This document shows, one piece after another, positions 1-64,000 of a DNA stretch of 64,000 nucleotides. The position numbers and the translations under genes were made by a program. Source of the stretch: Ruminococcus flavefaciens. Lineage in GTDB: Bacteria > Bacillota > Clostridia > Oscillospirales > Ruminococcaceae. Numbering within the stretch: position 1 is the stretch's first letter; each line of letters begins with the position of its first letter. The notes beneath the pieces are model-generated. The model saw only the letters and a program-made list of their open reading frames with translations. It ran no database searches and had not been told where the DNA came from. Location of the stretch: NCBI GenBank assembly GCA_023667045.1, contig JAMPAU010000006.1, positions 1 through 64,000 on the forward strand. The letters run 5' to 3'.

Positions 1-13
1 TGAAAAAAACGAC

Positions 14-43
14 AAAAAAATCCGGCATACACTGTACGCCGGA
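14..43 (-). terminator. intrinsic terminator of the REC-kinase gene
   Basis: On the minus strand a stem of TCCGGC paired with GCCGGA is followed by seven T residues. It lies directly downstream of the minus-strand REC-kinase gene and would end the transcript of the first three genes. Confidence 0.75.
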
Positions 44-57
44 GGGTATTTTTATTA

Positions 58-1131
58 TTAATTTATGAATATAAGGGAAAATTCCGCTCCCTTGCCTGTT
101 TCGCCGTAAGCCTTTACCTCGCCGTTATGACGTTTCATGATACGGCTGACAAGTGCCAGTCCCACACCGCTACCCTCAAATTCTTCTTCTGAGTGAAGTC
201 GCTGAAAAACCTGAAAAAGCTTGTTTGCGTAAGCCATGTCAAAGCCCGAACCGTTGTCTTTGATTTTGATAATCCTGTTATTCTGAGTTACATGACCGCT
301 TACTTCTATAACAGCCTTTTCTTTTTTGGACGTGTACTTTATGGCGTTTGCAAGCAGATTTTTCACAACCGCCTGTAGCAGTACGGGGTCGCCTTTTACT
401 TCGGGCAGGTCTCCGCACCTAAATTCTATATTGCGGTCTGGTGAAAGTTCGTGAAGTTCACTGAAAGTCGTCTGTATAATTTCCTTTATGTTTACCATAG
501 TCATGCGTGGAGTTATGTTGCACATCTTAGAAAATTCAAAGAGCCTTTCAATCATGGTTTTTGTCTGAGTGGACTTTGAGATAATCATATTCATTATATT
601 TGAGATGTCGTCATTCTGAATATCGTTGAGTTCCTGAGAGAGCATTTCAATGAGCATATTTATTATATTGAAAGGTGCTTTTAGGTCGTGTGAGACTGCC
701 GAGCAGAAAAGATTAAGCTCATTATTAGCGGCGGCGAGTTCTTTCTGCTGTGTGGAAATCTGAAGATGAGTTCTGACACGGGCGAGATATTCCTCTTTTA
801 TAAAAGGCTTTTTCACATAGTCACAGCAACCGAGAGCAAATCCCTGCTGAATAGTTTCCGGACTTGTTTCAGCGGTAAGAAAAATAACCGGTATATCTCT
901 GGTGCGGGCGTTTTCTTTCAGCATTCTGCACAGCGTGAGACCGTCAATATCGTCCATCTGAATATCGAGTAGAATAAGGTCGGGGATTTTCTTTTCAAGA
1001 AATTTAAAGGTTGCCTTACCGCTTGTTGTCGCAAATACCCTGTACCCCTCAGCTCTGAGGATAGTTCCGGAGTAAGCTATGTGGTCGGGCATATCGTCCA
1101 CCACAAGTATTTCCGCATAATTAATAGTCAT
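58..1131 (-). CDS. cytosolic hybrid protein: receiver domain followed by histidine kinase
   Basis: The 357-residue protein starts with a CheY-type receiver (about residues 6-120) with the phospho-acceptor Asp in the motif LILLDIQMDDIDG. A HisKA segment follows, with the phospho-accepting His in SHDLKAPFN, then a HATPase_c domain with the N box NLLANAIKYTS and the G boxes DNGSGF and GSGVGLAL. There is no membrane segment or signal peptide, so it is cytosolic and probably takes its signal through the receiver. It is the last gene of a run of three on this strand, 12 bases after the AraC-type regulator, and likely belongs to the same phosphorelay. Domain assignment is certain; partner and signal are unknown. 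Confidence 0.93.
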   Translation of the reverse strand: MTINYAEILVVDDMPDHIAYSGTILRAEGYRVFATTSGKATFKFLEKKIPDLILLDIQMDDIDGLTLCRMLKENARTRDIPVIFLTAETSPETIQQGFALGCCDYVKKPFIKEEYLARVRTHLQISTQQKELAAANNELNLFCSAVSHDLKAPFNIINMLIEMLSQELNDIQNDDISNIMNMIISKSTQTKTMIERLFEFSKMCNITPRMTMVNIKEIIQTTFSELHELSPDRNIEFRCGDLPEVKGDPVLLQAVVKNLLANAIKYTSKKEKAVIEVSGHVTQNNRIIKIKDNGSGFDMAYANKLFQVFQRLHSEEEFEGSGVGLALVSRIMKRHNGEVKAYGETGKGAEFSLIFIN

Positions 1132-1143
1132 TTGTTTTTCTCC

Positions 1144-1914
1144 TTAACGTCCGTCAAGCCTTGCCTTGAAACGTGATGGTGTTTCTCCGGTTATTTCCTT
1201 GAAAATCTTTGTGAAGTAGTCCACAGAGGAATAACCCAATATGTCGCTTATCTCATAAGCCTTATAATTTCCGGTACGAAGCAATTTTATAGCATATGCC
1301 ACTTTTATTCTTGAATATACTTCATTAAAGGTCATATTGAAGTGCTTTTTGAAGATTTTTCCAAAATAGTCCTTGCTGTAACTGTGAACTTCCGCAACAT
1401 CGTCTATAGTAAAAATCTGCCCGAAATGTTCAGAAAAATACAAAGCTGTCTGATGTACAAATGGGCTTGAATCTGGGTCGATTTCAAGCTGACGGAAAAC
1501 TTCCGCTACTGATTCGTCGATTTTTTCAGTTTCAGCATTTTCCTCTATGTGAGTTTTTAGGCGGTTAAGAACTCCGGCAAGTTTTTTTTCGTCCACAGGT
1601 TTGAGCAGGTAATCAAAAGCCCCTAAGATAAGCCCCTGACGTGCGTATTCAAACTCATCATACGAACTGGCGAAAATAACCGGAATCTTGTTATCGCTTT
1701 CCGACAGCTTGCGGAGCATTTCTATTCCGTCAACAAAGGGCATTCTTATATCCGTGAATATAAGGTCGAAAGTTTCTTTTTTAAGAATTTCGAGAGCGTC
1801 CTTGCCGTTGCTTGCCTGTTTTGCGATAGTAAAACCGCATTCAGTCCATGTTTTCATTTTTGAGTAAATAAACCTTAGTGTTGAGTCGTCCTCAACCAGA
1901 AGTACGTTGTACAT
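1144..1914 (-). CDS. response regulator with AraC-type DNA-binding domain
   Basis: I place the start at the ATG preceding YNVLLVEDD because a GGAGG-type ribosome site lies just upstream; a longer open frame exists but adds an unlikely N-terminus. The 256-residue protein has a receiver domain (Asp in LIFTDIRMPFVDG, Lys in YLLKPVDEKK) and a C-terminal pair of helix-turn-helix motifs of the AraC family (about residues 150-250, including SSVDYFTKIFKEITGETPSRF). This YesN-like architecture usually regulates nearby transport or surface genes. Its first 23 bases overlap the end of the upstream REC-HPt gene, which suggests translational coupling. The target genes are not evident from the sequence. 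Confidence 0.92.
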   Translation of the reverse strand: MYNVLLVEDDSTLRFIYSKMKTWTECGFTIAKQASNGKDALEILKKETFDLIFTDIRMPFVDGIEMLRKLSESDNKIPVIFASSYDEFEYARQGLILGAFDYLLKPVDEKKLAGVLNRLKTHIEENAETEKIDESVAEVFRQLEIDPDSSPFVHQTALYFSEHFGQIFTIDDVAEVHSYSKDYFGKIFKKHFNMTFNEVYSRIKVAYAIKLLRTGNYKAYEISDILGYSSVDYFTKIFKEITGETPSRFKARLDGR

Positions 1915-2843
1915 AAAATCCCTCCATATTTTCAGAAATCCACAGAAAATCGTAAGCCATGACAGCTTTTTCGAGCTTTTCAAAGGCTGTATTTTCCATG
2001 TTTTCAGAAAAAGTCTGTTTGTTTTCTGTGAATATATCTACCGCCGATATGTCAAATTCCGTACACAGTTCAAAAAATTCGCTCCATATTTCCGCAAAGC
2101 TCTCTCTCACGGGAACAGCACGGCTTGTTTCGGCAGTAAGGCATGATTTAAGTTCTTTGATTGTCTTATCCCATATTTCTTCAAAAGTATCAAAGCTGTC
2201 GGGATAGTCCTTTTTGAGTTCACTGCTCATACGGCAGGAAATATTGTAAAGTTTTTTGCAGAAAAGATTTCCGGAAATACCTATTATATTGTGGAGTATC
2301 TCACGGGCAGGGAGATACTTTCCGGAAAATATGTACTTTCCGAGTGTTTCGCAGTCTTTTTCGTGGGCGGAAATAAACTGCTTTATCAGTCTCTGCACAG
2401 CGTCAGCATCATTGAAGACAGCATACAGTGAATCATAGTCAAAATATTTGTCATAATCCTTGTTTTCTCCGGTGATGTTGTTTATGCTTATGTAGTTCTG
2501 GAGAAGTTGCTGTAGTTCGTCCGGCTGTATAGGTTTGGAAAGATAGCCGTCAAGACCGTATTCGGCTATTTGTTTTTCCACTTCGGAAATATCATCGGCA
2601 GTGAGTGCTATAATCGGCACAGTTTTATTGAATTTCCTTATAATGCGTGTAGCCTCGTAGCCGTTCATTTCGGGCATATGAATATCCATGAATATCATGA
2701 AGAAGTCGTGCTTTTCAGCCATGCTTACGGCTTCCACACCGCTAGAGGCAGTGGCAACATCTATGCCGTAGCCTTCAATCATCATTTTTTGGATTTCCAT
2801 ATTTATTTCATTATCATCAACAAGTAAAATTTCTATTTTTCAT
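1892..2843 (-). CDS. receiver-HPt phosphorelay protein with a frameshifted start
   Basis: The intact frame begins at an internal ATG (2800) and encodes 302 residues: a receiver that lacks its first strand (Asp in FMDIHMPEMNG, Lys in YLSKPIQP), then an HPt-like helical region whose motif LHNIIGISGNL keeps the phospho-accepting His. The missing start of the receiver is present in DNA: reading upstream in frame gives KIEILLVDDNEIN, a perfect receiver N-terminus, but the codon before it is a stop. The only well-placed ATG (2841-2843, after GGAG) is one base out of frame; removing one A from its run of five would join it. So the gene has either a one-base insertion at codon 2-3, an assembly error, or an unusual start. 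It overlaps the AraC-type regulator downstream. Confidence 0.8.
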
Positions 2844-2868
2844 CAGCTCCGTTCATATTATACTATTA

Positions 2869-2896
2869 ATTATACTTGTTCAGACGATTTTGTCAA
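2869..2896 (-). promoter_or_regulatory. promoter of the REC-HPt/AraC/REC-kinase operon
   Basis: On the minus strand TTGACA is followed after 16 bases by TATAAT, upstream of the three-gene operon. It is divergent from the promoter of the membrane hybrid kinase. Confidence 0.7.
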
Positions 2897-2918
2897 GAGA
2901 TTTATTTTCAGAAAATAC

Positions 2919-2947
2919 TTGAAAAATATATCTGAATACATTATAAT
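2919..2947 (+). promoter_or_regulatory. promoter of the membrane hybrid kinase
   Basis: TTGAAA, 17 bases, then TATAAT, ending 36 bases before the ATG of the hybrid kinase gene. Confidence 0.7.
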
Positions 2948-2983
2948 ATAATAAGAAAATTTTTTTAAGTTGAGGCGAACTTT

Positions 2984-5518
2984 ATGAAAAAAAAATTATT
3001 TGGTCTTTTATTTATTCTTGTCGGGTTTTTGGTAATAATATTTTCAGCGTTGACAGCATTCAATCATATGAATAATAAAGTAAAGAAACTTAATCAGGAT
3101 ACTGTACAGAAGATAAGCTATACATATCTTTCGGCATTGAGTTCTGAAACAGTAAACCATTCACGGACTTATTTCAGCAGTCGTTTTGATAATCTTGACC
3201 AGATGATAGACGCTGTACTTGATATGAAAATAGACCCCGACAATGCAAAGCAGTATATACAGAATGAACTTAAAAACGATTCAACGTATGTTGCACTGCT
3301 TACTGAAGACGGCGAAAGGGTTAATCTCAGCGGAGACAGCGGATTTCACCCTTTTGATGACGAATCCTTTGAAACGGCTTTTAATCTTCAGCAGGATAAA
3401 CTGATACTCTCTGTAAACAGTGCCAACGAAAGAATGATTGAGGTTATTAAGTTTAGGGATTTTTCACTGGGCAATGACAAATATTGTGGCATAATATGCG
3501 GTATACACCCCGACAGACTTAATACTGTCCTTAGTCTTTTCTATTCTGAAGATATGGTTTATTCATTTGTTGTACGTAAAAAAGACGGCGAATTTGTCAT
3601 ACAGAACGAAAACGCCAACAGAGACAATTATTATGACCGTATCATAACAAAATACGAACACTACAACGGCATGACCCCCGAAAAATACATTGAGCAGATT
3701 AGTTCAGCCATGCAGAAAGGCGAAAATTACAGCACTGCTTTTGTTATAGACGGCGACCTGCGTATGCTGTATGCCCGACAGTTTGCCTATTCCGACTGGT
3801 ATCTGCTTACTTTTATGAGCTACAGCGAAATGGATAATATCCTTGATGAAAACAACAAGGCTATAAGTAATGTATTCAATAGGTGCTTTATTGTGCTGTT
3901 TTTTGTATTCCTTGTGGTATTTCTTAGCTATGCTATATATTCCTACATACAGCTTAAAAAACACAACGAACTTAAAAACGAGGCAGTTTCTGCTAATATG
4001 GCAAAGAGCGAGTTTCTTTCAAATATGAGCCACGATATACGCACTCCTATGAACGTAATTATAGGCATGACCGATATTGCACGCACAAATATTAATGACA
4101 GGGAAAAAGTAGATGAGTGTCTCGCCAAAATAACACGTTCAAGCCGTCATCTTCTTTCGCTTATAAATGACGTTCTTGATATGTCGAAAATAGAAAGCGG
4201 TAAAATGACTCTCTCAGTAGTGCAGATATCTTTCCGTGAAAATATCAATAATATCGTTACTATAGTACAGCCACAGATTAACAGCAAACATCAGAGCTTT
4301 GATGTATATATAAAGAATATCATATCTGAAAATGTCTACTGTGATAGTCTCCGTCTCAATCAGATACTGATAAATCTTCTGTCAAATGCCATGAAGTACA
4401 CTCAGTGCGAGGGCGAAATATCTCTTACTCTTTCACAGGAAGAATCCCCTAAGGGCGACGACTATGTAAGAAACCACATATACGTTAAAGACAACGGCAT
4501 AGGCATGACCGAAGAATTTACAAAGGTTATCTTTGACAGCTTTGTGCGTGAGGATAAAAGACGTGTTACCAAAGAAGAAGGTACTGGTTTAGGTATGTCG
4601 ATAACCAAGCACATTATTGACATAATGGGCGGTAGCATTGAAGTGAAAAGCAAGATTAACGAGGGTAGCGAATTTCACGTTATACTTGACCTAAAAAAAG
4701 GCGATACTGATATTGAAGACATGAATCTTAATGGCATAAAAGTACTGGTGGCAGACGATGACGAAGAACTCTGCAACAGCGTTATGCAGTCGCTGAAAGA
4801 AATCGGCACAGAGGCAGATTATGTTACAAGCGGTACTCGTGCAATAGAAATGATAAAGGAAAAACCGGAAAAGTATGATGTTATTCTTGTTGACTGGCGT
4901 ATGCCGGAAATGAACGGCGTTGAAACTGCAAAGAAAATCCGTGAATATACAAAAAATAATATTCCGGTAATACTCATATCGGCTTACGACTGGAGCGAAA
5001 TAGAAGCAGAGGCGAGAGCTGTCGGCATAAACGGCTTTATCTCTAAACCGCTTTTCAAGTCGACTCTTTTCTATGGAATAAAGCAGTATACGGACAGCAA
5101 CTTCATTGAAGAACCCGAAAGCAGTTCGTTTGAGTTCAGCGGTGGAAAGATTCTTCTTGCGGAAGACAACGAACTTAACAGTGAGATTGCTACCGATATT
5201 CTCACAGAGGCAGGCTTTGAAGTTGAATGGGCTGAAAACGGAAGAATATGCGTTGAAAAATTCAAATTTTCTGAGGTCGGCACTTATTGTGCGGTTCTTA
5301 TGGATATACGTATGCCGGTTATGGACGGCTATGAGGCAACCAGAAAAATACGTGCAATGGAAAGAAAAGATTCGGATATTCCGATAATTGCAATGACCGC
5401 CGACGCATTCGCTGAAGATGTGGCAAAGGCTACAGAGGCAGGCATGAACGGTCATGTCGCTAAACCTATTGATGTAAATTCACTTTTCTATATTCTCAAA
5501 AAAGAACTCGACAAATAA
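2984..5518 (+). CDS. membrane hybrid sensor kinase with two C-terminal receivers
   Basis: The 844-residue protein has a transmembrane helix at about residues 5-27, an extracytoplasmic sensor region of about 270 residues (size and position fit a Cache/PAS-like sensor), and a second helix at about 300-321. HisKA follows with His350 in SHDIRTPMN, then HATPase_c (NLLSNAMKYT, DNGIGMT, GTGLGMSIT). Two receivers follow, with Asp637 in LVDWRMPEMNG and Asp774 in LMDIRMPVMDG. A terminal HPt, expected in such kinases, is missing; a separate HPt protein is encoded just downstream on the other strand and a REC-HPt protein upstream, so phosphate is probably relayed through those. It is transcribed alone, divergent from the three-gene operon. 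The ligand is unknown. Confidence 0.94.
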   Translation: MKKKLFGLLFILVGFLVIIFSALTAFNHMNNKVKKLNQDTVQKISYTYLSALSSETVNHSRTYFSSRFDNLDQMIDAVLDMKIDPDNAKQYIQNELKNDSTYVALLTEDGERVNLSGDSGFHPFDDESFETAFNLQQDKLILSVNSANERMIEVIKFRDFSLGNDKYCGIICGIHPDRLNTVLSLFYSEDMVYSFVVRKKDGEFVIQNENANRDNYYDRIITKYEHYNGMTPEKYIEQISSAMQKGENYSTAFVIDGDLRMLYARQFAYSDWYLLTFMSYSEMDNILDENNKAISNVFNRCFIVLFFVFLVVFLSYAIYSYIQLKKHNELKNEAVSANMAKSEFLSNMSHDIRTPMNVIIGMTDIARTNINDREKVDECLAKITRSSRHLLSLINDVLDMSKIESGKMTLSVVQISFRENINNIVTIVQPQINSKHQSFDVYIKNIISENVYCDSLRLNQILINLLSNAMKYTQCEGEISLTLSQEESPKGDDYVRNHIYVKDNGIGMTEEFTKVIFDSFVREDKRRVTKEEGTGLGMSITKHIIDIMGGSIEVKSKINEGSEFHVILDLKKGDTDIEDMNLNGIKVLVADDDEELCNSVMQSLKEIGTEADYVTSGTRAIEMIKEKPEKYDVILVDWRMPEMNGVETAKKIREYTKNNIPVILISAYDWSEIEAEARAVGINGFISKPLFKSTLFYGIKQYTDSNFIEEPESSSFEFSGGKILLAEDNELNSEIATDILTEAGFEVEWAENGRICVEKFKFSEVGTYCAVLMDIRMPVMDGYEATRKIRAMERKDSDIPIIAMTADAFAEDVAKATEAGMNGHVAKPIDVNSLFYILKKELDK

Positions 5519-5523
5519 TAACA

Positions 5524-5558
5524 AAACGGTACGGGAAAATATTCCTGTACCGTTTTTT
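5524..5558. terminator. bidirectional terminator between hybrid kinase and HPt genes
   Basis: The arms ACGGTACGGG and CCTGTACCGT are flanked by A residues on one side and six T residues on the other. It can serve the converging kinase and HPt genes. Confidence 0.8.
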
Positions 5559-5561
5559 CTG

Positions 5562-5921
5562 TTACTGTTCAGCCTTGAAAGTCATTATTGCATTGACTGT
5601 TGCCGTATAGTCTTCACGGACTTTTTTGGCAAGTTCTGAAACAAGTGCCATGTCGGGATTTTCGCTTCTCAGTGCCTCTGTAATGAGGTGGCTTGGTTCG
5701 TAAAGTCTGCTGAGTGATAAATTCTGACAAACGCCTTTCAGAGTATGGGCCGCCATAAAAGCCGATTTATAATCATTATTTTCAATAGCGGTCATAAGCT
5801 GGTCAAAACTCTTATCGTCAAGAAATTTAAAAATAAATTTTATAACCATTGATTCACGTGGAAGTCTTTTCATCACTTCATTGTAATCGCCGATTATGCT
5901 GTAGCATTCCTGTAAAGTCAA
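5562..5921 (-). CDS. stand-alone HPt phosphotransfer protein
   Basis: This 119-residue protein is a single helical HPt domain. The phospho-accepting His lies in AAHTLKGVCQNLSL, matching the family motif HTLKG with the following N-L. HPt proteins shuttle phosphate between receivers. It sits directly downstream of the REC-HD-GYP gene on the same strand (22 bases apart), so both are probably made together, and it faces the hybrid kinase that lacks an HPt of its own. The likely route is hybrid kinase to HPt to the HD-GYP receiver. The route is inference; the domain call is secure. Confidence 0.9.
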   Translation of the reverse strand: MTLQECYSIIGDYNEVMKRLPRESMVIKFIFKFLDDKSFDQLMTAIENNDYKSAFMAAHTLKGVCQNLSLSRLYEPSHLITEALRSENPDMALVSELAKKVREDYTATVNAIMTFKAEQ

Positions 5922-5942
5922 TATTCCTGTTCTCCTTTCGTA

Positions 5943-7460
5943 TTAATTAAATTTCGCTAAATGCGAAACTTTTCCGATAACTCCGGTATATTCCGGACTG
6001 TTGTTTTCCCACAGAGTGCGGACAGTTATTTTTCCGCACATCTGACCGTCAGCGGTATCAAAGACAATATCGCCTTCGGCTTCGGGATTCTGTGGAGTAA
6101 GGGATTTAAGTTTTTCCTTGAAATCAATGACAGATTTATTATTCATTATGCACCTGTCTTTTCCACCAAAATTCAGAACGGTTCTTTTACTGCCGATAAG
6201 CAAAGCACCCCATTCGGAAATAACCGCAACAGAAGTACGGCGGTCGTAATCGAAACGCATTTCTTCTGCTTTCATAGCGAAAAACCTTGATTTTTCACGT
6301 TCTTTTTCTATCTGAACGAGAGGGTTTATAAGGTCGTCTGTTTCATCGCACTGTATAAGTTCGTCAACGATACTTTTAAGCTGTATCTCCTGAAATTTTT
6401 CAGCGGAATGTATAGTGAGTTCCTTTATAATATCGGCGTGGCTTTCCATAAGACATTCCAGAAGCAGAGGGCTGAACTGTCCGCACTCGCCGTTTATAAT
6501 CATCTGAAAAGCCTTGTCATGAGAAAAAGCCTTTTTGTAACAGCGTTCACTGGTGAGAGCGTCATAAACGTCAGCCAGAGCCACTATCTGTGCGGATATA
6601 GGTATTTCCTCGCCTTTGAGACCGTCGGGATAGCCTTTTCCGTCGTATCTTTCATGATGCCAACGGCATATCTCACGGGCGACTTTTACAAGGGGGTCGT
6701 CCTTGTATATCGGGATTTCCTCCAAAAGAGAAGCACCCACAGTGGTGTGAGTTTTCATTATGTCAAATTCTTCCGGAGTAAGACGTGCGGGTTTGTTGAG
6801 TATGGCACTGGGAATACTTATCTTGCCTATATCGTGCAGTGCTGAGGCTATAGTGATGAGCGACATATCTTTCTGAGTGAGCTTGTACCTGTCGGTTTTT
6901 TCAGTGAGCTTGCGGAGCAGGAGGTTTGTTATTGAAAAGATATTCAGTACGTGCATACCGCTTTCACCGTTTCGGAACTCAACAATATGGCTGAGGATAT
7001 TAACCATCATGCTGTTGTTTTTTTCCTTTTCATAAACCTGCTCGGTGATTATGCCAATGAGTTTCTTATGTTTTGCGTGCAGTGCAAGGGTATTGGTTAC
7101 ACGCCTGCGGACTACCGCCACATTGAAAGGTCTGCTGATATAGTCGGTAACGCCCATTTCATAGGCACGCTCAATGCATGAATCGTCATTTTCGGCAGAA
7201 ATCATAATAACCGGAACATCGTTTATTATGCCGTTTTCGTTCATCACTGTGAGTACTTCAAAGCCGTCTGCTTCGGGCATTATTATGTCAAGTAGCATAA
7301 GGTCTATTGAAGTGCCGTATTCCTGAATCATGCGTATTGCCTGAAGACCGTCAACCGCCTCGATTATGTCAAATTCATTCTGTAGCATATCAATCAGAAT
7401 TTCCCTGTTCATAGTGGAATCATCAACAATTAAAATTTTCTGTCTGGATTTTTCGTGCAT
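5943..7460 (-). CDS. receiver-HD-GYP cyclic-di-GMP phosphodiesterase
   Basis: Three ATG codons lie close together at the start; I choose the one giving MHEKSRQKILIVDD because AAGGA is nine bases before it, whereas the first ATG abuts that site. The 505-residue protein has a receiver (Asp in LMLLDIIMPEADGF), an HD-GYP domain at about residues 165-345 with HDIGKISIP, the HHERYDGKGYPDGLKG signature and the metal-binding tail ALADVYDAL, and a C-terminal PAS-like region of about 100 residues. HD-GYP domains hydrolyse cyclic di-GMP. Phosphorylation of the receiver, probably via the neighbouring HPt protein, should control this activity. All catalytic motifs are present. Confidence 0.93.
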   Translation of the reverse strand: MHEKSRQKILIVDDSTMNREILIDMLQNEFDIIEAVDGLQAIRMIQEYGTSIDLMLLDIIMPEADGFEVLTVMNENGIINDVPVIMISAENDDSCIERAYEMGVTDYISRPFNVAVVRRRVTNTLALHAKHKKLIGIITEQVYEKEKNNSMMVNILSHIVEFRNGESGMHVLNIFSITNLLLRKLTEKTDRYKLTQKDMSLITIASALHDIGKISIPSAILNKPARLTPEEFDIMKTHTTVGASLLEEIPIYKDDPLVKVAREICRWHHERYDGKGYPDGLKGEEIPISAQIVALADVYDALTSERCYKKAFSHDKAFQMIINGECGQFSPLLLECLMESHADIIKELTIHSAEKFQEIQLKSIVDELIQCDETDDLINPLVQIEKEREKSRFFAMKAEEMRFDYDRRTSVAVISEWGALLIGSKRTVLNFGGKDRCIMNNKSVIDFKEKLKSLTPQNPEAEGDIVFDTADGQMCGKITVRTLWENNSPEYTGVIGKVSHLAKFN

Positions 7461-7504
7461 ATACATCATTCCTTTTTTATATACCAGAATACTTCATTTA
7501 TATA

Positions 7505-7533
7505 ATTGTAACACATATCCGTTTTTTTTTCAA
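7505..7533 (-). promoter_or_regulatory. promoter of the HD-GYP/HPt operon
   Basis: On the minus strand TTGAAA and TACAAT are separated by 17 bases, about 45 bases upstream of the HD-GYP start codon. Confidence 0.6.
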
Positions 7534-7564
7534 TATATTTTTAATAATTTTTTTAATGTACGAA

Positions 7565-8059
7565 TCAGACAAACATATAGACAGTTTCGGCATTGAGATT
7601 CATCATAGTAAAGGCGTTTATTCCGGCGGTTTTTATTTTCCGGCGTGGAAATACAGAAAATTCCATATCACAGGTCTTTTTATCGGCATAAAAATTTATA
7701 ATCCCTACAGAACGTATTTTATATTTGTAACGCAGGTCTTTTATGAAATTCGCCCACCTGTCAGCGTCCGCAAGGTAATTTTCGTTTGTTTCGGTTATAG
7801 TCCTGTAGTATGTATCAAAGCCCCATACTTGTATGCATTCTTCCATATCCGTGTAAAGACTGAGGAGTTGTTTATAGCGACCGATTCCGGTATTTCTTAT
7901 ACCTTCATACAGGTCGTAAAAGCGTTCATTTTTTCTGAGGGACTTGTCAAGAGACGGATTCTTCACAGGCACAAGCTGAAAACCATATTTCCGGCGTATA
8001 TCATCAAGAATATTTTCTGTAACTCCTGCCGGAATAATCACTCCTATGCGGTTGCTCAT
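7565..8059 (-). CDS. protein of unknown function, 164 residues
   Basis: I do not recognise this family. The start is the ATG before SNRIGVIIPAG, which has AAAGGAA eight bases upstream; a longer frame adds six residues without a better site. The protein is soluble, with no signal peptide or membrane helix, rich in aromatic and charged residues, and ends in a short hydrophobic stretch (AETVYMFV). It has its own promoter and sits between the HD-GYP operon and sbcD, transcribed toward the former. Its real coding nature is supported by the ribosome site, the promoter and the codon use. A regulatory or stress role cannot be argued from the sequence. Confidence 0.75.
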   Translation of the reverse strand: MSNRIGVIIPAGVTENILDDIRRKYGFQLVPVKNPSLDKSLRKNERFYDLYEGIRNTGIGRYKQLLSLYTDMEECIQVWGFDTYYRTITETNENYLADADRWANFIKDLRYKYKIRSVGIINFYADKKTCDMEFSVFPRRKIKTAGINAFTMMNLNAETVYMFV

Positions 8060-8093
8060 TATGTAAGTTCCTTTCATAAAGATTTATAGCTGT

Positions 8094-8122
8094 ATTATAG
8101 CATATTGTTAAATAAAAGTCAA
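8094..8122 (-). promoter_or_regulatory. promoter of the 164-residue protein gene
   Basis: Minus strand TTGACT, 17 bases, TATAAT; about 35 bases before the start codon. Confidence 0.65.
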
Positions 8123-8149
8123 TGTTGTTGTAAAAATATATGCAGATTA

Positions 8150-8178
8150 TTGACAATATCTGTATGTCATGGTATGAT
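8150..8178 (+). promoter_or_regulatory. promoter of sbcDC
   Basis: TTGACA, 17 bases, TATGAT; the -10 box lies 42 bases before the sbcD start codon. Confidence 0.65.
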
Positions 8179-8220
8179 AAATATATAAATTTTTATAAAA
8201 ATGAAAAGGAGTTTAAAAAA

Positions 8221-9366
8221 ATGAGAATAATGCATTTGTCTGATTTGCATATAGGTCTTAAATGGCTTAACCGCAGTATGATTGACGACCAGATATATAT
8301 ACTTAATCAGATTACAGAAATTATCAAAGAACATAAACCCGACGCTGTAGTTATTGCAGGGGATATTTACGACAAGGCTATACCGTCGGCTGAGGCTGTA
8401 AAGGTATTTGATAATTTTATTTCCGGACTTTCGGCAGAAGTCCCCGATACTGAAATAATGGTGATAAGCGGAAATCATGACAGTTCACAGCGTATTGATA
8501 TTTTCCGCAATATACTTGCCGGACATAAAATACATATGATTGGAAATCCCCCTGTGCGTCCGGAAGACCACATTGAAAAAGTAACTCTGCATGATTCTTA
8601 CGGAAACGTCAATTTTTATCTTCTGCCCTTTATAAAGCCCTCTGTGGTACGTCTTATCACAGGCATGGACAAGAACGGCAATCAGTTTTCATATAATAGT
8701 GCCGTACATATGATTATTGAGCGTGAAAATATAAATACAGAAGAAAGAAATGTAATAGTAAGCCACCAGTTTTATCTGCCGTGCGGAGCTTTTCCGGATA
8801 ACTTGGAGCGTATGGATTCTGAAAGAATAACGGTCGGCAATATCGACGTTGTTTATGCTGATGTACTGGAAAAGTTTGACTATTCGGCACTCGGACATAT
8901 ACATAAGCCCTCTCAAGTAGGAAATGAGTTTATCCGGTACTGCGGAACTCCTCTGGCGTGTTCAGTCAGCGAGGCAGGACAGCAGAAAGGCATCATAATG
9001 GCTGAACTCAATGAAAAGGGAAACGTAAAGACTTCTGTTATTCCTCTTGAACCTCTGCACAGGGTTCGTGTAATAAAAGGAACTCCGGCAGAAGTCATTG
9101 AGCAGGGCTGTGAAGATTATGTTAGTATTATTCTTACGGAAAAACCGGACAAAACCGACATCGGCAGAATAAGTGAAAAGTTTCCTAATCTGCTTGAAAT
9201 ACGCCGTAAGGAAACTCGAAAACCAAATAAAAAAGTAAGCTATTCGGCAGACAATACAATGTCGCCTTTTGAATTGTGTACGTTTTTTCTGAAAGATACC
9301 GACGAAGAAGAACAGAGAATATTACGTGACGTTATAAACAAAATACAGGAGGAGAGCGAAATATGA
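8221..9366 (+). CDS. sbcD: SbcD, nuclease subunit of the SbcCD complex
   Basis: The start is the ATG before RIMHLSDLHIG, with AAGGAG nine bases upstream; a longer open frame is rejected. The 381-residue protein is a calcineurin-like metallophosphoesterase with the five metal motifs in order: DLHIG, GDIYD, GNHD, the region around VSHQF, and GHIHKP. This matches Mre11/SbcD, which with SbcC cuts hairpins and protein-blocked DNA ends during repair and replication. Its last four bases overlap the start of sbcC, so the pair is translationally coupled. Length fits the family. Confidence 0.96.
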   Translation: MRIMHLSDLHIGLKWLNRSMIDDQIYILNQITEIIKEHKPDAVVIAGDIYDKAIPSAEAVKVFDNFISGLSAEVPDTEIMVISGNHDSSQRIDIFRNILAGHKIHMIGNPPVRPEDHIEKVTLHDSYGNVNFYLLPFIKPSVVRLITGMDKNGNQFSYNSAVHMIIERENINTEERNVIVSHQFYLPCGAFPDNLERMDSERITVGNIDVVYADVLEKFDYSALGHIHKPSQVGNEFIRYCGTPLACSVSEAGQQKGIIMAELNEKGNVKTSVIPLEPLHRVRVIKGTPAEVIEQGCEDYVSIILTEKPDKTDIGRISEKFPNLLEIRRKETRKPNKKVSYSADNTMSPFELCTFFLKDTDEEEQRILRDVINKIQEESEI

Positions 9367-12300
9367 AACCTTTACAGCTTATTATGAAGTCATTCGGGTC
9401 TTACGGCGAAATGACGGTTATAGACTTCACAAAGTGCGAACAGAATCTTTTTCTGATAACCGGTAATACAGGTTCGGGTAAATCGACGCTTTTCGACGCT
9501 ATCGTTTTTGCACTTTACGGCGAATCAAGTTCGGGTACTAACAGAAAGTCCGGCAGAGAACTGCAAAGCCAGTACACAGACTACACAGGTGAGACTTTCG
9601 TTGAACTTACGTTCATGGAAAAAACAGGCACGGAAGTTCGCAAATATATTGTAAGGCGTGAACCTCGTCAGCTTAGAGTTAACAGGAAAAGCGGAAATAC
9701 AAGAGAACTGAGCGAAAAAATCACCCTTATCATGCCGGACGGTACTGTACTCTCACAAAAGGAAGCAAACCGGAAAATAGAAGAAATAGTTGTGCTTACA
9801 AAAAGCCAGTTCATGCAGGTTTCTATGATAGCACAGGGCGAATTTATACAGCTTTTAAAGGCAAGTTCAAATGAAAAGAAAAAGATTCTCCGTAAGCTTT
9901 TCAATACGGAAATCTTTGAGCAGATTGTCAACGAACTCAAACAACGCCGTAAGTCAGCAGGCGACCGGATAAACGTTATTGAGACGGTTTGCAGAACAGA
10001 AACAGAACATATCATTATTCCGAAAGATTACTGCTATTATGATGTTATGAATAAGCTGAAAAAAAATATCTATGACAATGTGCTTTCTGCTTACAGCATG
10101 GAAAATCTCACGGAATACCTTGAAAAACTATGCGGTGACATGAATGCAAGAAAGATTTCGGCAGAAAAAGAATACAGAAAAGTTCTGAACGACAGCAATG
10201 AAAAACGTGACTCTCTGAAAAATGCTGTCAGTCTGCTGAAAACCTTTGAGGAAATGGAAAATGCAGAAAGGGAGATTTCGGAGTGTGAAAAGTCTGAAAG
10301 CCTAATAAACGACAAAAAGAATCTTTCCGGCAGAATAAACTCGGCTTACGAGATACAGGCAGTTCACAGCAGATATAGGGATATTCTTTCAGCAGTGTCG
10401 GAAACAGAAACGGCACTTGAAAGGCAGAAGTCCATTATTCCGGAACTCCGAAAAGAACACGATAAACTTTCTGACGAAAAAAACAAGGCTCTTGAAATAA
10501 AAAACTCCGCACTTGCTGAATTTGCACAGACGGCAGAACGTGTAAATAATAACCTTGAAATCCTCAGAAAACTTGCACGCATAGACAGCGATATAAATAA
10601 AAAGCGTATTTCGGCGGAAAAGTCCGAACGGAGTACGGAAATTATTATGGAAAAGATTTTGCAGGTTGAAAAAAATATAGCTGAATGCCGTGATATAGCA
10701 GATAAGATTTCCGAAACAGAAAAAAATCTGTTTGAATGGCAGTCGAAAAACGCCGAAACTGAGCGTATATATGAAGACTATCAGTTGGCAGTAAAGACTT
10801 TCAGTGAAATTGAAACACGTAAAAAATACGCTGAAGATATTCAGCAGGAGTATATTTCAGTCCGGAACAGGTATTCATCTGTGCTGGGAGAATATACCGC
10901 CAAACGTACGGCTTTTCTTGACGCACAGGCAGGGTTTATTGCAAAGGAAAAACTCCGTGACGGCGAGCCTTGTCCCGTGTGCGGTTCGATTGAACACCCG
11001 AAACCGTGCATACTCTCGGAAATGCACAGCGGTCTTACACGTGAGGTTATAGACAGGCTTTCAGAAGAAGTTTCGGCTCTGGACAGGTCTTGTAATGAAA
11101 AATCTGCTCAGGCTAATTCCGCACTGGAAATCCTCAGAGAGCGTGAGGAATTTTTTGACAACACCATGCGGAAACTTTACGACCGTATGTTAAATCTTAT
11201 TCCAGATATTAGCTTAAATTACAACATAAGGCAGACAGGAAAAATTATCTCTGAATGGAAATTGGCTGTGAGTGCAGAGGGGGTTAATTTAAGAAAGATT
11301 GCCGAAAAGTGCAGACAGGCACAGAAAATGCTTGAAGAATACGAAAAAGAAAAAGAGCGTCTTATTCCGGAACTGGAAAAGGAAAAAAATACATTGTCTG
11401 AAATACAGTCGGAACTCTCCGGAAGTATGCGTATAAAGAAAGAACTTTCCGGCTCACTATGCTATCCAGACGAAATCTCAGCCCGTCACGCTCTGGCACA
11501 GGCAGGAACTCTGAAGGACGAAAAAACCGCAATATACAACACCATAAGCGACAGGCTCAATGCAGTACAGAAACGTCTTGAAGAAGCAAACACTCTGATA
11601 AAAAGATATTCTGAAGAACTGCCGGAAAAGAAAAAAATCCTTGCACAGCGTAAGTCGGAATATGCAGATATAATGTTGCATTATTCCTTGACAGAATGCG
11701 AATGGCAGGAAATATCACAGAAATACAGAAAAGATTATATTGATATTCTGCGTTTGGAAATCGAAAGGCATAATCACAGAAAACTTTCTGCACAGACTGT
11801 TTATAACCTGTCAAAAAAAACCATAGGTGAAAATGTCCGTCCGGATATTTCTGTACTTGAAAAAGCATACAATCTTGCAGAAGAAAAACTAGCAACCGTT
11901 CAGAAAAAACTTGAAGATTGCAGGGAAATATACAGGGCAGACAACGGCGTATATAAACTTCTCTCCGGATATATGAAAGAATATAATACTTTAAATGCTG
12001 AGTATGAAAGACTTAACCGCCTGTGCAACAGACTTTCAGGTACAGCAAGCGGTGAGCATATCGGCATAGAGACTTTTGTTCAGCGGTACTATCTACAGAA
12101 AATCCTTGATGGTGCAAATGTTCATTTTCAGCGTATGTCTTCCGGACAGTTTGAACTTCGCCTTATGGACGAGGAGCAGGCTTCTTCTTCCGGCAGGACA
12201 GAGCGTGGTCTTGACCTTACCGTATATTCTGTGGTTACAGGAAAAGAGCGTGAAATACATACGCTTTCCGGTGGTGAGATGTTTATGGGGGCATTGTCGC

Positions 12301-12557
12301 TTGCACTGGGAATATCTGAGCAGATTCAGGAGAGTACAGCCTCTGTAAATCCGGATATTATGTTTATAGATGAGGGATTCGGTGCTTTAGATGAAGAATC
12401 AAGAAATCAGGCGGTGAGGGTTCTCAAAGAAATGGCAGAGGAAAATAGGCTTATCGGCATTATCTCGCACGTTACAGAAATGAAACAGGAAATAGACACA
12501 CAGCTTATTGTAAGCAAGAATAACAAGGGCAGTCATGTCCGTTGGTCTATAAACTGA
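9363..12557 (+). CDS. sbcC: SbcC, SMC-like ATPase subunit of SbcCD
   Basis: The 1064-residue protein starts with a Walker A motif (GNTGSGKSTL, about residues 34-43). Long coiled coils follow on both sides of a zinc-hook CPVC near the middle (GEPCPVCGSIEHPKPC). The C-terminal half-ATPase carries the signature LSGGEMFMGALSLA and Walker B IMFIDEGFGALDEES. This is the Rad50-like partner of SbcD. Its ATG overlaps the sbcD stop (ATGA). The sequence is complete and shows no oddity. No clear terminator follows before the mannanase promoter. Confidence 0.97.
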   Translation: MKPLQLIMKSFGSYGEMTVIDFTKCEQNLFLITGNTGSGKSTLFDAIVFALYGESSSGTNRKSGRELQSQYTDYTGETFVELTFMEKTGTEVRKYIVRREPRQLRVNRKSGNTRELSEKITLIMPDGTVLSQKEANRKIEEIVVLTKSQFMQVSMIAQGEFIQLLKASSNEKKKILRKLFNTEIFEQIVNELKQRRKSAGDRINVIETVCRTETEHIIIPKDYCYYDVMNKLKKNIYDNVLSAYSMENLTEYLEKLCGDMNARKISAEKEYRKVLNDSNEKRDSLKNAVSLLKTFEEMENAEREISECEKSESLINDKKNLSGRINSAYEIQAVHSRYRDILSAVSETETALERQKSIIPELRKEHDKLSDEKNKALEIKNSALAEFAQTAERVNNNLEILRKLARIDSDINKKRISAEKSERSTEIIMEKILQVEKNIAECRDIADKISETEKNLFEWQSKNAETERIYEDYQLAVKTFSEIETRKKYAEDIQQEYISVRNRYSSVLGEYTAKRTAFLDAQAGFIAKEKLRDGEPCPVCGSIEHPKPCILSEMHSGLTREVIDRLSEEVSALDRSCNEKSAQANSALEILREREEFFDNTMRKLYDRMLNLIPDISLNYNIRQTGKIISEWKLAVSAEGVNLRKIAEKCRQAQKMLEEYEKEKERLIPELEKEKNTLSEIQSELSGSMRIKKELSGSLCYPDEISARHALAQAGTLKDEKTAIYNTISDRLNAVQKRLEEANTLIKRYSEELPEKKKILAQRKSEYADIMLHYSLTECEWQEISQKYRKDYIDILRLEIERHNHRKLSAQTVYNLSKKTIGENVRPDISVLEKAYNLAEEKLATVQKKLEDCREIYRADNGVYKLLSGYMKEYNTLNAEYERLNRLCNRLSGTASGEHIGIETFVQRYYLQKILDGANVHFQRMSSGQFELRLMDEEQASSSGRTERGLDLTVYSVVTGKEREIHTLSGGEMFMGALSLALGISEQIQESTASVNPDIMFIDEGFGALDEESRNQAVRVLKEMAEENRLIGIISHVTEMKQEIDTQLIVSKNNKGSHVRWSIN

Positions 12558-12645
12558 AGATTGTGCTTTTCAACAAAAAAATTATTACTCATTTGAGATG
12601 TTATACAAAATTTTCAGCATAATGATAAAAAAATATGGTAAACTC

Positions 12646-12674
12646 TTGATTTTTTTCACAAATCCATTTATAAT
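12646..12674 (+). promoter_or_regulatory. promoter of the mannanase gene
   Basis: TTGATT, 17 bases, TATAAT, 31 bases before the ATG. The preceding 90 bases after sbcC hold nothing else that I can identify. Confidence 0.6.
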
Positions 12675-12705
12675 TAAGGTACAATTATTCTGGAGGGGAA
12701 TTACA

Positions 12706-14943
12706 ATGAATTTCAAATTTTTAAATAAAGCTGGTGCTTCTCTTATGGCTGCCGCTATGCTTATGAACGGCATGGCTGTTATGAACACAGGCACGGCTTT
12801 TGCAGAAGGCACAACAAAGTATGAGTTTGAGGACGCTAAAATCAGCGGTGATGTTACTGTTGAGAACGATTCCGATACAAGTGGCGGAAAATTTCTCAAA
12901 ATGACAGATACCGGCACTATTGAACTTAATTTCAGCGTTGAGAATGACGGCACTTATAATTTTATAATTCACTGCGGAGGTATCGGCGGTGCTAAACAGC
13001 AGAATCTCTATATAGACGGCGTTTCACAGGGTGCTTTAGGTATTCCGGAGAGCGACGGCTTTGACGCTGTTAAAGTTTCGTCTGTAAAGTTAAGCAAGGG
13101 AGAGCATACCATGCTTATTGAAAAATCATGGGGCTGGTCTAATTTCGACTACTTGGAGGTTGAAGACGCTTCTTCTGTTCCGATAGTGGCAACTCAGACA
13201 ACTCCTTGCGACCCTAAGGCTACTGCTGAAACAAAAAACCTCATGTCTTATCTTGCAAGCGTGTACGGAAACAATATTCTTTCCGGACAGCAGGAAATCT
13301 ATATGTATGGTCCTCACGACTTTGAATATGAGTTTGAGTATCTCAATGATTTAACTGGTCACTATCCGGCTATTAGGGGATTTGACTTCCTCAACTGTGC
13401 TAATATCCTTTACGGTTCGGAAGACGGCACTGCTGACAGAATGATTGACTGGGTAAATAACAAAAACGGCATTGTTACTGCTTCATGGCATATAACCGTA
13501 CCTAAGAAAATGGCAGGCTACAAAGTAGGCGATACAAATATTGACTGGAGCAACGCTACATATGCTCCAAGCGAAACTGACTTTGTAACTTCTAATGTTC
13601 TCAAAGAGGGTACTGTTGAGCGTGAATATTACCTCACAGCTTTAGGGGCTCTCGCTGAACAGATTCAGAAACTTCAGGACGCTGGCGTTCCGCTTATTTT
13701 CCGTCCTCTCCACGAGGCTGAAGGCGGCGGCGGTGAGACTGGTTCATGGTTCTGGTGGGGTAAGGACGGCTCTGCCGTTTACAAGGAACTCTGGAAACTG
13801 ACCTATAAAACACTTACCGAAGATTATGGTCTCCACAATATTATATGGGAATGGAACAGCTATAACTTCACTACTTCTGCTGACTGGTATCCGGGCGATG
13901 AGTATGTTGACATTATCGGTTATGACAAATACAACTGCACAAAGTACCTTGAAGAAAACAACTGGAATGCGTCATATGAGCATGACGACAGTGCTATAAG
14001 CCCTGTTTTCTATGGAATCATGGAAAAATACAACAACGCTAAAATGGTTGCTATGGCTGAAAATGACTGCTTCTCGACTGTAGAAAACCTTACCTCTGAT
14101 AGAGCAGGCTGGCTTTACTTCTGTACATGGTATGACGGCGGTTCTTCAACAACCAATTTCCTTTCAGACCCACTTTTCAATACTGAAGAAGATACCATAA
14201 ATATGTATCAGAGCGACTACTGCATTACTCTTGACGAACTTCCGGCAGACCTCTATTCAAGCGAGGCTAAACCTGTTCAGACTACTACTACATCTTCCGG
14301 AAACAGTTCTACAGGTTCAACAACAACTACTACCGCTACCACAAAGCCCAGTGATGATGATTTTAAGTTTGAACTTAAAAAGTATACTGTTGAAATGGAA
14401 GACGGTTTCGGCGATACAATGACTATCAAAATCAAGGGTGCTTCCGGTGCTTCAATCGGCGGTGCTTTAGGTTACAGCAACGGTCCTACTCCAGATGACT
14501 GGGTTAACATTGAATGGAAAGGCAACGCCGACAAGGACGGAAACCTTGTAATCGAAATTGACACTTCCGAAATACCGGCAGACGTTAAAACAGGCGAAAT
14601 TCAGATTTGGTGGTCAAATGTAACCGTAGATAAAAAGACAACAGATAAAGACTGTAGCCTTATTTCTTACGACGATGTGGCAGTAGGCAACACTGGCGAA
14701 GACGATATACTTTACGGCGACGCAAACGAAGACGGCAAGGTAACTCTTGCTGACGCTGTACTTATCATGCAGGCACTTTCAAATCCGAATAACTATAAAC
14801 TTTCTGAACAGGCTCAGAAAAACGCTGATGTTTATGGCGACGGCGACGGCGTAACTCCTAGGGACGCTCTTATTATTCAGCTTGTTGATTTAGAAGTTCT
14901 CACAGCTTCTGACCTTCCTGTAAGTGCAGACTTTGATTTCTGA
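12706..14943 (+). CDS. secreted GH26 endo-beta-1,4-mannanase with CBM35-like module and dockerin
   Basis: The start is the ATG after TGGAGGGG; a longer frame is rejected. The 745-residue protein has a signal peptide (cleavage probably after TAFA, about residue 31) and a CBM35-like beta-sandwich (about 35-150). A GH26 catalytic domain (about 165-480) has the acid/base Glu337 in RPLHEAEGG and a probable nucleophile Glu452 in AMAENDC. After a Thr/Ser linker comes a beta-rich module of about 110 residues that I cannot name. A type I dockerin closes the protein, with calcium loops GDANEDGKVTLADAV and GDGDGVTPRDAL. It should cut mannan outside the cell while bound to a cohesin scaffold. No scaffoldin is encoded in this window. 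Confidence 0.93.
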   Translation: MNFKFLNKAGASLMAAAMLMNGMAVMNTGTAFAEGTTKYEFEDAKISGDVTVENDSDTSGGKFLKMTDTGTIELNFSVENDGTYNFIIHCGGIGGAKQQNLYIDGVSQGALGIPESDGFDAVKVSSVKLSKGEHTMLIEKSWGWSNFDYLEVEDASSVPIVATQTTPCDPKATAETKNLMSYLASVYGNNILSGQQEIYMYGPHDFEYEFEYLNDLTGHYPAIRGFDFLNCANILYGSEDGTADRMIDWVNNKNGIVTASWHITVPKKMAGYKVGDTNIDWSNATYAPSETDFVTSNVLKEGTVEREYYLTALGALAEQIQKLQDAGVPLIFRPLHEAEGGGGETGSWFWWGKDGSAVYKELWKLTYKTLTEDYGLHNIIWEWNSYNFTTSADWYPGDEYVDIIGYDKYNCTKYLEENNWNASYEHDDSAISPVFYGIMEKYNNAKMVAMAENDCFSTVENLTSDRAGWLYFCTWYDGGSSTTNFLSDPLFNTEEDTINMYQSDYCITLDELPADLYSSEAKPVQTTTTSSGNSSTGSTTTTTATTKPSDDDFKFELKKYTVEMEDGFGDTMTIKIKGASGASIGGALGYSNGPTPDDWVNIEWKGNADKDGNLVIEIDTSEIPADVKTGEIQIWWSNVTVDKKTTDKDCSLISYDDVAVGNTGEDDILYGDANEDGKVTLADAVLIMQALSNPNNYKLSEQAQKNADVYGDGDGVTPRDALIIQLVDLEVLTASDLPVSADFDF

Positions 14944-14950
14944 TTAAATA

Positions 14951-14984
14951 AAAAAATGCCGGATTTAATATCCGGCGTTTTTCT
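14951..14984. terminator. bidirectional terminator, mannanase / ABC-F
   Basis: GCCGGA pairs with TCCGGC, with an A run before and a T run after. It lies between two converging genes. Confidence 0.8.
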
Positions 14985-14986
14985 TT

Positions 14987-16594
14987 TTATAGTGCAGTTG
15001 AGTTGTTTTTTCTAAATTCAATAAATTCTTCATACGTACCCTGTCGGTCTATACAGCCGTCCGGAGTAATTTCAATAATGCGGTTTGCGGTAGTCTGAAG
15101 AATTTCATGGTCGTGAGAAGCAAGAAGTACAACTCCCTTGAAATTTATAAGGCTGTTGTTTACTGCTGTTATGCTTTCGAGGTCAAGGTGGTTTGTGGGT
15201 CGGTCAAGAATTATTGCATTAGAGCCGAAAAGCATCATTCGTGAGAACATACAGCGGACTTTTTCACCGCCGGAAAGAACGTTTACAGGCTTGTACACGT
15301 CGTCGCCGGAGAAAAGCATTCTGCCTAAGAATCCACGCAGATATGTTTCTGTTTCGTCTTTTACTGAGTACTGCCTTATCCAGTCAAGGATTGAGAGCTG
15401 ACAGTCATTGAAGTATTCGGAGTTATCCACCGGCATATATGAGGTTGTGACGGATACGCCCCACTTGAAACTGCCCTCGTCAGCCTGTTCTTCTTCCATG
15501 AGGATTTTAAAGAGCATAGTAATAGCCTGTTCGCTCTCGCCGATAAATGCTACCTTGTCATTTCGACCGAGAGTAAAGCTGACGTTATTGAGGAGTTTAA
15601 CGCCGTCAACAGTCTTTGATATGCCGTCAACCTGTAATATATCCTTGCCTAAATCCCTGTCCATATCAAAAGCTATGAAAGGATAGCGACGGCTTGACGC
15701 AGGGAGTTCTTCAACAGTAAGTTTTTCGATGAGCTTACGGCGTGAAGTAGCTTGATTGGACTTTGATTTGTTGGCAGAAAAACGTGCGATAAACTCTTTG
15801 AGTTCCTTTATTTTTTCCTCGTTCTTTTTGTTCTGCTGTTTAATCATTCTCTGAATCATCTGGCTTGATTCGTACCAAAACTCATAGTTGCCGACATACA
15901 TTTTTATCTTGTTGTAGTCTATATCAACTATATGCGTGCAGACATTATTAAGAAAGTGTCTGTCATGCGATACTACTATTACAGTACCGAAATATTCAGC
16001 AAGAAAACCCTCCAGCCACTTTACAGCATCAATATCAAGATGGTTTGTCGGCTCGTCGAGGAGAATAATATCGGGGTTTCCGAAAAGTGCCTGTGCAAGA
16101 AGAACCTTTACTTTTTCGTTGCCGGAGAGTGAAGACATCTGTGAATATAAAATATCCTCAGAAAGTCCGAGACCTTGAATGAGCTTTGATGCGTCGGATT
16201 CAGCCTCCCAGCCGTTGAGTTCTGCAAATTCTCCCTCCAGTTCAGAGGCTTTAACGCCGTCTTCTTCCGTGAAATCTTCTTTTGCATACAGAGCGTCTTT
16301 TTCCTGCATAATCTCATAAAGGCGGGCGTTGCCCATTATTACAGTATCAAGTACAGTGTAGTCATCATATGCGAAATGGTCCTGTTTGAGAACGCTCAGA
16401 CGTTCTTCTTTCGGAATAACAACCTCTCCGGCAGAGGCTTCAAGCTCTCCGCAGAGTACACGCAAAAAAGTTGACTTTCCTGCTCCGTTAGCACCGATAA
16501 CGCCGTAGCAGTTGCCGTTTGTAAATTTAAGATTTACGTTTTTAAAGAGAAAAGAACCGCCGAACTGTACGCTTACATCATTTACAGTAATCAA
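14987..16594 (-). CDS. ABC-F family ATPase with a degenerate second nucleotide-binding domain
   Basis: The 535-residue cytosolic protein has two ABC ATPase domains and no membrane segment, as in ribosome-associated ABC-F factors of the YbiT/YkpA type. Domain 1 is intact: GANGAGKST, signature LSGNEKV, Walker B LLDEPTNHLD. A charged linker rich in Lys/Glu follows (about 240-300). Domain 2 departs from consensus: the Walker A position reads GESEQAIT, without the Lys, and Walker B reads ILDRPTNHLD, with Arg in place of the catalytic Glu, while the signature LSGGEKVR is kept. So only one site may hydrolyse ATP. The role could be translation-factor or antibiotic-protection activity; the sequence does not decide. 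Confidence 0.9.
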   Translation of the reverse strand: MITVNDVSVQFGGSFLFKNVNLKFTNGNCYGVIGANGAGKSTFLRVLCGELEASAGEVVIPKEERLSVLKQDHFAYDDYTVLDTVIMGNARLYEIMQEKDALYAKEDFTEEDGVKASELEGEFAELNGWEAESDASKLIQGLGLSEDILYSQMSSLSGNEKVKVLLAQALFGNPDIILLDEPTNHLDIDAVKWLEGFLAEYFGTVIVVSHDRHFLNNVCTHIVDIDYNKIKMYVGNYEFWYESSQMIQRMIKQQNKKNEEKIKELKEFIARFSANKSKSNQATSRRKLIEKLTVEELPASSRRYPFIAFDMDRDLGKDILQVDGISKTVDGVKLLNNVSFTLGRNDKVAFIGESEQAITMLFKILMEEEQADEGSFKWGVSVTTSYMPVDNSEYFNDCQLSILDWIRQYSVKDETETYLRGFLGRMLFSGDDVYKPVNVLSGGEKVRCMFSRMMLFGSNAIILDRPTNHLDLESITAVNNSLINFKGVVLLASHDHEILQTTANRIIEITPDGCIDRQGTYEEFIEFRKNNSTAL

Positions 16595-16626
16595 TTAAAA
16601 TACCTCCCAAAAATAATTACCTGTCA

Positions 16627-16655
16627 ATTATAACATATCCGGATAAATATGTAAA
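16627..16655 (-). promoter_or_regulatory. promoter of the ABC-F gene
   Basis: Minus strand TTTACA, 17 bases, TATAAT; 33 bases before the start codon. Confidence 0.65.
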
Positions 16656-16692
16656 GTGAGAATTTCGTGAAAAAATTTTTTATTCCAAAAAA

Positions 16693-16724
16693 TTAAGACT
16701 ATTTTAAGATTGGAAATATATAAT
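16693..16724 (+). promoter_or_regulatory. promoter with TTAAGA direct repeats, polyphosphate-polymerase operon
   Basis: Two TTAAGA repeats (16693-16698 and 16704-16709) are separated by five bases, an 11-base period. The second is followed after nine bases by TATAAT. No good -35 box is present, so activation by a regulator bound to the repeats is likely. The arrangement resembles PhoB/OmpR-class boxes. The same layout occurs upstream of the dockerin beta-helix gene near 23.75 kb. Confidence 0.55.
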
Positions 16725-16764
16725 ACATACAAATCCAAAAACAATACAAAAGGAGTTGAGTAAA

Positions 16765-17550
16765 TTGGCTATAAATACTTTTGCGAGGAAAGAAATAAAG
16801 TTCCTGCTTGATATGAAACAGTACGAAAACCTCATGGAAACATTGCAGATTTATATGAATCCCGATAAATTCTGTGTAGGCGGTAAGGAGTACGGAATAT
16901 ACAATATCTACTATGATACTCCGGACGATTACCTTATAAGAGAATCCCTTTCAAAGCCATATTACAAGGAAAAAATAAGGCTCAGGAGTTATTATTCTCC
17001 TGCCTCTCCGGAAGATTTGGTCTTTCTGGAAATCAAGAAGAAAATCGGCGGTATCGTCACAAAACGCCGTGTCTCCATGACCCTTGCTGAATCAGATGAG
17101 TATTTCCGCACACGCAAAAAGCCACAGTCAAAAAAATACATAACTGAGCAGGTTTTCAGAGAACTTGACGTATTTCTTGATATGTACCCAGTTTCACCAA
17201 AACAGTACATCAGCTATCAGCGTGAGGCTTTTTTCGGAAAAGATGACAAGGATTTCCGGCTTACCTTTGACAGACAGCTTACTGAACGCCGTTACGATTT
17301 AGGTCTTGGTTATGAGAGTTACGGCAATCAGATTATAAGGGAAGACCAGAGACTTATGGAAGTGAAAGTAGGCAACGCTGTGCCGGAATGGCTTATAGAA
17401 AAACTTTCTGAACTGGGCATATATAAGACAAGTTTTTCAAAGTACGGCAGAGCCTATGAAAATTTCGTTAAATCGGGAATGTCCGTAAAGCAGAATATTC
17501 CGGTTAATATTCAGATGAAAAATAATATACTTTTAAACAGGAGCGTGTAA
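16765..17550 (+). CDS. VTC-type polyphosphate polymerase domain protein
   Basis: I choose the TTG at 16765 as start because AAAAGGAG ends nine bases before it; the TTG three codons earlier abuts that site. The 261-residue protein begins AINTFARKEIKF, the basic entry motif of VTC/CYTH-like tunnel folds, and carries further conserved charged segments (KIRLRSYY, FLEIKKK, LMEVKVG). In yeast the related VTC4 domain makes polyphosphate from ATP; the bacterial family is named by that similarity. The next gene, a DUF4956 membrane protein, starts four bases later and is the usual neighbour of this family, so the two likely act together at the membrane. Substrate is not proven. Confidence 0.88.
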   Translation: MAINTFARKEIKFLLDMKQYENLMETLQIYMNPDKFCVGGKEYGIYNIYYDTPDDYLIRESLSKPYYKEKIRLRSYYSPASPEDLVFLEIKKKIGGIVTKRRVSMTLAESDEYFRTRKKPQSKKYITEQVFRELDVFLDMYPVSPKQYISYQREAFFGKDDKDFRLTFDRQLTERRYDLGLGYESYGNQIIREDQRLMEVKVGNAVPEWLIEKLSELGIYKTSFSKYGRAYENFVKSGMSVKQNIPVNIQMKNNILLNRSV

Positions 17551-17554
17551 AAAA

Positions 17555-18238
17555 ATGTTTAACAATGTAATAACAACACCGGGCAGTGTGAATGCCGGAG
17601 AATTTTTCCTTTGTGTAGGGGCAGCAGTGGTTCTCGGATTTCTTATAAGCCTTATATACATGAGAACTCACCGCAAGGAAGGCTACTCTCAGAGCTATGT
17701 CTTCACAATGATAATGCTTCCTACAATCGTTGCACTTATACTTCTTTTAATCAATACCACAGCAGGAGCATTAAGCCTTGCCGGAGCGTTTACCCTTGTG
17801 CGTTTCAGAAGTGTTGCCGGAGACCCGAAAGATATAGCATATATATTCTTTGCTATGGGGACAGGTACAGCGTGCGGTATAGGATATGTAGGATATGCAG
17901 TGGTTTTCTTTATCGGTCTCGGTGCAATACTCTTTGTACTTAGTGAAATGAACTTCGGTGGCAGTACCAGCACACACATGACGCTGAAAATAACAATTCC
18001 CGAAAATCTCGACTATCAGGGCGTATTTGAAGTTGTTCTGAATAAGTATACAAAATTCCATAAGCTCCGCCGTGTAAAGACTACTAACTTCGGCACTCTC
18101 TTTGAACTCATCTACAGCGTTGATGTTCCGAATGATATAGACCAGAAGAAATTTCTTGACGAACTCCGAACACTCAACGGCAATATGAATATAACTCTTG
18201 TGCTTTTCAGATATGACGACAAGATTTATGAAAGCTGA
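17555..18238 (+). CDS. DUF4956 family membrane protein
   Basis: The 227-residue protein has about four hydrophobic segments in its N-terminal 135 residues (around 15-36, 48-70, 72-85 and 103-128), then a soluble C-terminal domain of about 90 residues. The conserved central stretch ALSLAGAFTLVRFRSVAGD identifies DUF4956. It follows the polyphosphate-polymerase domain gene by four bases and shares its transcript. This pair is common in Clostridia, often near CotH or dockerin proteins. Its function is not established; a membrane partner or channel for the polymerase is a guess from context. Confidence 0.88.
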   Translation: MFNNVITTPGSVNAGEFFLCVGAAVVLGFLISLIYMRTHRKEGYSQSYVFTMIMLPTIVALILLLINTTAGALSLAGAFTLVRFRSVAGDPKDIAYIFFAMGTGTACGIGYVGYAVVFFIGLGAILFVLSEMNFGGSTSTHMTLKITIPENLDYQGVFEVVLNKYTKFHKLRRVKTTNFGTLFELIYSVDVPNDIDQKKFLDELRTLNGNMNITLVLFRYDDKIYES

Positions 18239-18263
18239 TTTCTCATTTTAACCCCCTCTCTTA

Positions 18264-18300
18264 AATATCAGACCGCATATGGTCTGATATTTTTATTTAT
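18264..18300 (+). terminator. terminator after the DUF4956 gene
   Basis: AATATCAGACC and GGTCTGATATT form an 11-base stem followed by a T-rich tract. Confidence 0.8.
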
Positions 18301-18410
18301 AAATATTTAATAAGATATATCAGTTTTTTTATTCATATAAAGTTAAGATTAAATAATACCAAAAACATGATAAAATTACATTATTTTATAGTTTTGTGTA
18401 TAAAAATGAA

Positions 18411-18439
18411 TTTACAATCGGGCGTTTTTGCGATATAAT
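18411..18439 (+). promoter_or_regulatory. promoter of the predicted structured RNA
   Basis: TTTACA, 17 bases, TATAAT, with no gene start within 300 bases. Transcription would begin near 18446. Confidence 0.6.
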
Positions 18440-18445
18440 ACATAC

Positions 18446-18704
18446 AGCGATGTAAATATTGGTATTCAGTATCAAGTATCATTCCCTCTCATGTGCTTGA
18501 TACTGAATATTAATTCAGTTGCTTGCCATAGAGTTTTTAGTTAATACCTATAACTAACCCCCTTTCAATTTTAATTTTTTCATGTTTTCTATGTTTTTAT
18601 TTTTTTTAACTAATCTATGGCACGGTTCGCAGTGCTGACGTTCGTAATCGTCTGAACCGCTTTGATTTTATTTTGCTTCCTGTACGTACGGGAAGCGTTT
18701 TTTT
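18446..18704 (+). ncRNA. predicted structured non-coding RNA, unknown family
   Basis: No protein is encoded here, yet the stretch has a promoter, ordered secondary structure and a terminator. Elements: a perfect 14-base hairpin (18463-18476 with 18496-18509); a long-range stem GCCATAGA/TCTATGGC plus TAGTTAA/TTAACTA (18525-18544 with 18606-18621) enclosing a pyrimidine-rich loop; a hairpin closed by CGGTTC/GAACCG (18623-18659) with an inner GACG/CGTC stem; and a terminator GCTTCC/GGAAGC plus seven T (18675-18704). The next gene has its own promoter downstream, which argues for a free RNA of about 260 nt rather than a leader. It does not match the RNase P, tmRNA, SRP, 6S or T-box motifs that I know. 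Confidence 0.5.
18675..18704 (+). terminator. terminator of the predicted RNA
   Basis: GCTTCC and GGAAGC enclose a 10-base loop, followed by G and seven T. Confidence 0.75.
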
Positions 18705-18741
18705 ACAATGTGAAACTTGCGTGAAAAATTATATAATCCGC

Positions 18742-18770
18742 TTGACAAATTCTATAATCTGTGCTATCAT
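18742..18770 (+). promoter_or_regulatory. promoter of the RHH-unknown-clpB operon
   Basis: Consensus TTGACA, 17 bases, TATCAT, 21 bases before the first start codon. I see no CIRCE-type inverted repeat here. Confidence 0.7.
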
Positions 18771-18791
18771 ATTATCAAAGGAGGGAGGCAA

Positions 18792-19424
18792 ATGAAAAAA
18801 AGCGTTTACAGCCTCGTTCTTATGGACAGCGTGATTAAAGCCGTTGATGAAAAGGCTTATAAGCTCGGTACAAGCCGTTCAAATCTCATAAATCAGATAC
18901 TCGCTGAACATCTCTGCTGTGTTACTCCGGAAATGCGTATGCGTGAAATATTCGATTCAGTCACAGAACTTATCAGCAACAGTTTTCAGATACAGCAACA
19001 GGGTTCAGCTTCGCTTATGACGCTTAAAACCGCACTTTCATATAAATACCGACCTGCCGTAAGCTATAAGGTTGAATTACAGCGTGAGCCGGACGATTTT
19101 ATAGGTCAGCTCCGTGTGCAGATACGCACACAAAGTCAACCGCTGATAAATCTTTTCAACAGATTTTTTCTGTACAGGGCAGAAATGGAAAAAAACTGTC
19201 TTGCAGAAAAAGGCTGTCGGCTATATGACTGTGAAATCAGTTCGGGGAGTTTTACAAGAAAGCTGATTAACGGCACGTCCGGCGAAAAAACAGGTACGGC
19301 AATAAGCGGTTATATTACACACCTCAATAATGCAATGCAGTTGTTTTTCTCGTCGCCGTCTGATTTTCCGGAGTATCTCATAGAACAGGAATACAGAAAA
19401 ATCCTTGACAACTATATAGTATAG
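18792..19424 (+). CDS. ribbon-helix-helix domain protein
   Basis: The start is the ATG after AAGGAGGGAGG; a longer frame is rejected. The first 45 of 210 residues look like a ribbon-helix-helix DNA-binding domain (KKSVYSLVLMDSVIKAVDEK, then TSRSNLINQILAEHL). The remaining 165 residues are unknown. It is first in a short operon with an unknown protein and clpB. RHH proteins often repress their own promoter, so this may be the regulator of the operon; that is inference. The next gene begins 11 bases downstream. Confidence 0.8.
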   Translation: MKKSVYSLVLMDSVIKAVDEKAYKLGTSRSNLINQILAEHLCCVTPEMRMREIFDSVTELISNSFQIQQQGSASLMTLKTALSYKYRPAVSYKVELQREPDDFIGQLRVQIRTQSQPLINLFNRFFLYRAEMEKNCLAEKGCRLYDCEISSGSFTRKLINGTSGEKTGTAISGYITHLNNAMQLFFSSPSDFPEYLIEQEYRKILDNYIV

Positions 19425-19435
19425 GGGGTACGCCG

Positions 19436-19924
19436 GTGGAGAAGAATTATTATTACGTCTCGCCAAAAAAATACATCGTTTCACAGCTTGAAAGAAACGG
19501 CATACATATTAAACGTCTGAACATTTCAGATTATGAAAATGTATGTAAATCAGCAAAACTTATATCTGGATTGCTTGAAAAAAATGGACTGCTGTGTCGT
19601 AAGCTTGCCGATGCTGTACACTCACACATAGTAGATAAAAAGTTTCCTTTTGTGTATTTTACACTGGAAAATGTGAAATATTATTTTCATTACTCTGGCA
19701 GATTTGCAAAGGCGGTCTGTGAATACAGATTTTTGGACACTGTATTTTCTTTCATTATTATGATTTCCGGAAAATTTACAGAAGAATTATATTCTTGGCT
19801 TGCACTTGTAAAGGCAAAGAAATATTTCGGGGAAATAAGTTGGTGTCCGGATAAAATTAATGTTCTCGGAAAAATTTCATGGGACGGCGATAAGGCATAT
19901 ATACAACCGATAATTATTTATTAA
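19436..19924 (+). CDS. protein of unknown function, 162 residues
   Basis: It starts with GTG, seven bases after AGGGGG. It is a soluble protein, rich in Tyr, Phe and Lys, with no motif that I recognise. It lies between the RHH protein and clpB with 11- and 12-base gaps, so it is co-transcribed with both. A role linked to ClpB substrates or to the regulator is possible but unsupported. Confidence 0.7.
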   Translation: MEKNYYYVSPKKYIVSQLERNGIHIKRLNISDYENVCKSAKLISGLLEKNGLLCRKLADAVHSHIVDKKFPFVYFTLENVKYYFHYSGRFAKAVCEYRFLDTVFSFIIMISGKFTEELYSWLALVKAKKYFGEISWCPDKINVLGKISWDGDKAYIQPIIIY

Positions 19925-19936
19925 GGAGGAAAATTT

Positions 19937-22531
19937 ATGAATGCAGAAAAATTAACTCAGAAGTCTATGGACGCTGTAAGAAAGGCACAGAGTACTGCCG
20001 TTATGCAGTCCAATCAGGTGATAGAACCCGTTCATCTGCTCGCCGGACTTCTTAAACAAGAAAACGGTCTTATTCCACAGCTTTTAAGAAAAATGAACAT
20101 AGACCCCGATATTTTCGAGGGCGAAACTGACAAGAAAATAAACGCACTCCCTAAAGTAACAGGCAGTGGCAGGAGCAGTAATGTAGGTCTTTCTGTTGAG
20201 TGTGACAGGATTATAACATCTGCTGAAAAAATCGCCTCTGATATGAAAGACGAGTTTGTTTCCGTTGAGCATCTTATGCTTTCTCTTATACAGTCCGGAA
20301 ACAAGGAAATTTCACAGCTTTTCAGAACTTTCAATATCACACGTGACGGTTTCTTGACGGCACTCATGACAGTACGTGGAAATACCCGTGTGACAAGTGA
20401 AAATCCCGAAGAAACCTATGACGTTCTCACAAAGTACGGACAGGAGCTTGTAGGGCTTGCACGTCAGAACAAGCTTGACCCAGTAATAGGTCGTGACAGC
20501 GAAATAAGAAACGTTATCCGTATTCTTTCACGAAAAACCAAAAATAATCCGGTTCTTATCGGCGAGCCGGGCGTGGGCAAAACTGCCATTGCTGAGGGTC
20601 TCGCACTGCGTATAGTTGCCGGAGATGTTCCCGACAGCCTGAAAGACAGAAAAGTATTCTCACTGGATATGGGTGCATTGGTTGCCGGTGCTAAGTACAG
20701 GGGCGAGTTTGAAGAACGTCTTAAAGCCGTACTGAACGAAATAAAAAACAGCAACGGTAATATACTGCTGTTTATTGACGAACTCCACACAATAGTAGGT
20801 GCAGGAAAGTCCGACGGTGCAATGGACGCTGGAAATCTTCTAAAGCCTATGCTTGCACGTGGCGAACTTCATTGTATAGGTGCTACAACCCTTAATGAAT
20901 ACCGTCAGTATATCGAAAAAGACCCTGCTCTTGAAAGACGTTTCCAGCCTGTTATGGTAGACCAGCCCACAGTTGAGGACACTATTTCAATACTCAGAGG
21001 TATAAAGGAAAGATATGAAGTTTTTCACGGCGTAAAAATTCACGATAATGCCCTTATTTCGTCGGCGGTACTCTCCGACAGGTATATAACAGACAGATTC
21101 CTGCCCGATAAGGCTATTGACCTCATTGATGAAGCGTGTGCCACTATCCGCACTGAAATGGACTCCATGCCCACCGAACTTGACGTTATCTCAAGAAAGA
21201 TAGTTCAGCTTGAAATAGAAGAAGTCGCACTGAAAAAAGAAGACGACAATATTTCAAGGGAACATTTACAGGAAATCCAAAAGGAACTCGCTGAACTGCG
21301 TGAGAAGTTCAACAGCATGAAAGCCAAGTGGGAAAATGAAAAGAATGATATTTCAGCCGTACAGAAAATCCGTGAGGAAATAGAACAGATTAACGGTGAA
21401 ATCGAAAAGGCTGAACGTGAATACGACCTTAACAGAGTTGCTGAACTCAGATACGGAAAACTCCCACAGTTGCAGAAAAAGCTCGCTGAATTTGAACAGA
21501 AAGCAGAACACGATACCGAAAACGGCAGACTTCTCCGTGACAAAGTAACAGAGGACGAAATAGCTAAAATTGTTTGCCGTTGGACTGGCATACCCGTTTC
21601 AAAACTCATGGAGGGCGAAAAGGAAAAGCTTCTTAACATGGAAAATCTTCTGCACAAGCGTGTTATCGGACAGGACGAGGCTGTAACAAAGGTAAGCGAG
21701 GCTATACTGCGTTCACGTGCCGGAATACAAGACCCCGACCGCCCTATAGGTTCTTTCCTTTTCTTAGGTCCTACCGGCGTGGGCAAAACCGAACTTGCAA
21801 AGGCACTTTCTGAAATACTCTTTGATGACGAAAAGAATATTATCCGCATTGACATGAGCGAGTATATGGAGAAGTTCAGCGTAAGCCGTCTAATTGGAGC
21901 TCCTCCCGGATATGTCGGCTATGATGAGGGCGGACAGCTTACTGAGGCAGTAAGGCGTAAACCGTACTCTGTCGTGCTTTTTGACGAGATAGAAAAGGCA
22001 CACCCAGACGTTTTCAATATACTTTTGCAGGTGCTTGACGACGGAAGAATTACCGACTCTCAGGGCAGAACGGTTGATTTTAAGAATACCATAATAATAC
22101 TCACTTCTAATTTAGGTTCTCCGTACATTCTCGACGGCATTGACGAAAACGGCGAAATCTCTGAGCAGGCTCGTGAAAACGTTGACGCACTCTTAAAGAC
22201 AAAGTTCCGTCCGGAGTTCCTCAACAGGCTTGACGAAATTGTTTTCTATAAACCTCTCACAAAGGACAATATCATGAATATCGTTGACCTTATGCTGAAC
22301 GACCTCCGCAAACGTCTTGACGAAAGACACATAAAGCTCAACATCAGCGACGATGCAAAGAATCATATAGTTGACTGCGGTTATGACGCTAACTTCGGTG
22401 CAAGACCTCTGAGAAGATTCATACAGAGGAATATTGAAACTCTCGTTGCAAAGAAAATTATCGGCGGTAATCTTAGTGCAGGTGACGTAATTGATATAAC
22501 GCTCGACAACGGTGAATTGTCGGCAGAATAA
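19937..22531 (+). CDS. clpB: ClpB disaggregase chaperone
   Basis: The 864-residue protein has the full ClpB layout: an N-terminal repeat domain, AAA+ domain 1 with [10 protein letters not shown], a coiled middle domain (about residues 405-525) rich in Glu/Lys, and AAA+ domain 2 with [10 protein letters not shown], Walker [11 protein letters not shown] and the C-terminal sensor [11 protein letters not shown]. The middle domain separates it from ClpA/ClpC. With DnaK it rescues aggregated proteins after heat stress. AAGGAGG precedes the start. It is third in an operon with an RHH protein, and no CIRCE element is visible upstream, so control may be local. Confidence 0.97.
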
Positions 22532-22540
22532 AGTAAATAA

Positions 22541-22578
22541 TATATCCGGTATCTTATCAGTGCCGGATATATTTTTTT
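22541..22578 (+). terminator. terminator after clpB
   Basis: ATATCCGG pairs with CCGGATAT, followed by seven T residues. Confidence 0.75.
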
Positions 22579-22766
22579 GCGACTTCATAAAAAGCTGAAT
22601 TATCAGCAGAATAAAACATATTATAATAATATAAGCCTGTAAGTAAATTCCGGCTGTATTTCAAGTATAATAAAGCAGAAAACAATATTTTTATGGGTGT
22701 TTTCAATAAAAACATTCCCAATATATAGCTATTTATCGGACGTTTTGCGGTTTTTTTTACAATTGC

Positions 22767-22795
22767 TTGACAAATCGGGGCAAAGAGTATATAAT
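22767..22795 (+). promoter_or_regulatory. promoter of the HU operon
   Basis: A perfect TTGACA and TATAAT pair with a 17-base spacer, which fits strong expression of HU. The 190 bases between this and the clpB terminator hold no gene that I can support. Confidence 0.8.
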
Positions 22796-22831
22796 TCAAA
22801 TTGTAAAATTTTATTAACGGAGGAAACAAAA

Positions 22832-23107
22832 ATGACAAAAACTGAATTAATCAGCGTTGTTGCTGAAAAAACAAACTCTAAGAAGAAAGACGCTGAAATT
22901 GCTGTAAACACAATTTTTTCTACAATCACAGAAGAACTCGCTAAGGGCGAAAAGGTTTCTATCGTAGGTTTTGGTACTTTTGAAGTACGTGACCGTAAGG
23001 AAAAGCAGGTTATCAATCCTCAGACAAAGCAGATGATGACTGCTCCAGCTTCAAAGGCTGCTGCTTTCAAGGCTGGTCTTGCTCTCAAGAGTGCTGTAAA
23101 TAAGTAA
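22832..23107 (+). CDS. hup: HU family nucleoid DNA-binding protein
   Basis: The start is the ATG before TKTELISVVAEK, after AACGGAGG; the longer frame is rejected. The 91-residue length and the motifs GFGTFEVRDR and the beta-arm stretch NPQTKQ are typical of HU. It bends and compacts DNA. It is followed 17 bases later by a basic Ala/Lys-rich protein that shares its transcript. Confidence 0.96.
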   Translation: MTKTELISVVAEKTNSKKKDAEIAVNTIFSTITEELAKGEKVSIVGFGTFEVRDRKEKQVINPQTKQMMTAPASKAAAFKAGLALKSAVNK

Positions 23108-23124
23108 TTTAAGGAGGTCATCTC

Positions 23125-23700
23125 ATGGCAAGACCAAGAAAAAATGCACCGAAAACCACTAAGTCTTCAAGAGGAAGAAAAAGTAACGCTGCAAAGGCTG
23201 CTGCTGTTGAAACTCCTGTTGTTGCAGAGGCAGTTGTTGAAAATCCGGTAATCATTGAAGAAGAAACAATCGCTGAAACTTCTGTTGATGTTGCTGTTGA
23301 AGAGGCAATTGAAGAACTCATGAACGCAGGCAAGAAATCTATGGAAGAAGATGCAAAGGCAGAAGAAAAATCTGCTGAAGTTCCGGCAGAGCCTAAGCCG
23401 AAAAGAAAGTATACAAGGAGAGCCAAGAAAGAAGAAACTCCTGTTGTTGCTGAAGAAGCTCCGGCTGAAAAGAAAACAACAAGAACTTCAAAGAAGGCAA
23501 GTACTCCTGAAGTTAACGCTTATATTCAGGGTGCAGGTGCTGAAAAGTCTTTCAGTGAACTCGCTGAAAAAGCAAAGGCTCTTTCCGGCGTAAAGTCCCC
23601 GAAGAGCGTAAACCTCTATATAAAGCCCTATGAAGAAGACGGCGTAGCTAAGGTTTACTATGTTGTCGATAATATAGCAGGTCATTTCAGTCTTTTCTGA
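23125..23700 (+). CDS. DUF6465-type protein with a basic Ala/Lys-rich N-terminus
   Basis: The 191-residue protein has two parts. The first 130 residues are low-complexity: short basic blocks (RPRKNAPKTTKSSRGRK, KRKYTRRAKK, KKTTRTSKKA) alternate with acidic Ala/Val/Glu segments, reminiscent of histone-H1-like tails. The last 60 residues form a compact domain (VNAYIQGAGAEKSFSEL to VYYVVDNIAGHFSLF) matching my recollection of DUF6465. It follows HU in one operon, so a nucleoid or DNA-associated role is a reasonable inference but not shown. Confidence 0.78.
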   Translation: MARPRKNAPKTTKSSRGRKSNAAKAAAVETPVVAEAVVENPVIIEEETIAETSVDVAVEEAIEELMNAGKKSMEEDAKAEEKSAEVPAEPKPKRKYTRRAKKEETPVVAEEAPAEKKTTRTSKKASTPEVNAYIQGAGAEKSFSELAEKAKALSGVKSPKSVNLYIKPYEEDGVAKVYYVVDNIAGHFSLF

Positions 23701-23709
23701 TTATAAAAT

Positions 23710-23741
23710 AGTCTGTGGAAAATTTTTTCACAGACTTTTTT
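23710..23741 (+). terminator. terminator of the HU operon
   Basis: AGTCTGTG and CACAGACT form the stem, followed by a T run. Confidence 0.8.
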
Positions 23742-23745
23742 ATTT

Positions 23746-23777
23746 TTAAGATTATTTTAAGAAATTCATAATATAAT
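23746..23777 (+). promoter_or_regulatory. promoter with TTAAGA direct repeats, beta-helix gene
   Basis: TTAAGA repeats at 23746-23751 and 23757-23762 are five bases apart, and TATAAT begins nine bases after the second. Spacing is identical to the promoter of the polyphosphate-polymerase pair, and the first 17 bases differ by only one base. No -35 consensus is present. Confidence 0.6.
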
Positions 23778-23841
23778 CATAACCATAGAAAACAGACACA
23801 TTGTGTTTTATATGAAATAATTTTAAGGAGTATGATTTATT

Positions 23842-26800
23842 ATGAAAAAATATGCTTTTAAGAAACTTATAGCCGGAATTTCTTCCCTCTGTGTAATGGC
23901 ACAGGCACTTCCGGCAATGAGTTTTGCAGCTGATACAAACGTTATTTACGGCGACGCAAACGAGGACGGAAAAGTTACTCTTGCCGACGCTGTACTTGTT
24001 ATGCAGGCTCTTTCAAATCCGAATGCTTACAAACTTACAGCACAGGGTATGGACAATGCAGACGTATATAAAAGAGGTGACGGAGTAACTCCGCTGACGC
24101 TCTCTCTATACAGAAATTTGATTTACAGATTCTTACTTCACTTCCGGAAAGCTGGCAGAACGGCGGTGAAACTCCTGTAACCGACGGCACTAAGATTCAT
24201 CTTGACGGCGATTCAATAACAGTTGACGGCGACTATGCAGAAGTAAACGGCACAACCGTAACTATCAGTCATTCCGGTACTTTCTACATTGACGGAACTC
24301 TTAACGATGGTCAGATTAACGTAAATATTCCCGACGAAACAGCAGACCCCGAAACAGTTAAAATCTTCCTTAACGGCGTAAATATTACCGGCAAGTCCGC
24401 TCCGGCTATCCTTGTTACAAATGCCGAGAATACTTCCATAAATATTGTTGACGGCACAGAAAACTTTATTTCTGACGGCGACACGGCTTATTCCGGCGAT
24501 AATCTCGGCAGTGCCGTAATAGAAGCTAAAGACGACATCACAATTAAAGGCGGTGAACTCGGTACAGGTGTTCTCAATGTTACCGCAAATACTCAGGACG
24601 GTATTGTCTGCAACAACGACATCAAATTCAACGGCGGTATAGTAACCATTACAACTCTTAACTCCACAGACAAGACCGACGGCGTAAAGGGCAAAAAGTC
24701 CATTACTGTAAAGAGCGGTACTCTCAATATCGAAGCTGAGGGCGACGGTCTTAAATCCTCAAAGGGCAGTGTAGCAGTACAGGACGGTCTTGTTAATATT
24801 AAGGCAGGAAACGACGCTGTACAGGCTGAAACTACTGTTGATATTTCGGGCGGTACTGTTATTGCCGGCGGTGACAGAGGTATTACTTCCGTTACAGGTA
24901 CAAATATCACAGGCGGTACTGTTATTGCTACTGCTACCGATAATCAGACAGATTCAGCACTCATGTCCGGAACAACTCAAGGCACTATGCTCTTAAACTG
25001 CATTGCCTCATCTGAAACTGACGGTTGCTGGAAAAAAGCTAACAATATCACTGCCGGAGACATCAAGGCTTACAAGTGGCAGAAAAAATATGCATACGTA
25101 CTCATCAGCGACGCTTCAATTACTGCTGACGGTTCATACAAGCTTACAAATAACTCGACAAGCACAAACGTTACTCATGACGATTCTGCTGATTTCAAGA
25201 TGTCCGGAACAGTCACAGTATTCGATAATGTCAATCCGGCAGGTACTACAGGCAGTGGCACTGTAACAACTCCTACCGTTGACGGAACATATACAATTAC
25301 TCTTAACGGTAAATCAATCGCAACAAACGCCCCCGAAGATGTCGCAACAGTGGATAATAACGTACTTTATATTCTCAGAGAGGGTACTTATGAAGTATCT
25401 GGCGAGGCAAGCGAAGTGCAGGTTGTTGTAAATGTTGACAAGACAGCATACCCCGACAGCGTTGTTGAGCTTGATTTGGTCGGTGCGAATATCTCCAACA
25501 GCACAACAGCTCCGATTTACGTTGAATCAATCGGCGACGAAGTACAGATTGTCGCAAAGGCAGGTACGGAAAATACTATCTCTGACGGCACTTCCCACAC
25601 ACAGACCTATACCGATTCGGACGGCAACACAAATACCGTTGAGGGTGCAATATTCGCACGTGACGATATTAAATTCAAGGGTTCGGGAAATCTCACTGTA
25701 AACGGCAACACAGATGACGCTATTGTTTGCAAGAACGATATAAAAATCTACAACGGCAATATTACTGTAAATGCAGTTGACGACGGTATACGTGGCAAGG
25801 ACAGTGTAACTATCGGCAACGATACAGCTACAGATTACAGCAATCTTAAACTTACTGTAAATACTCAGTCCGGCGACGGCATAAAGTCAACCGCTACCGA
25901 TACTGCTACAGATAAAAAATCATACGGCATTGTCACAATAAACGGCGGTACTATTGACATCAATTCATACGCCGACGGCATACAGGCTGAACAGGATTTC
26001 GTAATGAACGGCGGTGACCTTAATATTTATACATATCAAGGCTCTGAATATACCAGCAGTGGCTCGTCATCTTCCGGCAACACAGGCTGGGGCGGAGGCT
26101 TCGGCGGTGGCATGGGCGGAGGTATGAGTGACGGCAACTCCAATAAAACCGACATCTCCGCTAAAGGCATAAAAGCTGTGGGACTTTACGATACAGCAGG
26201 TACTACATGGCAGAGCGGTGGAAACATTACCGTAAACGGCGGTAACATCACGGTTGATTCTTCTGACGATTCTCTCCACTGTGGCGGTCAGATGAATATT
26301 AACGGCGGTACTTTCAGACTTGCAAGTGCTGACGACGCTATGCACGCTGACCACGACCTTATTTTAGGTACTTCCGGCGGTGCATACAGCGACTTCAATA
26401 TTTACATGACTAAGTGCTATGAGGGCGTTGAGGGTGGAAATATCTATCAGCACAGCGGTACTGTAGTTGTTAAATCCGGCGACGACGGCTATAATGCTGC
26501 CGGCGGTGCAGACGGTTCAGGCTCAGGCAATAATACCGGCTGGGGTCAGGGTGGCTTCGGTGGAGGAATGATGGGCGGTTCTTCCGGAAATGTCCTTGAA
26601 ATTACAGGCGGTATTGCCATTGTGCAGTCCGCAAGCGGTGATCATGACGGATTCGACTCTAACGGTCCTGTCAATATCTCCGGCGGTGTTGTAATCGCCA
26701 ACGGTCAAGAGCCGATTGACTGCGGTGACGGCTACAGCGAAAGCATAACGGGCGGTACAGTAATTGAATGCTCATCACAGGGTACAGGTTCAGTTTCTGC

Positions 26801-27071
26801 AAATACACAGTTTACAGTTGCGGACAGTTCGGGCAATGTGGTTGTTTCCTTTACCACTATGCAGGGTATGGGTTCACCGTCCTTTGCAAGCGGCAGCGGT
26901 CTGACTTGCTACACAGGCGGTACAATATCCGGCGGTACAGACCTTATACTTTCCGACAGCACACAGGTTGTTTACGGCAACGGAACTATTTCGGGCGGTA
27001 CAACAGTAAGTGCAGGTTCAAGCTCCGGCGGAAATACAGGTTGGGGCGGAAATCAAGGCGGTCGCCACTAA
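23842..27071 (+). pseudogene. secreted dockerin / carbohydrate-binding beta-helix protein, frameshifted
   Basis: The reading frame starts with a signal peptide (ATG at 23842, cleavage about after SFA) and a type I dockerin, then shifts near 24094. The text CCGCTGACGCTC should read CCGCTTGACGCTC by comparison with the dockerin pattern GVTPLDALSIQ. One missing T sends the frame to a stop at 24180 (112 residues). Beyond the break a frame without stops runs to 27071. Joined, the product is about 1076 residues: dockerin, then two related beta-helix regions rich in Gly-Gly-Thr and Asp-Gly turns, split by Gly-rich linkers (GWGGGFGGGMGGGM). This fits the DUF4353/Cthe_2159 family of polysaccharide-binding proteins. 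Pseudogene, recoding or sequencing error are all possible. Confidence 0.8.
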
Positions 27072-27081
27072 TCAGAATGCA

Positions 27082-27111
27082 AGAGGGGACTTTAAAAAGT
27101 CCTCTCTTTTT
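27082..27111 (+). terminator. terminator after the beta-helix gene
   Basis: AGAGG-GACTT (one bulged G) pairs with AAGTCCTCT, followed by five T. Confidence 0.75.
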
Positions 27112-27112
27112 A

Positions 27113-27141
27113 TTGACAATATAATGGGTTTGATGTATAAT
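27113..27141 (+). promoter_or_regulatory. promoter of the unknown/kinase pair
   Basis: TTGACA, 17 bases, TATAAT, immediately after the preceding terminator. Confidence 0.7.
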
Positions 27142-27178
27142 TATTTAAGATAAATCCTAATTTAAAGGTGTGAAAATA

Positions 27179-27649
27179 ATGACAAGAAAAGAATTTAAAG
27201 ATATATGGAATATAGATGAGCTGGCAATTGCCCCGAGTAATGCTATGAATTATGTGAGGGCTGAAGTGAAATATAAAGATGATAATCTCCTGTTAAACTT
27301 TGACCTGTTTACAGAAGATGAGGTTTACGCTTTGGGCTATGATTTTTTTAGACAGCTTAAGGAAAAACTATCTGGACTTGATGATATTTCAAAGAAAATA
27401 ATAACCGAGCAGGAATTAAACTGGAATGACGTTGAGTTGAAATTATCGGAAATAAGATTACGAAAACCGTATTATAATTCTGAGGGATTTTATCATTATT
27501 TTGCACTCACTTATTATGGCGGTGAATGTTATGATGATGACGATAATCTGATTGATGATTCTTTTCCCGATTTGTTATCAATTCATGTATGCTTTGATAA
27601 AAACTTTAATTTCGTAGAAGCATTTGTTGAAACAGAAATGACTGACTGA
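27179..27649 (+). CDS. protein of unknown function, 156 residues
   Basis: The start is the ATG before TRKEFKDIW, ten bases after AAAGG; a GTG nine bases earlier is too close to that site. The protein is acidic and soluble with an Asp-rich stretch (YDDDDNLIDD) and no known motif. It precedes the protein kinase gene by 55 bases and could share its transcript. Size and composition resemble small proteins of toxin-immunity type, but nothing specific supports that. Confidence 0.7.
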   Translation: MTRKEFKDIWNIDELAIAPSNAMNYVRAEVKYKDDNLLLNFDLFTEDEVYALGYDFFRQLKEKLSGLDDISKKIITEQELNWNDVELKLSEIRLRKPYYNSEGFYHYFALTYYGGECYDDDDNLIDDSFPDLLSIHVCFDKNFNFVEAFVETEMTD

Positions 27650-27704
27650 TTCGTTCGTCACCAATAAGCAGTTATCATTAAATCAAAAAAGGAATGATTT
27701 TTCA

Positions 27705-28478
27705 GTGGGTAAACTTTTCGGATATATAAAACAGCCCCTATGGGATAACTGGCATATCGGCGAAAAAACAGGACACGGGACTTACAGCGAAGTATACAAG
27801 ATATACTCCGGCGAAAGTATTTCAGTGCTGAAAGTAAAGCCTGTTTTAGCTGACAGTACTGAAAGTCTGCAAAGGAAAATTAATACTGCCAAAACTGAAT
27901 ATGATATTATGCGTACTTTGAAAGACTGTCCGTATATTGTCGGCTGTCAAGGCGAAACTTTGCAGAAAGTCACTGATTTGTTTTATCTTTTTATGATAAG
28001 AATGGAATATCTTTATCCAGTTTCAGAACAGGAAAATTTTCTGTCTGAGAGGAATATTCTGAAAATAGCCTTTGACATAGGAAAAGCTCTTGAATATATG
28101 CACGGCAAGGGGATAGTCCACTGTGACGTAAAACCGGATAATTTTTTTTCTTCCGGCAATGGTATATATAAACTGGGCGATTTTAATATTTCCGGATATT
28201 ACGGAAAAAAACGTTATCTGTCGGGAACTTCCGGCTACACTGCACCGGAAGTATACAATAACTGTACATATGATTTCCGGAGCGATATATATTCTTTCGG
28301 GATAAGTCTTTACAGGCTTGCACGTAAAGTTAATATATCGTCTGCATTTTCTGAAATAATCATGAAAGCCTGTTCGCCGGACGTTCGTGACAGATACACT
28401 ACAGTCAGCGAAATGCTCACGGATATTTCGTATCTGATAACAGATTGTTATGTCAATCCTGCTGAATATTCTTGTTAA
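27705..28478 (+). CDS. soluble serine/threonine protein kinase
   Basis: It starts at GTG; AAGGA lies 11 bases upstream. The 257 residues are just a kinase domain: glycine loop GHGTYSEVY, Lys in VLKVKP, catalytic loop HCDVKPDN, metal-binding motif DFN in place of DFG (GDFNISG), and TAPEVY. There is no transmembrane helix or PASTA domain, so it is not the usual PknB. The Gly-to-Asn change after the metal-binding Asp is unusual, yet the Asp itself and the catalytic Asp are kept, so activity is plausible. Substrate is unknown. Confidence 0.88.
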   Translation: MGKLFGYIKQPLWDNWHIGEKTGHGTYSEVYKIYSGESISVLKVKPVLADSTESLQRKINTAKTEYDIMRTLKDCPYIVGCQGETLQKVTDLFYLFMIRMEYLYPVSEQENFLSERNILKIAFDIGKALEYMHGKGIVHCDVKPDNFFSSGNGIYKLGDFNISGYYGKKRYLSGTSGYTAPEVYNNCTYDFRSDIYSFGISLYRLARKVNISSAFSEIIMKACSPDVRDRYTTVSEMLTDISYLITDCYVNPAEYSC

Positions 28479-28512
28479 AAAATAAAAATATATATTTCGT
28501 TTCAAAAAACTG

Positions 28513-28541
28513 TTGACAAATCCATAATATTGTGATATAAT
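28513..28541 (+). promoter_or_regulatory. promoter of tRNA-Pro
   Basis: Consensus TTGACA and TATAAT with a 17-base spacer; the -10 box ends 15 bases before the mature tRNA. Confidence 0.8.
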
Positions 28542-28556
28542 ATTTAATGTTGACGG

Positions 28557-28630
28557 CGAGGTGTGGCTCAGTTTGGTAGAGTACTACGTTCGGGACGTAG
28601 GGGCCGCAGGTTCGAATCCTGTCACCTCGA
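28557..28630 (+). tRNA. tRNA-Pro, anticodon CGG
   Basis: The cloverleaf is clear: acceptor CGAGGTG with CACCTCG, D arm GCTC/GAGT, anticodon stem CTACG/CGTAG around loop TTCGGGA (anticodon CGG), variable loop GGGCC, T arm GCAGG/CCTGT with TTCGAAT, and discriminator A. CCA is not encoded. It stands alone between its own promoter and a terminator. Confidence 0.95.
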
Positions 28631-28640
28631 CTTTAAGAAA

Positions 28641-28669
28641 CTGCAATCCATAGTGGGTTGCAGTTTTTT
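28641..28669 (+). terminator. terminator of tRNA-Pro
   Basis: CTGCAATCC pairs with GGGTTGCAG, followed by six T. Confidence 0.8.
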
Positions 28670-28690
28670 CATTTTTAATAATGTACATAA

Positions 28691-28729
28691 AAAAACAACC
28701 GTTCCTGTCATGCAGGAGCGGTTGTTTTT
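28691..28729. terminator. bidirectional terminator beside the EAL gene
   Basis: AACAACCG-TCCTG and CAGGA-CGGTTGTT form a long stem with A and T runs on either side. It mainly serves the minus-strand EAL gene. Confidence 0.8.
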
Positions 28730-28745
28730 GTTATCCGGAAATATA

Positions 28746-29939
28746 TTATTCGTCATCGGGCAGATTATCGCACAGCGAGATAACAAGTATATCGTCAGAT
28801 GATTCGCTTTTCAGGAAATAATCTGTTGTTTCTACACGTCTGTATATGCCGTCATTGCCGAGTTGCCTTGTCACAAGGCGTACTTCACTTTTACCGCTGT
28901 TGTAGGCGTTTAGGAGGTTAATGCGGTTGAAAGTATCAGCGAAAATCTTTTGGTCGTCGGGGTGCATTGAAGAAGCACCATGTAAAATAAGTTCGTCGAA
29001 TACCCCAGTAGACGGACATGAGGTTGAAGAAAAGTCCTGATAAGCCATCATGTAGAAACTGTTTCTTGTGAGATTGGAGAAGATAACAAGCGGGTATCTC
29101 CGGAAGATAACACTCATAAGCAAATCGGAAGCACCAGCCGGAGTTTGTACTTCAAGAATATCTGCCGGCTCGTCCACCTGAACGTGATGTTTGCATAAAT
29201 CAAGATAATCTTTTTCCGGCATGGGCTTTGCAAAAATATACCCTTGAATTTTTCCGCAGTTGCAGGTACGCAGAAAGGCGAGCTGTTCTTTTGTCTCAAC
29301 GCCCTCTGCAATGGTTGTCATGTGCAGACGGTGGGCGAAATAGAAGATACTTTCAAGAACAATACGCTCCTTTTCGTTTTCACAGTTGTGGCTCAAAAGG
29401 GACTTGTCTATTTTGAGAATATCCATCGGCATATCCTTTACAAACTGCAATGATGAGAGACCGCTTCCGAAATCGTCGATAGCCACGCTGAAACCCGCAC
29501 CCCTTACGCTGTTTATCCAGTCAAGGATTTTTTCAGTTTCGTTTACCATTGCGGATTCAGTTATTTCAACCTCAATCAGTGAGTGAGGAATATTATAGCT
29601 GTCTGCCAGTGCGGAAAGTTTTTCTGAGAAGTTTTTTTCACTTATGTGCCGTCTTGAAAAATTCACGGCAACAGGAAACTGTTTGTCTTTGCTTTGTTTT
29701 TTGAGCATACAGCAGACTTTTTTTGTCATATGCCAGTCGATAGCACAGATAAGGTCTGTTTCTTCTGCCTGTGGAATAAATGCAAAGGGCGGAATAACAG
29801 TACCGTCATTTTTTATCCAGCGGACAAGAGCTTCTGCACTTTTTATCTTTGAGGTTATAGCGTCGTACTGTGGCTGATAGAAAGCCTGCAACTCGTCGTT
29901 TTCTATTGCTTTAAGTATAGATTCTTCACTGAAATTCAT
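28746..29939 (-). CDS. EAL-domain cyclic-di-GMP phosphodiesterase with a C-terminal PAS-like domain
   Basis: I use the ATG giving MNFSEESIL because GGAGAG lies eight bases before it; a GTG three codons earlier is less likely. The 397-residue protein has an EAL domain (about residues 5-250) with all active-site groups: EALVRW, EITES, DDFGSG, ILKID and AEGVET. A C-terminal domain of about 125 residues (YPLVIFSNLTRNSFYMMAY to LVISLCDN) looks PAS-like, an unusual order since sensors usually precede EAL. No membrane segment. It should degrade cyclic di-GMP to pGpG. Its promoter lies inside the 3' end of the upstream TetR gene. Confidence 0.92.
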   Translation of the reverse strand: MNFSEESILKAIENDELQAFYQPQYDAITSKIKSAEALVRWIKNDGTVIPPFAFIPQAEETDLICAIDWHMTKKVCCMLKKQSKDKQFPVAVNFSRRHISEKNFSEKLSALADSYNIPHSLIEVEITESAMVNETEKILDWINSVRGAGFSVAIDDFGSGLSSLQFVKDMPMDILKIDKSLLSHNCENEKERIVLESIFYFAHRLHMTTIAEGVETKEQLAFLRTCNCGKIQGYIFAKPMPEKDYLDLCKHHVQVDEPADILEVQTPAGASDLLMSVIFRRYPLVIFSNLTRNSFYMMAYQDFSSTSCPSTGVFDELILHGASSMHPDDQKIFADTFNRINLLNAYNSGKSEVRLVTRQLGNDGIYRRVETTDYFLKSESSDDILVISLCDNLPDDE

Positions 29940-29971
29940 GATATTCACTCTCCATGTTGAAATTAATTTGG

Positions 29972-30628
29972 TTAAATTATATCATATGAATCAGAATGTG
30001 TCAAGTTTTTTAATTCGTTTTTTGTAAAAAGAAAACTAAAACTGCCCTTTTCAGTTTCAAGACAGGTTTCGAGTATATTTGCATAGAGTTTCAGCTTGCG
30101 GTACATACTCTCATCATCAGAGGGGAAAAACGAGCGGTTGAGCAGGAATGTCAGCATAGCTACAATCATCTCGGCACTTTCGGCAGGAGTTTCTGTGTGG
30201 AGTTCGCCGTTTGCCACACCGTCCTTTAGAATCTGTGTAAGTATCGGCGAGACAGTTTTTATAGCGGTCATCATCAGCTTATAGTGCAGAACTATATCGT
30301 CCTGTACGTGCAGGGAGGTTATTAAGTTACGGCTGTTATCCTGAAATTCCTTTCTTATCATTGAGGCAAAGAGCATTTTCAGCTTTTCATATGTACCGGA
30401 GCAGTTTTCTGTAACGTTAAAATATTCACGTATAGCAGAGGAATAGCTTCTTTCTATTACAGCGTCAATGATTTCGTCCTTGCTGTCAAAGTAATAATAT
30501 ATACTGCCTTTTCCTATTCCGGCATTTTTAGCTATCATGTCAACGGTCATGTCACGGTTAGGAAATTCCATAGTACACATAAGTTCTTCAGCCGAATTCA
30601 GTATAATTTCAACCTTGCTTTCTTTCAT
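29972..30628 (-). CDS. TetR family transcriptional regulator
   Basis: The 218-residue protein has a TetR-type helix-turn-helix in its first 50 residues (TVDMIAKNAGIGKGSIYYYF) and a helical C-terminal ligand domain without obvious family assignment. It is divergent from the alpha/beta hydrolase, condensation-like, ACP and AMP-ligase operon, whose promoter carries a perfect GGTCGAA inverted repeat. It is therefore the likely repressor of that operon, released by a product-related lipid or acyl compound. The ligand is inference. Confidence 0.9.
   Translation of the reverse strand: MKESKVEIILNSAEELMCTMEFPNRDMTVDMIAKNAGIGKGSIYYYFDSKDEIIDAVIERSYSSAIREYFNVTENCSGTYEKLKMLFASMIRKEFQDNSRNLITSLHVQDDIVLHYKLMMTAIKTVSPILTQILKDGVANGELHTETPAESAEMIVAMLTFLLNRSFFPSDDESMYRKLKLYANILETCLETEKGSFSFLFTKNELKNLTHSDSYDII
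29976..30004 (-). promoter_or_regulatory. promoter of the EAL gene within tetR
   Basis: Minus strand TTGACA, 17 bases, TATAAT, located in the last codons of the TetR gene, 37 bases before the EAL start. Confidence 0.7.
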
Positions 30629-30669
30629 TGCAAAAATCCTTTCTTTTAGATTTGCTTTTTTCGATTGCT

Positions 30670-30698
30670 ATTATATCACAAAAAAGATTTAATTTCAA
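30670..30698 (-). promoter_or_regulatory. promoter of the TetR gene
   Basis: Minus strand TTGAAA, 17 bases, TATAAT. No GGTCGAA repeat overlaps it, so autoregulation is not evident. Confidence 0.6.
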
Positions 30699-30768
30699 GC
30701 CTTTGGCAATTGTGAATTATAGCATAAATTTTGTATGAAAAATTCATAATGATTGGCATAAATCACAC

Positions 30769-30829
30769 TTGACTGCCGGTCGAAAACGTGATATAATAAG
30801 ACCATAGAAAAATTCGACCAGCGGTCGAA
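30769..30829 (+). promoter_or_regulatory. promoter and TetR operator of the acyl operon
   Basis: TTGACT (30769-30774), 17 bases, TATAAT (30792-30797). A perfect inverted repeat TTCGACC-AGC-GGTCGAA (30813-30829) lies just after the transcription start, and a second copy of the half-site GGTCGAA lies within the spacer (30779-30785), so binding would block the polymerase at two points. Confidence 0.7.
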
Positions 30830-30851
30830 AAAGATAAAAAGGGGTGCATTT

Positions 30852-31805
30852 ATGTCTAAAATTCTATTGGGAATGGCTCTTTTAGCAGGCAGTGGTGCTG
30901 TAGCCGGAGCTGTCGGTGCGAAAACTCTCTTTAACCGAACTATTCCAAGACAGGATACTCTCAGAGTAGACCTCGATGAAATGGCTGATATGTCTAAATG
31001 GGAGGAATACAAGAAATTTTTAGTTCCTAACCGTGAGTGGCTTGAAAAGCAGAATCTCGAACACATTACAATAACCGCACGTGACGGTATCGAACTTCAT
31101 GCAGAATACTTTCCGGCAGAAACTCCGAGCAATAAGCTTGTAATCTGCAATCACGGCTATACCGGACAAGGCATGAAAGACTGTGCTTCTATTTCGGTAT
31201 TCTTTCACAGAATAGGTTACGACTGTCTCATAGTTGACCACAGAGGACACGGCAAAAGCGAGGGCGATTATATCGGTTTCGGAATACTCGACCGTTTCGA
31301 CTGCTTACGCTGGATTCAGTATGTAAATAACCGTTTCAGCAATGAAAAGCAGATTTTGCTTTACGGCGTTTCAATGGGTGCTACAACTGCACTTATGACG
31401 GCAGGTTTTCCGGAAGTAGCCGGAAGTGTAAAGGCTGTAATAGCTGACTGTGCCTTTACATCGCCCTATGAGGTATTCAAGCACGTTCTCAAAAAGGACT
31501 ACCATTTACCGCCTTTTCCGATTATGGACATAAATGAAAAGATGTGCCGTAAAAAAGCCGGATATGGTTTCAGCGACTACTCAACTATTGATGCAGTGAA
31601 GAATACAACTATTCCTTGTCTTTTCATTCACGGCTCTGAAGATAATTTCGTTCCGGTGTACATGACAAGGCAGAACTATGAAGCCTGCAATTCTGAAAAG
31701 GACATAATGATTGTACAGAATGCCGGACACGGTGCAGCTTATTATGAAGATGTTCTGGCTTATGAAGAAAAGATAATATCATTCACAGAAAAGTATCTTG
31801 CATGA
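30852..31805 (+). CDS. alpha/beta hydrolase with N-terminal hydrophobic anchor
   Basis: The 317-residue protein begins with a hydrophobic Ala/Gly-rich segment (about residues 4-24), probably a membrane anchor or uncleaved signal. The alpha/beta hydrolase fold follows: oxyanion region CNHGYTGQG, nucleophile Ser in YGVSMGAT, acid Asp in HGSEDNFVP and His in NAGHGAAYY. The family includes thioesterases, lipases and acylglycerol hydrolases. It is first in the TetR-controlled operon, so a thioesterase or acyl-releasing role with the following ACP system is plausible. Substrate is unknown. Confidence 0.9.
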   Translation: MSKILLGMALLAGSGAVAGAVGAKTLFNRTIPRQDTLRVDLDEMADMSKWEEYKKFLVPNREWLEKQNLEHITITARDGIELHAEYFPAETPSNKLVICNHGYTGQGMKDCASISVFFHRIGYDCLIVDHRGHGKSEGDYIGFGILDRFDCLRWIQYVNNRFSNEKQILLYGVSMGATTALMTAGFPEVAGSVKAVIADCAFTSPYEVFKHVLKKDYHLPPFPIMDINEKMCRKKAGYGFSDYSTIDAVKNTTIPCLFIHGSEDNFVPVYMTRQNYEACNSEKDIMIVQNAGHGAAYYEDVLAYEEKIISFTEKYLA

Positions 31806-31819
31806 TACAGGGAGGAAAA

Positions 31820-33229
31820 ATGAAAGAATTAAATGTCAACGGTGCAGTTATGAAATGCTACCCCCTCTGTGCCGCTCAGAAACTCCACAACTATACAATA
31901 CGCTTCTGTCCTGCACAGGTTCTCTGTATAGGAACAGGACTTTACATCAAGGAAGAAACAGATTTCGGCATTCTCAAGAGAGCAATATACACAGCTTATG
32001 AAATGTTTGACAGCATGAGACTTCGCTTTATTGAGGACGAGGAAACGGGAGAAGTACTCCAGTATATCGTGCCTTTTGATGAGAGAGATATTCCGCTTGT
32101 TGACTTCTCGGACTGGAAAGAAGAAGACGCACACAATGAAATGAGAAAATGGACTGCACTGCCTTTTGCAAGATATAACAGCCCCATGAATCAAGTTATA
32201 ATGATAAAGCTCCCCGACGGCTACAATGGAATTTATCTCAAGACCGACCACATGACTATGGATTCAAGTTCTATTGTCGGATTTACAACAACTGTCCTTG
32301 AAATTTACTGTGCTATGAGATACGGCACTGATATGCCTAAACCTATGAGTTCATATATAAAACAGCTTGAAAAAGACCTTGAATACGAGGCAGATTCTAA
32401 AGCTAAACAGCGTGACGAGGAATACTGGAAAAATGAAATTGAGGGCAGTGAGCCGATGTATACGGATTTTGCAGGACAGGGAAGATTACTTACGCAAAGG
32501 CGTGAAAACAATAATCCCAAACAGAGATGGGCGACTGTTATCTCAAAAAGTCCAGAGGCTTCAATTTCTGTATTCTCACTTGAATATGAGCCGTCAATGA
32601 GACTTATGAAATTCTGTGAAATACACAACGTGCCTATGGCAAGCCTGTTGCTTATGGGTATGAGAACTGTTCTCTCAAAATTCAACGACAATGAAGAAGA
32701 CGTTTCCATAAAGACCTGCGTTTCAAGACGTGGCACCATTTCGTCAAAAAATTCAGGCGGTACAAGAGTACATTTCTTCCCCATGCGTACTATAATGAAG
32801 CCTGAAATGTCTTTCCTTGACGGTATTCATATGATTCAGGCGGAACAGAATAAAATTTTCCGTCATGCAAATTATGACCCCATAGAATACACTATGAAAA
32901 GGGGACAGTACAGAAAATATGCTCCTGGTGCAAGCTATGAAAGTCTCAGTCTGACTTATCAGCCTCTGACAATCCGTAGTAAAAAATATGATATTCCAGA
33001 TGTTCCGTACAAGAGCTACTGGTATACCAATGGCGTTGCCGGACAGCCTTTATATCTGACTGTAATGCACCGTCCGGAAGACAACGGTCTCAACTTCAAC
33101 TTTGAATACAGGAAAGATGTTGTAACCGGTGAGGAAATGGAATATTTTTATTATTATCTCTGCCGTGTTCTTTTCAGAGGAATTGAGGACGAAAACAGAA
33201 CTATTGGCGAAATTCTTGAAATGATATAA
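31820..33229 (+). CDS. condensation-domain-like acyltransferase
   Basis: I use the ATG after GGGAGGAAAA; an in-frame ATG six codons earlier overlaps the previous stop and could be a coupled start. The 469-residue protein resembles stand-alone condensation or acyltransferase enzymes of the CoA-dependent acyltransferase superfamily. The core motif reads DHMTMDSSS, keeping the second His and the Asp of HHxxxDG. A second region, KTCVSRRGTI with a trailing Gly-rich turn, fits the fold's latch. Next to an acyl carrier protein and an AMP-ligase it probably joins an activated acyl group to an amine or alcohol. No NRPS modules are fused. Product is unknown. Confidence 0.75.
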   Translation: MKELNVNGAVMKCYPLCAAQKLHNYTIRFCPAQVLCIGTGLYIKEETDFGILKRAIYTAYEMFDSMRLRFIEDEETGEVLQYIVPFDERDIPLVDFSDWKEEDAHNEMRKWTALPFARYNSPMNQVIMIKLPDGYNGIYLKTDHMTMDSSSIVGFTTTVLEIYCAMRYGTDMPKPMSSYIKQLEKDLEYEADSKAKQRDEEYWKNEIEGSEPMYTDFAGQGRLLTQRRENNNPKQRWATVISKSPEASISVFSLEYEPSMRLMKFCEIHNVPMASLLLMGMRTVLSKFNDNEEDVSIKTCVSRRGTISSKNSGGTRVHFFPMRTIMKPEMSFLDGIHMIQAEQNKIFRHANYDPIEYTMKRGQYRKYAPGASYESLSLTYQPLTIRSKKYDIPDVPYKSYWYTNGVAGQPLYLTVMHRPEDNGLNFNFEYRKDVVTGEEMEYFYYYLCRVLFRGIEDENRTIGEILEMI

Positions 33230-33242
33230 GGAGGAAAAAATC

Positions 33243-33467
33243 ATGCTGGAAAAATTAAAGGAAATTATCGTAAATTACGTTGAGGTTAACCCCGACGAAA
33301 TCACCACAGAATCACGTTTCATTGAAGACATCGGTCTCAATTCATACGACTTTATGTGTATGCTCGGCGACATCGAAGAGGAGTTCGGCATTGCGGTTGA
33401 CGAGACAGAAATCGTAAATCTCCGTACAGTAGGCGAGGCTATCGCTTACTTTGAAACACTTCAGTAA
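33243..33467 (+). CDS. acyl carrier protein
   Basis: The 74-residue acidic protein is a four-helix carrier domain. Ser34 in DIGLNSYDF is the expected phosphopantetheine site. It differs from the fatty-acid-synthase AcpP motif (DSL) and is closer to dedicated carriers such as those of DltC or NRPS-type systems. It lies between the condensation-like enzyme and the AMP-ligase, with 13- and 12-base gaps, so it is the likely shared partner of both. Confidence 0.93.
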   Translation: MLEKLKEIIVNYVEVNPDEITTESRFIEDIGLNSYDFMCMLGDIEEEFGIAVDETEIVNLRTVGEAIAYFETLQ

Positions 33468-33479
33468 TCGGGGGTTTTT

Positions 33480-35012
33480 ATGGATAAGAATAATATTAAA
33501 ACACTTCAGGAACTCGTTGACGCTGCTGCAAACGAACACGGCGACAGAGTTTTCATCAGGGAAAAGGACGGCAAGGAAGTTGTAGAAAAGACTTTCGTGC
33601 AGTTCCGTGAAGATGTAAAGAAAGTTATGGCTTTCGTTAATACTTTCCGTGACGGCGAACCAATTCACTGTGCTGTTGCCGGTGCTTCAAGCTATGCATG
33701 GCTTTTAGGCTATTTCGGCACTGTCTGTGGCGGAAATGCCTGTGTACCTCTTGACGCACAGCTCGGCGAGGACGATATAGCCGAACTCTTAAACCGCTCC
33801 GATTCTGTTCTTTTCTTCTATGATAAGAGATTCGTCAAGATGCTTGACGGACTTAAAGAAAAGTGTCCGGAAATAAAGTATTTTATCTCCCTTGAAAACG
33901 ATATGGACGGCATTCTTGAAAAATATCAACCGGAAGATTTCAAGCCCGTTGAACCGTCTGCACTTGCTGCTATTTCTTATACTTCTGGTACTACAGGAAA
34001 GAGCAAGGGCGTTATGCTCCTCAACAGCAACCTCATAGACAACACTATGTGTCAGGACAATGAAAGTGTTCCAGATGACGTTGTTATGTCGGTACTGCCT
34101 ATTCACCACATATACTGCTTTACCTGTGATATTCTCCTTTCACTGCGTTACGGTTATCCACTGTGCTTTAACGATTCAATGATGAGGATTCCACAGAACT
34201 TGAAACTTTTCAAGCCGACAACTATTCTGCTCGTTCCCATGATTGCGGAAACTCTCTACAAAATGGTCAAGAATATTTCAGCCTCTGAACCCGATACACC
34301 TTTAACTGAAATCGCTGAAAGAGTATTCGGCGGAAGATTAAAGACTATTTTCAGTGGCGGTGCATATCTCCGTCCGGAACTCCAGAGGGCATATCTTGAT
34401 ATGGGCATTGCTATGGCACAGGGTTACGGCATGACTGAATGTTCACCGAGAATCTCGACCGCTGACAAGAATGATACAGAGTGTGCCGGAGACGTTGGCA
34501 TAATCGTAAACGGCTGTCAGGTAAAGACAGTTGACGGCGAAATCATGGTTAAAAGCCCGTCCGTAATGGCGGGTTACTACAAGGACGAACAGGCTACCGC
34601 TGAGGCACTCACTCCGGACGGCTGGTTGCACACTGGCGACCTTGGCTATGTTGACGATAAAAACAGGCTTTTCCTTACTGGTCGTAAGAAGAATCTTATC
34701 ATTCTCTCAAACGGCGAAAATGTTTCACCGGAAGAACTCGAAAACAAGTTTGCTGGACTTGAATATATCAGCGAAATTATAGTTTACAGCGACGACAGCG
34801 TAATCTGTGCTGAAATCTTCCCTAACAGAGACCTCTACACAGATGAGCAGGAAATTGAAAGAATGTTCCGTGAAACTGTCGATAACATCAACAAGACTGT
34901 TCCGCCGGCTAAGGCTATACGCCGTCTTAGGATAAGAGACAACGGCTTTGACAGAACAGCTTCAAACAAAATAAAGCGTCAGCAGTCAGAACACGGAAGA
35001 ATCATCAAATAA
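33480..35012 (+). CDS. AMP-forming acyl ligase (adenylating enzyme)
   Basis: The 510-residue protein has the ANL-family motifs in order: YTSGTTGKSKGV (about residues 165-176), the region around SGGAYL, YGMTECSP, TGDLGYVDDKNRLFLTGRKKN and the C-terminal Lys in TASNKIKRQ. This resembles long-chain acyl-CoA/acyl-ACP synthetases more than amino-acid adenylation domains. It should activate a carboxylic acid as the adenylate and load it on the neighbouring acyl carrier protein. GGGGG lies six bases before its ATG. It is the last gene of the TetR-controlled operon. Confidence 0.9.
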   Translation: MDKNNIKTLQELVDAAANEHGDRVFIREKDGKEVVEKTFVQFREDVKKVMAFVNTFRDGEPIHCAVAGASSYAWLLGYFGTVCGGNACVPLDAQLGEDDIAELLNRSDSVLFFYDKRFVKMLDGLKEKCPEIKYFISLENDMDGILEKYQPEDFKPVEPSALAAISYTSGTTGKSKGVMLLNSNLIDNTMCQDNESVPDDVVMSVLPIHHIYCFTCDILLSLRYGYPLCFNDSMMRIPQNLKLFKPTTILLVPMIAETLYKMVKNISASEPDTPLTEIAERVFGGRLKTIFSGGAYLRPELQRAYLDMGIAMAQGYGMTECSPRISTADKNDTECAGDVGIIVNGCQVKTVDGEIMVKSPSVMAGYYKDEQATAEALTPDGWLHTGDLGYVDDKNRLFLTGRKKNLIILSNGENVSPEELENKFAGLEYISEIIVYSDDSVICAEIFPNRDLYTDEQEIERMFRETVDNINKTVPPAKAIRRLRIRDNGFDRTASNKIKRQQSEHGRIIK

Positions 35013-35054
35013 TCAATAAAATATTTCTTATTTGTGAATATTTTTGATATACTA

Positions 35055-35083
35055 TTGACAAATTACTGCTGGTATGGTATAAT
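35055..35083 (+). promoter_or_regulatory. promoter of the SCP2 gene
   Basis: Consensus TTGACA, 17 bases, TATAAT. It lies downstream of the acyl operon, so the SCP2 gene can be expressed independently. Confidence 0.75.
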
Positions 35084-35154
35084 GACATTATCATTCCGGC
35101 AGTATTTATTTTAAGAAAGGAAAAAGCTGTACATCATGTACGGCGGTAATTTTT

Positions 35155-35502
35155 ATGACGTACGAAGAAATTTTTGCAAAGTCAAAGGAGCTTATCCTTG
35201 CTAACGAAGTTGACAATCTGGAAGAAGCAGGTCATTTAGCTGTCCAGATTAACATCACAGGAGAGGGCGAGGGTGCTTTCTATATCGAACTCAAAGACGG
35301 CAAGGTTTATGTTGAGCCGTATGAATACTATGACCGTGATTGTATCTTTATAGTTTCCGGTAAGAACTTCATAAAGATGTGCGAGGGCAAGCTTGACGCT
35401 GTTGTTGCTTTCACTACTGGCAAGCTTAAAGTTGAGGGCAGTATCGAAAAGGCTCTTGAATTTAACAAGATTGTCAAGGCTGTTCAGAAAAAAAATAAGT
35501 AA
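35155..35502 (+). CDS. SCP2 sterol/lipid-binding domain protein
   Basis: The 115-residue protein is a single SCP2 domain (VQINITGEGEGAFYIELKDGKVYVEP, then MCEGKLDAVVAFTTGKLKVEG), a fold with a hydrophobic cavity for lipids or acyl-CoA. The leader is odd: the best ribosome site, AAGGA, is 34 bases upstream of this ATG and nearer to an out-of-frame ATG, leaving only GGCGG seven bases before the start. Position just after the acyl operon suggests binding of an acyl product or substrate, though it has its own promoter. Confidence 0.87.
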   Translation: MTYEEIFAKSKELILANEVDNLEEAGHLAVQINITGEGEGAFYIELKDGKVYVEPYEYYDRDCIFIVSGKNFIKMCEGKLDAVVAFTTGKLKVEGSIEKALEFNKIVKAVQKKNK

Positions 35503-35512
35503 TTACTGATTA

Positions 35513-35549
35513 CAGAACCTTACTTTATATAGTGGGGTTCTGTTTTTTT
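35513..35549 (+). terminator. terminator after the SCP2 gene
   Basis: CAGAACC and GGTTCTG form the stem, followed by seven T. Confidence 0.75.
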
Positions 35550-35550
35550 A

Positions 35551-35579
35551 TTGACAAGCTGTGTGAAAAAATGTATAAT
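35551..35579 (+). promoter_or_regulatory. promoter of the aldo/keto reductase gene
   Basis: TTGACA, 17 bases, TATAAT, directly after the SCP2 terminator. Confidence 0.75.
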
Positions 35580-35629
35580 TTTAATAAGAAATATTAATCT
35601 GAATTTATATAATACAGGAGGATTTTTTT

Positions 35630-36616
35630 ATGTACACACCAAACGAAAAACGCTATGAAAGAATGATTTACAGGAGGTGCGGAAAAAGCGGTCTGAAACT
35701 CTCTGCCGTCTCGCTGGGACTGTGGCAAAATTTCGGCTATTCGGGAAACTTTTCCAATATCGAAAAAATGGTGCATACCGCTTTTGATTTGGGAATAACC
35801 CATTTCGACCTCGCCAACAACTACGGTGTGCCTTACGGAAGTGCAGAAACAAACTTCGGGCATATTCTCGATAACGGTCTCAGAAAGTACCGTGACGAAC
35901 TCTGCATATCCACAAAAGCCGGATACGATATGTGGGCAGGACCTTACGGCGACGGCAACGGCTCACGGAAATATTTAACATCGTCGCTTGACCAGAGCTT
36001 GAAAAGAATGGGTCTTGACTATGTGGACATCTTTTATCATCATGTTCCCGACCCCGAAACGCCCATTGAAGAAACCGTCCTTGCACTCGACAATGCCGTA
36101 AGACAGGGCAAGGCTTTATATGTCGGCATATCAAACTACAACAAGGCTCAGACGGCTGAGGCTATGGCTATTTTCAGAGAACTCAGAACGCCTTTTATAG
36201 TTAATCAGCCGTCATACTCCATGCTCAACCGCTGGGTTGAAGATGACGGACTTGACGATTATGCAGTTGAAAACGGCATAGGACTGGCAGTATTTTCGCC
36301 TTTGTATCAAGGTTTTCTGACGGACAGGTATTTACATGGCATTCCGGAAAATTCCCGTGCAGACAATACGGACTATCTCAAAAATCAGCTTGACGAAAAA
36401 ATGATTACAAAACTTAACCGTCTCAATGAAGTGGCTCTGAGCAGGGGACAGTCACTTTCACAAATGGCTCTTTCGTGGGTGCTGAACAACAAGGCGGTAA
36501 CTACTGTACTTGTGGGGGCAAGCCGTCCGGAACAGATTATACAGAATGTCGAGTGCATAAAACATATTGATTTCAGCGATGAGGAAACTGCAACAATTAG
36601 GGAGATTTTAAAGTAA
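35630..36616 (+). CDS. aldo/keto reductase, YghZ/Gpr type
   Basis: The 328-residue protein is a TIM-barrel aldo/keto reductase with the catalytic tetrad Asp and Tyr in FDLANNYG, Lys in ISTKAGYDM and His in FYHHVPDPETP. The segment GDGNGSRKYL and the length fit the L-glyceraldehyde-3-phosphate reductase (YghZ) branch, which also reduces methylglyoxal with NADPH. AGGAGG precedes the ATG. Its stop overlaps the start of the next small gene (TAATG). Confidence 0.92.
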   Translation: MYTPNEKRYERMIYRRCGKSGLKLSAVSLGLWQNFGYSGNFSNIEKMVHTAFDLGITHFDLANNYGVPYGSAETNFGHILDNGLRKYRDELCISTKAGYDMWAGPYGDGNGSRKYLTSSLDQSLKRMGLDYVDIFYHHVPDPETPIEETVLALDNAVRQGKALYVGISNYNKAQTAEAMAIFRELRTPFIVNQPSYSMLNRWVEDDGLDDYAVENGIGLAVFSPLYQGFLTDRYLHGIPENSRADNTDYLKNQLDEKMITKLNRLNEVALSRGQSLSQMALSWVLNNKAVTTVLVGASRPEQIIQNVECIKHIDFSDEETATIREILK

Positions 36617-37035
36617 TGAACAGGAATATTTATCTGTCTGAACTTGAAACTCCAGTGACTGTGGAATATGACTTCAGCTATGCAGGGATTTCCGGCTATG
36701 CGGAAACTATCGGCTGTAAGGTTGTTTTTTTCCGTAAAAATAAGTCTGATTTACTGGACGCTTTCAGCTTTATGGAAATAGAACCAGAAGAATTTAATTT
36801 TTGTAACAGCATTCTTGAAAAGATTGGTTTTCCGGTTAAGTTAGGCGAAAGTCATGACAGAGTGCGTGAGATTTTCGGGACGGAAAAATCAACTGATACT
36901 TTCTTTGAAAATTATATAAGATACAATTATTACATGGAAGACTATTTTGTTTCTTTCTGTATCACCGAAAAAGCCGTAACAGGCATTGAGGTTATTTTCA
37001 GCAGGGAAATAATTTCTGAAATATCAGATTTTTGA
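36616..37035 (+). CDS. protein of unknown function, 139 residues
   Basis: The ATG overlaps the stop of the aldo/keto reductase by one base, so it is translated by coupling. The protein is acidic and soluble, rich in Phe and Tyr, without a motif that I know. Its tight link to the reductase suggests a shared condition of expression rather than a known complex. Confidence 0.75.
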   Translation: MNRNIYLSELETPVTVEYDFSYAGISGYAETIGCKVVFFRKNKSDLLDAFSFMEIEPEEFNFCNSILEKIGFPVKLGESHDRVREIFGTEKSTDTFFENYIRYNYYMEDYFVSFCITEKAVTGIEVIFSREIISEISDF

Positions 37036-37046
37036 TAAATTTACTA

Positions 37047-37075
37047 TTGACTTGTTATGAATATTAGTGTATAAT
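37047..37075 (+). promoter_or_regulatory. promoter of the leucine-rich-repeat gene
   Basis: TTGACT, 17 bases, TATAAT, 33 bases before the ATG. Confidence 0.7.
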
Positions 37076-37108
37076 AACAGTAATATATCATGAAAGGAAA
37101 GTTTTATT

Positions 37109-37831
37109 ATGCCGTTTGTTATAGGCAGATGTCCTAAATGTAAAAGACTTCTGCCAGTAGACGATACAAGGGAAACATGGATATGTGAATATTGCGGATT
37201 TAAATTTTTATGTGCAGAAAATAATACTGATACAAGCTATGATATTCAATCACATGGTTATATCATACCAGTAAGCAAGATTTCTGATTTTGTTATTGAA
37301 TGTGGGGTACTAAAAAAATATACTGGAGAAAGCACATATATTGTTATTCCGGAGAGTGTTACAAAAATAGATGATAATGTTTTCGAGTATATGCCTATTC
37401 AAACTGTAACTATTCCTAAAAGTGTGCAATCTATTGGTCATTGTGCTTTTGGGAGTTGTATGTCTTTAGACCATGCAATAATTCCAGAAGGTATAAATTT
37501 TATAGGCAATTGTGCTTTTAGTGGCTGTACCTCTTTACGCTATGTAACAATTCCTAAAAGTGTAACTTCTATGGGCAATGGTGTTTTTTTACACTGTAGT
37601 TCCTTAAAATCTGTAATTATTTCTAAAAGTGTAACATATATTGGTGTCGGTGCTTTTTTGGGATGTAAATCTTTAGAATCTGTAACCGTTCCGGAAAATG
37701 TACAGACTATTGATGAGTGTGCTTTTTGTTATTGCAAGTCTTTGAAAAGTATAAAAATTCCCAAAAATGCGACTATATCCGATAACGCCTTTGAAAATTG
37801 TGCAGAAGATTTAGAAATAGAATATTATTAA
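37109..37831 (+). CDS. zinc-ribbon protein with BspA-type leucine-rich repeats
   Basis: The 240-residue protein opens with a zinc ribbon (CPKC at residues 9-12 and CEYC about 15 residues later). From about residue 85 it carries six to seven repeats of about 23 residues of the BspA/LRR_5 type, with the pattern IPKSVTSMGNGVFLHCSSL. No signal peptide is present, so unlike most BspA proteins it seems cytosolic. The function is unknown; such repeats mediate protein binding. The next gene starts 14 bases after its stop, behind a good ribosome site. Base use is more A+T-rich than the neighbours, which hints at acquisition or fast evolution. Confidence 0.85.
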   Translation: MPFVIGRCPKCKRLLPVDDTRETWICEYCGFKFLCAENNTDTSYDIQSHGYIIPVSKISDFVIECGVLKKYTGESTYIVIPESVTKIDDNVFEYMPIQTVTIPKSVQSIGHCAFGSCMSLDHAIIPEGINFIGNCAFSGCTSLRYVTIPKSVTSMGNGVFLHCSSLKSVIISKSVTYIGVGAFLGCKSLESVTVPENVQTIDECAFCYCKSLKSIKIPKNATISDNAFENCAEDLEIEYY

Positions 37832-37845
37832 AACGGAGGTACTGT

Positions 37846-38355
37846 ATGCTGAAAGCTATATGCTCAAAGAAAGACCTGTCGCTGTGTGCCTACTATGACT
37901 GCATACGTGACATAATAAACTCCTCAGAACTCGAACCCCTCAAAGAAATAACCCACCATATCTCTACTACACGTTTTCAGCACTGCCTTAACGTCTCATA
38001 CTACAGCTATGCACTCTGCCGTAAACTTGGTCTTAATGCACGTTCCGTCGCACGTGCCGGACTGCTCCACGACCTATTCTATTATGACAGGAAAGAATAT
38101 AACTCTCTCCGTGAAAAAGGTCAGTATTCCCACAGCCGTATGCACTCAATCATAGCCGTACGAAACGCCGAGCAGGTCACGGACATAACCCCCCTTGAAC
38201 GTGACATCATAGAAAAGCATATGTTTCCCATGACCGTGAAGCTCCCGAAGTACAGGGAAAGTTACGTTATAACTATAATAGACAAGTACTGTGCTGTCCT
38301 TGAAGTTTGCGTACCCAAGATAAAAAGCGTCATCACGAACCGCAGAGGCAATTAA
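37846..38355 (+). CDS. HD-domain phosphohydrolase
   Basis: I use the ATG before LKAICSKKD, preceded by CGGAGG; a longer frame overlaps the repeat protein and is rejected. The 169-residue protein has the HD motifs: His in TTRFQHCLNVS, the HD pair in AGLLHDLFYYD, a further His in SHSRMHSIIA and in IIEKHMFP. This matches small HD hydrolases of the type that act on nucleotides or phosphates. It ends before a strong terminator and is not part of the VWA operon. Confidence 0.85.
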   Translation: MLKAICSKKDLSLCAYYDCIRDIINSSELEPLKEITHHISTTRFQHCLNVSYYSYALCRKLGLNARSVARAGLLHDLFYYDRKEYNSLREKGQYSHSRMHSIIAVRNAEQVTDITPLERDIIEKHMFPMTVKLPKYRESYVITIIDKYCAVLEVCVPKIKSVITNRRGN

Positions 38356-38368
38356 ATAATAATAACTG

Positions 38369-38408
38369 ATATTCTCCGGAAAAAAATTTTTCGGGGAATA
38401 TTTTTTTT
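38369..38408 (+). terminator. terminator after the HD gene
   Basis: ATATTCTCCG and CGGGGAATAT form the stem (one mismatch), followed by eight T. Confidence 0.75.
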
Positions 38409-38411
38409 CTA

Positions 38412-38440
38412 TTGAAAAGAAGTACAGAATATGGTATAAT
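38412..38440 (+). promoter_or_regulatory. promoter of the VWA-SWIM-MoxR operon
   Basis: TTGAAA, 17 bases, TATAAT, 65 bases before the first GTG. I find no other promoter inside the following 10 kb, and gene gaps are at most 29 bases. Confidence 0.65.
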
Positions 38441-38505
38441 TAAAAAACAGAATAAATGTTCAGTTTTTTGATTTATATAAATTAAAGAAAGGGGATTTTT
38501 TTACA

Positions 38506-39651
38506 GTGAATACTCCCGAAAATTACGACCAGACCGCCGTAAACCGCTGGCGACTTGTACTGGGCAGTCTCTCAGACCAGCAGTTGCAGTTTGGCGGTGA
38601 AAGAAACAATATACAGAGTTTTCAGGACATGGAGCAGTTGCTTGACTACCTGTACAGTCGTTCACAAGGCGACGACGTGCGGACAGACGACCGCTCTGGA
38701 AGTCTCGCCGAAACCGTCCTTACAGCGTCAGAATGGATTACGAAAGTACGTAAGCTTTTCCCGAATCAGACAGCAGAAGTCCTTGAAAAACACGCCCTTG
38801 AGGAATTTGAAATGACAGAACTGCTTACCGACAGGGAAGTGCTTGAAAGCATGAAACCCGACATGAATCTGCTTAAAAGCGTATTGCAGTTGAAGCACCT
38901 CATGAAAGGAGAGGTTTTAGAGACGGCTAGACGCATAGCACGGCAGGTTGCCGACGAAATCAGAAAGAAACTCGAAAATGATATAAGGCGTTCTGTACTC
39001 GGACGTATAGACAGAAATTCTTCCAGTCCGGTACATTCCGCACGCAATCTCGACATAAAGAAGACTATCCGGCGTAATCTGAAAAACTATGACAGCGAAA
39101 GTCAGCAGATTATGCTTAAAAATATATATTTCAGCAACCGTGTGAAACGCTACAGCAACAGGCGTGTTATTATTGCCATAGATGAGAGCGGTTCAATGAC
39201 AGGCTCTATAATATACAGTGCAGTCATGGCACAGATTATATCAAATCTGCCATTTGCGGAAGTAAAGTTGATTATTTTTGATACAAGCATTGTAGACCTT
39301 TCCGGCGAGGCTGACGACCCTGCACAAGTCCTCATGAGCGTACAGCTTGGCGGTGGCACGGATATAGGCAGTGCTTTGGCTTACTGTGAGGGACTTATAG
39401 GTACACCGTCGCATACAAGCGTGATAGTTGTTACCGACCTCTATGAAGGTGCAATGCGTAGCCGTCTTCTTAACGTGAGCCGTAACATCATTGAAAGCGG
39501 TGCAAAGCTGAATTTCCTCACAGCACTCGACGAAAATGCTAACCCTGCATACGACAGGAATTTAGGACAGATACTTGCGGATATGGGGGCATTCGTCGGA
39601 GCAATGACACCCGACCGTCTCGGTGACTATATCGGAAGAATGTTTTCATAG
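38506..39651 (+). CDS. VWA-domain protein, YehP-like
   Basis: It starts at GTG, giving NTPENYDQTAVNRWRLVLG. The 381-residue protein has a helical N-terminal half and a C-terminal von Willebrand A domain with a complete metal site: DESGSM (about residue 226), the Thr in GGGTDIG and the Asp in VVTDLYEG. Such VWA proteins work with MoxR AAA+ ATPases as substrate or adaptor modules. It is first in an operon with SWIM, DUF4132, MoxR and DUF5682 proteins, the same set as the E. coli yeh cluster. The cellular target of the system is unknown. Confidence 0.88.
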   Translation: MNTPENYDQTAVNRWRLVLGSLSDQQLQFGGERNNIQSFQDMEQLLDYLYSRSQGDDVRTDDRSGSLAETVLTASEWITKVRKLFPNQTAEVLEKHALEEFEMTELLTDREVLESMKPDMNLLKSVLQLKHLMKGEVLETARRIARQVADEIRKKLENDIRRSVLGRIDRNSSSPVHSARNLDIKKTIRRNLKNYDSESQQIMLKNIYFSNRVKRYSNRRVIIAIDESGSMTGSIIYSAVMAQIISNLPFAEVKLIIFDTSIVDLSGEADDPAQVLMSVQLGGGTDIGSALAYCEGLIGTPSHTSVIVVTDLYEGAMRSRLLNVSRNIIESGAKLNFLTALDENANPAYDRNLGQILADMGAFVGAMTPDRLGDYIGRMFS

Positions 39652-39661
39652 GAGGAAAAAA

Positions 39662-39988
39662 ATGATTACAGAAGAAATTCGTGCAGTAATAGCAAAAAGA
39701 GCTGAAATCCCTTGCGAATGGAAACATTTCATAGAACAGTGCTGGCTGGAAGAAACTGAAATCTTATCACGAAACATAGATGACACTATTGATTTTCTTG
39801 AAAATGAGTGTACGGCAGAGGAGTTTTCATGGCTTGACGAAGTCTTTGACGATGTAGCTGAAAAGACTAAAAGCCGGAGATTTGTTGACTGTCTTTATCG
39901 GGTTGCTGATAAATACTCTGAAGAATTAGTCAAAGACCATGTTGTTGAAAATCTTAAATTTGCTGAAATGGCATTGAATACTGACTGA
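39662..39988 (+). CDS. small acidic protein of unknown function in the VWA operon
   Basis: The 108-residue protein starts at the ATG after TAGGAGG, ten bases after the VWA stop. It is strongly acidic and predicted helical (EEIRAVIAKRAEIPCEWKHF, and later ENECTAEEFSWLDEVFDD). I do not recognise it and do not recall a counterpart in the E. coli cluster. Position argues for a partner or regulator of the VWA or SWIM protein. Confidence 0.75.
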   Translation: MITEEIRAVIAKRAEIPCEWKHFIEQCWLEETEILSRNIDDTIDFLENECTAEEFSWLDEVFDDVAEKTKSRRFVDCLYRVADKYSEELVKDHVVENLKFAEMALNTD

Positions 39989-40017
39989 TACTTAAAAATA
40001 TAAATGGAGGTGTTTTT

Positions 40018-42066
40018 TTGGAAGATTTGAAAAAAGCCCTTTTGTTTGCAGACGAGAATTTTTTAGTCGGTCTGTCAAACAAGGGTACGTATAAAAGAGC
40101 GTGCAAGGACATTGACTGCGAAACTCCAGACTTTGATATAAAGGGCGAGACGGCAGAAGTCCGTACAGGCGGAGAGGTCTGCACAATAACTGTACCGATT
40201 GCCGAAAGTAAATGTACGTGTGTTTCAAGAGGAATATGCCGTCATATAGTGGGAGCTATAATCACCCTCAGAAACAACACGGAAATGCTGGAAGAAGCAC
40301 CCATAGAAAATAAAAAAACGGAAGATATTCCGGACAGACTGAAAAGCGAAATAGTCTCAGCAGACGAGAATTTTTTAGTTAGTCTGTCAAATAAGGGTAC
40401 GTATAAAAGAGCGTGCAAGGACGTTGACAGCGAAACTCCTGACTTTGAGATAAAGGGCGAAACGGCGGAAGTCCGTACAGGCGGAGAGGTCTGCACAATA
40501 ACTGTACCGCTTGCCGAAAGTAAATGTACGTGTGTTTCAAGGGGGATATGCCGTCATATAGTGGGGGCTATAATTATTCTAAGAAATAATATGGATTTGA
40601 AAGCAACTCCAGTAAGCATACCAGTACAGCAGGAAGTTAAGGTAGCTGAGACCGTTGTTGAAGAACCGCCAGAAGAATTTCTGTCAGAACGTGATACAGC
40701 TAAAATCCATAGCTGTGTACGGCAGTGCCTTGAAACTCTTGGCAGTATCATAAAGTATGGTCTTGTGCGTATTCCGGAGAGCCTGCCGGATATGCTGGAG
40801 GCTTCCGCTGTCCGCTGTCACTCTCTGAAAATGGCAGACGCTGAACGTGTTCTACGTGAGACAGGTAGCCGTCTGTCAGAATGCATTTCACGGCGTGCGT
40901 CGTTCAGTATGACGGGTTTTATAAATGAAATCTGCTACTGCACCAGACTGCTTGCCGACCTTACAGAAGAAAAGTTACGTCCCGAAAAGCTCGGTACATT
41001 CCGGCAGACTTACGTTAATTACGGCAAAAAACTAACCATTCTCCCGATAGGTCAGCGGAGTATGCACGGCGACTATGCCGGAGAAGTCTATTACTTTCTT
41101 AACATAGACCCTTATGCAGAACAGCGTTTCTTTTCGATTTCTGATGTAAGACCGGTCTTTTACGACAACAGACAGAAATATTTCAAGGGGAATAGTTTCA
41201 TATGGGGCATGGACGTGCCGATAAAAAATATGATGCATTCCGAGATGGTTCTTGCAAACGCCAAAGTAAACGGCGGTAAACTTTCCACTTCACAGGAGAC
41301 TACCGTTTTAGCCTCATATGATGTGGTTATCGACTGCGACGAGGTGCGTGACCTTATTTACACGGATTTCAGACAGCTTGCCGTTGAGATTTCAGAAAAG
41401 CACCCTAAGACAGAACTTGACAAGATGTGTTTCGTTCAGCCGGAAAAGTGCATAGAAAGTGCCTTTGACAAGTATTTACAGCAGTATGTCATTACACTGG
41501 AAGATATAAACGGCAACAGAATATCTGTTCGTGCCAAATACTCTGCTGAAAACAAAGACTTTATTGAACTCCTTGAAAGTATCGGCAGAAAAATGCTTGA
41601 CAAGCCAAAAAAGAATTACGTTTTTCTTGCGACTGCTTACGTATACGACGGCGAGTTAACTCTTTTCCCGATAGAAGTATATGACTTTATTAGGAAGAAA
41701 CACAGCGACCCTTACGAACTCCCCGAAAAGTACGGCAATATAGAAGTTTCGGCGGTGTATGCCGAAAAGATTCTTGACTTCTTCAATGAGGTCACGGACA
41801 AAATAACGGTCATTGTGCGTAGCGGTTTGCAGGCGGATATAAAAAACGACCACAGGCTTGAAAACCTCGCATTTAACTATGGTCTTAAAGGTCTCAGCTG
41901 TATTATAGGGGACTTCATGGAAAGTGCCTCGTCATACCGCCACAGCACAGAATCCGACAGCACGGAAGTATTACTTAAAATGCGTACCATATCAGACTAC
42001 ATACGGCAAGGCAGAAAACGCCTTGAAATAATCACCTCAATATCAAATATGAAAGGAAATAATTAA
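40018..42066 (+). CDS. SWIM zinc-finger protein with a duplicated N-terminal module, YehQ-like
   Basis: It starts at TTG, seven bases after GGAGG. The 682-residue protein opens with two almost identical modules of about 78 residues (about residues 11-88 and 115-192). Each ends in a SWIM finger of pattern CxC...CxH (CTCVSRGICRH). At the DNA level the copies are 312 bases apart and nearly the same, so the duplication is recent. The remaining 490 residues are of unknown fold and contain the segment that usually follows SWIM in this family. SWIM fingers bind DNA or proteins. It is the third gene of the VWA-MoxR operon. Confidence 0.87.
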   Translation: MEDLKKALLFADENFLVGLSNKGTYKRACKDIDCETPDFDIKGETAEVRTGGEVCTITVPIAESKCTCVSRGICRHIVGAIITLRNNTEMLEEAPIENKKTEDIPDRLKSEIVSADENFLVSLSNKGTYKRACKDVDSETPDFEIKGETAEVRTGGEVCTITVPLAESKCTCVSRGICRHIVGAIIILRNNMDLKATPVSIPVQQEVKVAETVVEEPPEEFLSERDTAKIHSCVRQCLETLGSIIKYGLVRIPESLPDMLEASAVRCHSLKMADAERVLRETGSRLSECISRRASFSMTGFINEICYCTRLLADLTEEKLRPEKLGTFRQTYVNYGKKLTILPIGQRSMHGDYAGEVYYFLNIDPYAEQRFFSISDVRPVFYDNRQKYFKGNSFIWGMDVPIKNMMHSEMVLANAKVNGGKLSTSQETTVLASYDVVIDCDEVRDLIYTDFRQLAVEISEKHPKTELDKMCFVQPEKCIESAFDKYLQQYVITLEDINGNRISVRAKYSAENKDFIELLESIGRKMLDKPKKNYVFLATAYVYDGELTLFPIEVYDFIRKKHSDPYELPEKYGNIEVSAVYAEKILDFFNEVTDKITVIVRSGLQADIKNDHRLENLAFNYGLKGLSCIIGDFMESASSYRHSTESDSTEVLLKMRTISDYIRQGRKRLEIITSISNMKGNN

Positions 42067-42067
42067 T

Positions 42068-45000
42068 ATGCTTTATTCACACAGTACACAGAAATTCCAG
42101 AAACTTTCAAAGGCTCTGGAAATGTACAAACTCGAAAGCGGTATAATAGACCTTGCTCTTGAATACCTCGACATCTCAAAGGACAGAAACAATGCACTCC
42201 TTGAAAGAATACCAGTTCAGCAGTATGATGAAGAATTTGGAAAAAGGTATTTTTTGGCGGACAGCATAAAGTCTGAGCTCCGTCCGCTGAAAAATCCGGA
42301 GCTTACAGAAAGATACATACTTCTGTCACAGGCACTGTACGGCTCTGAATCATACGGCTTTATAAACGCTTATTATAATTTTGACGGTCTCGGCAAACAC
42401 GAAAAGGAAATAGTAAAGGCTCTTTCTTCACGTTACGGCGACAAGGCAGAGGCTTGCTATTATGCAATATGTGTATCAATGTTTAAAGAATCCCAGCATT
42501 TGTCAAAGGATAAAAAAAGTCCGGAAATCTGTATGAATGCTATTGAGTTTGTGAAAGACCCTGCTGTTACTGCACTGCTGTGTGCCTTTGCACTCAATCA
42601 GACCCCTGTGCCTGAAAAAATGGGCATTATGGAAAAAGTCATTTTCAGTCACCTAAGAAAAGACCCGACAACAGAAAAGGCTGTTGAATGCATAAAAGGT
42701 CTTATCAGTTCGGGTACGAAATTCGGCAATAAAATGCTTATGCTGGCAGTAGGCGAGGGAGCATATTTTTCTTCAGAACTTAAGAAATATTTCATGGCAA
42801 ACTCGGCAGGCTACAGTGTGGATTTAGCTCAGAATGCCCTCAACAAGCTTACCAACCCCGAAAGAATGCTGAATCTCATAGCTGAAACCCCTAAACTTGT
42901 AGATTCTGCATATATATCATGTCTGATAAATTACTATAATCTTAACGAAAGGGGAGTTTCTGAACACCTTGAAGTACTGGCAGTCAGATACACCGACGAG
43001 TACGTTAATGCTATGAACTCCACTCATGATACCGATAAAGCCAAGTCAATGGAGAAGATTTTAATAAAGGCTAATCCGAAGTACACAGTCACAGAAAACT
43101 CCCTCAGAGACAAGGCACGTTTACGCATTTCTAAGGAAGTAAGCTCATGGTTTAAGAATGATAAGGAAATCCGCAAGTACCTTATGGGAAGTCTGAACTT
43201 TGCAGATATAAAGAATTTAATGGACGTACAGAATAATTATCCGGAAAAATCCGACAACAACTATATAAAGTCTTACGGTCTGGACGACTTTATGAAACGT
43301 GTTATCACTGTAATGACATTCTTTAATTCATGGAATGTATACTACACCATAAACAACTACACGGGTTTTAACGTATCAAGCAGTACAGATGATTTTATCG
43401 GCTTGCTTATTGAGCAGGGTGTTGACAGCAGAACCATTTTAGAAAAATTAGCCTTTTTTGTTGACAACTCATATATATACAACATGGCGAACGACTTCTC
43501 AAAGGCTATGGCAGACAAGGCAGAGGACTTTGCCGATACTGACGTAAGCGGTCTGCCGGTTACTGCACGCTGGATATATGTTACGGCACTAATTACTGCC
43601 GGACGTGAAAAATATAAATCACAGATTCTGTCACTTACCGGAGATACAAGCAAAAAGATTAAAGAAGCTTTAGTGGACGGTATTTCTATAAAATGGCACG
43701 ACGAGATTGTAGAGTTGTTGCAGTCCAAAAAATCCGGTATGCGTGAGATAGCCGTATCTGTACTGGAAAAGAACAACGACGGCTCTTTCACTGAGGAAAT
43801 AACAAAGGCTTTTGAAAAGGAAAAATCCGGAAAGATTAAAACACGCCTTGCCGGACTTCTCGGTATGGAGACAGCCGTAAGCAGTGACGATAAAAGCTCT
43901 GGAAAGATTGATATTGTCGCAAGTCTTGTAAAGGGTGCAAAGGGCAAGAAAGTTGCTTTTCTGTTTGAGTCGCCATATAAAACCATTCACTTCACAGACG
44001 GTGCAGAAGTGCCGGAAGATTACCTTAAAGCCCTTATTATACTCTACTCTGATATGATTTCTATAGCCGTGAACAAAACCGCTGTGGAGCTTGCCGGAAA
44101 AATAAACCCCGATGAACTCAATGACTTTACAATAGAGGTATTCAGACGTTGGGCAGACAAGGGTGCTACAGCTAAAACTAAATGGGTTATGTGGTTCTGC
44201 GGAGTGCATGGCGGTCACGGCATGACTGAAACTCTCATGAAATACATAAAAGAATGGTCGGAGCATTCAAGGGGAGCTATAGCTTCTGAGGCTGTAATGG
44301 CTATGGCTGTGAACGGCAGTTCTGAGGCACTCATGAACGTTGACAGTATAGCACGGAAATTCAAGCATAAGCAGGTCAGAAACTCCGCTAACAAAGCCCT
44401 TAACGACGTTGCCGGAATACTCGGCATAACCAAAGAAGAACTCGCTGACAAGATTGTGCCGGATATGAATTTTGATGACAAGATGTGTCGTGTTTTCGAT
44501 TATGGAAACAGACAGTTTAACGTTTATCTTACGCCCACGCTTGAAATAGAAATCTTTAACGGCGACAAGAAAGTAAAGAATCTTCCCAAACCTGCCAAAA
44601 GCGACGACGAGACAAAAGCTGTAAAGGCTTACGAGGATTTCAAGGCTATGAAAAAGCAGATTAAAACTGTTGTTGCAAATCAGAAACAGAGACTTGAGTA
44701 CGTCCTTATGTGTGACAGAAAATGGACTTGCGAAAACTGGACTAATCTTTTTGTAAAGAATCCGGTTATGCACTGTTTTGCTATAGGTCTGATATGGGGC
44801 GTGTACGACGGCGATAAACTCGTTGAGAGTTTCAGATACATGGACGACGGAAGTTTCACCAACATTGATGAGGACGAGTTTGAAATACCCGAAAATGCCG
44901 AAATAGGACTTGTCCACCCTATTGAACTCACAGAAGAACAGAAAAAATCATGGTCTGAACAGCTCTCGGACTATGAGATAGTACAGCCTTTTCCGCAGAT

Positions 45001-45412
45001 TGCAAGACCTTGTTTCAAGCCCACTGAGCAGGAACTTGACAGCAGGGAAGTAACACGTTTTGAGCTGGTAGTCACCGGAAACTATAATCTCCGTGGAAAA
45101 CTCCTAAAGCTTGATTGGTCTACAGGTGATGTGCTAGACGCAGGTTGGTTTATGGAATTTGTCCGCAACGATGTGACAAAATGCGTCAAGAATCCCGACG
45201 GCACAACATCTTACAAGGGCTATTACACAAAAATAGAATTTAGCGGTATGAGTATTGACTACATGGAAGCCGAAGACGTTACTCTCGGCAAGCTCGTTTT
45301 CAAGAAGTATGATGCAGGTTACAATACAGAGGGATTAAAAATAAAAGACGTAAACCCACGATATTTCAGTGAGGTAATCATGCAGTTGTCTTCATTCGGC
45401 AACGCTGAATAA
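42068..45412 (+). CDS. DUF4132 protein, YehI/MolR-like
   Basis: The 1114-residue soluble protein starts one base after the SWIM stop, with AAAGGA ten bases before its ATG. Its N-terminal two thirds look helical and repeat-like (HEAT-type character, such as ALVDGISIKWHDEIVELL). The C-terminal 350 residues match the DUF4132 region (FDYGNRQFNVYLTPTLEIEI, FAIGLIWGVYDGDKLVESF). DUF4132 proteins are long known as YehI/MolR homologues encoded with MoxR and SWIM proteins; the earlier link to molybdate regulation is weak. The function is unknown; a large scaffold is my reading of the shape. Confidence 0.85.
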   Translation: MLYSHSTQKFQKLSKALEMYKLESGIIDLALEYLDISKDRNNALLERIPVQQYDEEFGKRYFLADSIKSELRPLKNPELTERYILLSQALYGSESYGFINAYYNFDGLGKHEKEIVKALSSRYGDKAEACYYAICVSMFKESQHLSKDKKSPEICMNAIEFVKDPAVTALLCAFALNQTPVPEKMGIMEKVIFSHLRKDPTTEKAVECIKGLISSGTKFGNKMLMLAVGEGAYFSSELKKYFMANSAGYSVDLAQNALNKLTNPERMLNLIAETPKLVDSAYISCLINYYNLNERGVSEHLEVLAVRYTDEYVNAMNSTHDTDKAKSMEKILIKANPKYTVTENSLRDKARLRISKEVSSWFKNDKEIRKYLMGSLNFADIKNLMDVQNNYPEKSDNNYIKSYGLDDFMKRVITVMTFFNSWNVYYTINNYTGFNVSSSTDDFIGLLIEQGVDSRTILEKLAFFVDNSYIYNMANDFSKAMADKAEDFADTDVSGLPVTARWIYVTALITAGREKYKSQILSLTGDTSKKIKEALVDGISIKWHDEIVELLQSKKSGMREIAVSVLEKNNDGSFTEEITKAFEKEKSGKIKTRLAGLLGMETAVSSDDKSSGKIDIVASLVKGAKGKKVAFLFESPYKTIHFTDGAEVPEDYLKALIILYSDMISIAVNKTAVELAGKINPDELNDFTIEVFRRWADKGATAKTKWVMWFCGVHGGHGMTETLMKYIKEWSEHSRGAIASEAVMAMAVNGSSEALMNVDSIARKFKHKQVRNSANKALNDVAGILGITKEELADKIVPDMNFDDKMCRVFDYGNRQFNVYLTPTLEIEIFNGDKKVKNLPKPAKSDDETKAVKAYEDFKAMKKQIKTVVANQKQRLEYVLMCDRKWTCENWTNLFVKNPVMHCFAIGLIWGVYDGDKLVESFRYMDDGSFTNIDEDEFEIPENAEIGLVHPIELTEEQKKSWSEQLSDYEIVQPFPQIARPCFKPTEQELDSREVTRFELVVTGNYNLRGKLLKLDWSTGDVLDAGWFMEFVRNDVTKCVKNPDGTTSYKGYYTKIEFSGMSIDYMEAEDVTLGKLVFKKYDAGYNTEGLKIKDVNPRYFSEVIMQLSSFGNAE

Positions 45413-45430
45413 AATCCGGAGGTAATAAAT

Positions 45431-46534
45431 ATGGAAAATATTTCAATCAAACCGCCTGTTGAGGTTCGCTATGCTGACGAACTCGCACTTCTCGCAAAAT
45501 ACGATACCGGAAAACGTCCGGCAAACTGGAAACTCTCCCCTAAAGCTGTGAGAACTTTCATTCTCGGCGGTAAAATAAAGACAGAAAACGGCAACGTCGA
45601 AATCGCAAGGAAATTTTACGGCAACGACGCACTCGTTGAACGCTGTATTATCACACTCGCCGGAAACCGTGGGCTTATGCTTGTCGGTGAACCCGGTACG
45701 GCTAAAACTATGCTCTCTGAACTCCTCTCAGCCGGCTGTTGCGGAGTAAGCACCAATACTGTACAGGGTACGGCAGGCACTACAGAAGACATGATTAAGT
45801 ACAGCTGGAACTATGCCCTACTGCTGTCAAAAGGTCCTTGTCGTGAAGCACTTGTGCCGTCACCTCTGCTTGTCGGAATGGAAAAAGGTATTTTTGCACG
45901 TTTTGAGGAAATAACACGTACTCCGGCAGAGATTCAGGACAGTCTTATTTCTGTCATGAGCGACCAGATACTTAATATTCCGGAGCTTGCCGACGACGGT
46001 TTTGTTTTCGCAAAGGCGGGTTTCAATATCATAGGTACGGCAAATACCCGTGACAAAGGCGTTAACGAGATGTCGGGGGCTTTGAAAAGGCGTTTTAATT
46101 TTGAGACGGTAGAGCCTGTAAAGGACGTAAGACTTGAAAAAGAAATTATAGTCCGTGAGGCACAGAACCTTGCCGAATCAAATAACATTGATATGCCTGT
46201 TGATGTAGACGTGGCTGAACTCTTAGCGGTGACATACCATGAACTCCGTGAGGGTATAACCGAAAAAGGCACACGCATTGACAAGCCCTCTGCCGTGATG
46301 AGTACCGCTGAGGCTGTTTCCGTGTACTATCAGACACTTAGTCATGCTTGGTATTACGGCGACGGAAAAATAGACTTAGGCGTTATGACCGAGAATCTTT
46401 TAGGGGCTGTATGCAAGGAAAACAAAGACGATTTGGAAAAACTAAAGGCTTATTTTCGCACGGCAGTCAAGGAAAAAGGAAAAGTTGGTGGACTATGGAA
46501 AAAATACTCAGAGACAGCAAAGTTACTGAAATGA
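45431..46534 (+). CDS. MoxR-type AAA+ ATPase, YehL-like
   Basis: The 367-residue protein has Walker A GEPGTAKTML (about residues 82-91), a Walker B region that reads RFEEITR where DEINR is usual (Asp replaced by Glu), sensor 1 in IIGTANTRDKG and the arginine-rich ALKRRFNFE. CGGAGG precedes the ATG. MoxR ATPases remodel or load cofactors on targets brought by VWA partners; here the VWA gene is the first of the same operon. Its last 40 bases overlap the start of the DUF5682 gene. Confidence 0.92.
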   Translation: MENISIKPPVEVRYADELALLAKYDTGKRPANWKLSPKAVRTFILGGKIKTENGNVEIARKFYGNDALVERCIITLAGNRGLMLVGEPGTAKTMLSELLSAGCCGVSTNTVQGTAGTTEDMIKYSWNYALLLSKGPCREALVPSPLLVGMEKGIFARFEEITRTPAEIQDSLISVMSDQILNIPELADDGFVFAKAGFNIIGTANTRDKGVNEMSGALKRRFNFETVEPVKDVRLEKEIIVREAQNLAESNNIDMPVDVDVAELLAVTYHELREGITEKGTRIDKPSAVMSTAEAVSVYYQTLSHAWYYGDGKIDLGVMTENLLGAVCKENKDDLEKLKAYFRTAVKEKGKVGGLWKKYSETAKLLK

Positions 46535-48888
46535 TTCCCTATAATCTCAGCGGAAAGTATCTTTTGTTTCCGGTACGTCATCATAGTCCGGTGTGTTCGT
46601 ATCAGCTTGTGCGGACTATCAGAGAGTATCAGCCGGAGATAATCCTTATTGAAGGACCGGAAAACGCCAACTGTCTTATACCGGCTCTTGTCAACGAAAA
46701 GACAAAACTTCCGTCGGCTATATACTATTACTACAAAGACACAAAAAAGCTCGTCAGTGAAGACGGAAATGACTACAAATGCTACTATCCTTTTCTGTAT
46801 TCGTCGCCGGAGTACAACGCCATGAAACAAGCCGTGAATATGGGCATTCCGGCAGAATTTATTGATTTGCCGTACTGTGATATTCTGATAAATACGGCAG
46901 AGCAGAAAGGTCTCCGGAAGAAAGCCGAAAAGCACAGCTATGCCGACGATACAAGGCTTGTGCAGAGCAGATTCTATGAAAAGCTCTGTGAAAATACAAA
47001 CGTCCGGAGCTTTGAGGAGTTCTGGGAAAAGTACTTTGAGATAGCAGGGATTTTTCTTACTCCAGAAAAATTCGTCAGGCAGTTGCATACATACTGCACA
47101 ATCACACGTGCTGAGACTTCCGACGAGGAAATGAAATCAGATGGTACACTTGCACGTGAGGCACATATGGCAGGAAGAATTACTGAAGCTATGGAAAAAT
47201 ACAACAGGGTGCTTGTGGTGACAGGCGGTTTTCACAGCAAGGGCATTTATGACCTTATTGAATCCGGAAAGATAAAGCCCCCTAAGCTCCGCAAGATTCC
47301 GGCTAATCAGCACGGCTGTTATCCTATGGCTTATTCATACGAGGCTTCGGACGCACTGCACGGCTACGCTTCCGGTATGAGTTTTCCGGCTTTCTATGAT
47401 TCAGTAACGCTTTCACTCCTTGAAAAAGGCACTCCGGAAAATATCTATAACGACCTCACTCTTGACCTCCTTGTGAAGACTGCCAAAGAAACCAACAAAA
47501 AGGATATTCCGGTATCTATAGCAGATGTTACTTCAGCTAAAACTTTAATGGACGGTCTTTCAGCACTCAGAAACTCAAGGCAGTCTGGTATGTATGAACT
47601 TTTCGACGCTGTGACGAGTACTTTTATAAAGGGCGAAAAAACCGTATCTTCTGCACTTCCTCTTGATATTCTCAGAAAACTTGCCACCGGAAAGGCAGTC
47701 GGCTTTATCGGCGATACAGAGCATATCCCACCGCTGATAACAGACTTTGAGGAGCAGGCTAAAAAATTCAGTCTTAAAATAAACGACGTAACACCTAACG
47801 ACGTTGAAGTTTCTTTGTTTACTAAGCAGAAAGACATGGACAAAAGCCGTTTTCTGCACAGAATGGATTTTCTTGATACTGGCTTTGCAGTAATGCGGAA
47901 AGGTCCTGACCTGCACACAAACAAGGGCAGAAGCCGTGTACGTGAGGAGTGGAGATATGCACGCTCTCCGGAAGTAGACTCATCTCTTATCGACCACACA
48001 ACAGACGGTTTCACGATTGAGGAGGCTTGCATTACTGTTGCCGTAAGAAAACTGCGTGATGAAATGCGTTGTGAGATGTCGGCACGTGTGGCAGTTGACT
48101 GTTTTCTTATGGGCATACCGCTACAGCAGTCGGAACTTGACCTTATTGACGAAATACTCACTGCCGACGGCGATTTCTTTTCTGTCGGAAATGGTCTCCG
48201 GTACTTTGAGACACTCAACAGTCTGCAACAGCTTTACAGTTTTTCGGACAGTTCTTCACTCGGCTATATAAGACAATGCTTTGAAAAACTTATAACTGCA
48301 CTGCCGTCAATGGCTGGTGTACAGTCAGACCGTGCAGACGATGTTATTTCAATATTGAAGACCATGTACGGAATAGCTGGAAATATTCTCTCTGACGAAA
48401 TGGAGACCTTTGAGGAGACTTTAACTGTCATGTCACAGTCAGCTGAAAAAGAGCCGTCGGTATACGGTGCTGTGTCCGGACTGCTCTATGCCATTGATTC
48501 AGAAAGACGTGCAGAAGCTGAAAATGCCATGCGTGGCTATCTTATGGGTACTGTGGAAATAAAAAAACAGGGTGCTGAGTTTTTAAAGGGGCTTTTCAGT
48601 ACAGCGAGGGATATAGTTCTTTCGGACGGGTCTTTCTTAAAGATGACAGATACTCTGATAACTGAAATGGATTACGACGACTTTATGGAGATTCTCCCCT
48701 CAATGCGACTTGCATTCAGCTATTTCACGCCGTCGGAGATACAGGACACTGCACAGTCGGTGGCAGAACTTCACAGCGTAAACAAAAAGGATATTCTCAA
48801 CAGCAGAGCAGTGGACGAAAATATGTTCCTTTTTGGCGAGAGCCTTGACAGCGAAATATGCAGATTTCTTGATTTGGAGAGGGAATAA
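46495..48888 (+). CDS. DUF5682 family protein, YehM-like
   Basis: I use the ATG giving MEKILRDSKVTEM, inside the MoxR gene by 40 bases; a longer frame overlaps MoxR by almost 200 bases and is rejected. The 797-residue protein starts with a conserved domain: FPVRHHSPVCSYQL, ILIEGPENAN and VTGGFHSKGI. These His/Glu motifs recall metal-dependent TIKI/EreA-like hydrolases, but that is only a resemblance. The C-terminal half is helical and contains EEWRYARSPEVDSSLID. It closes the six-gene operon; no sharp terminator is visible in the next 60 bases. Confidence 0.85.
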   Translation: MEKILRDSKVTEMIPYNLSGKYLLFPVRHHSPVCSYQLVRTIREYQPEIILIEGPENANCLIPALVNEKTKLPSAIYYYYKDTKKLVSEDGNDYKCYYPFLYSSPEYNAMKQAVNMGIPAEFIDLPYCDILINTAEQKGLRKKAEKHSYADDTRLVQSRFYEKLCENTNVRSFEEFWEKYFEIAGIFLTPEKFVRQLHTYCTITRAETSDEEMKSDGTLAREAHMAGRITEAMEKYNRVLVVTGGFHSKGIYDLIESGKIKPPKLRKIPANQHGCYPMAYSYEASDALHGYASGMSFPAFYDSVTLSLLEKGTPENIYNDLTLDLLVKTAKETNKKDIPVSIADVTSAKTLMDGLSALRNSRQSGMYELFDAVTSTFIKGEKTVSSALPLDILRKLATGKAVGFIGDTEHIPPLITDFEEQAKKFSLKINDVTPNDVEVSLFTKQKDMDKSRFLHRMDFLDTGFAVMRKGPDLHTNKGRSRVREEWRYARSPEVDSSLIDHTTDGFTIEEACITVAVRKLRDEMRCEMSARVAVDCFLMGIPLQQSELDLIDEILTADGDFFSVGNGLRYFETLNSLQQLYSFSDSSSLGYIRQCFEKLITALPSMAGVQSDRADDVISILKTMYGIAGNILSDEMETFEETLTVMSQSAEKEPSVYGAVSGLLYAIDSERRAEAENAMRGYLMGTVEIKKQGAEFLKGLFSTARDIVLSDGSFLKMTDTLITEMDYDDFMEILPSMRLAFSYFTPSEIQDTAQSVAELHSVNKKDILNSRAVDENMFLFGESLDSEICRFLDLERE

Positions 48889-49199
48889 CAGTCTTTTGCC
48901 TGTCTATTTGAAAAAACAGCTTGAAAGAGACTGCCGTCGTGTAACATTAATTTGAAAACAAGCAGAAATTATTTTGGCAATCAGTAAAGAAAGGAAAAAG
49001 TTACTGGCACGGTATTCAGCCACAGGATTTGCTTTTACTGTGTATACCCGTATGGCAACGGGGAATTTACGCCTTTGGAGTGTCATGCCAAACGTGAGTA
49101 GATTATGACTTGTCATTTCAAAAACGGACACGTTGAACAAGGAATAAACTTAAAAGCTTGATTTATAGCTTTTTATAAGTTTTCAGTAACGGTATTATA
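48889..49199. other. 311-base stretch without a supported gene
   Basis: I see no coding frame with a ribosome site. It holds a small hairpin (CCCGTATGGCAACGGG), a terminator-like AAAGCT/AGCTTT stem near 49153-49180, and the ten-mer ACTGGCACGG (49003-49012), which recurs at 52222-52231. It may be a decayed element, but nothing identifies one. Confidence 0.4.
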
Positions 49200-49862
49200 A
49201 TGGGCAGACTTATTGTTATAGAGGGGCTTGACGGAAGTGGAAAACACACACAGGCGGTACGCTTTAAAGAATATCTGGAGAGTATCGGCAGAGATGTAAT
49301 GCTGGTATCCTTTCCGGACTATGAAAGCCCTTCGTCTTCTCTCGTAAAGATGTACCTTGCCGGAGATTTCGGCAAAGAGGCGGATTCTGTAAACCCCTAC
49401 ACAGCGTCGTCTTTCTATGCTGTAGACCGTTTCGCAAGCTACCGCACAAAGTGGCAGGATTTCTATGAAAAAGGTGGTATTGTGATTGCCGACCGCTACA
49501 CTACTTCAAATGCCGTACACCAGTGTGCAAAGCTTCCGGCAGACCAGTGGGACAGCTTTATTGAATGGCTCTTTGAGTATGAATATAAGTACATGGGCAT
49601 TCCTGCACCCGATATGGTTATATATCTGAGAGTGGAAACAGAAATCAGTCAGAGACTTATGACAGGCAGATACAAAAGCGACGAGACAAAGAAAGACATT
49701 CACGAGCGTGATATTGATTATCTCGCAAGGTCAAGGCGGTCTGCTGATTACTGTGCAGAAAAGCTCGGCTGGAAAGTAATTGAATGCACAGACGGCGGTA
49801 ATATGCGTACGATAGGTGATATTTCTGATAAGATTAAAAAAATTACCGGCTTTTATAAATAA
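49200..49862 (+). CDS. tmk: thymidylate kinase
   Basis: The 220-residue protein begins RLIVIEGLDGSGKHTQ, the P-loop of dTMP kinase with His where Ser or Thr is more usual. It has the DRYTTSNAVHQ motif with the catalytic Asp-Arg and a lid region containing Arg/Lys (LMTGRYKSDETKKD). It phosphorylates dTMP to dTDP. No convincing ribosome site precedes the ATG (the upstream bases are GGTATTATA), so translation may be weak or leaderless. The gene stands alone between non-coding stretches. Confidence 0.93.
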   Translation: MGRLIVIEGLDGSGKHTQAVRFKEYLESIGRDVMLVSFPDYESPSSSLVKMYLAGDFGKEADSVNPYTASSFYAVDRFASYRTKWQDFYEKGGIVIADRYTTSNAVHQCAKLPADQWDSFIEWLFEYEYKYMGIPAPDMVIYLRVETEISQRLMTGRYKSDETKKDIHERDIDYLARSRRSADYCAEKLGWKVIECTDGGNMRTIGDISDKIKKITGFYK

Positions 49863-50194
49863 TATATATAAAAATAGCTATTGCAATATATATTCTCTGT
49901 AATATCTGTTTCCGAATTGTAATAAATGACGAAAAAAAGCAGGATTTTAAAAAAAGCTTGATTTTTACGGATTTATGTGATAAAATAATTTAAAGGCTTT
50001 ATATGGGATAGTTTTTCCGGAAACAGCCTGTCTTTTGCAGTAAAATCTGGAATAATGAAAAATATATTGACATTATCAATGCACTGTGGTATAATGTCCT
50101 TATTGTAAAAGCAGTCCTGTATGGAATAGTATCATATATTATATCGTTTTTTATCTTGAAACATAAGCTATTTGTTTTACAGAGGGGGAGTAAA
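49863..50194. other. 330-base A+T-rich leader region
   Basis: No gene is supported. The stretch holds the promoter of the sugar-phosphate transferase and about 95 bases of 5' leader between that promoter and the start codon. I see no riboswitch motif. Confidence 0.4.
50067..50095 (+). promoter_or_regulatory. promoter of the sugar-phosphate transferase gene
   Basis: TTGACA, 17 bases, TATAAT. Confidence 0.75.
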
Positions 50195-51001
50195 ATGCAG
50201 GCTAATTTTGTAAATGCCAGCAATAATGCTATAGCTGAGAATATCAGCGGTAAGGCAAGAAGAACAATCGAAAAAGAAAAATCAAAAGAGGGTATAAAGG
50301 AATATCCGATACTTGACTTTAAAGTGAAAGACCTCGAAAAGCTGAGAAGCTGTGTGGAAGAAACCCTGAAGCACTCAAAGATTAAGCCGGCAGGGGGACA
50401 GCTTTACGAGATTTCAAAGAGAGCATTCGACATTGTGCTGAGTTCGGCAGGAATAGTAATGGCTATTATTCCGGTGGGCTGTTTCGCACTTGCTATATAT
50501 CTTAATGACGGCGGTAATCCTATCTTCTCGCAGGTGCGTCTTACTAAAAACGGCAAGCCTTTTAAGATGTACAAGTTACGCTCAATGTGCATAGACGCAG
50601 AAGAAAAATTCGCAGAGGTACAAAAGGCTAACAAATGCGACGGCTTGGCTTTCAAGAGCGAAGACGACCCACGCATAACCCCGATAGGTCGCTTTATCAG
50701 AAAGACTTCAATAGACGAACTGCCACAGCTCTTTAATGTATTAAAGGGCGATATGTCCATAATAGGACCGAGACCGCCTCTGCCGAGAGAGGTAGTGCTG
50801 TATACTCCTAAGGAAATGGACAGATTGCTTGTAAAAGGCGGGCTTGCTTGTGTCTGTCAGACTGAGGGAAGAAGCGATATGTCCTTTGATGAATGGATGC
50901 ACACAGACATCGAATACATAAAAAACAGAAGCATGGCTCTTGATATGAAAATCCTCATCAAGATGATAATAGCTGTAATAAAACGCAAGGGTGCAGAATA
51001 A
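50195..51001 (+). CDS. undecaprenyl-phosphate sugar-phosphate transferase
   Basis: The start is the ATG after GAGGGGGAG; a longer frame is rejected. The 268-residue protein has a basic N-terminal tail, one membrane segment (about residues 80-103, SSAGIVMAIIPVGCFALAIYL) and the C-terminal WbaP/bacterial sugar transferase domain: KMYKLRSMCIDAE, TSIDELPQLFNVLKGDMSIIGPRPP (given here in parts: SIDELPQLFNVLKGDMS and IGPRPPLP). It transfers a sugar phosphate from a nucleotide sugar to the lipid carrier as the first step of a surface polysaccharide. No glycosyltransferase cluster follows, so it is an isolated initiating enzyme. Confidence 0.92.
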   Translation: MQANFVNASNNAIAENISGKARRTIEKEKSKEGIKEYPILDFKVKDLEKLRSCVEETLKHSKIKPAGGQLYEISKRAFDIVLSSAGIVMAIIPVGCFALAIYLNDGGNPIFSQVRLTKNGKPFKMYKLRSMCIDAEEKFAEVQKANKCDGLAFKSEDDPRITPIGRFIRKTSIDELPQLFNVLKGDMSIIGPRPPLPREVVLYTPKEMDRLLVKGGLACVCQTEGRSDMSFDEWMHTDIEYIKNRSMALDMKILIKMIIAVIKRKGAE

Positions 51002-51007
51002 AAAATT

Positions 51008-51041
51008 ACCGGACAGTGTATGTAGCTGTCCGGTTTTTTTA
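51008..51041. terminator. bidirectional terminator, sugar transferase / patatin
   Basis: ACCGGACAG and CTGTCCGGT form a perfect 9-base stem followed by T residues, between converging genes. Confidence 0.85.
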
Positions 51042-51944
51042 CAGGTTGTTTATCATGGTGCGGATTTCATTCATATGACCGATAGTGTCTCTGTAGCCCA
51101 TTTCAATATCGATCTGGACTTTTTTGTTATTGAGATTGAGCGTGCCTGTTATTGTACCGCCGAGATTCTGAGAGGGAATAATATTGATAATATCAGCGTC
51201 ACGCATTTTGTACTGGCTAGTGAGGTCGGCATCATATTTGAGGTGTACCGCAATAATAGAGCGGTAGCCGTTGTTATACAGGCATGATATGGGGGTATTG
51301 CTTTTATTGCCGGAAATACCGCCGTCGAAGTACCGAGTGCCGTATATTTCCACGCCGTCAGTACCTGTGTAGACAAATGGCAGTGCAGACGAGGCAAGCA
51401 CTATTTTTTTCTGTATACTATAGGGATATTTATTCAGCTCAAAGTACTTAGCGTCGCCGTGACTGTCAGTGCATACGATATACATTTTACGGTAGATACG
51501 GCTGAAGTCAACGTGTTCGTCAATAATCTGACCTAATTTTTCCTGTGTAAATGGCAGACCGTCTTTCATAAAGTCGGTAAGTACGTTGTCTTTTTTAAGG
51601 GATTTAAAAATATTCATACCGCCGAGTACGATACTGTCAACGATATTATCGGGCTTTATTCCGACGTAATCGGGGTCGGAGTAGTCCGGCACTGTAGGCA
51701 ACTTATTGAAACGCTGTTTATCGGGGTGTAGCATATCGGTTATCTTAAGGCTGTTCCATATTTTTTCAGCGTATTCAGCACCCCGACTGTCGAGCAGTAC
51801 GGCATTCAGCGCCCCCACAGAAGTACCTGCCACAGCGTCGATATAGTCCACAGCACCCATAGCGGAGAGAGCCTTGTATACGCCTATCTCGTAAGCACCT
51901 TTAGCACCGCCGCCGCTGAGGACAAGTCCTATTTTATCCAACAT
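51039..51944 (-). CDS. patatin-like phospholipase
   Basis: I choose the ATG before LDKIGLVLSGGGAKG; a TTG two codons earlier is closer to GGAG and could also serve. The 301-residue protein has the patatin elements: oxyanion loop GGGAKG, nucleophile Ser in GTSVGALN and the Asp in DGGISGN of the dyad. No signal peptide, so it is an RssA-like cytosolic lipid acyl hydrolase. It has no clear operon partner. Confidence 0.92.
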   Translation of the reverse strand: MLDKIGLVLSGGGAKGAYEIGVYKALSAMGAVDYIDAVAGTSVGALNAVLLDSRGAEYAEKIWNSLKITDMLHPDKQRFNKLPTVPDYSDPDYVGIKPDNIVDSIVLGGMNIFKSLKKDNVLTDFMKDGLPFTQEKLGQIIDEHVDFSRIYRKMYIVCTDSHGDAKYFELNKYPYSIQKKIVLASSALPFVYTGTDGVEIYGTRYFDGGISGNKSNTPISCLYNNGYRSIIAVHLKYDADLTSQYKMRDADIINIIPSQNLGGTITGTLNLNNKKVQIDIEMGYRDTIGHMNEIRTMINNL

Positions 51945-51950
51945 ATTCAA

Positions 51951-52264
51951 TAATCTCCAATCTTTCTTTTTTCTTTGATAGTGAAATACCCATGGTCTGA
52001 AGCCAGTGGGTTTTCTGTTTTATAGTCTTTGTAATTTTATACTGCAAAGGTTTTTTACCGTCAGTCTCTGCCGTACATTGTTTATAATGCAGAATAGCCT
52101 GCTCTTTCTGATTTCGCAATGATTTTGGTATTTTTACAGTTCGGGAGGATATTCTGAAAAGCCCGCACGATAGTATAAAGCCAGTGGGATTGCGGTTGAC
52201 ATCATTTTAAAAGGGAGATACACTGGCACGGCAATGTCCTCTCCCTTTGTGTGACTTTATGATT
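51951..52264. other. non-coding stretch between patatin and dapL
   Basis: About 310 bases with no supported gene. A weak minus-strand frame of 61 codons overlaps the patatin start but lacks a ribosome site. The words AGCCAGTGGG (twice) and ACTGGCACGG occur here, and a terminator-like hairpin lies at its right end. Confidence 0.4.
52210..52248 (-). terminator. terminator-like hairpin after dapL
   Basis: AAAGGGAGA and TCTCCCTTT enclose a 21-base loop. On the minus strand it is followed by TTTTAAAAT, just after the dapL stop. Confidence 0.6.
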
Positions 52265-53470
52265 TTACTTGGTCAAGAGTTTTTCAAAGCGTTGCATAGC
52301 TTCTATAGTTCTCTGCCTGTCGCCGAAAGCTGTAAGTCTGAACCAGCCCTCGCCGTTCTTACCGAATCCTGCACCGGGAGTGCCTACTACAGCTATCTTT
52401 TCAAGCATGAGGTCGAAAAACTCCCAGCTACCCATATTATCCGGACATTTGAACCATATATACGGAGAATTTATACCGCCAGTAAATTTTACGCCAAGCT
52501 TGGTCATAGTATCGGCAATAATGCGTGCATTCTCTTGGTAGTAGGATATATTCTCATGAATCTGTCTCAGACCTTCTTCAGTGAAGACAGCTTCAGCACC
52601 ACGCTGTACAGGATAAGAAACGCCGTTGAACTTACTGCCCTGTCTTCTTCCCCATATCTGTGATACGGAGACCTCTGTGCCGTCGCTTGCCGTAACTTTA
52701 AGAGAATCCGGAATAACAGTATAACCGCATCTCATACCTGTGAATCCTGCCGTCTTTGAGAGCGAACACATCTCAATAGCTACTTCCTTAGCACCCTCCA
52801 CACAGAAGATACTTCTCGGCACGTCGGGGTCAGTAATGAAAGCTTCATAAGCCGAATCATAGATGATTACAGCGTTGTTTTTCTTGGCATAGTCAATCCA
52901 TACGGCGAGCTGTTCCTTAGTGTATACAGAGCCTGTAGGGTTATTAGGGGAGCAGAGATAGATAATATCGGCGTGTACGTCATAGTCGGGCATAGCACAG
53001 AAACCGTTTTCCTCGGTTGAATCGGCATATATTACTTTGCGACCGCTCATTAAGTTTGAATCGACGTATACGGGATAAGCAGGGTCTGTAACGAGGATAA
53101 TATTATCATCGCCGAAAATATCCACGATATTACCGCAGTCGCTCTTAGCGCCGTCATTTATGCGTATTTCGTCGGGTGAGACATCAGCACCGAAAGACTT
53201 ATAATAGCTCGATACAGCTTCTTTGAGGAAATCATATCCTGCACCGCTGTCCTCATAGCCCTTGAAAGTTTCTTTTACGCCCATTTCGTCGCAAGCCTTT
53301 TTCATAGCCTCAATGACAACCGGAGCGATAGGCAGAGTAACGTCGCCTATGCCCATGCGTATAATATCGGCTTCGGGGTTAGCTTCTTTAAAGGCGTTTA
53401 TTTTCTTGGCGATATTTATGAATAAGTAATTTTTTTCCAGTTTAAGAAAGTTTTCGTTTAGTCTCGGCAT
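52265..53470 (-). CDS. dapL: LL-diaminopimelate aminotransferase
   Basis: The 401-residue PLP enzyme has the family-specific start ENYLFINIAKKI and the segment IRMGIGDVTLPI. The fold-type I motifs are present: SPNNPTGS, the Lys in SLSKTAGFTGMRCG and the Arg near FRLTAFGD. It converts tetrahydrodipicolinate to LL-diaminopimelate in one step for lysine and peptidoglycan synthesis. Its first 13 bases overlap the end of dapF, so dapF-dapL is a coupled operon. A separate meso-DAP dehydrogenase in this window offers a parallel route. Confidence 0.96.
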   Translation of the reverse strand: MPRLNENFLKLEKNYLFINIAKKINAFKEANPEADIIRMGIGDVTLPIAPVVIEAMKKACDEMGVKETFKGYEDSGAGYDFLKEAVSSYYKSFGADVSPDEIRINDGAKSDCGNIVDIFGDDNIILVTDPAYPVYVDSNLMSGRKVIYADSTEENGFCAMPDYDVHADIIYLCSPNNPTGSVYTKEQLAVWIDYAKKNNAVIIYDSAYEAFITDPDVPRSIFCVEGAKEVAIEMCSLSKTAGFTGMRCGYTVIPDSLKVTASDGTEVSVSQIWGRRQGSKFNGVSYPVQRGAEAVFTEEGLRQIHENISYYQENARIIADTMTKLGVKFTGGINSPYIWFKCPDNMGSWEFFDLMLEKIAVVGTPGAGFGKNGEGWFRLTAFGDRQRTIEAMQRFEKLLTK

Positions 53471-54336
53471 ATAACATTCTCCTTTTTTGAGTTGATAAAT
53501 TCATCAGATACAGTACCCTCGCATATGTATTCAGCTTCACCTGTCATCATTACAGTACCGTCTGACTGGTAGATTATTCTGAGGTCACCGCCTCTGAGGT
53601 GTACGAGTATTTCTTCATCATATGGGCATATGCCATTAAGTACGGCAGATACTACAGTAGCACACGTGCCAGTACCGCAGGCGAAAGTCTCACCGCTGCC
53701 ACGTTCCCACACACGCATTTTTAGGGTGTGGCTGTCTATCACCTCGCAGAACTCAGTATTTACTCTGTTAGGGAATATTTCGTGGTTTTCAAAGTCCGGA
53801 CCTATTTTTTCGAGGTCGAGACTGTCTATACCGTCTGTGAAGATAACGGCGTGGGGGTTGCCCATAGATACGCAGGTCATGTTGTAGACTTTTCCGGCTA
53901 CTGTAACGGGCTGATTTATGAATTTTTCGAGGTCTGACTTTACAGGAATTTCAGCAGGTTTGAGAATAGCCTTGCCCATATCCACCTGTACGAGATTAAC
54001 CTTGTTGTTTTCAGTAAAGAGCTTTAAGTACTTTATGCCGGAGTTTGTTTCGAGGGTAATATCTGTCTTATCGGTAAGACCCATATCGTAGACGTACTTT
54101 CCGATACAGCGTGTAGCATTACCGCACATCATGGCTTCCGAGCCGTCGGCATTAAATATACGCATACGGAAATCAGCCTTATCAGAGGGCATTATAAGCA
54201 CGAGACCGTCAGAGCCTATGCCCTTGTGCCTGTCGCTTACGATAACAGAGACCTTTTCGGGTTCTTCCACTGTCTCCTCAAAACAGTTGACATAGATATA
54301 ATCATTGCCTATGCCGTGCATTTTAGAAAATTTCAT
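53458..54336 (-). CDS. dapF: diaminopimelate epimerase
   Basis: The 292-residue protein begins KFSKMHGIGNDYIYV and carries both catalytic Cys residues in MCGNATRC and FACGTGTC. It converts LL- to meso-diaminopimelate, the form used in cross-linking the cell wall and as lysine precursor. It is first in a two-gene operon with dapL. Confidence 0.96.
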   Translation of the reverse strand: MKFSKMHGIGNDYIYVNCFEETVEEPEKVSVIVSDRHKGIGSDGLVLIMPSDKADFRMRIFNADGSEAMMCGNATRCIGKYVYDMGLTDKTDITLETNSGIKYLKLFTENNKVNLVQVDMGKAILKPAEIPVKSDLEKFINQPVTVAGKVYNMTCVSMGNPHAVIFTDGIDSLDLEKIGPDFENHEIFPNRVNTEFCEVIDSHTLKMRVWERGSGETFACGTGTCATVVSAVLNGICPYDEEILVHLRGGDLRIIYQSDGTVMMTGEAEYICEGTVSDEFINSKKENVICRD

Positions 54337-54399
54337 AATATATACTCCTATTCGTGACTCATCGGAGAGGGAAAATATGCTAACTTTTTCCCATGTTTT

Positions 54400-54428
54400 A
54401 TTATATAATAACTCAGCAGAAAAATCAA
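54400..54428 (-). promoter_or_regulatory. promoter of dapF-dapL
   Basis: Minus strand TTGATT, 17 bases, TATAAT, 63 bases before the dapF ATG. Confidence 0.6.
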
Positions 54429-54440
54429 GAGTTTTTTTTA

Positions 54441-54946
54441 ATTAAGAATTAAGAATTTATAATGCGTAATTATTTTAATTATTAATTCAGCATTATAAAT
54501 TATGCATGGGGCTTTCATTAATCTGAAAAAACCGAGTGCATTGGGTGCAGATAATTTGCTGTTGTAAATTCTTTTCGTGCAGAATCAAAAAAAGAGACGC
54601 TTTTTATTATGACAGAATTTCACTTGATTTCAGTATTGGATAAATGAAAAGTGTGGTGGGTTTGCATAAACTCACCACATAAAAGGAGTACCGGCAAGAA
54701 ATCAATTAAGAATGCAGAATTATGAATTATTCTACAGGAGATGACTAAACACTACAGTAAGAAAATATCACATGGGGTGAAATATATCGGAATTTCTTTG
54801 ACAAATACCTAAAAAGTATGTTTTGGGCTAAATATAAGCAAAAAACAAGTGCAAGGATAATTTTCTGTCCTTGCATGAAAAATAATTAAGAAAAATACGT
54901 AATTATTTTAATTATCAATTCAGCATTATAAATTATGCATTGTGAA
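54441..54946. repeat. A+T-rich intergenic repeat region with a 43-base direct repeat
   Basis: Two copies of a 43-base sequence differ at one base (54465-54507 and 54898-54940). Copy 1 is bounded by an inverted repeat TTATAATGC/GCATTATAA. A shorter related piece (ATTAAGAATGCAGAATTATG) lies at 54707-54726. Between them are hairpins at 54652-54679 (TGTGGTG/CACCACA) and 54850-54875 (TGCAAGGA/TCCTTGCA). No gene is supported in this 610-base gap. It looks like a small non-autonomous repeat family. Confidence 0.65.
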
Positions 54947-56728
54947 TTATATATAATCCTGTTTTTTGAGTATGGCAGTGACAGTACGTCCGATAATGGT
55001 CATATAGCTGAGGTCGGAGACAGACCATTTCTTGAAACGCCCGACGTAGCAGAAAGAAATCAGACCTTTTACTATGCTGTTTTCGGTCATGAGGTACTGG
55101 ACAGCACCGCCTATATTCTGTTCAGTGAGACAGGCAAAAGCATTATCGTCACGTCCTTCCAGTTCGTTTACATTGTCTATTGCAAGAATACCGTCGCCGG
55201 AGAATCTTTCCGTGTATTTGTTTCTGAAAAGATAAGAGGCGTTTTTGGCACTGGAGTTGCCACAGCTGAGAATAAGATTCATGTCGTTTCCTGCAAATAC
55301 GCATATATCGTCAATATCAAATTGAATGCGAATCTGTTCAAGGAGTACGGAAATATCCGGAATACGACCAAATACGAGATTTTCGGCGAGTTTTCCGATA
55401 AATTCAAGCTTATGCGAGGTTTCTTTCTTGTCGCTCAGAAAGGCTATTTTGTTTTTTATGTCTTTTTCCACAGCACCGTGTTTTTCTATGTCGTATATTA
55501 CATATCGGTTCTGACCTTTCTGCTGTGCGATATAGAGAGCCTTGTCTGCCTGCATGAAAAGTTCATTGTAGTCTGAGCTGTCAGCCGGATATGTCGAAAC
55601 GCCCATTGAGCAGGTTATGCATAGGTTTTCAGAGCGACCGGAAAAAGCCCATTCTGTCTTTGTGCGTATAGCACGGAGTATGCCACGCAAATCAGTTTCA
55701 TCACGGGTATCTTCCAGTACGATAAGGAAGCCAGCACCTGTTATACGTCCGGCAATACCTCTTGCACCTATTTCTGTTTTTATTATTCCGGCGACAGTGA
55801 ATATAACTTCGTCCCCGAAAAGATGACCATAGCTGTTTACTATCTCGCTGAAATTATCAATGTCGAGCAGTACGAGGTTTACACGGCAGGAGGGTTTTGA
55901 TGCGATTATTTCCATAGCGTATGATGTCACTGCACGCTTATTGAGTACGCCGGAAAGTGAATCACGGTTTGCTTCAAGAGCAAGGTTTATGTCCTTTGAT
56001 TTCTGCCGTGAACTCACCACCGATATTATACCGGAGACTTTTTTTGTGTTCGGGTCGTCATATCTTGTTATACCTCTGAAAAGGCACATCTCACGGTTTT
56101 TCCCCGATGTAAGTATTGATGATTCAAATTCATAGTCGAACCTGTAAACGCCTTTCTTTATATCCCTGCACAGACTGCTGAAAGTATCAGTATACCGTGA
56201 AAGAATATATCCGGACTGCACAGCCTCTTTCTGCCACTCGTCTATATTCCTGTCGGCTATGACTATCTCACGGTAGCAGTCAAACATATATATACGTATA
56301 TTCTTTGTCTGAAAACTGTACTCAAAGGCGAGGTCGCTTGTTAGGCTGAGTATATGGCGGTATTCAAGAACTGTACGCTCATGTGAGTATGCAAGGTTTT
56401 CAAGTGAGAATACATCGCTGAATACTATACTGAAAAGCCTTTCCGGAGTATCTGCCGTCATTCTCACAGAAGCCAAAGTCCACCGGAGACTGCCGTTTAT
56501 GCCTTTCATGCGGATAACTGTCTTTGTCGGCACTCCCTCTGAGGCGGTAGTCAGACATTCTTCAATTCTGCTGAAATCATTTTCGTCTATTGTACGCTTT
56601 ATAGAGTATACAACGTCATTGCCGAAGTATCTGAAAAAAGTCTCGTCAGCCCTCTGTGTGTGAAAGCTCCCGTCTATTATCACATTGCCGAGACTGTACA
56701 TTTCTTCATTTATAAAGCCCTCGTTCAT
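54947..56728 (-). CDS. PAS-type sensor with a degenerate GGDEF domain and C-terminal GAF-like region
   Basis: The 593-residue soluble protein has PAS-like segments in its first 240 residues, a GGDEF-fold domain at about 250-410 (RDSLSGVLNKRA, VLLDIDNFSEIVNSYGHLFGDEV, ITCSMGVSTYP) and a GAF-like C-terminus of about 170 residues. The active-site GGDEF is replaced: the strand reads RITGAGFLIVL. Synthesis of cyclic di-GMP is therefore unlikely; a regulatory or GTP-sensing role is more probable. Its start overlaps the stop of the AI-2E-family permease gene (ATGA), so the two are coupled. The right end runs into the A+T-rich repeat region. Confidence 0.88.
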   Translation of the reverse strand: MNEGFINEEMYSLGNVIIDGSFHTQRADETFFRYFGNDVVYSIKRTIDENDFSRIEECLTTASEGVPTKTVIRMKGINGSLRWTLASVRMTADTPERLFSIVFSDVFSLENLAYSHERTVLEYRHILSLTSDLAFEYSFQTKNIRIYMFDCYREIVIADRNIDEWQKEAVQSGYILSRYTDTFSSLCRDIKKGVYRFDYEFESSILTSGKNREMCLFRGITRYDDPNTKKVSGIISVVSSRQKSKDINLALEANRDSLSGVLNKRAVTSYAMEIIASKPSCRVNLVLLDIDNFSEIVNSYGHLFGDEVIFTVAGIIKTEIGARGIAGRITGAGFLIVLEDTRDETDLRGILRAIRTKTEWAFSGRSENLCITCSMGVSTYPADSSDYNELFMQADKALYIAQQKGQNRYVIYDIEKHGAVEKDIKNKIAFLSDKKETSHKLEFIGKLAENLVFGRIPDISVLLEQIRIQFDIDDICVFAGNDMNLILSCGNSSAKNASYLFRNKYTERFSGDGILAIDNVNELEGRDDNAFACLTEQNIGGAVQYLMTENSIVKGLISFCYVGRFKKWSVSDLSYMTIIGRTVTAILKKQDYI

Positions 56729-57888
56729 TTCTGTTCTTCTCCGCTGTCGTTATTTTCTTCTTCCGGTATTATTAAGGCACTCTGTATACGCTCACGCCTT
56801 TCGAGTATCTCAAAGATGAGCTTGTAAGCTGTAGCACACAGCGGTACACCCAGAAGCATACCGAGTATACCGAAAAGTCCGCCTCCCACTGTAACAGCGG
56901 CGATAACCCATATACCCGGCAGACCCACAGAAGAACCAACTACCTTAGGATAGATAAGATTTCCCTCTATCTGCTGTAAAATAACAAGGAAGATTATAAA
57001 TATAAGTGCCTGCATAGGATTAACTGTGAAGATGATAAAAGCACATATCACAGCACCTATCAGTCCGCCCACAATGGGTATCAGAGCGGTTACGCCTACT
57101 ATAGTTCCTGCCATAGCCGTATACGGAAGCTGTAGGATAGTTGCTCCGATAAAGCACATAGAACCGAGTATTATAGCCTCAACAAACTGTCCTACAAAGA
57201 AGTTCCGGAAAGTATCATTTGCCATTTCGGCTATGTGGTTCATTCTTTTCTGTACCTTGTCGCCGAGATAAGCCCTCTGGAAACGCACAACGTCCCTGTG
57301 CAGTTTATCCTTGCGGAGCAGTAGATACATAGCGAATATAATAGCTATTACTGTATTTGTCACGACTGATACAGTAGAGCCTATTATTGAAATAACCGAA
57401 CCAAATACATCAGACGCACCACTGCTTACCTTTTCGGTTATGCTCATTATGTCCGGCTCAAAGCTGTTGATAAAGTCCTGTATTTCGGGGTATTCTTTCA
57501 GAGCTGTCTCTGCGAATTTTTGTACCTGTGAAAAAAAAGGTGGTATTTCCTTGTATATGAGTTTCACAGCTTTTACGAGTTCGGGATATACTATGTTGAT
57601 GATAAATGTGATAATAAGCCCTGCACTTGCAAAAGCCAGTCCCACACAGACAGGTCGCCGTGACTTATGGATAAAGCCGGACTGCCTTTTAGGGAAATAA
57701 TGTCTCTCATAGAAAGTCATTATAATATTGAAGATATAGGCTATTATACAGCCTGTCAGCAGAGGTACTAAGGCAGTGAATGCCGTCTTGAAAAGCCCCG
57801 ATATTACTGAAAAGTTCTTTACTGCAATGCATACTGCCAGTGCCAGCAGTGCAATAATGCCATATCTTTTCATTTCTTTTTTCTTCAT
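56725..57888 (-). CDS. AI-2E family transporter (PerM type)
   Basis: The 387-residue protein has about seven to eight membrane helices, with a soluble segment in between and the conserved stretch PIVGGLIGAVICAFI. The family includes TqsA, proposed to export autoinducer-2, and Na+/H+ antiporters; substrate cannot be told from sequence. It is the first gene of a pair with the degenerate GGDEF protein, which may sense something tied to the transport. Confidence 0.88.
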   Translation of the reverse strand: MKKKEMKRYGIIALLALAVCIAVKNFSVISGLFKTAFTALVPLLTGCIIAYIFNIIMTFYERHYFPKRQSGFIHKSRRPVCVGLAFASAGLIITFIINIVYPELVKAVKLIYKEIPPFFSQVQKFAETALKEYPEIQDFINSFEPDIMSITEKVSSGASDVFGSVISIIGSTVSVVTNTVIAIIFAMYLLLRKDKLHRDVVRFQRAYLGDKVQKRMNHIAEMANDTFRNFFVGQFVEAIILGSMCFIGATILQLPYTAMAGTIVGVTALIPIVGGLIGAVICAFIIFTVNPMQALIFIIFLVILQQIEGNLIYPKVVGSSVGLPGIWVIAAVTVGGGLFGILGMLLGVPLCATAYKLIFEILERRERIQSALIIPEEENNDSGEEQK

Positions 57889-57921
57889 GAAAAAATCCTC
57901 CTGTAAATTAATTATATTTTA

Positions 57922-57950
57922 ATTATAGTATATATCTGTGATAATGTCAT
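57922..57950 (-). promoter_or_regulatory. promoter of the AI-2E/GGDEF pair
   Basis: Minus strand ATGACA, 17 bases, TATAAT, about 33 bases before the ATG. Confidence 0.55.
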
Positions 57951-57996
57951 GTTTTTAATTGTTAATTTTTAGTAAATAAATAAAGTCTTTGAATCC

Positions 57997-58025
57997 TTGA
58001 CCGTCTGCCGACAATATGCTATAAT
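57997..58025 (+). promoter_or_regulatory. promoter of the pfkB-family gene
   Basis: TTGACC, 17 bases, TATAAT, 35 bases before the ATG. Confidence 0.7.
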
Positions 58026-58060
58026 TATAAAAAATATAAATTATAACAAGGAGTGGTTTT

Positions 58061-58993
58061 ATGATAATAACTGTTACTCTTAACCCCGCCGTTGACTGTG
58101 CTATGGGCGTTGAAGATTACCATGAAAATGCCGTGAACCGTGCGGACTATCAGCACCTTACTGCTGGCGGTAAGGGCATAAATATATCCATAATTCTCAA
58201 TCGTCTGGGCGTGCAGACAAAGGCTTTAGGTTTCTGTGGCGGTGAAACAGGCAGGCTTCTTTGCAGTCTGCTTGACAGTATGGAATGTCCGCACAGCATG
58301 ACCTTTCTTGAAAATCAGCTTACACGCATAAATGTAAAACTCAAATGCGGAAACGTCGAGACGGAAATAAACGGCAAGGGTGCTGAGATAGCTCCGGATA
58401 TTCTTGACGGCTTTATAGACAGCCTTGAAAATACTCTTAAGTCCAGCGATACTCTCGTGCTTGCCGGAAGTATTCCCACGTCCGTACCGCCGGATATTTA
58501 CGCACAAATCATGAAAAGGCTCTCCGGTAAAGGCATACGCATATGTGCCGATTCTTCGGGCAAACCTCTGATTGCCCTACTGCCCTACAGACCTTTTCTT
58601 GTAAAGCCTAATAACTTTGAACTCGGTGAGATTCTCGGCAGAAATATTTCCACTCCCGACGAAGCTTTGGCAGGTGCGTATGAACTTCAGAAAATGGGTG
58701 CTGTAAATATACTTGTATCTCTCGCTGAAAAAGGTGCTGTTCTTCTCACGGAAAACGCTGGAGAATACAGGATTTCCGCACCGTCGGGCACTGTAAGAAA
58801 TTCCGTCGGGGCTGGCGATTCTATGCTTGCCGGATTCCTTGCCGGACTTGAAATGACAGGTGACTATCACTATGCACTCATACTCGGTACTGCCTCCGGA
58901 AGTGCCACTGCTTTTTCCGGAGGTCTTGCTGAAAAGCATGAAATAGCACGGCTTTTTGAAAAAATATCCTCTTGTGCAGATTCTCTTTTATAA
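58061..58993 (+). CDS. PfkB-family sugar-phosphate kinase, probably 1-phosphofructokinase
   Basis: The 310-residue protein has the FruK/LacC layout: start MIITVTLNPAVD, the sugar-binding GGKGINIS and the anion-hole/catalytic SVGAGDSMLAGF. These enzymes phosphorylate fructose-1-phosphate or tagatose-6-phosphate. No fructose PTS gene or DeoR regulator flanks it, so the exact substrate stays open; 1-phosphofructokinase is the most likely reading. It is transcribed alone upstream of the formate-lyase genes. Confidence 0.88.
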   Translation: MIITVTLNPAVDCAMGVEDYHENAVNRADYQHLTAGGKGINISIILNRLGVQTKALGFCGGETGRLLCSLLDSMECPHSMTFLENQLTRINVKLKCGNVETEINGKGAEIAPDILDGFIDSLENTLKSSDTLVLAGSIPTSVPPDIYAQIMKRLSGKGIRICADSSGKPLIALLPYRPFLVKPNNFELGEILGRNISTPDEALAGAYELQKMGAVNILVSLAEKGAVLLTENAGEYRISAPSGTVRNSVGAGDSMLAGFLAGLEMTGDYHYALILGTASGSATAFSGGLAEKHEIARLFEKISSCADSLL

Positions 58994-59142
58994 ACAAATA
59001 TTATGCGATTTTTTTGTATAATACTTACAAACTTTTCTGAATAAGTATACAAATTATGAACTCGCAAAAGCCGATTGTCCCGATAATGCGACGTTTTCAA
59101 AAAATAGTTAATTATAAATTTTATTCATATGTCTTTATTTTT

Positions 59143-59194
59143 GTTAACCACGGTTAACACAATCGTTGACATTTTACGGCGGTTGTGTTAATAT
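59143..59194 (+). promoter_or_regulatory. promoter of the formate-lyase operon with two palindromes
   Basis: TTGACA (59166-59171), 17 bases, TAATAT (59189-59194). GTTAACC-AC-GGTTAAC (59143-59158) lies just upstream, and TTAACACAA/TTGTGTTAA (59154-59162 with 59183-59191) brackets the -35 box and the start of the -10 box. The words resemble Rex redox-repressor sites (TTGTTAA/TTAACAA), but the half-site spacing is six rather than four. Confidence 0.6.
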
Positions 59195-59231
59195 AAGTTT
59201 GGACAAATTTTTCTTAAAAGGAGTTATATAA

Positions 59232-61289
59232 ATGACTATGGAATTTGCTAAAGAATGGGAAGGCTTTACAGCCGGTAAATGGAGCACTGATATTAATGTC
59301 AGCGACTTCATCAAGAAAAACTACACACCTTACGACGGCGATGAGAGCTTCCTCGCTGGTCCTACAGAGGCTACAACAAAGCTTTGGGAGCAGGTTATGG
59401 ACCTCACTAAGCAGGAGCGTGAGGCAGGCGGTGTGCTTGATATGGATACTAAGATTGTTTCCACTATCACTTCACACGACGCTGGCTATCTCAACAAGGA
59501 CCTCGAAAAAATCGTAGGTGTTCAGACAGATAAGCCTTTCAAGCGTTCACTTCAGCCTTTCGGCGGTATCAGAATGGCTGTGAAAGCCTGTGAAGACAAC
59601 GGCTATACCGTTGACCCCGAAGTTGTAAAGATTTTCACAGATTACCGTAAAACTCACAATCAGGGCGTTTTTGACGCTTACACTCCCGAAATGCGTATGG
59701 CTCGTAAGTCTGCTATCATCACTGGTCTTCCGGACGCTTACGGCAGAGGTCGTATCATCGGCGACTACAGAAGAGTTGCTCTCTATGGTATCGACAGACT
59801 TGTTGAAGACAAGAAGCATCAGATTGAAACTTCACTCGTTAGAATGACTTCTAAGAATATCCGTCTCCGTGAAGAACTTGCAGAGCAGGTACGTGCTTTA
59901 GGCGAACTCAAGAAACTCGGCGAAATCTACGGCTTTGATATTTCTCAGCCGGCTAAGAATGCACAGGAGGCTGTACAGTGGCTCTACTTCGGCTACCTCG
60001 CTGCTGTTAAGGAGCAGAACGGTGCTGCTATGTCTCTCGGTCGTACTTCTACTTTCCTTGATATTTATATTCAGCGTGACCTCGATAACGGCGTTATCAC
60101 TGAAGAACAGGCACAGGAAATTATCGACCACTTCATTATGAAACTCCGTATTGTTAAGTTCGCAAGAACTCCCGAATACAATTCACTCTTCTCCGGCGAC
60201 CCCACATGGGTTACTGAATCTATCGGCGGTGTTGATGTTGACGGTCACCACCTCGTTACAAAGAACAGCTTCCGTTATCTCCATACTCTTGAAAATATCG
60301 GTACTGCTCCAGAGCCGAATATGACTATTCTCTGGTCTCAGAAACTCCCGAGAAAGTTCAAGGAATACTGTGCTAAGATGTCTATCAAGACTTCTTCAAT
60401 CCAGTACGAAAACGACGACATGATGAGAACTATCCACGGCGACGACTATGCTATCGCTTGCTGTGTATCTTCAATGAGAGTGGGCAAGGAAATGCAGTTC
60501 TTCGGAGCAAGAGCTAACCTCGCTAAGTGTCTCCTTTACGCTATAAACGGCGGTGTTGACGAAAGACTTAAAGTACAGGTTGGTCCTAAGTACAGAGCGG
60601 TTGAGGGCGATTATCTCGACTATGATGATGTTTGGGATAAGTACAAGAACATGATGGAATGGCTCGCAGGTCTTTACGTTAATACTCTTAACGTTATCCA
60701 CTATATGCACGACAAGTACAGCTATGAGAGAATCCAGATGGCTCTCCACGACAGAGATGTAAAGCGTTATTTCGCTACTGGTATTGCCGGACTTTCTGTT
60801 GTTGCCGACTCACTTTCAGCTATCAAGTATGCTAAGGTTAAGTGCATTCGTGACGAAGACGGCGTTGTTACTGATTACGAAGTTGAGGGAGATTTCCCGA
60901 AATACGGCAACAACGACGACAGAGTTGACGATATCGCTGTTATGGTTGTTCGTACATTCATGGATATGATTAGAAAGCACCATACATACCGTGACGGCGT
61001 GCCTACAATGTCTATCCTTACTATTACATCTAACGTTGTTTACGGTAAGAAGACAGGTAACACTCCCGACGGTCGTAAGGCTGGTATCCCGCTTGCTCCT
61101 GGTGCAAACCCGATGCACGGCAGAGATACTCACGGTGCAGCAGCTTCACTTTCTTCTGTTGCTAAACTTCCTTTCAAGCACGCTCAGGACGGTATCTCTA
61201 ATACATTCTCTATTATCCCTGGCGCTCTCGGCAAGGATATGGAAGTTTTCGCCGGAGACCTCGACCTCGACGCTATCAAGGGTGAATAA
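59232..61289 (+). CDS. pflB: pyruvate formate-lyase catalytic body lacking the glycyl-radical domain
   Basis: The 685-residue protein aligns with PflB from its start ([13 protein letters not shown]) through the adjacent catalytic Cys pair (AIACCVSSM, about residues 410-411) to [10 protein letters not shown]. It then stops, about 60-70 residues before the normal end. The missing part is the C-terminal glycyl-radical loop RVSGYA, which is encoded by a separate gene 284 bases downstream. The enzyme splits pyruvate with CoA to acetyl-CoA and formate. AAGGAG precedes the ATG. The break is at a domain border and the stop is followed by further small genes, so this looks like gene fission rather than damage. 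Confidence 0.93.
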
Positions 61290-61291
61290 TT

Positions 61292-61504
61292 GTGATTACT
61301 CCAGATATGCTTGGTCAGACCGATAACCCCCAAGAACTCGCCGACCTTATCGACAAGCTCATGGCAGAGGGCAGTGGTCATGTTAATATCTCGTCTAATG
61401 AAAGCGACGGAGGTCTTAAAGTCGATACTGTAAACAGCACCGACTGTGGCACTAAAGGTGCTTGTATGCAACCCACCGAGCTTGACCCCGATGACGAAGA
61501 TTAA
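61292..61504 (+). CDS. 70-residue acidic protein between the two formate-lyase parts
   Basis: It starts with GTG two bases after the pflB stop; AGGG lies about ten bases upstream. The segment [19 protein letters not shown] resembles the stretch [19 protein letters not shown] that opens the separate glycyl-radical protein, but RVSGYA is absent. The second half is acidic with two Cys ([12 protein letters not shown]). It is in a different frame from both neighbours. It may be an adaptor or a decayed copy of the radical domain; the function is unknown. Confidence 0.6.
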
Positions 61505-61572
61505 TTGCTATTGACGGGAAGCAGTCACCACTGTTTCCCCTCTATATAAATCTTTTAAGGAGGACTATTAAA

Positions 61573-61815
61573 ATGGAAAACAATGCAACACAGGTTAACA
61601 ACCTTATCGAACTCCTCGACGGTTACGTTGAAAAAGGCGGTCACCACCTCAATGTAAACGTATTTACAAGAGAAACACTTCTTGACGCTCAGGCACACCC
61701 CGAAAAGTACCCTCAGCTTACTGTAAGAGTTTCCGGTTATGCCGTAAACTTCGTTAAGCTTACTAAGGAACAGCAGGACGATGTTATTTCAAGAACATTC
61801 CACGCTTCTCTTTAA
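61573..61815 (+). CDS. stand-alone glycyl-radical domain of pyruvate formate-lyase
   Basis: The 80-residue protein is the C-terminal piece of Pfl[18 protein letters not shown], then [19 protein letters not shown] with the radical Gly55, and the end [15 protein letters not shown] precedes the ATG. E. coli GrcA (YfiD) is a similar stand-alone piece but serves as a spare part for damaged PflB; here the main protein lacks its own, so this subunit should be essential. The activating enzyme PflA is not in the window. A terminator follows. Confidence 0.92.
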
Positions 61816-61822
61816 TTAAATC

Positions 61823-61853
61823 AAAAGTCCGGAGTAACCTCCGGACTTTTTTT
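61823..61853. terminator. bidirectional terminator, formate-lyase operon / ddh
   Basis: GTCCGGAG and CTCCGGAC form a perfect stem with a four-base loop, with A residues before and seven T after. Confidence 0.85.
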
Positions 61854-61854
61854 A

Positions 61855-62835
61855 TTACAGCATTTTTGCCCTTAATTCTTCGGGACTAAGTTTTGAAAGA
61901 TAAGCCGGTGCAATGTCAAAAGCTGTTTTACAGCCTGTCGCACCCTCTGCTCTGAGACGGCTCAAAGCCCTTGCATAGCAAATCAGCACACTTGCGGTAA
62001 ACTCCGGATTTGATTCAAGTTTAAGTGAATACTCAATCATCTGGTGGGTGTTTTCGCCGGTAATACCGCTCCTCATTACAAAACCGCCGTGTGGCATCTT
62101 ATTGTGGACGGCATTAAACTCATCTTCGGAAATAAAATTAACGGTTGTGTCGTATTCGTCAAAATAGTTTTTCATGCCCTTGATTTCGGCTTCAATCTTA
62201 GCGAGGTCTGCACCGTCTTCTGCCACAACCCAGCACTCACGGGTGTGTTTCTGACGTGTGGTCAGTTCTGGCATACTTCCGGAGCGGACAGCCTCCATAG
62301 CCTCATCAACAGGCACGGTATACTGAATGCCCTTTTTTACGCCCTCAACACGTCTGATAGCGTCGGAATGTCCTTGACTTACGCCCTTTCCCCAGAAAGT
62401 ATATGTCTTGCCGTCCGGAAGAATCGACTCAGCATAGAGCCTGTTGAGAGAGAAAAGACCGGGGTCCCAGCCGAGAGAGATGAGAGCGAGATGTCCGTTT
62501 TCCTTAGCGGACTTATCGACGTTTGCGAAATGTTCGGGGATTCTTGCATGGGTGTCAAAGCTGTCGATAACATTGAAAAGTTTAGCGAGTGCGGGGGTCT
62601 GTTCCGGCAAATCGGTAGCACTTCCTCCGCAGATAATCATAACGTCAACGTCATTCTGATATTTTTCAGCGTCGTTCAGACTGTAGACAGCACAGCCGGA
62701 AAGAGTTTTTACTGTGGCAGGGTCACGGCGTGTGAAAACCCCTACAAGTTCCATATCGTCATTCTGCTTTACAGCCAGCTCAACGCCTCTGCCGAGATTG
62801 CCGTAACCAGCTATGCCTATTCTTATTTTGTTCAT
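61855..62835 (-). CDS. ddh: meso-diaminopimelate dehydrogenase
   Basis: The 326-residue protein starts with the Rossmann motif IGIAGYGNLGRGVE and carries the Ddh substrate segments SLGWDPGLFSLNR, GKGVSQGHSDAI and MRSGITGENTHQMIEY. It makes meso-diaminopimelate from tetrahydrodipicolinate, ammonia and NADPH in one step. The dapL-dapF operon eight kilobases away provides the other route. It is a single gene. Confidence 0.96.
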   Translation of the reverse strand: MNKIRIGIAGYGNLGRGVELAVKQNDDMELVGVFTRRDPATVKTLSGCAVYSLNDAEKYQNDVDVMIICGGSATDLPEQTPALAKLFNVIDSFDTHARIPEHFANVDKSAKENGHLALISLGWDPGLFSLNRLYAESILPDGKTYTFWGKGVSQGHSDAIRRVEGVKKGIQYTVPVDEAMEAVRSGSMPELTTRQKHTRECWVVAEDGADLAKIEAEIKGMKNYFDEYDTTVNFISEDEFNAVHNKMPHGGFVMRSGITGENTHQMIEYSLKLESNPEFTASVLICYARALSRLRAEGATGCKTAFDIAPAYLSKLSPEELRAKML

Positions 62836-62895
62836 TTTTTTACCTCCTGTAAAAATTTTACAATGATATTATACCATAAAAATCCCTTATTGTAA

Positions 62896-62924
62896 AGAAA
62901 AAGCGGACAAATTAATGTCCGCTT
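62896..62924 (-). terminator. terminator of the hydrogenase-like gene
   Basis: Minus strand AAGCGGAC and GTCCGCTT form the stem, followed by T residues. Confidence 0.8.
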
Positions 62925-62929
62925 AATTT

Positions 62930-64000
62930 TTATTTTCTTTCGGTTTTGTGGAGAGTGATATTTATTTGGTCGATAAGTTTAGTGATTTCGGCGATTGAGT
63001 TGTTTATTATATTAGTGCTTGCGTTGGTAACATTTACGTTATCGTCAAGCATACTGAAAGCCTTAATGGTGGTCTGAAGTATAGTAACCATTTGCTGAAC
63101 ACTGTTAGCGTCCATGCTCTCGTTAGCGTTGCAGAACATTACTATATTATTGAGGAGACTATTAACCTGTCCGGCTCTCTGACTTGTCTTTGAAGTAGAT
63201 TCGCCGATAGCGTTCATACTTTCGATAATCTGCTTAATGTCACGTTTCAGTCTGTCGGAGAGAGCGAGACATTCGTTGGTAATTTCGGCGAGCCTTTCGT
63301 GCTGTTCAGCGAGTTCACTGTGACGTGCGAGAAGTACAGACTTAGCGTGTACTATGCAGTTTTCGGGAGTATTCAGACCACGGCATATAGCTATAGCCAT
63401 TTCACGACATGAACGGTAACCACAGGCGTGGCAGTTGTAATTACGGTCTGCCTCAGTGTGCTTGCCCATCATTTCGTATACTGCGTCAAGCTGTTTTCCG
63501 GTAGGAATAGGCGAGGGGTTCATAGGGGTGTAGTTTCTCATGAAGTCGGCAATATCGAGCATTTCATCAAAACGCTTAAAGAGCTTATCCTCACCGAAAC
63601 GGAAAGGACCTGTTGTTTTACGTCTTTTCTTGGCTTCCTTTTCTACTTCACGCATGGTAGCCATAACGTCAAAAACCGTCTGAGATGTACCCGATGCAGG
63701 ACCGACATTACAGCCGAACTCACATGAAAGAACGTCGAAAACTTCTGGGTGTTTATATTCGGGCATATTTGCGTACATATCAAGCTCCGGATATACTTTG
63801 TGAACGCCCTCAGAGGTAGTTATATTTATATCGGGATTGTGTAGCCAAAGGTTATCACGCAGTCCGCCTGGACGTGGATAGACTGCACCCACCTGTCCCT
63901 GCTGGTCGTCGAAAGGATATTCAAAGTCATTGGCAGAATTTGATGCAATTTTTATATCGTTTCTTTCAAAGTATTCGTTGAGTTTATTAAAGGTTATATT
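62930..64000 (-). CDS. [FeFe]-hydrogenase-like protein with Fe-S and coiled-coil C-terminus (5' end outside)
   Basis: The frame is open to the right edge, so the N-terminus is missing. What is present begins with the end of an [FeFe]-hydrogenase large-subunit domain (GQVGAVYPRPGGLRDNL, and the Cys pair in LSCEFGCNVGPASGT that matches the third H-cluster motif). A small Fe-S module follows with NYNCHACGYRSCREMA and PENCIVHAK. The last 130 residues are helical and Ser/Asn-rich, like a signalling coiled coil. This layout fits sensory or regulatory group C/D hydrogenase proteins rather than a bulk H2-producing enzyme. At least 356 residues are present. Confidence 0.8.
   Translation of the reverse strand, partial: NITFNKLNEYFERNDIKIASNSANDFEYPFDDQQGQVGAVYPRPGGLRDNLWLHNPDINITTSEGVHKVYPELDMYANMPEYKHPEVFDVLSCEFGCNVGPASGTSQTVFDVMATMREVEKEAKKRRKTTGPFRFGEDKLFKRFDEMLDIADFMRNYTPMNPSPIPTGKQLDAVYEMMGKHTEADRNYNCHACGYRSCREMAIAICRGLNTPENCIVHAKSVLLARHSELAEQHERLAEITNECLALSDRLKRDIKQIIESMNAIGESTSKTSQRAGQVNSLLNNIVMFCNANESMDANSVQQMVTILQTTIKAFSMLDDNVNVTNASTNIINNSIAEITKLIDQINITLHKTERK

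Follow-up and report, generated by a model that had tools for sequence, protein, structure and literature searches.

Three open reading frames lie in a row on the plus strand, each in a different frame, at positions 59232-61289, 61292-61504 and 61573-61815 of the window, the whole stretch of 64,000 nucleotides of Ruminococcus flavefaciens DNA that was analyzed. They encode the body of a pyruvate formate-lyase (PFL), a small middle protein, and a separate radical subunit that we call the tail. The genes and the elements around them are listed below.

59166..59194, plus strand: sigma-70-like promoter, TTGACA, 17 nt and TAATAT; from a consensus scan only, 10 of 12 matches; 37 nt upstream of the body start
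59232..61289, plus strand: PFL body without radical domain, 685 aa; ORF, Pfam and NCBIfam match, alignment to E. coli PflB
60459-60464, plus strand: active-site cysteine codons in the body; alignment to E. coli PflB
61292..61504, plus strand: middle protein, 70 aa, GTG start, with an in-frame ATG at 61307; helix and strand resembling the radical domain, followed by an acidic end rich in Cys
61516..61539, plus strand: hairpin separating the middle gene from the tail gene; RNA fold, z -2.54
61557-61563, plus strand: Shine-Dalgarno sequence AAGGAGG for the tail gene, 9 nt upstream of the tail ATG
61573..61815, plus strand: radical subunit (GrcA3-type tail), 80 aa, containing RVSGYAV; ORF, Pfam and NCBIfam match
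61735-61737, plus strand: radical Gly55 codon in the tail; alignment to E. coli PflB
61823..61850, plus strand: intrinsic-terminator-like hairpin, 12-pair stem then a T run, 7 nt past the tail stop; consensus match only

Sites like the candidate promoter number 6 in the stretch, compared with a mean of 4.8 in shuffled sequences. A fold with z <= -2.5 was obtained for 6 of 8 folded intergenic stretches between middle and tail genes. The hairpin is seen at loci L014 (4929-5000) and L015 (4928-5000) as well, with a stem that differs between species.

The body matches the PFL-like family PF02901 (8.4e-226) and, taken alone, the formate C-acetyltransferase model TIGR01255 with 1132.4 bits against a cut-off of 994.2, covering model positions 1-666 of 744. 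In the alignment to E. coli PflB, residues R176, W333, C418, C419 and R435 correspond to body R174, W326, C410, C411 and R427, which we take to be the active-site and substrate residues of PFL. This agrees with the initial annotation, which had described a 685-residue body that has both active-site cysteines and stops before the radical loop. The same annotation had placed the body end after PGALGKD; the missing radical domain stands, and the chain itself runs on for another 16 residues. Pfam, TIGR01255 and the PflB alignment all place the radical glycine outside the body, on the 80-aa chain, and body and tail together have 501 identities over 746 positions aligned with E. coli PflB. A structure prediction for the body (mean pLDDT 73, pTM 0.78; below 50 at 401-424, around C410-C411, and in most of 622-672) found E. 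coli PFL 2pfl as its best Foldseek match, with a TM-score of 0.90 by query.

The tail supplies what the body lacks. The Gly_radical model PF01228 is divided between the two chains almost without overlap, with positions 2-51 matched by the body and 50-106 by the tail (2.8e-23), and E. coli PflB G734 aligns with tail Gly55. Since its alignment to E. coli PFL begins at residue 681, the tail provides not only the radical loop but also the helix and strand ahead of it. It scores 164.1 bits against the NCBIfam model NF038360, 'autonomous glycyl radical cofactor GrcA3' (cut-off 158), and 97 bits against the GrcA/YfiD model TIGR04365, below the cut-off of 170. The RVSGYAV motif and the tail's own AAGGAGG site were both borne out, as was the location of the two parts in different frames with another gene between them. 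A Shine-Dalgarno-like stretch precedes the tail in all 80 loci with enough upstream sequence, a count to be read with the facts that starts were partly picked by this score and that 40% of shuffled stretches attain it.

The window genome (3.64 Mb, 112 contigs, completeness 99.99, estimated contamination 4.84%) yields two above-cut-off matches to PF01228, which are the two halves. This search found no full-length PFL in the genome, the gene that the initial annotation had named beforehand as evidence against a split enzyme. A third match, below the cut-off, lies in a 773-aa frame that is taken to be an anaerobic ribonucleotide reductase. One match to the PFL activase at E <= 1e-20 is located on a separate contig.

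The arrangement recurs across the genus. Among 60 genomes including that of the window, a stand-alone tail was found in 54 and body plus tail in 53; one of the bodies (G032) is a partial frame, and one genome (G036) has the tail only. Five genomes gave no match at E <= 1e-4, and the remaining one, G058 (locus L180), encodes a full-length PFL (760 aa) but neither stand-alone tail nor middle protein; this PFL is either a replacement or the result of misbinning. Two body-middle-tail sets each were observed in G040 (contigs 48 and 9, one body being a partial frame) and G052 (contigs 70 and 41), and the split-PFL genes may thus duplicate as a unit. In Ruminococcus bicirculans 80/3 the cassette (L073, NZ_HF545617.1) is on a record titled chromosome II.

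At the family level, 31 of 197 genomes have a stand-alone tail, each with exactly one match at E <= 1e-15 to a 119-residue query, and other glycyl-radical enzymes occur in some of these 31 genomes. Searching genome contigs with the tail gave at least 583 relatives, of which the best 80 were kept; the record titles mention Ruminococcus, other Oscillospiraceae, Lachnospiraceae, Erysipelotrichaceae and Gastranaerophilales, and most records are metagenome-assembled, so that individual labels may be in error. A PFL body end plus a tail was seen at 78 loci, the window and 77 of the best 80, and the locus script found no body at L045, L062 and L091. The conserved fission expected among Ruminococcaceae genomes is therefore seen in 53 of 60 genomes of the genus and at further loci in other groups. 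Among 299 genomes of the phylum, 96 match TIGR01255 and only two (G000 and G384) have the split type; among 293 genomes of the class, 159 have a match and at least two of the matches listed (G630 and G595) are of the split type, a lower bound because split bodies score low against PFL. Judged by these searches, the split type makes up the smaller share of PFLs except in certain lineages. Between body stop and tail start lie 4 to 446 nt, a spacing that is 0, 1 and 2 modulo 3 in 25, 28 and 25 of the 78 loci. The recurrence in 53 of 60 genomes and the presence of all three frame relations rule out a sequencing error, in line with the earlier statement that a single indel cannot explain the split.

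For 15 chosen pairs, dN/dS was 0.03-0.20 for the body (7 pairs, 8 bodies missing), 0-0.11 for the tail (14 pairs, one saturated) and 0.04-0.39 for the middle protein (12 pairs, three saturated). As these ratios indicate, body and tail are both under purifying selection.

Several peculiarities of related tails were also observed. At loci L045, L055, L062, L063 and L080, on records labelled Gastranaerophilales or Melainabacteria, some tails end with an extra SCGC, a second site of added cysteines, and the tails of L038, L054 and L087 are extended at the C-terminus by about 50-65 residues that include MPSDF. Tail matches occur in 1,539 of 50,697 phage records, mostly enterobacteria phages, and 42 of them cover at least 80% of the tail; among the matches listed, nine of those 42 records are unannotated and several of these are very short.

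The middle ORF of the window has no Pfam match at E <= 1. An ORF of 58-110 aa between body and tail, often overlapping the body end, is found in 47 of the 78 loci, and its products share a plan of a short helix-strand stretch, a spacer, at least two cysteines and an acidic end. The motif [A/P]C-x2-P is present in 46 of 47 middle proteins, and the preceding cysteine is separated from it by 5 residues in 21, 6 in 21, 7 in two and 8 in one of the 45 proteins measurable by pattern. When 40 members were searched, no dedicated Pfam or NCBIfam family was found; six Pfam families (E 0.045-0.091), none hitting more than two of the 40, were rejected as not meaningful, and a likeness to EF-hand proteins (centrin, troponin, calmodulin; E 0.03-0.8) was weak and due to the acidic helix.

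At E <= 1e-18, a profile of these 40 members found the middle protein in 53 of the 60 genus genomes, exactly those with body and tail by comparison of the lists by eye, and gave no match at this threshold in G058, G036 and the five PFL-less genomes; the other 51 matches of the profile (E 4e-5 to 1e-3) all overlap tails. Owing to this co-occurrence with both halves, the middle protein is probably a partner or third component of the split PFL. Its origin can be proposed as well. A profile comparison of middle protein and tail gave Prob 90.7 (90.9 in another run), limited to 30 columns, and a match to NF038360 at E <= 0.1 was obtained for 12 of 40 middle proteins (best 2.5e-5), in the N-terminal start only and without the radical loop. 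From these two results, the middle protein may have arisen by copying of the radical domain, with the glycine loop lost afterwards. The predicted structure of the middle protein is poor (mean pLDDT 59), with a helix at 13-26, strands at 30-35 and 42-47 and the remainder unstructured, and agrees weakly with this homology.

In the 31 of 78 loci without a middle gene, the body itself continues past GK[DE]...F.G, and at least two terminal cysteines are present in 30 of them. Such fused ends include LDCGCCEG, DCSNGACASPTLFEGLD and CPSCANIPN, and several are GCC or CGCC; these arms do not have the helix and strand of the middle protein. At L170 the middle protein ends in ACSSPTLFEGLD..., a sequence much like the fused arms of L056, L058 and L176, and this resemblance suggests that the two versions share one Cys module. 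Counted in either position, the Cys module is present in 77 of 78 split loci, the exception being L043. A body-tail pair was obtained at 15 of 17 further loci; the module is present in 13 of these pairs and missing from L166 and L175. With three split loci lacking it, the module is not strictly required. Its pattern was found in one of 58 single-chain PFLs (61 less L164, which was set aside, and two without LG anchor), and this one, L136, was rejected as an artefact, for the pattern began at an earlier LG site and the cysteines lie inside the body. By these sequence counts, the Cys module is linked to fission.

Phylogenetic trees were built from bodies of Bacillota and E. coli, with sampling of single-chain enzymes biased to high-scoring matches and bodies shorter than 450 aa dropped; after trimming, L169 is identical to L061. 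With FastTree, 149 bodies trimmed before the radical domain placed 88 split bodies in one clade (support 0.568), with the single-chain L164 just outside it and a support of 0.899 for split bodies plus L164. IQ-TREE in fast mode, with 62 of these bodies, 34 of them split, gave the latter group an SH-aLRT of 100 and placed L164 inside, beside L166, both on long branches. Split bodies together with L164 thus form one clade in the sampled trees. In L164 (275-2674, genome G150), a single chain, the body is separated from the radical domain by a Cys-rich insert, GCDNCSFGTTGAIGVQTELPPSL; L164 is either an intermediate or a re-fusion, and its placement differs between the two programs.

The split enzyme shares with single-chain PflB (TIGR01255; E. 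coli 2PFL/1H16) the body sequence, the active-site residues, RVSGYAV and a genomic activase, and differs from it in having the radical domain on its own chain and an extra Cys module. E. coli GrcA/YfiD (TIGR04365) is likewise a small stand-alone radical domain. According to PMC8683613, the first 60 or so residues of YfiD are disordered, and the protein serves to repair full-length PFL, whereas no full-length PFL was found here. The tail is a member of GrcA3 (NF038360), whose name implies an autonomous cofactor, yet at the loci studied here it is paired with a PFL body that has no radical domain. Among glycyl-radical enzymes, benzylsuccinate synthase and 4-hydroxyphenylacetate decarboxylase have extra small cysteine-rich subunits, and the radical glycine remains in the large chain. 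A small Cys-rich protein is common to these enzymes and the split PFL, a likeness by description only.

The solved chains closest to the body by sequence are PDB 38la and 38lb, both named 'Formate acetyltransferase'. The former (687 aa) ends in LGKED and the latter (739 aa) extends through GECDMCEMK; reading 38la as a shortened 38lb was dropped because the sequences differ. A search of the tail against PDB sequences found no match to it in 38la or 38lb. By sequence, the two chains resemble split bodies and would be either natural split bodies or cut constructs. Neither appears in the 50 listed Foldseek matches (copy to 8 April 2026), and both are therefore probably newer; judging by these entries, somebody may be working on split PFLs. 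We found no description of a split PFL in the open-access literature, which excludes preprints and contains few subscription papers, so that this weighs little; in PMC11528403, 'split' refers to EPR splitting, not to a split PFL. Given the GrcA3 name and the two PDB chains, the fission is not wholly new, and the new part is the Cys module with the middle protein.

Taken together, we consider it likely, on the basis of these genomic comparisons, that the split PFL is the only detected PFL of this genome and is naturally assembled from separately translated chains. If the body were instead the remnant of a truncated PFL and the tail an ordinary GrcA-type spare part, with PFL activity lost or marginal, the NCBIfam name of autonomous glycyl radical cofactor would be explained. 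Such a spare part would have no full-length PFL to rescue in the window genome, however, and the low dN/dS of body and tail, the same arrangement in 53 of 60 genomes of the genus and at loci of other groups, and the retained activase make decay very unlikely. The adjoining, ordered genes would also suit a joining of the halves in translation, through programmed frameshifting or bypassing, into one chain. This we regard as extremely improbable, because the spacing varies from 4 to 446 nt through all three values modulo 3 (25, 28 and 25 of 78), an intervening ORF is present in 47 loci, and the tails have their own Shine-Dalgarno-like stretch in 80 of 80 loci, subject to the start choice and the shuffle rate given above.

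The Cys module and the middle protein call for a separate weighing. That the middle ORF is a by-product without PFL function would fit its having no Pfam or NCBIfam family of its own and the missing of a separate middle gene in about half of the split lineages examined (31 of 78), but the protein is present in exactly the 53 genomes of the genus with both halves, its dN/dS is 0.04-0.39, and the Cys end reappears on bodies where the middle gene is missing, so that we give this reading little credence. A stronger contender, to which we assign a chance only somewhat short of even, accepts the split PFL as real and takes the Cys module for a metal or Fe-S site or an aid to docking and assembly, with the middle protein as a substitute for the stub that YfiD binding needs in E. 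coli PFL. Fused ends such as LDCGCCEG do look metal-binding, and the middle protein resembles the part of the chain at E. coli residues 696-733, the recognition element for YfiD according to PMC8683613. The number and spacing of the cysteines are nevertheless variable, unlike those of a typical fixed metal site, docking by itself leaves the cysteines unexplained, and the helix and strand are missing from the fused arms.

It is possible, though tentatively so, that the Cys module is instead a dithiol arm like that of ribonucleotide reductase (RNR). The C-terminal arm of class Ia RNR reduces the active-site disulfide. The class Ia enzyme NrdA has a flexible acidic end with C...GAC, and in E. coli this end is DDGCESGACKI; the body end of L176, LCENGACFSPTLFEGLDRD, resembles it over a short motif only, with no homology claimed. 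The cysteines of NrdA are spaced CX4C, whereas those of middle proteins are mostly CX5C or CX6C (42 of 45). A dithiol arm is favoured in our scheme by this likeness together with the active-site cysteine pair of PFL, which would be exposed when the radical subunit is away.

We infer from the comparisons above that body and tail assemble, that the assembly has PFL activity, that the tail can be exchanged, and that the middle protein or Cys arm has a role in this enzyme. The body, comprising the barrel, the substrate sites and Cys410-Cys411, would have to bind the 80-aa subunit, which would contribute a helix, the closing strand of the barrel and the loop with the radical glycine. The activase of the genome would charge the tail glycine, and the ordinary PFL cycle would then run. 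Oxygen attack at this glycine would cut the 80-aa chain only, and a fresh copy could take over. The hairpin between the middle and tail genes may set differing amounts of body and tail mRNA. The middle protein would derive from a copy of the first part of the radical domain, its loop swapped for a Cys-rich arm; our best guess is that it docks at the site of the radical subunit and keeps or reduces the active-site cysteine pair. In lineages without the middle gene, the Cys arm would be attached to the body itself.

There is a precedent in E. coli for such pieces working in trans. According to PMC8683613, charging with YfiD succeeds for E. coli PFL cut at residue 695, although binding is weaker and the radical yield lower, and the charged enzyme has activity equal to wild type; residues 696-733 serve as the recognition element for YfiD. 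This result also hints that something may take the place of the missing stub, and by analogy the middle protein could be that replacement or could serve as a placeholder. The fullest version of the scheme, which we offer as speculation, is an enzyme of three parts: a barrel whose socket is empty, a radical plug that is disposable, and the middle protein as a look-alike plug with a dithiol arm in place of the glycine loop. The look-alike would occupy the socket whenever the radical plug is missing or uncharged, reducing or shielding the active-site cysteines as the RNR arm does. This would amount to a built-in cycle of oxygen survival, with L164 as an intermediate or a re-fusion.

Many gut and rumen bacteria depend on PFL for central fermentation, and it is the textbook example of an enzyme that oxygen destroys because the radical sits in its own backbone. 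With the radical on a separate and possibly replaceable subunit, the parts could be mixed to study how the radical is loaded, exchanged and repaired. In genome annotation, a short formate acetyltransferase beside a 'GrcA' should be counted as one enzyme. The Cys module, tied as it is to fission, would offer a specific clue to how the exposed active site of such an enzyme survives.
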